From positions 1 through 21,766 of IMG/VR virus record IMGVR_UViG_3300033977_000062: a stretch of DNA of 21,766 bases; one strand, given 5' to 3'. Of this stretch, positions 1-21,766 are shown one piece after another. Position 1 is the first letter of the stretch. Each line of letters opens with the position of its first letter. The notes beneath the pieces were generated by a model. That model was given only the letters and a program-made list of their open reading frames with translations. It was not told where the DNA came from and did not search any database. Made by a program: the position numbers and the translations under genes. Source of the DNA: a virus.

Positions 1-368
1 AGAACTCTTTGAAGTCCATAAGCAGCGGTAATTTCACCAGTTAATGTAGTATCCGTAAGTGCTGGTGTTATTGCAGAATTTGATAATGCTAAATACGTGC
101 AAACATTTCCTGGTGTACCTGCCATTTGATTATACTGCCAATTGATTCCAGCATTAGTTCTTAGATTGTAATTTGTTTGATCATAAAAGATTTGACCATT
201 AGGATGCCGCGCAACGATTCTGACAACATTGCGCGCGACATTAATCACGGCATCATGAATGTTAATACCATGATTGAGAGTAAGATTGTCGGATTGAGAA
301 ATGTTTACCGATGGAAGTGATAAACAAATTGCAATAATGATAGAAGAAATTAGCAAAAACTTTTTCAT
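1..368 (-). CDS. Exported hypothetical late protein (partial, C-terminus off window)
   Basis: An open frame reads from ATG at 368 to the window edge, about 122 codons, with no stop. It begins MKKFLLISSIIIAICLSLPS, a typical Sec signal peptide (two Lys, then a hydrophobic stretch). The remainder contains a segment ending LTDTTLTGEIT, a style of sequence I associate with phage virion or fibre proteins; this is family resemblance only. It is the last visible gene of the late operon, starting 10 bases after the stop of the preceding gene, with a purine-rich GGGGAAGGA stretch just upstream as a possible RBS. Function unknown; virion-associated or surface protein is inferred from position. Confidence 0.7.
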   Translation of the reverse strand, partial: MKKFLLISSIIIAICLSLPSVNISQSDNLTLNHGINIHDAVINVARNVVRIVARHPNGQIFYDQTNYNLRTNAGINWQYNQMAGTPGNVCTYLALSNSAITPALTDTTLTGEITAAYGLQRV

Positions 369-378
369 GTCCTTCCCC

Positions 379-1149
379 TCATCTTCCTGCTCCAAGACTA
401 GTCAGTATATGAGTAACACCACTTGAAATAGTTGGCAGAAAACATGCAATTATAGCCGCTGATTGAGCACTAGCATAAGATTCACCGATTGGATTAATAT
501 TACCACTCACACTACCACCAGAAATAACGTATCCCACAACTCCACCAATATAGTTACCACCAGAAGATATATAATAATCGAGAGTATTCCAACCTGTTCC
601 AGTTATAGACCAACTGGTTTCAGTCCCACCATAATAGCCATCTCCACCAGCAATACATAAATCGGTTCCACTAGTGGAAACGGAGTTAGTGGTCCAAGGA
701 GCGCTAGATGAAGTAGTTAGACTATTATTTACGTTGGAGCCATCAAATGGACTACTTATAGAAACGCCACTCCAGCCAAATGCAAAGCAAATGGAGTAAT
801 AACTACCACTGCAAGTAAAAGTTTGGGATGATGTTACTATAGGATTTACAACATACCAAAGGCATATTTGTCCGGTATTACTATCTGATTCTAACGTTGA
901 TGGTCCTAAAATCCAATTATTACTTCCTGTACTGTCTGAAGCATTTCCATTCCCGCATTCTGCTAAACTATCACCATATGATTCATTGACCATGACTAGT
1001 AATGTTGCACCTACCATATTAACAGATGGGGAGGTAGCACTATTACCACTACCCGAATTTGTCCACGCTACATGATTAATTAAAGTCGGTGTGGCATACA
1101 ATTTGAGAGAAGTGAACAATATAAATATCAGGCAAGAAACACGTTTCAT
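379..1149 (-). CDS. Exported Ser/Gly/Thr-rich beta-sandwich-like protein
   Basis: 256 aa from ATG 1149, which overlaps the upstream stop as ATGA. A Met three codons further upstream (1158) lies inside the previous gene and is less likely. Residues 1-20 (MKRVSCLIFILFTSLKLYA) form a signal peptide. The mature part is rich in Ser, Gly, Thr and Asn with spaced Cys, and alternates hydrophobic strands with polar turns, as in the beta-rich adhesin or virion proteins common in metagenomic phages. No catalytic motif is recognised. Its place after the portal in the late operon suggests a virion-associated or host-surface protein, but an exported lysogeny or adhesion factor is equally possible. Confidence 0.75.
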   Translation of the reverse strand: MKRVSCLIFILFTSLKLYATPTLINHVAWTNSGSGNSATSPSVNMVGATLLVMVNESYGDSLAECGNGNASDSTGSNNWILGPSTLESDSNTGQICLWYVVNPIVTSSQTFTCSGSYYSICFAFGWSGVSISSPFDGSNVNNSLTTSSSAPWTTNSVSTSGTDLCIAGGDGYYGGTETSWSITGTGWNTLDYYISSGGNYIGGVVGYVISGGSVSGNINPIGESYASAQSAAIIACFLPTISSGVTHILTSLGAGR

Positions 1150-2012
1150 TGGTACCATACATTCACCACAGGACCAGTATTACAGGATGAACCACTTTTA
1201 GGAGTCGTTTCTGAAGCAATATAAATATATGAAGAAAAGTTCGATATTGCTACTGGTGATGGAGCTAAATTTGCGGCACCTGTAGCGGGGATTCCTAGTG
1301 CAATTGCCGGATTGGTTGTCCCCAAAGTTACAGAGTTAGTATTAAAGAACTCTACATAACAAACAGAACTATTTGGGTTATATATATAATAACCATAAAG
1401 ATTTCCAGCAGAACCTTTAACCGACGTGGGACTTGTTATTGCACCACTATAAAATAGTGAAGTTGCATAACTAGCACTAGTTGATGGTAGAGAATTAACA
1501 TTGAAACTCGTATTGCCTATGCTACCAATACTATTAGTACCGGTAGGTAACGCACTAGAAATACCTACATTACCAATAGTATTAGTTCCAGCAGGCAACG
1601 CAGCATTAACAGCAAAACCGGTATTGGTTATACCACCAATAGTATTAGTTCCTGAAGGTAAAGCACCACTAATAGAGAAGCCAGTATTGGTTATACCACC
1701 AATTGTATTTGTGCCAGCAGGTAAAGCATTAGCAATAGAACTTATTAACACCCTTCCATTACTATCCAATTGAACAGCACCCATATAACCATTAGATAAT
1801 GTTGGTAAAGTACTACTATACTTACCACCAACAAACGTTGCATAACCTGGCGCTGACGTATTGACGCCACTAACACTATTATTTGACCCACCACCAGATG
1901 ACCCACCACCTTGTTGAAGTTGTGCAATGAGAGGAACAATGATAAATAAAGAAATTACTAGCACAACTAACCAAATTGGAAGTCTAAATTTAAGTTTTTC
2001 TTCGATATTCAT
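1146..2012 (-). CDS. Membrane-anchored repeat protein (LPAGTN repeats), fibre-like
   Basis: 288 aa. Residues 12-31 (about PIWLVVLVISLFIIVPLIAQ) form one membrane anchor, followed by a Gly/Ser-rich linker (GGGSSGGGS). Residues about 95-173 hold four tandem copies of an LPAGTNTIG-type unit of 16-21 residues, a repeat seen in phage fibre and virion proteins. The C-terminal part (about 175-288) is a beta-rich domain with two Cys (SSVCYVEFF and SSCNTG). The start overlaps the preceding stop (ATGA at 2012-2009), so translation is probably coupled. The combination of an N-terminal membrane anchor and virion-type repeats is odd for a tail protein. Alternatives are a phage-encoded surface protein or a fibre with a hydrophobic attachment segment. 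Confidence 0.75.
   Translation of the reverse strand: MNIEEKLKFRLPIWLVVLVISLFIIVPLIAQLQQGGGSSGGGSNNSVSGVNTSAPGYATFVGGKYSSTLPTLSNGYMGAVQLDSNGRVLISSIANALPAGTNTIGGITNTGFSISGALPSGTNTIGGITNTGFAVNAALPAGTNTIGNVGISSALPTGTNSIGSIGNTSFNVNSLPSTSASYATSLFYSGAITSPTSVKGSAGNLYGYYIYNPNSSVCYVEFFNTNSVTLGTTNPAIALGIPATGAANLAPSPVAISNFSSYIYIASETTPKSGSSCNTGPVVNVWYQ
1494..1727 (-). repeat. Four tandem degenerate coding repeats (63, 63, 48, 60 nt)
   Basis: Within the 288-aa gene, four units each begin with codons for A-L-P-(A/S/T)-G-T-N-(T/S)-I-G. Units one and two share the downstream ITNTGF stretch. The lengths are multiples of three and the copies differ mostly at third positions, so this is a protein repeat and not a CRISPR or DNA-binding array. 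Confidence 0.85.
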
Positions 2013-2335
2013 ATCTCAGCCTCAATATGCAAAATATAACCACTAGCACCAAGAACATAGATTGTACTAGCATAGTAACGTTGCATCCCACGCATTGTTG
2101 GAGGATAATGCCTAAGTCCATTAGCACTTAAGAAATAAGCAAAAGTTGTTGATGATACATCCGAATTACCAATATAAATAGGACCGCCATTACTACCATC
2201 AGCTATTATTTCCAATGCCCTAAATTCATAGCAGGGACAACTTCTCGCGGGAGATTCAGCCGCTAAAGCAGCTGCCATTAATAAGTCTAAACGATGAACA
2301 TTTGAATCCGTTAATGTAATTGTTACTGAAATCAT
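2009..2335 (-). CDS. Hypothetical late protein, 108 aa
   Basis: Starts at ATG 2335 with ATGA overlap to the portal stop and ends in ATGA overlap with the next gene, so it is a coupled member of the late operon. No signal peptide. It begins with a beta-like MISVTITLTD stretch, then an Ala-rich helix (LLMAAALAAES), a CPC motif, and a beta-rich C-terminus with GGPIYIGNSDVS. The gene immediately after the portal often encodes a small head or decoration protein, and the IYIGNSDVS pattern resembles small virion proteins; function is inferred only. Confidence 0.7.
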   Translation of the reverse strand: MISVTITLTDSNVHRLDLLMAAALAAESPARSCPCYEFRALEIIADGSNGGPIYIGNSDVSSTTFAYFLSANGLRHYPPTMRGMQRYYASTIYVLGASGYILHIEAEI

Positions 2336-4578
2336 TTCTTTACCACCTCACGATGTTGCGCTTTTTTAGCTTGTTCCATTGCAATCATCATTCTCATTTG
2401 AGCTTCTTGTTTCTTCTCAAATGTTTGTTGTAGAATTTCTAAATAAGCTCTACAGTTTGCATAACCAGGAGGATTAGTACGTCTTTCTTGCATACCTTTT
2501 TCAGAACTTAAAAAGTATTTGAATACTGCAATTTGAACTTCTTCGTCATCAACTGTTTCATCAGGTTTAATTGTTGGTGATGATTGCATTTCAGCAGTTT
2601 CTAAATTTGGCACTTCTTCTGGGGCACTCTTTAATAATTCTTTAATTACAACCAACGCTTTATATCGTTGTGCTTCACCAGGGATATACAAATCAGGGAA
2701 GCCCAACGCTTCCGTGATAATATGAGCATTCTCAGGATGACCAACAACTGATTCAACCATTGGATTTTGTAATTGAATCAGTTGCATTAAGAGATTCATC
2801 TTTTGATCTGAAGAAATTGGGAAGTTACTAGAACTTTCTGGTTCAAGATGTGCTTTACCAACTAATTCTTCTGGTGTGACAAGCACATTTTCAAATTGAC
2901 CAGGGTGATTCTTAACTACTTCTTTCATTGGGTCATTATATCTTTTAACATCTTCTGCCATTGCGGTGGTGCCCTTATCAACAACTTGTTTCCACCAATC
3001 ATCAAGGTACGTATAAGCTAATGAAAGGCGCGCAAGTGCTCTTTGACCACTTTGCACGTATTCACCAAGAGTTCTACTCTTTCCTTCGGAGGCACCCCCA
3101 TATATCGAAGGATAGTCACCAAGAACAAACTGTCCATCTTCATCAAGTCTTTCTTGGAAAGTTTCAATTTCCTTTGATGGGGTGGCGAGCTTTTGTTCAT
3201 ATAAACCTTCACCAATTGAAGAAAATTCAGGTGGCTTTCTAACAGGAATGATTTTACCCGGTGAACTATCCAAATTACCAAACAAATCTCGGTTAATAAT
3301 TCTCGTGTCAGCTAACATCATGGGAATACCATACTCAATTGTCTGTATGGTTAGATTCGCCATTTGATTAGTCATTTCCTGAAGAGATTCATAACCTTTA
3401 CCAATCGGGTCAGAATGAATAAATGTACTTGGGCCAGATTTTCCAATCGTCCAACATTTATCCATACATTCATTATCAAAATAAATGATCTTCTTGTTAT
3501 TTAGATCAAAATGAATCCCTTCAGGAAATTCTTTCTGCAAGAATTTCCTGACCTTAGAGTTTGATTCATACTTAGTATTAGTAGAATCCATATTATACAT
3601 CCAAGGACGCAACCAAACTCTTTTAATTGAACAAAGATTTACATCTTCAGAACCACCACGCCATGCTGTTGTATAAGAACTTGGAGTACGTGCCCATCTT
3701 TCTTTTGCAGCACCAGCATCAGGAATTAAATCTTCCGCGAAATCGGGGTACATTTCGCGGGCTTGTGCATAGTGAATATCTTCATAATCAATAAGATAAC
3801 CAAAATCTTTCTGTTTCTTACAATAATAAGCGACCTTTACTTGTAACGGGCCTTTGATTTCTAGTTTCTCACGCTCTTTTGGAATATCTTTGAAACCATC
3901 TTCAACTACTTGTTGTTCTTCAAAGGGTTCTTCAATACCTTGCATGTTACAAGTTGGACAAGTTGGTATTTCTGTGGTACTAGGAGTAGATTGTAATTCA
4001 GTTCCACACTCGGGACAAGTGACTTTAGTGCCCTTAACCATTTCGGTCTTGTACTTCTTAATTTTGTGAACACCATAAGCCTTATCACCTTCACGAAAAC
4101 GATAAGCAGCAACCAATCCTTGATTATAAAGTTTTAATAGTGCATCAATAAAAACTAATTTAGCTTTAACATGCTTTTGATAAATAATTGCAAGATGATT
4201 CTTTGCTTGCGACGCAGTTAAATCATCAGGCTCATCAGCATCATCTGGGAAAAATTCTGTAACTGGAACTTGTTGAGATAAGGCACTTATGATACTTTCA
4301 CCATGCGCTTTATATTTATTAATTACATAATCATAAAATGGCCCTACACTTTCGCGCATCTCCTCACCAACTATCCCTACTTGTAGGCCAGTGTCGTGTA
4401 CCTCCCAGTCCTGCTTAATCTCATTCCAGAATAAATATTGTATTCCGTGCCAAAATTCTTCGAGTTTCTTCCACGTCTTAATCTGAAGTTGACGAACATA
4501 CTCGTCTTCCATCTCCGATGCAGTTACAAGATCAATAAGGAAAGCGGTAACATCTTCTGGAAGTTCTTTCTTAGGCAT
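2332..4578 (-). CDS. Portal protein with internal zinc ribbon
   Basis: 748 aa, the size of large podovirus-type portals, forming the ring at the DNA-entry vertex. The N-terminal third is helical and acidic. Residues about 185-210 carry CPEC and CPTC pairs separated by about 18 residues, a zinc-ribbon insertion. The middle has SPGKIIPVRKPP, a loop typical of the portal core. Long helical segments follow (GEYVQSGQRALARLSLAY), and the C-terminus is a charged coiled coil, as in P22-like barrels. It starts in a TAATG overlap with the HAD gene and ends in ATGA overlap with the next gene. A perfect 13-bp inverted repeat lies at 3521-3551. The portal call rests on size, overall style and co-location with TerL; the fold was not computed. 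Confidence 0.75.
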   Translation of the reverse strand: MPKKELPEDVTAFLIDLVTASEMEDEYVRQLQIKTWKKLEEFWHGIQYLFWNEIKQDWEVHDTGLQVGIVGEEMRESVGPFYDYVINKYKAHGESIISALSQQVPVTEFFPDDADEPDDLTASQAKNHLAIIYQKHVKAKLVFIDALLKLYNQGLVAAYRFREGDKAYGVHKIKKYKTEMVKGTKVTCPECGTELQSTPSTTEIPTCPTCNMQGIEEPFEEQQVVEDGFKDIPKEREKLEIKGPLQVKVAYYCKKQKDFGYLIDYEDIHYAQAREMYPDFAEDLIPDAGAAKERWARTPSSYTTAWRGGSEDVNLCSIKRVWLRPWMYNMDSTNTKYESNSKVRKFLQKEFPEGIHFDLNNKKIIYFDNECMDKCWTIGKSGPSTFIHSDPIGKGYESLQEMTNQMANLTIQTIEYGIPMMLADTRIINRDLFGNLDSSPGKIIPVRKPPEFSSIGEGLYEQKLATPSKEIETFQERLDEDGQFVLGDYPSIYGGASEGKSRTLGEYVQSGQRALARLSLAYTYLDDWWKQVVDKGTTAMAEDVKRYNDPMKEVVKNHPGQFENVLVTPEELVGKAHLEPESSSNFPISSDQKMNLLMQLIQLQNPMVESVVGHPENAHIITEALGFPDLYIPGEAQRYKALVVIKELLKSAPEEVPNLETAEMQSSPTIKPDETVDDEEVQIAVFKYFLSSEKGMQERRTNPPGYANCRAYLEILQQTFEKKQEAQMRMMIAMEQAKKAQHREVVKK
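3521..3551. repeat. Perfect 13-bp inverted repeat inside the portal gene
   Basis: TCAGGAAATTCTT (3521-3533) and its exact reverse complement (3539-3551) are separated by a 5-base loop. A second perfect stem in the same gene, CCGCGAAAT at 3735-3743 paired with 3752-3760, has an 8-base loop. Both lie within uninterrupted coding sequence. Confidence 0.85.
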
Positions 4579-5039
4579 TAGCTTCCATACCTTTCAGCAT
4601 AACTTCCTTTTTTAACACCCCTACTGAATCCTTTAATGGCACCAAGAAGTCGAGATTTCTTAGTTATTTTTTGACCTTTTTTCTGACCAAGAACTCGTTC
4701 TTTCATTATTCCTGCGAGATGTGAGATTCCCTGTAACATGTTTTCATCCTGAGTTGGATTTATAGTTCTATCATCATACAAAACTTCCATTCCAGGGTCT
4801 TTCTTGTTCGTAATTTCAAGTTCCTTACCGAAATGTTCCTTACAAAAATCGTTAATTTCATCAATACCGTACTCACCAGCAACATCAGTACGTGCAGTGA
4901 AAATCTTAACAGTTTTTCCTTGATCGAGAAATTCATTAACCTTATCAACCATCGACCAAATAGGTTGACCATCTTTATCTTGTAAGGTGTTATCAAAATC
5001 TACACCTATCCACTTAGGAAACTTCAATTTCTCGCTCAT
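4578..5039 (-). CDS. HAD-superfamily phosphatase, small phage type
   Basis: 153 aa. HAD motif I is DFDNTL (nucleophile Asp14, acid Asp16), a motif II-like FTAR follows near residue 48, and a motif IV-like LYDDR lies near residue 88, so the catalytic Asp/Thr/Asp pattern looks complete. The last 45 residues are Lys/Arg-rich. The start (ATG 5039) overlaps the kinase gene by 26 bases and the stop overlaps the portal start (TAATG). The kinase-then-phosphatase gene order matches the domain order of T4 polynucleotide kinase/phosphatase, so a 3'-phosphatase role on nucleic acid ends is possible. A generic nucleotidase or phosphosugar phosphatase cannot be excluded. Confidence 0.8.
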   Translation of the reverse strand: MSEKLKFPKWIGVDFDNTLQDKDGQPIWSMVDKVNEFLDQGKTVKIFTARTDVAGEYGIDEINDFCKEHFGKELEITNKKDPGMEVLYDDRTINPTQDENMLQGISHLAGIMKERVLGQKKGQKITKKSRLLGAIKGFSRGVKKGSYAERYGS

Positions 5040-5430
5040 CTAAAGGCTCAAATTCTTTAGCCATCTTTTCGATGATTGAAATGATTTCAAGGTCATTAGT
5101 ATCTCGCGCGCGTTTGATACACTCTTCTTTAGATGTTGTAATAAGATGATACTTTGGATCATATTTATAAAATGGTTCACGTCTTTTATGTGTGTTGAAG
5201 CAACCATCAAGAACAACATCACAATCACACTTTAACAAAGCATCAACCATTGTATAAACTGTTGCCCAAACAAATGGCTCCGCACTAGCAACAAATCGCT
5301 GCCCGTGCAATGACAGGCGCACTTGATCTGGATTAACGACAGTATAACCATTAAGTTTTTGATAATAGTCCTTAACTATTGTTGTTTTACCAGATCGGGG
5401 AAGTCCCACCATTATAATTAAGTTTGACAT
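5014..5430 (-). CDS. P-loop kinase, polynucleotide-kinase-like (AAA_33 type)
   Basis: 138 aa. Walker A is GLPRSGKTT at residues 9-17. NPDQVRLSLHG at about 33-43 matches the PDxxR element of polynucleotide-kinase-type P-loop kinases (Asp general base plus Arg). VVLDGCFNT is the Walker-B-like strand, followed by an Arg-rich lid (KRARD). It is about the size of one kinase domain without the phosphatase half, and the HAD phosphatase is the next overlapping gene. Likely a 5'-end kinase on DNA or RNA, perhaps for end repair; a small-molecule kinase is the alternative. No RNA or DNA ligase is visible in the window. Confidence 0.78.
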   Translation of the reverse strand: MSNLIIMVGLPRSGKTTIVKDYYQKLNGYTVVNPDQVRLSLHGQRFVASAEPFVWATVYTMVDALLKCDCDVVLDGCFNTHKRREPFYKYDPKYHLITTSKEECIKRARDTNDLEIISIIEKMAKEFEPLDEREIEVS

Positions 5431-5451
5431 AACTCTCTTATCTTCTAGGCA

Positions 5452-5865
5452 TCACTGAGAAATGACAGTGACGCCTGTGGGTGCGTTTGGGACTGTCGGC
5501 CATGAAGAAGGAGTTGTAATATTTGCCGGAGTACTCAACGCTGAAACCAAGCCGTTAGAACCTACGGTTTGAACACCATAACAATAATCTGTTGATAATG
5601 CAGCTGAGGCATCAATATAATTAGTTGTCGTTACAGCAGTAGTGTTAAGTTGTGTATATCCTGATGTTGGACAGGATGTACCGGTTGTTCCTATTCTCCA
5701 AACATAATAACCAGCAACATTACTTGATGTTGAAGCTGTCCAGCTACAATAAACACCACTTTGTGATGCTTGTTGAGCCTTACTTTTCCAGGGGTAAAAC
5801 ATCAAAATCGTGAACAATATAGCAAACAAACCCACAACAACTTCCTTAAGCCACACTCTTTTCAT
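5452..5865 (-). CDS. Membrane-anchored fibronectin type III domain protein
   Basis: 137 aa from ATG 5865, overlapping the upstream stop as ATGA. Residues 11-24 are hydrophobic (VGLFAILFTILMFY), either a signal peptide or an anchor. Residues about 38-115 match the Fn3 pattern: YCSWTASTSSNVAGYYVWR, then a central Thr-rich strand, DYCYGVQTVGSNG and a C-terminal PANI edge, ending with a Pro-rich PTVPNAPTG linker. Fn3 domains in phages usually sit on virion surfaces and bind carbohydrate weakly. With the exported proteins at 1-2012 it forms a set of secreted or envelope proteins in this operon. Confidence 0.8.
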   Translation of the reverse strand: MKRVWLKEVVVGLFAILFTILMFYPWKSKAQQASQSGVYCSWTASTSSNVAGYYVWRIGTTGTSCPTSGYTQLNTTAVTTTNYIDASAALSTDYCYGVQTVGSNGLVSALSTPANITTPSSWPTVPNAPTGVTVISQ

Positions 5866-6038
5866 TCTTCCGCCTTTCGATGCTTCCTTAAAGATTTTGA
5901 CATCTTTGAATGCTTAACTTTATGTGCTTTACCGGCAACAACAGCAGTTTTTAGCCTAGGCGCTGGTATTCCATGTATGTGACGATAGGCGGTCCAACGC
6001 CTATATGCTTCCTTTGACTTAAAATGTTCAACTGGCAT
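5862..6038 (-). CDS. Small basic protein, 58 aa
   Basis: ATG 6038, inside the end of the upstream gene (11-base overlap); its TGA overlaps the Fn3 gene start. The sequence begins MPVEHFKSKEAYRRWTAYRH and ends in a Lys/His/Arg-rich tail (GKAHKVKHSK, then SLRKHRKAEE). I recognise the SKEAYRRW-type start from small proteins near terminase genes in metagenomic phages but know no function. The strong positive charge suggests nucleic-acid binding; this is inference. Confidence 0.7.
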   Translation of the reverse strand: MPVEHFKSKEAYRRWTAYRHIHGIPAPRLKTAVVAGKAHKVKHSKMSKSLRKHRKAEE

Positions 6039-6243
6039 TAGTATTCACCTGATTTTGGCCAATAAGACTTCTTATTTGAGGAATCCTCATCAAATTAGAG
6101 CCAAAAACATGAACAAAATTGAAAAAATAAGCATAAAAAGCGTTGCTTCCAGAAGGTGTTGGTAAAGTGCTAATTGCCGAAGATAGAAACCAATAAACAA
6201 CAAGACATTCAATGCCGTGAGTGTTTATCCACTGAAGTATCAC
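6028..6243 (-). CDS. Small hydrophobic protein, possible holin
   Basis: 71 aa from GTG 6243, chosen because GGAGG lies five bases upstream; an ATG at 6276 has no ribosome-binding site. It has a hydrophobic stretch near residues 12-25 (CLVVYWFLSSAIS), then TLPTPSGS, then an aromatic second segment (FYAYFFNFVHVFGSNLMR). This W/F-rich, ALPTP-like pattern recurs in small phage membrane proteins. It overlaps the spanin-like gene by 35 bases. A holin role is inferred from neighbours and size; it may instead be a structural membrane protein. Confidence 0.6.
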   Translation of the reverse strand: MILQWINTHGIECLVVYWFLSSAISTLPTPSGSNAFYAYFFNFVHVFGSNLMRIPQIRSLIGQNQVNTNAS

Positions 6244-6601
6244 TTTTTCCTCCAAAGATATGCCTTCTAAACTCATTAATTATCATACCTATCATTGCAG
6301 CAGCAACAAGCCACATAACTCTTTCTATCGTACTTAATCTGCTGATGACTACAAGTTGGTTCGCGCGCACAGTTGATATTGTATCATTCATACTATTCAA
6401 TTTATCATCATATTTATTTATGAAGGCATCTATTTTACTACTCATAACCCCATGTTCTTTTTCGATAACTTCAATATTGTCTTTAACATACTGATGCCAT
6501 TCGGCTTCACTTTTCGGTTCATCTTGAGCAATAATCTCAAAACCAGTAAAAGCACAAGCAGATACAAGGCAAAAACTAATTAGAACCAGCAACGACTTCA
6601 T
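6209..6601 (-). CDS. Candidate one-component (u-)spanin lipoprotein
   Basis: 130 aa from ATG 6601 (a TTG 15 bases upstream is also possible). The N-terminus MKSLLVLISFCLVSAC ends in a lipobox-like V-S-A-C, predicting lipidation at Cys16. Residues about 30-92 are charged and helical (VKDNIEVIEKEHG, then STVRANQLVVISRLSTIE). A single membrane segment VMWLVAAAMIGMII follows near 95-108, and the tail is short and basic. Outer-membrane lipid anchor plus periplasmic linker plus inner-membrane segment is the u-spanin architecture known from phage T1 gp11 (about 130 aa). Such a protein fuses inner and outer membranes at lysis. Without an adjacent endolysin the call stays tentative. Confidence 0.6.
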   Translation of the reverse strand: MKSLLVLISFCLVSACAFTGFEIIAQDEPKSEAEWHQYVKDNIEVIEKEHGVMSSKIDAFINKYDDKLNSMNDTISTVRANQLVVISRLSTIERVMWLVAAAMIGMIINEFRRHIFGGKSDTSVDKHSRH

Positions 6602-7013
6602 TAGTTTGTTCTTCAACAGGTTTCTCCTGCTTTAATCTTTCTTCTTCCTGAGCTTTCAACTTTTTATCCCAATACTCACTTTGCTTTGCAAGAATATCAT
6701 CAATCTTACCCTGCAATGGACCACCTTTACTATAAATCTTTTGTAACTTAGCTTGTGCTGTTCTCCAAGTTTCTGACATTACTATTGGCTTATTATCAAT
6801 TTCTACCTTCTCATAATCTCCTGAAGGAATTAGGCCGAACTTTCTAAAGATCACACCTTTAAGCTGAATGTTTTCCTCTTGTAGCGACTTGTTCCATTCT
6901 TGAAGGGTTAAAATTCTACCTTCCATTATTGATAGAGAATGTTCCAAATCCTTAGTGTGTTGAGTGATTTCTTTATTAATTCTAAAAAATTGCAATAATT
7001 TATCTGCCCACAC
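6576..7013 (-). CDS. Coiled-coil protein, 145 aa
   Basis: GTG start at 7013 with GAGAGG five bases upstream; it overlaps the TerL stop by 14 bases. Residues about 15-50 form a heptad-like coiled coil (ITQHTKDLEHSLSIMEGRIL), the middle holds SETWRTAQAKLQKIYSK, and the tail is a second charged helix (LKAQEEERLKQEKPVEEQ). No membrane segment. Tight coupling downstream of TerL and upstream of the spanin candidate places it in a packaging/lysis neighbourhood. No endolysin signature (no catalytic Glu/Asp/Thr or amidase motifs) is seen. Function unknown. Confidence 0.7.
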   Translation of the reverse strand: MWADKLLQFFRINKEITQHTKDLEHSLSIMEGRILTLQEWNKSLQEENIQLKGVIFRKFGLIPSGDYEKVEIDNKPIVMSETWRTAQAKLQKIYSKGGPLQGKIDDILAKQSEYWDKKLKAQEEERLKQEKPVEEQTNEVVAGSN

Positions 7014-8649
7014 GGCGACCTCTCACTCTAGTTAAGTTTGGTACTGCCATTACTTCAGCGAGTTCTTCAGCTCTTTCTCGCCTAAGATTCATAAAGTACT
7101 GATTATAATCTTGTGTTTCTTCTAAAGTCTTTTCAATCTCTTCATGCTTCTTTTGCTTTTCAAAAGCCCTTGCTGAATCATTAACGTAAGCATCAACTTC
7201 TTTAAGAAGGTATCTTACATCATCATAAGGGTCATCACCATCAAATTCTTTAACATCTTCTTTTCTATTCTCATCATAAACACAAGATGAAATAACTTCT
7301 TTCAGTAATGGACAGGTATCAAAAATCTGCAACTTTGGGAGATGTTTTATGTCATCAGGTTCATCCGGTTTGAATTGATTAATATACTTATAATACTCTT
7401 CCATCCCCTTCAATCGAAGAATTTGCATAGCAACCTGCTCGTCGTAATGAGCAGTTACATCATATTTAATTGGTCTTGGGATAAATCTTAGATACTCATG
7501 TAAAAGCATCTTACCAGATATTCTATCATTGTCAGCAACGTGAAGTAATGAACTTAATTTATCTCCGAGACCTTCCGAAACTTGTTGAAAAATTGTCTTT
7601 TTCTCACCACGATTTTGTTTTGCAGAAGGATCAATAACTACCGAAACGATGTTATCGTATTGGCTTAATCGAGAAATCTCTGATGCCCAATGCTCAATGT
7701 AAGTCTTTTTAACCCCGTATTCTCGAAAAGCATAAACTCTTTTGAAAGGTGAAATTGCTCCCCATAAAGCATAAGCCAACGCTGCAAATCCCCAATCAAT
7801 TGCGAGGATTTTGGGCCAGTAGTCAGGTATTGTAAATGGGTCAATAATGTGTACGGCATTTTCCGGCTCACCTTCAACATGCTTGATACGATATTCAGTG
7901 AATACTTGACCTTCAAAAGCATTCCAATCAGCGTACTTCTTAGCTCTTTTTTCTGCTTCTGGTAGAAGTTCTAAAGAATCAAGATATTCTTTGAGACGTT
8001 CTTTAGGAACTTTAGTATTATCTGTTGGAAGGGCTTGAATAAAGGTTCTTAACTTATTGGTAAGTTTATCACGAATTATCGTACCCGATGGTACTTTGTC
8101 AACTTGCCATCTGTTTCTAACCCACGTATTTCCAATGTTACCAGGATTAGTTCCAGCGCGAGTAAAAGCAGGAAGATCAGAGACAGAACTCCTGCAACGC
8201 GAACCAGTAAGATAAAGATATTGAAACTCAGTAAAGGAAGTAAGTTCATCCCAACCAACATAATTATATTCATCGGTGTCATACTTCCTTACATCGGATT
8301 CATGTTCAATATGGCCCGCAAAGATTCTAGCTCCACTTGGCCATGTCCAACTTCTTTTAGTACCATTCCATGAGGCACCTGAACTCTCATAAAATGGCAT
8401 CATTCTTGGAATAATTTCACGTTCTAACTCTGGAAATGTTCTTCGTAAAAGAAGTCCTTTGAATCTCGGATGGTCTATAAAACTCTTATCACTACCAATA
8501 CACTTACTTGTTAAAGGAACAAGTCCAATAACTTCAGTCTTGCCACCAAAAGCAGCACCACCATATAATCCTTCAAAGATTTCGTATGGAAGAGACAGGA
8601 ATTTTTCTTGTTTTATACTAGGGGACCATTCTTGGACTTCTTCAGGCAT
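7000..8649 (-). CDS. terL: Terminase large subunit (packaging ATPase/nuclease)
   Basis: 549 aa, normal for TerL. The N-terminal ATPase has a Walker A-like GGAAFGGKT at residues 30-38, LLLRRTFPELE (adenine/coupling region) near 67-77, and Walker B YNYVGWDE near 128-135, followed by GSRCRSS and a TNPGN coupling motif. The C-terminal RNase-H-like nuclease begins at KILAIDWGF (first acidic residue) and continues with VVIDPSAKQ and a C-terminal acidic region near DDPYDDVRYLL. It translocates DNA into the prohead through the portal and cuts concatemers. ATG 8649 follows a 144-base gap containing a paired CGCGCGCG element. Confidence 0.93.
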   Translation of the reverse strand: MPEEVQEWSPSIKQEKFLSLPYEIFEGLYGGAAFGGKTEVIGLVPLTSKCIGSDKSFIDHPRFKGLLLRRTFPELEREIIPRMMPFYESSGASWNGTKRSWTWPSGARIFAGHIEHESDVRKYDTDEYNYVGWDELTSFTEFQYLYLTGSRCRSSVSDLPAFTRAGTNPGNIGNTWVRNRWQVDKVPSGTIIRDKLTNKLRTFIQALPTDNTKVPKERLKEYLDSLELLPEAEKRAKKYADWNAFEGQVFTEYRIKHVEGEPENAVHIIDPFTIPDYWPKILAIDWGFAALAYALWGAISPFKRVYAFREYGVKKTYIEHWASEISRLSQYDNIVSVVIDPSAKQNRGEKKTIFQQVSEGLGDKLSSLLHVADNDRISGKMLLHEYLRFIPRPIKYDVTAHYDEQVAMQILRLKGMEEYYKYINQFKPDEPDDIKHLPKLQIFDTCPLLKEVISSCVYDENRKEDVKEFDGDDPYDDVRYLLKEVDAYVNDSARAFEKQKKHEEIEKTLEETQDYNQYFMNLRRERAEELAEVMAVPNLTRVRGRRVGR

Positions 8650-8793
8650 GTGATTTAATTATCGCGCGCGTCATGCAATCTTGTATCGTGCCTTAATTTT
8701 AAAAGTCTTCCAACAAGACTTACGTTGGCTTTCGTCGCGTGCTGCCGATATTTAATTGTTTGACAAGTTCCCACAATCGCGCGCGAAACTCTT
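8650..8793 (-). other. Intergenic element with paired CGCGCGCG arms beside terL
   Basis: TCGCGCGCG at 8662-8670 can pair with CGCGCGCGA at 8778-8786. In between lie AAGTCTT/AAGACTT (7-bp stem, 5-base loop) and an overlapping alternative CCAAC/GTTGG stem. No convincing ORF is present. The position between a TerS-like operon segment and terL makes a packaging-recognition or RNA-structure role possible but unproven. Confidence 0.5.
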
Positions 8794-9081
8794 TTAAGCT
8801 GCACCCTTCCAAGCAACAGGGTTAATTTGACCACCGGAAGTAAGACTTCCATCGCCTTTATAACTTGTAACATTCTGTGGAACGTATTTTGTGGAAGCTG
8901 CACCGTGAAGTGCTGCTACAAGTGCAAGCCAAGTGGCACCATTAATGTCACATTCCCACTCAATATCACCAAGTGTATTAAAGACGCGAACGACTACACC
9001 ATCATTATCACTTATCCCTGTTGCAGTTGAAGAAAATTCAATTCTTGGTGCAACAATCGTTGTCATTGGTTGAGCAGCCAT
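8794..9081 (-). CDS. Small protein, 95 aa, virion or decoration type
   Basis: ATG 9081 with a clear AAGGAG five bases upstream. It begins MAAQPMTTIVAPRIEFSSTA, then alternates hydrophobic strands (DNDGVVVRVFN, GDIEWECDINGA) and ends with a Gly/Ala-rich stretch. It looks beta-rich, with one helix (TWLALVAALHGA). It lies between the TerS-like gene and terL. Many phages keep a small unknown protein there; function is not recognised. Confidence 0.7.
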   Translation of the reverse strand: MAAQPMTTIVAPRIEFSSTATGISDNDGVVVRVFNTLGDIEWECDINGATWLALVAALHGAASTKYVPQNVTSYKGDGSLTSGGQINPVAWKGAA

Positions 9082-9090
9082 TTAGTCTCC

Positions 9091-9636
9091 TTAAACGTCA
9101 ACAACATTGAAATCTTCAAGACTTTTTTGTCTTGGCGCGTACATTACAATCATCTTCCTATTATCTTGAACTTGAGGACGACAGTTTGAAACAATCTTTG
9201 ACATATTACTTGCAACAACCGACGCTTGTGGTGCTGAACATTCGTTCAGCTTTTCTTCTGTGATTACTCCTAATGATGCCATTAACTTGTCAATAGCTTT
9301 CTCTTCAACTTCATTCAATTTACCTAAGATTTTTTCTTCTAATTCTGGATGAGGAACAAATCTTGGGTGTGCTGGACTACATACTCTACCATGTTTTAGA
9401 TCGTTTACGGTAGTTGCTGTAACACCAAACTCTTCAGCAATTTCATCATTGGTACCAAATCCAGCGCGCGCGATGGTACCAATTAAAACTCTCTCCTCAT
9501 TAGGCAAAGTTCTTTTATGCCCATTATTATGCTTGATCTCTTTAATCTCAAGTTTACCATTAGTGCTCTCTATTTGGTTAACAAGATTTTTTGGATTGGT
9601 TAGAATTACTTCAGCTTGTTCTTCTGTGAATATCAT
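9091..9636 (-). CDS. Terminase small subunit-like HTH protein
   Basis: 181 aa. Residues about 46-84 form a helix-turn-helix (ERVLIGTIARAGFGTNDEIA then EEFGVTATTVNDLKHGR), a DNA-binding domain. A helical, acidic central section follows (PELEEKILGKLNEVEEKAID), then a C-terminal region with conserved-looking SMSKIV and PQVQDN stretches. HTH plus central oligomerisation helix, one gene upstream of terL, is the TerS layout, which recognises pac or cos DNA. A transcription regulator is the alternative. The start overlaps the upstream stop as ATGA. Confidence 0.6.
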   Translation of the reverse strand: MIFTEEQAEVILTNPKNLVNQIESTNGKLEIKEIKHNNGHKRTLPNEERVLIGTIARAGFGTNDEIAEEFGVTATTVNDLKHGRVCSPAHPRFVPHPELEEKILGKLNEVEEKAIDKLMASLGVITEEKLNECSAPQASVVASNMSKIVSNCRPQVQDNRKMIVMYAPRQKSLEDFNVVDV

Positions 9637-9851
9637 ATTTTCATTTCTAAGTTAATGATCTTTCCGAGGACTTTATCCTTGTGTCGAAATTCAGCTTCAT
9701 TAACTTTCACTTTTGTATCAAATCTACCATTAGTGTAGAAAATATTTTCGGTGCGCGACGGATGAACATACATTGTTCCCCCCATTAATTTAATCGCGTC
9801 GCGCACCATAAACTCATTAAGCCTTGCGTGTGCTGCGTCAAGTATAATCAC
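9633..9851 (-). CDS. Hypothetical small protein, 72 aa
   Basis: GTG start at 9851 in GTGA overlap with the upstream stop; its stop overlaps the TerS-like start (ATGA). Contains IILDAAHARLNEFMVRDAIK (helical) and a basic beta-like second half (TKVKVNEAEFRHKDKVLGKI). No recognised domain. The gene contains a 10-bp complementary pair, GGTGCGCGAC at 9750-9759 and its complement at 9798-9807, related to the GTGCGCG arms elsewhere. Confidence 0.65.
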   Translation of the reverse strand: MIILDAAHARLNEFMVRDAIKLMGGTMYVHPSRTENIFYTNGRFDTKVKVNEAEFRHKDKVLGKIINLEMKI

Positions 9852-10384
9852 GATGTCACAACAGTAAAACTCTTTAATTCATCAAACGTTCCGCTAGTTG
9901 TAGCGTTCGCCGGAACGTAAGTAATGTTATATAGTTGACCAGAACTTAATCCAGATGGAACCGATTGAACTTTTAATGTTACAGGTGGAAGTCCTGTCGG
10001 TGAAAGAAATGTTAGTAAAGCAGAATTATCCGAATTAACTGTAAATGGAACCAAAAATCCAGTATAACTCGTTGTAACAGCCTGTAGGTTACTTATGGTG
10101 TCAACCCCCACCACTGGACTATTTTGAACATAACTGAATGTATAGGGATCACCAACATTTAATCCAGTCGGGTTGGTTGCTAAATTTAACGTTAATGTTG
10201 TTCCATCTGCAATATTTTTGAACGTTACTTTATAAGGGCTAGTAACTCCAAAAGGTGTGCCCGTTCCTACACTACTTATAAATGAGGCAGGACCAAAACT
10301 TGTTGGTGTTGTTGCAGTCAATGATTGAACTTGTGCTTCAATATCTTGTGCATCTTTCAAAATTTGAGCTAAAGGATTTCCCAT
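9848..10384 (-). CDS. Hypothetical Thr/Ser-rich beta protein, first of the packaging operon
   Basis: 178 aa from ATG 10384, selected because GGAGG lies six bases upstream; the longer frame to 10420 has no such site. The N-terminal helix (MGNPLAQILKDAQDIEAQVQ) may mediate oligomerisation. The rest alternates short beta strands, with two similar-looking modules around NLATNPTGLNVGDPYTFSYV and VQSVPSGLSSGQLYNITYV, as in duplicated Ig-like virion domains. It heads a series of overlapping genes leading to TerS and TerL. Likely structural; function unknown. Confidence 0.7.
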   Translation of the reverse strand: MGNPLAQILKDAQDIEAQVQSLTATTPTSFGPASFISSVGTGTPFGVTSPYKVTFKNIADGTTLTLNLATNPTGLNVGDPYTFSYVQNSPVVGVDTISNLQAVTTSYTGFLVPFTVNSDNSALLTFLSPTGLPPVTLKVQSVPSGLSSGQLYNITYVPANATTSGTFDELKSFTVVTS

Positions 10385-10403
10385 TTTAACCTCCAAAATA
10401 TTT

Positions 10404-10521
10404 CTGGGACCAAATCGCACGCTGAATTTGGTCTCAGATTCTTTGTTAATTTTCCCTTATGTACTACTGGGGTGCGCCACCCCACAAGCGCACCCCATCT
10501 TAATTTCCCCGGATAAGGGAA
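10404..10521 (-). other. Hairpin-rich leader of the late operon
   Basis: Three nested or adjacent inverted repeats lie in 118 bases: CTGGGACCAAAT (10404-10415) with 10426-10437 (one non-match, 10-base loop); GGGGTGCGC (10469-10477) with 10488-10496 (perfect 9 bp, 10-base loop); and TTCCCTTAT (10452-10460) with 10513-10521 (perfect 9 bp) enclosing the second. In the late transcript this would sit between the HNH gene and the next start. It may act in processing, stability or partial termination; there is no clear U-run. Confidence 0.6.
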
Positions 10522-10907
10522 CTTAATATAACTTTGATCTAGGCAACAACTTCTTTGGTTTATATCTGTTAAGTAAACCATCTGTCAATGCTTGGCAAAG
10601 ATTTTCATAATCTGTTCCAATTTTGAGGTGTTTTGGATTCCAACAGAGTTTATTGTTGCACTTGTGCATGACCAATTTTCTAGGATATTCACCCTCGTTA
10701 GGTCTATAACCCAAGTAAAATATTGCAGAAGCAACATGAATACGAACATGAACATTATCATATGTGATAATAACATATCTACTTTTAAGGCCCTTATATT
10801 TGCTGTAGAGCCAACAATCATTTTCAGTAATAATTTTGTTTTGCTGAAGAATACAAAGTACATGAATTAATATATTCCTTGGATACACCTCCACCCCCTT
10901 ATCCGGG
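10508..10907. repeat. 12-bp inverted repeats flanking the HNH gene
   Basis: CCCGGATAAGGG at 10508-10519 and its exact reverse complement at 10896-10907 bracket the HNH endonuclease gene almost exactly (15 bases and 2 bases from its ends). They could be ends of a mobile unit, or operators. Confidence 0.65.
10523..10894 (-). CDS. HNH homing-type endonuclease
   Basis: About 123 aa. An N-terminal DCWLYSKYKG region with a basic strand (VHVRIHVASAIFYLGYRP) precedes VMHKCNNKLCWNPKHLKIGT, the HNH core with two Cys and the catalytic His/Asn/His, then DYENLCQAL. This is the compact HNH class typical of free-standing phage homing nucleases. The start is uncertain: GTG 10894 or GTG 10888 (GGAG near the latter) with no good ATG in frame. 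It lies between the late promoter and the packaging genes, flanked by 12-bp inverted repeats. Confidence 0.8.
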   Translation of the reverse strand: MEVYPRNILIHVLCILQQNKIITENDCWLYSKYKGLKSRYVIITYDNVHVRIHVASAIFYLGYRPNEGEYPRKLVMHKCNNKLCWNPKHLKIGTDYENLCQALTDGLLNRYKPKKLLPRSKLY

Positions 10908-10916
10908 TTGTCGGTC

Positions 10917-10953
10917 TACCCGACTTGTACCATAAGAGATACCCCCTTGTCAA
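10917..10953 (-). promoter_or_regulatory. Leftward sigma70-like promoter for HNH/late operon
   Basis: On the minus strand there is a perfect TTGACA (10948-10953), an 18-base spacer ending in TGG, then TACAAG (10924-10929), so an extended -10. A GTCGG-5-CCGAC inverted repeat (10910-10924) covers the -10 edge and the likely start point, suggesting repressor control. Transcription would begin near 10917, about 23 bases before the HNH start. Confidence 0.6.
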
Positions 10954-11193
10954 GAAAAATTTTCATCTGTATTTACCCTGTTTTCAGGGACTTAGGGCTA
11001 TCAGTACCTTTGTACTCCACAACAGCCCAACCAGAAAAATATAATTCAATTTTTCTGGAAATAATGAGGCTCATTATTTAAGTTGAGCTTTCTAAGAAAT
11101 GATCTTTAAGTTAAAAAGTGGGTGTTTAATATGGTGTTTGGGGCTATGTCCGTATGAGGCTCATTTATGGTGGGCATGGGGTGGTATAACAAC
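10954..11193. promoter_or_regulatory. Control region with repeated ATGAGGCTCAT palindromes
   Basis: No convincing gene. AAATAATGAG-G-CTCATTATTT (11059-11079) is a 21-base palindrome with 10-bp arms, and its core ATGAGGCTCAT recurs at 11154-11164, so both are candidate operators for the same dimeric regulator. CCAGAAAAAT (11031-11040) pairs perfectly with 11049-11058 across an 8-base loop, giving an AT-rich hairpin. A weak rightward TTGAGC/TTAAGT pair lies near 11083-11111. Confidence 0.6.
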
Positions 11194-11296
11194 TAGCCTA
11201 CAAAAGTAAACTACCTGTTTAGCTTACAAAACTAGCCTACATTTCTAGCTTATATTGTAGCCTATTGATGTAGCTTAATTGTGTAGCTTACTTCTG
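11194..11296. repeat. Iteron array, 13-bp period, consensus TAGCYTAC
   Basis: Units start at 11194, 11207 (degenerate), 11220, 11233, 11246, 11258, 11271 and 11284: TAGCCTAC, TAAACTAC, TAGCTTAC, TAGCCTAC, TAGCTTAT, TAGCCTAT, TAGCTTAA, TAGCTTAC. Spacing is 13 bases except one of 12. Further copies in both orientations continue to about 11457 (for example 11380 and 11392). Tandem short repeats of this type bind replication initiators; a regulator-binding array is the alternative. Confidence 0.8.
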
Positions 11297-11297
11297 T

Positions 11298-11405
11298 GCG
11301 CGTGTCCGTCGGCTACATCGCGCGCATAGTTATGTTAGCTACTTCACTTGCTCATTAATCTATGCTTACAATACTATTCTAGCTTACATTGTAGCCGACA
11401 CGCGC
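11298..11405. repeat. Long-loop inverted repeat inside the iteron region
   Basis: GCGCGTGT (11298-11305) plus CGGCTAC (11310-11316), separated by a four-base bulge, match GTAGCCG (11391-11397) plus ACACGCGC (11398-11405): 15 pairs around a 74-base loop. The left arm shares GTGCGCGTGTC with the elements at 21,398 and 21,703. Confidence 0.7.
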
Positions 11406-11553
11406 GTTGAATCTAGCTCACAAGATAAGCTACAACACTTGCTCACGTCCTAAGCTACATAATCATTAAAGACATTTTGTCAATTTGAAGATTTTACAAA
11501 GATTTTACATGTTTCGGACATTTTTAGCCTTGACTTCTTGATTTTATTATGTG

Positions 11554-11736
11554 ATGATATTATCGCAGAATAAATCAATAGGTCTTAACTTACTTCGTGA
11601 CGCTTTACGTTATTGCAACAAGATGCGTCAAGCATTCCCTGAACGTTCGCCACAAGCCGAGTACTACCGTCTAGGTTACTGCTTACTGACCGCCCTTATT
11701 GGAGTGATTGTAAGATTCCATTTGAAAGGAGATTAA
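11554..11736 (+). CDS. Small basic protein, 60 aa, first gene of the small-gene cluster
   Basis: Begins MILSQNKSIGLNLLRDALRY, with a helical basic segment, PERSPQAEYYRLGYC, then a hydrophobic LLTALIGVIVRF end. A TTGACT at 11530-11535 could be a -35 element but the -10 (near GATGAT) is weak. No ribosome-binding site is evident upstream of ATG 11554, so the start is uncertain. AAAGGAG for the next gene lies inside its tail. Function unknown; small membrane-associated host-takeover protein is a guess. Confidence 0.55.
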   Translation: MILSQNKSIGLNLLRDALRYCNKMRQAFPERSPQAEYYRLGYCLLTALIGVIVRFHLKGD

Positions 11737-11737
11737 C

Positions 11738-11950
11738 ATGATTTACATTCCGTATATATCTCTCGCAGGTATTGATTTATACCTCGCTAAACATACAACT
11801 GAGCCAGAACCAACACTTACATCAATTCAAGCGGCGATGGTGGCATACGACTACCGAGAGTTTAATCTGCTTCACACTGAACGTCAACGAAAAGTAGTTG
11901 CTCTCGCTCAGGACATTGAGAGTTCAATCTACAGATTGGAGAACGAATAA
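11738..11950 (+). CDS. Small protein, 70 aa
   Basis: ATG 11738 with AAAGGAG seven bases upstream. The N-terminus is mildly hydrophobic (MIYIPYISLAGIDLYLA), followed by PEPTLTSIQAAMVAYDYREF and a charged C-terminal helix (ERQRKVVALAQDIESSIYRL). The stop overlaps the next start as TAATG. No family recognised. Confidence 0.65.
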   Translation: MIYIPYISLAGIDLYLAKHTTEPEPTLTSIQAAMVAYDYREFNLLHTERQRKVVALAQDIESSIYRLENE

Positions 11951-12072
11951 TGCTTGACTTCCTTGCTTCACTTTCTAGAATCTTTTTGCCTTTACAGGTC
12001 GAGCTAATTGCGCTCGTCCTGATTTACCTTTTCGTTCGGCTTGTCAATTATCTTTTCCTGAAAGGAAGGTGA
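11950..12072 (+). CDS. Single-pass membrane micro-protein, 40 aa
   Basis: Starts in the TAATG overlap. MLDFLASLSRIFLPLQ precedes a membrane segment (ELIALVLIYLFVRLVNYLFL) and a KGR end. GAAAGGAAGG near its stop is the ribosome-binding site of the next ORF. Function unknown. Confidence 0.55.
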   Translation: MLDFLASLSRIFLPLQVELIALVLIYLFVRLVNYLFLKGR

Positions 12073-12076
12073 AACG

Positions 12077-12220
12077 ATGACATTTGCTTGTGAACAACTC
12101 CAGAAATGTACAAGGCCATTTCTGGGAAGAAACATCCTAGCTCGCGTAATGACTTACCTACGCGAGATTAGGCAATGGGAATCTTATTGCCTAGTTTACA
12201 ACCTGAGACAATCTCTTTAG
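12077..12220 (+). CDS. Small ORF, 47 aa, overlapping three hairpins
   Basis: ATG 12077 with AAGGAAGG about eight bases upstream. Sequence begins MTFACEQLQKCTRPFLGRN, basic with four Cys, and ends VYNLRQSL. Because three strong stems fill the same DNA (12100-12193), either the ORF is real and its mRNA highly structured, or the segment is a non-coding RNA and the frame is incidental. Confidence 0.45.
   Translation: MTFACEQLQKCTRPFLGRNILARVMTYLREIRQWESYCLVYNLRQSL
12100..12193 (+). other. Three tandem perfect stem-loops, possible structured RNA
   Basis: Stem 1 is CCAGAAATG 12100-12108 with 12117-12125 (9 bp, 8-base loop). Stem 2 is CTCGCGTA 12141-12148 with 12159-12166 (8 bp, 10-base loop). Stem 3 is TAGGCAAT 12169-12176 with 12186-12193 (8 bp, 9-base loop). 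All arms match exactly. Confidence 0.65.
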
Positions 12221-12229
12221 GAGAGGATT

Positions 12230-12382
12230 ATGACACAAGAATTGAAAGACTGGTTAACTAAGCATGTTGGAGAAAAGTACGCAACATTACTCTTAACTGA
12301 CCGTCGAATGCAAGATTACTACATCAATTCCTGTCCCGAACAATTACATGATGAATTGAAAGCCTACATTGAATCTCTCTAA
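12230..12382 (+). CDS. Small protein, 50 aa
   Basis: ATG 12230 with AGGAG six bases upstream. MTQELKDWLTKHVGEKYATL then a helical charged body (TDRRMQDYYINSCPEQLHDE) and KAYIESL end. Looks like a compact helical protein. It is followed eight bases later by a strong terminator, so it closes the small-gene cluster. Function unknown. Confidence 0.65.
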   Translation: MTQELKDWLTKHVGEKYATLLLTDRRMQDYYINSCPEQLHDELKAYIESL

Positions 12383-12389
12383 AAAACCG

Positions 12390-12423
12390 ATGGGCTGTTG
12401 CCGATGTTCTGACAACAGCCCAT
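12390..12423. terminator. Bidirectional intrinsic terminator between convergent genes
   Basis: ATGGGCTGTTG (12390-12400) pairs perfectly with 12413-12423 across a 12-base loop. On the minus strand the stem is followed by TTTTTT (12386-12381), a classic terminator for the convergent gene; on the plus strand the following ATTATTCTATT is weaker. Confidence 0.85.
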
Positions 12424-12443
12424 TATTCTATTCCGAAGAATCG

Positions 12444-12926
12444 TTATTCAGATTCTTCGGTTTCCTCTTCCTCTTCACCTACGTTGATTTTACTTGCGTC
12501 AAACTCCACGGCGTTCAATTCCGCCGTGGTAAAGATTCCACCTTTAGAATAAGCATCTTTCGCAATTCCAAAAGCGGTTTCAGCAGTAATAGTAGGTGTG
12601 CCATCTTCCGAAAATGACTTAGAATCGCGCACCATCTTACCTGCCATTGCATAGATCTTCTTCGCAGGGCCAAGCAAGACCATATATGCAGCCTGACGTG
12701 CGGCTGCCTTACCTTTTGCAACAGCATTCACGTTCCATTGCTCTAAAAGTTCTTCCATGTTACCTTTGTATTCCTGCACGAGCAAATCCTCACTAGTCCC
12801 ATACAATTTCACTTTTGCAGTCTTTGTTACTTTCTTACCTGCTTTCTTTACTGTCACGGGAAACTCAAAAGTTCCCGTGGAAGTAGGTGTAATTTTATCT
12901 GTCGCCGTTTGTGGGGTTGTGCCCAT
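12444..12926 (-). CDS. Hypothetical protein, 160 aa, acidic tail
   Basis: ATG 12926 is chosen: AAGGGA lies about nine bases upstream, and the promoter -10 at 12988-12993 puts the transcript start near 12981, so Mets further upstream in the frame cannot all be used. The N-terminal half is basic and beta-like (FEFPVTVKKAGKKVTKTAKV, KLYGTSEDLL), the middle helical and Ala-rich (GKAAARQAAYMVLLGPAKKI), and the tail very acidic (EEEEETEESE), as in some ssDNA-mimic or single-strand-binding proteins. Sole minus-strand gene in the origin region, with its own operator-covered promoter. No family recognised. Confidence 0.75.
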   Translation of the reverse strand: MGTTPQTATDKITPTSTGTFEFPVTVKKAGKKVTKTAKVKLYGTSEDLLVQEYKGNMEELLEQWNVNAVAKGKAAARQAAYMVLLGPAKKIYAMAGKMVRDSKSFSEDGTPTITAETAFGIAKDAYSKGGIFTTAELNAVEFDASKINVGEEEEETEESE

Positions 12927-12980
12927 AGTGATTGGTCCCTTTCTCTGTGATGACGTTTGGTTCGAGCTACGTTGCATCAT

Positions 12981-13016
12981 GCTGAGAATCGTACCACAGA
13001 TTCTCAGCGATGTCAA
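12981..13016 (-). promoter_or_regulatory. Leftward promoter covered by a 10-bp palindrome
   Basis: TTGACA (13011-13016), a 17-base spacer ending TGG, then TACGAT (12988-12993, minus strand) form an extended -10 promoter. GCTGAGAATC (12981-12990) and its exact complement (12999-13008) span the spacer, -10 and start point, a likely operator. Confidence 0.7.
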
Positions 13017-13548
13017 GGAAAAAATGATATGCTGACCGCGCTTTTTTGTATCATTATCTTATACGTCAGGTCCGACCTGCCAACTGAAAGCAAAATTGCC
13101 TTTTTTTAAGGTCATTTTTCCGCTGAAATAGGGGGTGATTTTCCACCATTTTTTGATAGTTTTTTCTGTCTAAATCTCTCATTCTAATGGACTTATTGAT
13201 TTATACCCCCTACCTCTAGTCACTAGATGCCTTATACGCCTTGTTTTAATAAGTCGTTTAGAATGAATGATTTATAGAGATGATTAGTTAAGTCGTTTGT
13301 TTTCAATGGTTTAACCCCTAATCGGAATTTTACTAGCCTATCTTTTATATATATAAATATATATATATCAATAACTTACAGACCAAAATGTAGCCTACTT
13401 CCTTACAAACCCAACAAAACAGGTCACTTACCGCTTCGCGGCTAGACTAGAACTCATTAGGCTACAAGCTAGCCTTACTAAGCTACCCATAATCAACGAC
13501 TTACAAACCATGATCTGTAATTCGTTGAAAACAAACGGGATATAGTGC
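13017..13548. other. Probable replication origin with AT-rich tract, iterons and inverted repeats
   Basis: No gene is seen. CATTCTAA-3-ACTTATT (13180-13197) is complementary to 13248-13265, enclosing the palindrome TCTAGT-C-ACTAGA (13215-13227). CGTTTGTTTTCAA (13294-13306) has a perfect 13-bp complement at 13525-13537. Between them lie a TAGCCTAT copy at 13334, about 30 bases of nearly pure A/T (13343-13374) and iteron copies: TAGCCTAC near 13390, inverted AGGCTA/TAGCCT near 13460-13476, and AAGCTAC near 13480. AT-rich unwinding DNA beside repeated initiator-type sites is the standard origin layout; the function is inferred. Confidence 0.6.
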
Positions 13549-13583
13549 TTGACGCCGTTGTACCTACCATGTACGCTAGGTAC
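13549..13583 (+). promoter_or_regulatory. Rightward early promoter with operator
   Basis: TTGACG (13549-13554), a 17-base spacer, TACGCT (13572-13577). GTACCTA (13560-13566) and its exact complement (13577-13583) flank the -10, so a dimeric regulator probably binds here. The transcript would start near 13585 and run into the structured leader. Confidence 0.6.
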
Positions 13584-13590
13584 TAGAGGG

Positions 13591-13718
13591 AGGGGGTGTT
13601 ATTCTTTATGACCAACAAAACAAAGAACTTAGAGCACTTTGGTCTTCAGGAAATCAACCCTATAACACCCCCTATTTCCGCAGAAATTCAGTACTATTTC
13701 TGCGGAAAATCTCTTTTT
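13591..13718 (+). terminator. Structured leader with terminator/attenuator hairpin
   Basis: AGGGGGTGTTAT (13591-13602) pairs perfectly with 13662-13673 (12 bp) and encloses a possible GACCAA/TTGGTC stem. One base later TTTCCGCAGAAAT (13675-13687) pairs perfectly with 13696-13708 (13 bp, 8-base loop), followed by TCTCTTTTT. The U-run directly abuts GGAG, the ribosome-binding site of the first early gene. This is a strong intrinsic terminator between promoter and gene, so conditional read-through is likely. Confidence 0.8.
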
Positions 13719-13727
13719 GGAGCCTAA
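13608..13727 (+). CDS. Possible 39-aa leader ORF across the attenuator
   Basis: ATG 13608 to TAA 13727, beginning MTNKTKNLEHFGLQEINPIT and ending KSLFGA. A GGAGG lies about 14 bases upstream, too far for a good site. Its stop is one base before the TTG start of the next gene. It may be a leader peptide whose translation disrupts the stems, or chance. Confidence 0.3.
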   Translation: MTNKTKNLEHFGLQEINPITPPISAEIQYYFCGKSLFGA

Positions 13728-13728
13728 A

Positions 13729-14286
13729 TTGGAATCTGAAAACGTTTGTAACTTCTGTGGTTCAAAAGACAATCTAAAAAAGTTCGACACAACAGGAAAC
13801 TGGTATTGCAGTCTTAATCATTTTCAAGAATACTGGCGAAGTCATGGCTTGCAAGCGATAGGTTCTCATGAAGCATTAAGCGCACAAGAGATTCTGAAGA
13901 TCACAGAGCAAGAAAACACCTTCATTAAGTACCTACCAGATGACTCTTCTGAAGTCGGGTATCAGAAAAGACTCAAGATAATTGAAGAACGAATTGTCTT
14001 ACTAAAGCAATTAGAACAATCAGCTCGACTCAGCCAAAGAATGATGTCTAAAGAGTTACACGTAATGGCAGAAAAAAGAGACGGTGAGCGTACTAAGCGA
14101 TACCGTCAACAAGGCGTGAGTTCCGATGTTGAATTGAAAGAGAAAAGATTAGGTAAAGTCGAACGCATGATTTTAGCCTGGAGAAAAATGAATCTTGCGG
14201 ACGACTTCATTGCTGAGAAGTTAAGCGTGGCCACTGGAGCGAAGTATACTCCAGACCAAATCAAGGAAATGATGAAAGGATTATGA
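13729..14286 (+). CDS. Zinc-finger N-terminus, helical early protein
   Basis: 185 aa from TTG 13729, chosen because GGAG lies six bases upstream; an earlier TTG at 13717 overlaps the terminator U-run. The N-terminus has CNFCGSKDNLKKF then WYCSLNHFQ, a likely CxxC...C...H zinc site. The rest is long and helical with basic segments (QKRLKIIEERIVLLKQLEQS, GERTKRYRQQG) and a C-terminal helix. First gene after the attenuator, so expressed early. Possibly a DNA- or RNA-binding regulator; no family recognised. Confidence 0.75.
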   Translation: MESENVCNFCGSKDNLKKFDTTGNWYCSLNHFQEYWRSHGLQAIGSHEALSAQEILKITEQENTFIKYLPDDSSEVGYQKRLKIIEERIVLLKQLEQSARLSQRMMSKELHVMAEKRDGERTKRYRQQGVSSDVELKEKRLGKVERMILAWRKMNLADDFIAEKLSVATGAKYTPDQIKEMMKGL

Positions 14287-14492
14287 ATCCCAAAACAGCC
14301 ATTAAAATCATTCAAAAGAAAATCGAGCGAGACATTAATCTTGCGCGCGAGTTAAAAGCATCTTGCATAAGCTCAAAAATCTTTAATAATGATACGCGCA
14401 TGAGGTTAATGTTTTGGTCGGGAATGATCCAAGGCAATGAAAGTGCCTTGAATCATTTACAAAGATTGGAGGCTCTATGTCAACAAAAGTAA
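14283..14492 (+). CDS. Small helical basic protein, 69 aa
   Basis: ATG 14283 overlaps the upstream stop (ATGA), with AAAGGA nearby. MNPKTAIKIIQKKIERDINL then LARELKASCISSK, a helical basic stretch. The 3' part carries a near-perfect 14-bp inverted repeat (14423-14457, one mismatch, 7-base loop). It overlaps the next gene by 16 bases. Function unknown. Confidence 0.65.
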   Translation: MNPKTAIKIIQKKIERDINLARELKASCISSKIFNNDTRMRLMFWSGMIQGNESALNHLQRLEALCQQK

Positions 14493-14641
14493 GCATTAAA
14501 CTGTCACCAAAACTAGCAAAGTTAGCACAAGAGAATGAAGAATTTAGAAAGGATTTACATTGTGCTATGTTCGCTGGATTTGATGCAACACAATACTGTA
14601 TCAATAAGTGGATACTGAGATTGGAGAATCTTTCAAAATGA
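14477..14641 (+). CDS. Small protein, 54 aa
   Basis: ATG 14477 with GGAGG (14469-14472 region) about five bases upstream. MSTKVSIKLSPKLAKLAQEN then an acidic/aromatic part (FRKDLHCAMFAGFDATQYCI) and a C-terminal helix. Ends in ATGA overlap with the next gene. Absence of a known motif leaves function open. Confidence 0.6.
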   Translation: MSTKVSIKLSPKLAKLAQENEEFRKDLHCAMFAGFDATQYCINKWILRLENLSK

Positions 14642-14805
14642 ACATCTCAAATGAAAAACTAGACAAGATTGACCTTCGATTCAAAGTTTCAGAATGTGAA
14701 AGATTGATTCAAGAAAGACGACTTGAAATCGAAGCATTAACAACCCTGAAACTAGAATTTGAAGAGGAAATAAAAAAGAGATTTGAAGAAAATAAGGATA
14801 ACTAA
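14638..14805 (+). CDS. Small coiled-coil protein, 55 aa
   Basis: ATG 14638 overlaps the upstream stop (ATGA); a longer GTG-started frame from 14608 is less likely. MNISNEKLDKIDLRFKVSEC then a continuous acidic coiled coil (ERLIQERRLEIEALTTLKLE). The stop overlaps the helicase start (TAATG), so it is probably translated with the helicase and could be its partner. Function unknown. Confidence 0.65.
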   Translation: MNISNEKLDKIDLRFKVSECERLIQERRLEIEALTTLKLEFEEEIKKRFEENKDN

Positions 14806-16460
14806 TGCTTTATATCACTTATAAATGCAAAGTTTGTGGAAAAAACGTAACTGAAGTTAGTTCTTTCAAACTAGCAGGAAAGTTAATACGTAAGCTGTCA
14901 TGCAATCATTCTCAAATTGAAGATCGAATTACCGAAAGTGAAGCTCTTTCAGCGGAAAGCATTATTTCCGCTGATAAAAAGAAATTATATAATTTTCAAG
15001 TTGAAGGGGTTAAGTTTGCAGAGCGCGCGAATCTTAATGTCTTATTTCAAGACGAAATGGGCTTAGGAAAGACAATTCAAATTCTTGCTGCGCTGAAACT
15101 TCACGCGGCAGAATCTTTACCTGCCGCGATAATTACTAAAGGTCAAATCGCGCCACAATGGAGTATTGAAATAGGACGCTGGTTAGGCCCCACCACGACA
15201 AGACTCGTGGTGGATAAATCAAAAGACAATCATTTAATTCCACCTAGACTCCAATTCTACATTTTCTCATACGACATCTTAAGACGTTTTGTTCCAAAGA
15301 AAAGGGTAAAAAACTACTACGGCACCGAAACTAGTGTCGAGGATTACGAAGTAATACGCGACTGGTTCACAAAACTTGGTATTAAAAGTATCGTGTTTGA
15401 TGAATGTCAGTATATTAAAAATTCAGAATCTCAACGCGGTAAAGTGGCTAGAGAACTAGCTGCTAATTTGAAGTATAAATTAGCAGCAAGTGGGACACCA
15501 ATAAAAAATAACTCCGCTGAATTCTTTCCAATACTTAACATTCTAGCCCCGCACGTTTTTAGAACACGTGCGGGGTTTGAAAGCGAACATTGTGATAGAA
15601 TTTGGACAGGTTATAATTACAAAATTGGTGGTCTACGTGACCCAGAATATTTTCATCAATTAACAAAAGATTTTATCATTAGACGTGAAAGATCAGAAGT
15701 TGAACTAGATTTTCCAGAAAAAAATAGGCAATTTAGATACTATGATTTAGGTGATGAAGTACAAGATTCCTACAACAAACTTGAAGAGCAATTTGTTGAG
15801 GAGTATCAAAAAGACGGTCAAAGTAATTTTGAAAGAGCAACAAGTACGCTTGCCTGGCTTAATCGAATGCGCCACTTAACAGGTTTAGCTAAAGTTGATA
15901 ACGTCGTCGATCTAATCGACGAGCATATAGAGTCTACTGACCGCAAAGTTGCGGTCTTTACACACCACATTGATGTAGCAGACTTAATTCAAAACAAAAT
16001 GAACATCTCGTTAACAAATCTTAACGAGATGCTTGGTAAACATTATTCACCATGCTATCGCATGTATGGTGGAACGGGACAAGATATATTTGATGTTGGC
16101 CAGAAGTTTCAAGCTGATAAAGACGCGCGAGTTTTAATCGGGCCAACCCTTGCAGCGGGTGAAGGATTAAACCTACAAGAAATAGGTGATTATATCCTAG
16201 TTGAAAGAGAATGGAATCCACCAAATGAAGAACAAGTTGAAGGACGTTTCATAAGAATTGGTAGCACTCATAGAATGGTTAATGGTACTTACGTTTTAGC
16301 AATAGGTACTGTTGACGAAAAGTTTACTAAACTTGTCGAAATGAAAAGGGCCATCATAGAACAAACTCATGGGAAAGATTATAATTGGGAAGAAAGCTTT
16401 TTGTTAAAAGAACTTGCTGAGCAGATTGTGAAAGCAAGAATAAAAAAGAATGGGGGGTAA
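14805..16460 (+). CDS. SNF2-type DNA helicase/translocase with N-terminal zinc site
   Basis: 551 aa. Cys8, Cys11, Cys33 and His35 suggest a small zinc ribbon. The helicase core begins near 60 with YNFQVEGVKF (Q-motif-like). Motif I is DEMGLGKT (83-90), motif II is DECQ (199-202, an SNF2-like DExx variant), motif III is SGTP (near 229), motif V is TLAAGEGLNLQ and motif VI is QVEGRFIRIG (near 480). SNF2 proteins translocate on dsDNA and remodel protein-DNA or replication structures; phage versions are often near recombination genes, as here. Coding DNA carries at least eight perfect inverted repeats with short loops (14949-16031), which is very unusual. Confidence 0.9.
   Translation: MLYITYKCKVCGKNVTEVSSFKLAGKLIRKLSCNHSQIEDRITESEALSAESIISADKKKLYNFQVEGVKFAERANLNVLFQDEMGLGKTIQILAALKLHAAESLPAAIITKGQIAPQWSIEIGRWLGPTTTRLVVDKSKDNHLIPPRLQFYIFSYDILRRFVPKKRVKNYYGTETSVEDYEVIRDWFTKLGIKSIVFDECQYIKNSESQRGKVARELAANLKYKLAASGTPIKNNSAEFFPILNILAPHVFRTRAGFESEHCDRIWTGYNYKIGGLRDPEYFHQLTKDFIIRRERSEVELDFPEKNRQFRYYDLGDEVQDSYNKLEEQFVEEYQKDGQSNFERATSTLAWLNRMRHLTGLAKVDNVVDLIDEHIESTDRKVAVFTHHIDVADLIQNKMNISLTNLNEMLGKHYSPCYRMYGGTGQDIFDVGQKFQADKDARVLIGPTLAAGEGLNLQEIGDYILVEREWNPPNEEQVEGRFIRIGSTHRMVNGTYVLAIGTVDEKFTKLVEMKRAIIEQTHGKDYNWEESFLLKELAEQIVKARIKKNGG
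14949..16031 (+). repeat. Cluster of perfect short-loop inverted repeats within the helicase gene
   Basis: Arms (length, loop): TCAGCGGAAA 14949/14965 (10, 6); CGCGGCAG 15104/15121 (8, 9); CCACCACGA 15190/15205 (9, 6); GCTGCTAATTT 15459/15477 (11, 7); CCCCGCACGT 15547/15566 (10, 9); TCGTCGAT 15904/15915 (8, 3); GACCGCA 15939/15950 (7, 4); CATCTCGTTAA 16004/16021 (11, 6). All are exact, read through in frame. Confidence 0.85.
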
Positions 16461-16463
16461 AGT

Positions 16464-16712
16464 ATGAACTACTTTATCAATTCAATTGAGGTCAATGAAA
16501 CAGACTTCAATGACTATATCCACGAGTTGCAAGATGTTTACGAGAGAGAACTAGAAGTAATGGCATTTGAGTTGAATATCTCAACTCAAGATGCCGCATT
16601 GATACTTTACCTCCGTTCAAGATCACGTTGGACACAAGAAAAAGAGGATTATTTATTAAAATTGGCCAGAGAACACAAGAAACTACCTAATGTATTTTCT
16701 GGTGAGTTTTAA
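16464..16712 (+). CDS. Hypothetical protein, 82 aa
   Basis: ATG 16464 with a G-run (AATGGGGGGTAAAGT) upstream as a poor but plausible site. Acidic helical protein: MNYFINSIEVNETDFNDYIH, ELQDVYERELEVMAFELN, and a C-terminal LKLAREHKKLPNVF. A 9-bp perfect hairpin (TTGAGTTGA 16567-16575 with 16581-16589) lies inside. Function unknown. Confidence 0.65.
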   Translation: MNYFINSIEVNETDFNDYIHELQDVYERELEVMAFELNISTQDAALILYLRSRSRWTQEKEDYLLKLAREHKKLPNVFSGEF

Positions 16713-16743
16713 CGTCAGTCCAAACATTTAAGGAGTTCTAGCA

Positions 16744-16830
16744 TTGATCGAATTTGCGCTAGGTATCGTTTGTGGAATGTTATGGTCTATTTTAATAGTT
16801 TTATATAAGATACTTGCAAAGATTAAGTAA
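16744..16830 (+). CDS. Membrane micro-protein, 28 aa
   Basis: TTG 16744 with AGGAG at 16731-16735, eight bases upstream. One hydrophobic segment (GIVCGMLWSILIVLYKIL) and a Lys-rich end (AKIK). The stop lies inside the left arm of a 13-bp inverted repeat. The good site argues it is translated. Confidence 0.5.
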   Translation: MIEFALGIVCGMLWSILIVLYKILAKIK

Positions 16831-16886
16831 CATTTGTCGAATTGACGCAAGGTTAAACACCTTAGCCTTTCACAATGTTACTTAAT
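16822..16886 (+). repeat. 13-bp inverted repeat with 39-base loop
   Basis: ATTAAGTAACATT (16822-16834) pairs perfectly with 16874-16886. The loop contains a smaller AAGGT/ACCTT stem. It sits just before the GC-armed element at 16893, and covers the stop of the preceding micro-ORF. Confidence 0.75.
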
Positions 16887-16892
16887 GTTAGA

Positions 16893-17006
16893 AGGATGCG
16901 CGCGTGATGAGAGACATCGGATACAACTTTTCACAGTTTGCAAGAGTAGGTGAAAAGATTCTTGCAAGTTACTTGTATCTTGAAAGGGTAATCACGCGCG
17001 CGTCTT
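16893..17006 (+). repeat. GC-armed long-loop inverted repeat enclosing a 33-aa ORF
   Basis: GATGCGCGCGTGAT (16895-16908) pairs with ATCACGCGCGCGTC (16991-17004), 13 exact pairs plus one G-T, around an 82-base loop. The left arm covers the GTG/ATG start of the internal ORF, so pairing would hide it. Confidence 0.75.
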
Positions 17007-17008
17007 AA
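16907..17008 (+). CDS. Possible 33-aa ORF inside the GC-armed element
   Basis: ATG 16907 (or GTG 16904) with GAAGGA upstream, beginning MRDIGYNFSQFARVGEKILA and ending VITRAS. The codons for TRA fall in the right arm. Coding status is uncertain; the element may be RNA or DNA structure first. Confidence 0.4.
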   Translation: MRDIGYNFSQFARVGEKILASYLYLERVITRAS

Positions 17009-17020
17009 AGGGAGATTCTT

Positions 17021-17107
17021 ATGGTATGGTATTTCGCTTGTTTCGGATTGGGTTGGTTTCTTGCATGGTTAATTGCACCATTTGTTCTTAATAGAAGGAG
17101 ATATTAA
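17021..17107 (+). CDS. Membrane micro-protein, 28 aa
   Basis: ATG 17021 with GGGAG about six bases upstream. MVWYFACFGLGWFLAWLIAP, then a short basic end (NRRRY). Its stop is immediately followed by the next ATG (17108), for which AGAAGGAGA inside this ORF serves as ribosome-binding site. Confidence 0.5.
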   Translation: MVWYFACFGLGWFLAWLIAPFVLNRRRY

Positions 17108-17584
17108 ATGGGTCCAAATGAATATATAAAATCAAAAGCAATTGAAGTTTTTGAGATTGACGATCACGAGGCATGGATTGTTAAGAATCCACTTTTTGAT
17201 GTGGATTTACCTTTATTAAAAGTTGGTTATAATGGTTATGTTGTTTTCAAAGAGAAACCGGTCTTAGAAGAGAGCTATCATGGAATATTAACATACGTTT
17301 GCGTTCATGGTGGAATCACTTATTGTTGGCATGATGAAATGGGTTCAGTATATGGTTTTGATACTGGGCATCGCCATTCCGGTGATTTTCCAATCAGAGA
17401 CATTAATTGGATTAAGGAACAAATCAAATCAATGTATAAAGGAATCTTAAAAGCAGCATCTTTAGAAAAAGATTATCTTGAACACCCAAGCAATGATTAT
17501 CGAGCAAAGCTGTTAGAACCATTAGTTGATATGGAGAACTTGAATTTTGGCGTTCGTTTGAAATTTCTGTCGGGAGAATTATGA
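17108..17584 (+). CDS. Conserved-type phage hypothetical protein, 158 aa
   Basis: ATG 17108 with AAGGAG about seven bases upstream. Contains NGYVVFKEKPVLEESYHG, then VHGGITYCWHDEMGSVYGFD and TGHRHSGDF, a pattern (HGGxTY then GFDxxHxGD) I recall from small phage proteins of unknown function. The C-terminal third is helical. ATGA overlap links it to the next zinc protein. No catalytic role is assigned. Confidence 0.75.
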   Translation: MGPNEYIKSKAIEVFEIDDHEAWIVKNPLFDVDLPLLKVGYNGYVVFKEKPVLEESYHGILTYVCVHGGITYCWHDEMGSVYGFDTGHRHSGDFPIRDINWIKEQIKSMYKGILKAASLEKDYLEHPSNDYRAKLLEPLVDMENLNFGVRLKFLSGEL

Positions 17585-17745
17585 TTAAAATTTGTCTTTG
17601 TGGTCATCAACAAAATGAACATGCTTTTGGTCTAGGCACTTGTTCAAAATGCACTTGTATCAAATTTATCGAGAAAGGTACTATAGTTGACCAATTGAAT
17701 GCCTTCAAGAAAATCGAAAATATCATTGAGGGAGAGAAAAAATGA
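17581..17745 (+). CDS. Small Cys-rich zinc-binding protein, 54 aa
   Basis: ATG 17581 (ATGA with upstream stop). MIKICLCGHQQNEHAFGLGT then CSKCTCIKF: the CxCGH and CxxCxC arrangement suggests a compact zinc site. The tail is helical (FKKIENIIEGEKK). Overlaps the next gene as ATGA. Confidence 0.65.
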   Translation: MIKICLCGHQQNEHAFGLGTCSKCTCIKFIEKGTIVDQLNAFKKIENIIEGEKK

Positions 17746-17918
17746 ATGATTTTAGTTCTTCATTTATGATGATAGTAGGTTGTGCCTTTCTAGCCTTTTA
17801 TTGTCTTAGAACTTTAATCTTATCAGGAATAGATGCTTATAAAGAAATCCTTATGAGTGTTCACAGAGCTTCTAAGGAGATTGATGACGTTAAAAGAGGT
17901 TATGTTCCGATAGAATAG
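17742..17918 (+). CDS. Membrane-anchored small protein, 58 aa
   Basis: ATG 17742. A hydrophobic segment (FMMIVGCAFLAFYCLRTLIL) is followed by a helical, cytoplasm-like tail (GIDAYKEILMSVHRASKEID). AGGAGG near its stop serves the nuclease gene. Function unknown. Confidence 0.6.
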   Translation: MNDFSSSFMMIVGCAFLAFYCLRTLILSGIDAYKEILMSVHRASKEIDDVKRGYVPIE

Positions 17919-17927
17919 GAGGTTTCA

Positions 17928-18785
17928 ATGCCTAAAAGTGTCCTAATTTTAGACAGTCAACTTCTAAACAATTTTCAAGATTGTGAAGCAAAGTTTTATT
18001 ATAACTTTGTCAGGAATATTAGACCACCGGTAAAGCCAGAAGCACTTGATAAAGGTGATCTAGTTCACTATATCTTGAAATTTCATTATCGCTTGATTAA
18101 ACATAATCAAACGAATTGTAACAATGGTAAAATCCGTACTATACCCTATAACAAGATCATTGAGATTTGTGTTGTGAAAGCAGAGAAGTATCTGCTTTCG
18201 CTTGATTTAGATGTTGATCTAGCTAATGAGGTTATAAAAACTTACGGTCAATATGCGGAATACTATAAAAATTGTAACTGGTCAATCTTGGAAGTCGAAA
18301 AACCGTTTGCAAAGGTGCTTTATGATTCAGACGATCTTAAAATCATTTATGTTGGAATCATTGATCTCTTAACTTCAATTGCTATTGTTGATACTAAATC
18401 ATCTTCAAGACGCGGAGAGCCTTCCGCACTCTCCAATCAATTTATGGGCTATGCTTGGGCATTTAATGTATTCAATGTTGTTATTAATAAAGTTGGCCTC
18501 CAAAAAACGTTGAAGCCAGAAGAAAAGTTTGAAAGGTATACTAAATCATATCCAAAAGCAATCATTGATGAATGGGTTAATAATACTATCACCATCGGCA
18601 AAAACATTTTTACGTTTTTAACGGATGTGACAAGCATGAAGAGGAATTTTACTTCATGCGACAAGTATGCAGGTTGTGTATTCCAGCAAATCTGCGAAAC
18701 TGTACCAGAGGCGCGCGAGTTTGTTATTGAAAGGAATTATCAATTGGTTCCAGAGTGGCGGCCAATTAAGGGGTTGGAAATATGA
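17928..18785 (+). CDS. Cas4/RecB-like PD-(D/E)XK nuclease with Cys cluster
   Basis: 285 aa. ATG 17928 has a strong AGGAGG site. The N-terminus has LLNNFQDCEAKFYYN (Cys19) and DKGDLVHYILKFHY (the GxLxH element); the core has IIYVGIIDLL then AIVDTKSSS (catalytic Asp and D-x-K); the C-terminus has Cys244, Cys250 and Cys256 (CDKYAGCVFQQIC). One N-terminal plus three C-terminal Cys match iron-sulphur-cluster nucleases of the Cas4/AddB type. It likely degrades or resects DNA ends for recombination. Perfect hairpins lie at 18176-18199 (9 bp) and 18634-18659 (8 bp). Confidence 0.85.
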   Translation: MPKSVLILDSQLLNNFQDCEAKFYYNFVRNIRPPVKPEALDKGDLVHYILKFHYRLIKHNQTNCNNGKIRTIPYNKIIEICVVKAEKYLLSLDLDVDLANEVIKTYGQYAEYYKNCNWSILEVEKPFAKVLYDSDDLKIIYVGIIDLLTSIAIVDTKSSSRRGEPSALSNQFMGYAWAFNVFNVVINKVGLQKTLKPEEKFERYTKSYPKAIIDEWVNNTITIGKNIFTFLTDVTSMKRNFTSCDKYAGCVFQQICETVPEAREFVIERNYQLVPEWRPIKGLEI

Positions 18786-18895
18786 ATTTACTTTGGTTCA
18801 GACATTATTCAAGTTATGTTATCTTTGTAGTCTCAAATCTATTGCTAGGTTACTATCTTCACGTCATTTATGAAAAGTTATCAGGACGTAAATAA
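18782..18895 (+). CDS. Membrane micro-protein, 37 aa
   Basis: ATG 18782 overlaps the nuclease stop (ATGA). MNLLWFRHYSSYVIFVVSNL then LLGYYLHVIYEKLSGRK, a single membrane helix. The stop directly abuts the next ATG. Confidence 0.5.
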   Translation: MNLLWFRHYSSYVIFVVSNLLLGYYLHVIYEKLSGRK

Positions 18896-19063
18896 ATGCT
18901 AGACTACTGTTACAAGACGCCCTTACTACACGATCATCGCTGTGATAAATGCCTTCATCTAATTAAAGACCTTTGTACAAAATTGTGCTCAGGACAAGGC
19001 GATGAACTTTGTGAAGATTGTAAAGAAGAATATAAAAGATACCTTGAAAGGTTAAATAAATGA
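18896..19063 (+). CDS. Small Cys-rich zinc protein, 55 aa
   Basis: ATG 18896. Cys pairs CDKC (16-19), CTKLC (27-31) and CEDC (39-42) give a zinc-finger-like protein with a helical tail (KEEYKRYLERLNK). Overlaps the next gene as ATGA. Confidence 0.65.
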   Translation: MLDYCYKTPLLHDHRCDKCLHLIKDLCTKLCSGQGDELCEDCKEEYKRYLERLNK

Positions 19064-19254
19064 CATTCTATGTTACATTTGGTCAAAAAAGTCCTTTTAG
19101 GAATGGTTGGGTTGAAGTTGAAGCTGAAAATTATAGAATAGCACGTCAACTTGTTGTATATGCACTAGATAGTTCATATTCAATGGTCTACGACGAGCAC
19201 GAATTTAAGAGGGAATATTTTCCTCAAGGTAAACTAGGTGAAACATTAAAATGA
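19060..19254 (+). CDS. Small phage protein, 64 aa
   Basis: ATG 19060. FYVTFGQKSPFRNGWVEVEA then YRIARQLVVYALDSSYSMVY and GKLGETLK: a compact alpha/beta protein of a type I have seen in phage replication regions but with no known function. ATGA overlap to the zinc-ribbon gene. Confidence 0.7.
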   Translation: MTFYVTFGQKSPFRNGWVEVEAENYRIARQLVVYALDSSYSMVYDEHEFKREYFPQGKLGETLK

Positions 19255-19523
19255 AAGAACATACACACAAATATGTTCGCGCTAGAATCGGTAAAAATAA
19301 GTACATGATCTATCGTTGTGCAGTTCCAGGTTGTACACATTTCATTGTATCAGAGTTGATTGCTGGAAGAAAGTCTATTTGTTGGAGATGTGGTAAAGAG
19401 TTTTTCATTAGTGAAGATTTAATTAGAAAGAAACCACATTGTAATGAATGTACCAGAAGAAAAGATAAATTAGGTGAATTAACAGATAGATTTATCAAAG
19501 TTTTGACAGGAGAACAAGGATGA
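19251..19523 (+). CDS. Zinc-ribbon protein, 90 aa
   Basis: ATG 19251. Contains YRCAVPGCTHF, SICWRCGKEFFIS and PHCNECTRR, that is three Cys pairs, enough for one or two zinc sites. This Cys pattern (RC...GC, CWRCG, C..C) is a common small phage zinc ribbon. Likely binds nucleic acid or a partner. ATGA overlap to the next gene. Confidence 0.75.
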   Translation: MKEHTHKYVRARIGKNKYMIYRCAVPGCTHFIVSELIAGRKSICWRCGKEFFISEDLIRKKPHCNECTRRKDKLGELTDRFIKVLTGEQG

Positions 19524-19768
19524 AGGTTTATGTATTGTTGGATATTGGATGTCTTGAGTGTGGCATTCCATCACATGCAACAGTATATAAAAGTAAAATT
19601 GATGCTAAAAAAGAATGTATAAGAATGCAAACTGAATATGATGCACCCACAATTCCTGATCGCATATTTGAAGTTGTAGAGTGTGAAATAATTGAAGGAA
19701 AGGAAACAACCAATGAAACTATCACAAATCAAAAAAATGAAAAACCTAATGATCTTAATGAAGGGTGA
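19520..19768 (+). CDS. Hypothetical protein, 82 aa
   Basis: ATG 19520 with GGAGAACAAGG upstream. It begins MKVYVLLDIGCLECGIPSHA (one CxxC), has an IDAKKECIRMQTEYDA helix and an Asn/Glu-rich tail. The end overlaps the Sak4-like start by 56 bases, so the tail may be non-essential. Function unknown. Confidence 0.6.
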   Translation: MKVYVLLDIGCLECGIPSHATVYKSKIDAKKECIRMQTEYDAPTIPDRIFEVVECEIIEGKETTNETITNQKNEKPNDLNEG

Positions 19769-20498
19769 ATCAGGAACGGGCAAGACAATTGCTGCCGCTT
19801 CATTTCCAGAACCGATTAAGATGTTATCATGTGATGGTAGAGTTGAACCATTACTTCATTTTCCAAAAGTGCAAAACCGTGATATTGACGTTGACATTTA
19901 TAACAAGTACTCTGACATTATCCATTCGTTAGAAGAACTAACAAATCATAACGATTTTCAAACCGTAGTAGTTGACGGTTTGATGGCATACTCACGCCTT
20001 GTCATAAGTCATATCATTGAACAGCGTGGTGGTCAAACAGAAGTTAAAATTAAGGGCGAAAAAGAACCTTTAACAGTTGGTGGCATTCCTATAATGGCCA
20101 TTAACGAATATAAAGGTGAAAGTTCTGCCTTGTTCAATCTTGTGATGGCATTGCGCGTGTTAAAAGAACACGGAGCGAATATTATACTTACAGCTCACGT
20201 GGTAATCTCTGAACAACAAGTATTAGGTGGTTCAACTCGTGTCACAAGACAACTACTTACTGGCGGGAATAAAATAGGTGCAGAGATTCCTACTTATTTC
20301 GACGAAATATACCATTTCTACGGAAATGCCCCTGGCCTTGCTGAAACCCCAAGATTTTATGCTATTACACAAGGCACGGGTGATGATTATGCAAGAACTT
20401 CTTTCTACGGCTTGCAGAAAGAGATAGACTTTACGGATGGCTTATTCTATGATGAACTGTTGAAAGCAATTGATTCGATTGGAGAGTTTCAAAAGTGA
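19713..20498 (+). CDS. Sak4/AAA_24-like recombination ATPase
   Basis: 261 aa from ATG 19713 with GGAAAGGA upstream; the longer TTG-started frame is less likely. Walker A is GESGTGKT (18-25), Walker B is TVVVDGL (84-90). Later elements (NIILTAHVV, GGSTRVTRQLLTGG) fit RecA-like ATPases of the phage Sak4/AAA_24 group that assist single-strand annealing or strand exchange. Next to the Cas4-like nuclease and the ssDNA-binding candidate it forms a recombination module. Ends in GTGA overlap with the HNH gene. Confidence 0.8.
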   Translation: MKLSQIKKMKNLMILMKGESGTGKTIAAASFPEPIKMLSCDGRVEPLLHFPKVQNRDIDVDIYNKYSDIIHSLEELTNHNDFQTVVVDGLMAYSRLVISHIIEQRGGQTEVKIKGEKEPLTVGGIPIMAINEYKGESSALFNLVMALRVLKEHGANIILTAHVVISEQQVLGGSTRVTRQLLTGGNKIGAEIPTYFDEIYHFYGNAPGLAETPRFYAITQGTGDDYARTSFYGLQKEIDFTDGLFYDELLKAIDSIGEFQK

Positions 20499-20941
20499 AC
20501 TTACCAGGCAATGATATTATACAGCACAAGCTCTTGAAGAGAAGAAAGTTTGTTGATAATCACTGGCTTTGGTGTGGTGCTAAAGATGAAAAAGGTTATG
20601 GTTGTATCAATATTAATCATAAGATGTATAGGGTACATAGATTAGTAGCTTACTTATGGTTAGATTTGGATTTGAATTCAGATTTACTTTCCTTACACAA
20701 GCAAGAATGTTCTAATAAATCCTGTTTTAATCCAGATCATCTGTATGTTGGCACCGTGCAAGATAACAACGAAGATTGTGTTAATTTTGGTGAACATCAT
20801 GGTGTTCATCAGACTCATTGCAAGCATGGACATGAATTTACACCAGAAAATACGTTTACTACTTCTTATGGTAGAAGGGGTTGTCGTGCTTGTCATCACT
20901 ATATGAGTATAGCAAAAAAGTTTCTACGTCTGTATGAGTAG
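20495..20941 (+). CDS. HNH endonuclease with C-terminal zinc motif
   Basis: 148 aa. GTG start in GTGA overlap with the upstream stop; GGAGAG lies eight bases upstream. HWLWCGAKDEKGYG and YRVHRLVAYLW precede LSLHKQECSNKSCFNPDHLY, the HNH core, then VGTVQDNNEDC. The C-terminus has HCKHGHEFTPENTF and GCRACHHY, a second Cys/His site typical of phage homing nucleases. It interrupts the Sak4-to-SSB gene order, suggesting insertion as a mobile gene. Confidence 0.88.
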   Translation: MNLPGNDIIQHKLLKRRKFVDNHWLWCGAKDEKGYGCININHKMYRVHRLVAYLWLDLDLNSDLLSLHKQECSNKSCFNPDHLYVGTVQDNNEDCVNFGEHHGVHQTHCKHGHEFTPENTFTTSYGRRGCRACHHYMSIAKKFLRLYE

Positions 20942-20986
20942 AATGTAAGAAACAATCCAAACAAAGAACCAATGGAGATACCACAA

Positions 20987-21376
20987 ATGAAACTACGCAT
21001 TACACCAGAAGATCATCTTAAAGGAAGGGCAGTCGATCCTGGTATATACAACGTTGAAGTTGCAAACGTTGAGGAAAAACAAGCAACAACAGACGGTAGC
21101 CAGAACTGGAACGTTGAATTTAAGATTGTAGATGGTAAATTTAAGGGTGTTACTGTCTATAAGACGTTCAACGAAAAAGGGGCGGGGTTTGCTATTGACT
21201 TCGCCAAGGCTTGTGGTGCAACGATTGATGCGAATAAAGACTACGATTTAGATTTCAATCGAACGTTGCATTGCAAACTTCGTGTTGATGTTAAGAACAA
21301 GCTATACGAAGGCAATATGAAGAACAATGTTGTTGGATTTTTACCATTAGCGAAAGAAGCTAAAGTTGAAGTATAA
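20987..21376 (+). CDS. DUF669-like ssDNA-binding candidate
   Basis: 129 aa from ATG 20987 (GGAG nine bases upstream; the upstream ATG 20972 is weaker). MKLRITPEDHLKGRAVDPGI then YNVEVANVEEKQATTDGSQN and FKIVDGKFKGVTVYKTFNEK, then AIDFAKACGATIDANKDYD, the beta-rich layout of small phage single-stranded-DNA-binding proteins (DUF669). It would protect ssDNA and work with the Sak4-like ATPase. A GC-armed inverted repeat follows. Confidence 0.7.
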   Translation: MKLRITPEDHLKGRAVDPGIYNVEVANVEEKQATTDGSQNWNVEFKIVDGKFKGVTVYKTFNEKGAGFAIDFAKACGATIDANKDYDLDFNRTLHCKLRVDVKNKLYEGNMKNNVVGFLPLAKEAKVEV

Positions 21377-21397
21377 CTAAATCTGTCAAAGTGACTC

Positions 21398-21471
21398 TTG
21401 TGCGCGTGTCTGACAACATCTTGCTAACTTTAGTCAATGGCTAAAATACAAGTGCGCTGGCACGCGCACAA
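21398..21471 (+). repeat. GTGCGCGTGTC-armed inverted repeat (copy D)
   Basis: TTGTGCGCGTGTC (21398-21410) pairs with GGCACGCGCACAA (21459-21471), 12 exact pairs plus one G-T, around a 48-base loop that holds a TTTAG/CTAAA stem. It lies between the ssDNA-binding gene and the next gene. Same arms as copy E. Confidence 0.8.
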
Positions 21472-21491
21472 TCTCAACAAGGAGAATTAAA

Positions 21492-21698
21492 TTGGACGAA
21501 CTTCTTGATATGCGACCGCAAGCTGAAGCACCAAAATTGGCAATTCCAGAAAACGAAAGATTAATGAAGCGACTCAACAGAGAATTACAAACCCTAAAAG
21601 ATCGCCAAAAACAAATAGAGCGTGGGATAGAATTACTTCAAAAGTACCCTGAGATTGAGGAACTTTTGAATATTTTGGGTGGTAAGAATAGATATTAA
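21492..21698 (+). CDS. Small coiled-coil protein, 68 aa
   Basis: TTG 21492 with AAGGAG seven bases upstream. It begins (M)DELLDMRPQAEAPKLAIPEN, then a charged coiled coil (RELQTLKDRQKQIERGIELL) and QKYPEIEELLNILGG. Flanked by copies D and E of the GC-armed repeat. Function unknown. Confidence 0.7.
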   Translation: MDELLDMRPQAEAPKLAIPENERLMKRLNRELQTLKDRQKQIERGIELLQKYPEIEELLNILGGKNRY

Positions 21699-21702
21699 TT
21701 TT

Positions 21703-21756
21703 GTGCGCGTGTCTATGAAATATGATCTTCTCTCCTCAAAGAGTAGGCACGCGCAC
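21703..21756 (+). repeat. GTGCGCGTGTC-armed inverted repeat (copy E)
   Basis: GTGCGCGTGTC (21703-21713) pairs with GGCACGCGCAC (21746-21756), one G-T pair, around a 32-base loop. Its arms are nearly identical to copy D, while the loops differ, so the arms themselves are conserved. Confidence 0.8.
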
Positions 21757-21766
21757 TACTTTAATT

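Follow-up and report, generated by a model that had tools for sequence, protein, structure and literature searches.

The window, i.e., the whole stretch of DNA that was analyzed, is a 21.8-kb virus record of a tailed phage with a GC content of 37.4%. Its leftward genes are structural, and its rightward genes serve replication, encoding an SNF2 helicase, a PD-(D/E)XK nuclease, a Sak4-like ATPase, and an SSB-like protein; no DNA polymerase was recognized among the searched proteins of this fragment. The helicase matches SNF2-rel_dom (E 2.8e-33) and Helicase_C (E 4.7e-07) in Pfam, as well as the PHROG 62 DNA helicase (E 3e-74). The putative portal protein has no match in Pfam or PHROG. The main features of the locus, including the exact hairpins discussed below, are collected in Table 1.

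Several other repeats are present in the window. The 12-mer TGTGCGCGTGTC is found in three exact copies and one copy with a single mismatch, all apparently intergenic, while 0.03 are expected, and it is a candidate promoter or operator motif. An exact direct repeat of 15 bases, CAAAATGAACATCTC, occurs at 14634-14648 (ATG upstream of the SNF2 gene) and at 15995-16009 within the gene, the latter copy overlapping the first bases of the hairpin at 16004. The protein predicted from 1146-2012 (minus strand), which has no Pfam match, bears several near-identical repeats of the ALPAGTNTIGGITNTGF type.

Table 1. Genes, 12-mer sites, and exact hairpins of the window (coordinates are those of the window unless a contig is named).
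Feature	Position	Direction	Arm (bp)	Loop (bases)	Remarks
Putative portal gene, 748 aa	2332-4578	leftward			named by its position next to the terminase
Terminase large subunit gene	7000-8649	leftward			
SNF2-family helicase gene, 551 aa	14805-16460	+			reading frame open; ATPase/helicase motifs present
12-mer TGTGCGCGTGTC	11295-11306, 21399-21410, 21702-21713	+			
12-mer TGTGCGCGTGTC	21459-21470	-			
Hairpin	3521-3551		13	5	in putative portal gene
Hairpin	3735-3760		9	8	in putative portal gene
Hairpin	14949-14974		10	6	SNF2 gene; sole SNF2 stem that has a hairpin counterpart among the relatives (G003:24268-24293)
Hairpin	15104-15128		8	9	SNF2 gene; 3′ arm encodes A, most relatives have L
Hairpin	15190-15213		9	6	SNF2 gene; departures from the family in both arms and the loop
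Hairpin	15459-15487		11	7	SNF2 gene; 3′ arm encodes K225 and A228, directly before the SGTP motif
Hairpin, GC-rich	15547-15575		10	9	SNF2 gene; -18.3 kcal/mol as RNA
Hairpin	15904-15922		8	3	SNF2 gene
Hairpin	15939-15956		7	4	SNF2 gene; 3′ arm encodes A, relatives have V, T, or C
Hairpin	16004-16031		11	6	SNF2 gene; 3′ arm at an insertion of ~6 residues missing in nearly all relatives
Hairpin	16567-16589		9	5	in 82-aa ORF immediately downstream of the SNF2 gene
Hairpin	18176-18199		9	6	in nuclease gene
Hairpin	18634-18659		8	10	in PD-(D/E)XK nuclease gene
Hairpin	19958-19983		9	8	in Sak4-like gene

An earlier note on this DNA, made from the sequence alone, drew attention to at least eight exact inverted repeats with loops of 3-9 bases packed inside the SNF2 gene, five of them with arms of at least 9 bp, and all eight, including these five, have been confirmed. 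Several of the stems were also described there as GC-rich in AT-rich DNA, and 43 of the 74 arm bases are G or C (58% vs. 37% in the gene, p = 2e-4). Folded as RNA, each stem is strongly stable, with energies from -8.9 to -18.3 kcal/mol and z-scores from -3.9 to -7.5. Third codon positions pair with each other in five of the eight stems; this codon phase has been set aside as evidence because base composition favors it in short repeats (PMC6649704). None of the eight has the make-up of an intrinsic terminator: only the segment 16002-16033 bears a T-rich tail, which is weak and lies on the antisense strand.

Outside the SNF2 gene, such stems proved to be more numerous than the five initially listed, since 13 non-overlapping ones with arms of at least 9 bp are found there; those overlooked lie at 10468, 11031, 11059, 12433, 12981, 13346 (a TA run), 13675, and 19958. 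Moreover, the stem at 12100, which had been placed in coding DNA, falls where no coding gene is evident. The stems at 12433 and 13675, plus one with a longer loop at 12390, are terminator-like (a GC-rich stem followed by a T run). Within 12390-12460, where the leftward gene 12444-13016 ends, two strong neighboring hairpins bear T-rich tails on opposite strands, an arrangement that resembles a two-way terminator.

From base composition, the whole window should contain 1.15 exact stems whose arms measure at least 9 bp and whose loops span 3-10 bases, in line with the roughly one per 21.8 kb estimated by eye in the earlier note, and 18 are observed. For the SNF2 gene, 2000 synonymous shuffles that keep both the protein and the codon usage gave on average 1.53, 0.57, 0.28, and 0.09 stems with arms of at least 7, 8, 9, and 10 bp, respectively, where the gene itself has 8, 7, 5, and 4. 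Codon-preserving shuffles had been suggested from the outset as a check, and the hairpin excess withstood them: none of the 2000 reaches the observed count at any arm cut-off, the maximum for arms of at least 9 bp being three. Relative to the synonymous shuffles, the SNF2 gene thus has a ~18-fold excess, and the genes of the window taken together exceed chance 12-fold. Singling out the SNF2 gene was a post hoc choice, and its comparison with the other window genes (five stems in 1.66 kb vs. five in 13.9 kb, p = 4e-4) is to be read as such.

A background was provided by 179 other viral loci (2.24 Mb) that carry a related SNF2, terminase, Sak4-like, or nuclease gene. Their coding sequences contain 140 stems with arms of at least 9 bp vs. 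67.1 expected by chance, i.e., a 2.1-fold excess. At this background rate, 1.7 coding stems would be expected in the window, whereas 10 are seen (p = 1e-5). When the 125 viral loci measuring 8 kb or more are ranked by coding-stem density, the window comes third after the contigs L090 (14.3 kb) and L145 (11.7 kb), where the density is 20- and 14-fold over chance, i.e., as extreme as in the window.

The SNF2 gene was compared in protein and codon alignments with 21 relatives of ~34-44% identity. At seven of the eight hairpin positions, none of the 21 has a matching hairpin. Searches of viral and genome collections with the helicase and one neighboring protein as queries revealed no close relative of the gene, and relatives of the nuclease and Sak4-like neighbors were found only at ~26-51% identity. 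The exception among the eight is the hairpin at 14949-14974, for which the related contig G003 carries a counterpart of 8 bp over the same codons; in it, three successive pairs differ in both of their bases. Here, flanking S-x-E and S-x-D residues fix most of the remaining pairs, so the chance of this lone case is modest, not tiny; we estimate it at about 1/64 to 1/256 per site, a figure that takes no account of there being eight sites and many relatives. The G003 hairpin could come from a quasipalindrome that was converted more than once or could be a real structure; its paired changes also fit a maintained structure. Relatives lacking paired changes in the stems had been named in advance as a refuting observation; such changes are indeed lacking at seven of the eight stems, which speaks against selected mRNA structure, and are present at 14949-14974. 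Overall, G003, which carries the SNF2 gene, is poor in hairpins: its 44.7 kb contain a single stem with arms of 9 bp or more, and 2.2 are expected.

The opposite end of the window, with the portal gene, is covered by one close relative, L003 (~80% identical). Both portal stems are missing in it: L003 differs from the window at 14 of the 31 positions of 3521-3551 and at 9 of the 26 positions of 3735-3760, both spans exceeding the average divergence, and its 7.1 kb are devoid of short-loop stems with arms of 9 bp or more. As judged from the relatives compared, the SNF2 hairpins are specific to this lineage.

The hairpins are accompanied by changes in the encoded proteins. When each residue was scored against the profile of its family, those encoded by the SNF2 arms were 0.95 bits less family-like than the rest of the protein. 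In the same columns, control members of the SNF2 family gave 0.01 (sd 0.21, minimum -0.45 vs. -0.95 in the window), and none of them shows the shift seen in the window. With randomly placed hairpins as a control, p = 0.005 for SNF2 and p = 0.0023 for SNF2, nuclease, Sak4-like, and portal proteins pooled; the departure comes from SNF2 and the nuclease, and the Sak4-like and portal proteins show it weakly. In the clearest cases, conserved residues seem to have been overwritten by one arm. At 15459-15487, K225 and A228 stand where relatives carry a hydrophobic residue and L/V/M, respectively; at 18634-18659, SMK in the 5′ arm stands in place of the x-F/W-P of most relatives, and the 3′ arm encodes the conserved TSC. 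The hairpin at 16004-16031, with its 3′ arm at an insertion, also belongs to the most telling examples. Amino acid changes in arms are expected if one arm is copied as the reverse complement of the other, unlike a tuning of silent sites for RNA folding. Two further points were abandoned. In the Sak4 “DGLM” segment, the M was discarded as evidence, since the changed position lies outside the arm, and a uniform direction of copying was dropped, since the derived arm is the 3′ one at 15459 and 15939 and the 5′ one at 18634.

The excess of stems in the SNF2 gene is limited to those with exact Watson–Crick pairing. At 9 bp, exact stem positions number 9 vs. 0.38 expected, and stems with one or two G-U pairs (2 vs. 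1.57) or with one non-pair (5 vs. 3.64) stay at the chance level. As selection for RNA structure should tolerate G-U pairs, the lack of their excess in the SNF2 gene argues against it. In the other genes of the window, 9-bp stems with G-U pairs (sense wobble, 16 vs. 6.2) and with A-C pairs (antisense wobble, 13 vs. 4.7) are both raised ~2.6-2.7-fold, and this equal rise, which decay at the DNA level would produce, indicates no preference for the sense RNA. Together, these patterns suggest a DNA-level process whose action in the SNF2 gene may be recent or repeated and whose products may have partly decayed in the other genes.

Two possible causes of the hairpins had been put forward in the earlier note, namely selected mRNA structures and template-switch mutation turning imperfect palindromes into perfect ones. 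It is the second that is better supported by the lineage specificity, by exact Watson–Crick pairing with no wobble excess in the gene, and by residues departing from the family. The hairpins are probably mutational products of local template switching (quasipalindrome conversion), which would be unusually frequent in this phage lineage. Such an event would start from two nearby stretches that are partly complementary by chance. During DNA replication or repair, the growing strand would fold back or jump to the other strand, write one arm with the other as template so that the two become reverse complements, and then return. The product would be a perfect short-loop inverted repeat with the changes clustered in the copied arm, and the spacer may become inverted. 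Purifying selection would have retained only those products in which the frame and the core motifs were preserved; the outcome would be most visible in the SNF2 gene. The high G+C content of the SNF2 stems would fit the need for a stable fold-back. For the window, the copying event itself is inferred.

Traces of the copying were sought by scanning for reverse-complement copies between related sequences. The window compared with L003 gave no excess over controls, probably because the source arm has diverged as well, and in other related pairs the same scan exceeded reversed and complemented controls only weakly. Clear inversions of the spacer are found only in L073 and L075, two related phage contigs bearing SNF2 genes, where the hairpin spacers read GTTCTCCCGGAGGGAGAAC vs. 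GTTCTCCCTCCGGGAGAAC and AGTTTTGAAACT vs. AGTTTCAAAACT. Spacer inversion is a known signature of template switching (PMC8604942), and these cases indicate that template switching acts in other SNF2-bearing phages.

The other cause considered in the earlier note, mRNA structures in the helicase transcript selected for stability, ribosome pausing, or protein binding and kept perfect by selection, is disfavored, and we regard it as unlikely. It would account for the strong RNA stability of every stem, for arms that are GC-rich for the gene, and for the G003 counterpart of 14949-14974 with its three paired changes. It is opposed by the seven positions that have neither a hairpin nor paired changes in the 21 relatives, where conserved placement with compensatory changes was not found, by the lack of a G-U excess in the SNF2 gene, and by arms that bear unusual amino acids rather than silent changes alone. 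The perfect arms might instead have arisen in vitro, by fold-back copying during library preparation that entered a low-coverage consensus. Such a sequencing or assembly artefact would agree with the knowledge of these hairpins from a single contig, with no close relative covering the SNF2 gene, and with both the alteration of conserved residues by the arms and the lack of an excess of imperfect stems in this gene. However, stems are spread unevenly along one and the same contig (the first 10 kb contain 2 and the remaining 11.8 kb contain 16, p = 0.003), all of them keep the reading frame, the other genes show an excess of decayed stems that an in vitro artefact would not yield, and a comparable excess is found in L090 and L145. 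We regard such an artefact as unlikely as well.

It might also be supposed that the window simply lies at the high end of an excess of short inverted repeats that is usual in prokaryotic and phage genomes, the rate in this lineage being nothing special. The 179 background loci already stand at 2.1 times chance, and the distribution is continuous, with L090, L145, and the window forming its tail; yet the window has 10 coding stems vs. the 1.7 given by the background rate, and the SNF2 gene by itself has five, making this explanation quite improbable. Finally, many hairpins in one region might bring to mind a REP- or RPE-like mobile palindromic element with copies inserted in genes, or protein-binding sites of shared sequence. 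A sequence common to the hairpins was rejected, as only 4 of 325 hairpin pairs have an 8-mer in common, and, except for 16004-16031, the hairpins lie within an aligned protein that shows no sizeable insertion; this last possibility is thus very remote.

The preferred explanation, template switching, is documented in E. coli with lacZ QP reporters (PMC7202029) and in yeast genes (PMC8604942), and it has been proposed as the origin of perfect RNA stems (PMC8794818). Quasipalindrome template switching was first proposed for a phage, according to the citation of Ripley 1982 in PMC8604942. The hairpins described here share with it perfect repeats with short spacers, multi-base changes in the arms, nonsynonymous effects, and the inferred arm-to-arm copying. 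They differ in that the event is deduced from distant relatives rather than from a before-and-after pair, and in a density within one gene that is far above an isolated event. The closest parallel is provided by the mitochondrial genes of nematomorphs, where perfect coding palindromes, with no excess of imperfect ones, undergo active arm conversion and are gained and lost between species (PMC6649704). As in the SNF2 gene, many perfect inverted repeats lie in protein genes and imperfect ones are not in excess. Nevertheless, nematomorph arms reach 284 bp and both encode conserved residues, whereas the arms here are 7-13 bp long and often encode aberrant residues; long perfect arms that are both conserved were not found among the hairpins of the window. 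A small general excess of inverted repeats of 6-9 bp in prokaryotic genes has been ascribed to template switching as well (Ladoukakis and Eyre-Walker 2008, described in PMC4060949). The arm lengths and the proposed cause are the same as here, but, as far as that description goes, the excess is small compared with the 12-fold and ~18-fold found here. The window is thus an extreme instance, in a phage gene, of an already known process.

It is conceivable, albeit doubtful, that the rate of template switching is raised in this lineage, owing to its own replication proteins or to a host without hairpin-suppressing nucleases, and that such switching, by rewriting short stretches within its replication genes, is a main route by which its proteins change. 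Short perfect hairpins in coding sequences are usually taken as RNA structure, whereas the conservation and wobble tests applied here point to mutation, and the protein is measurably changed as well. Should the rate prove to be specific to the lineage, one could test what causes template switching in phages, and caution would be needed in calling coding hairpins functional unless relatives have been compared.
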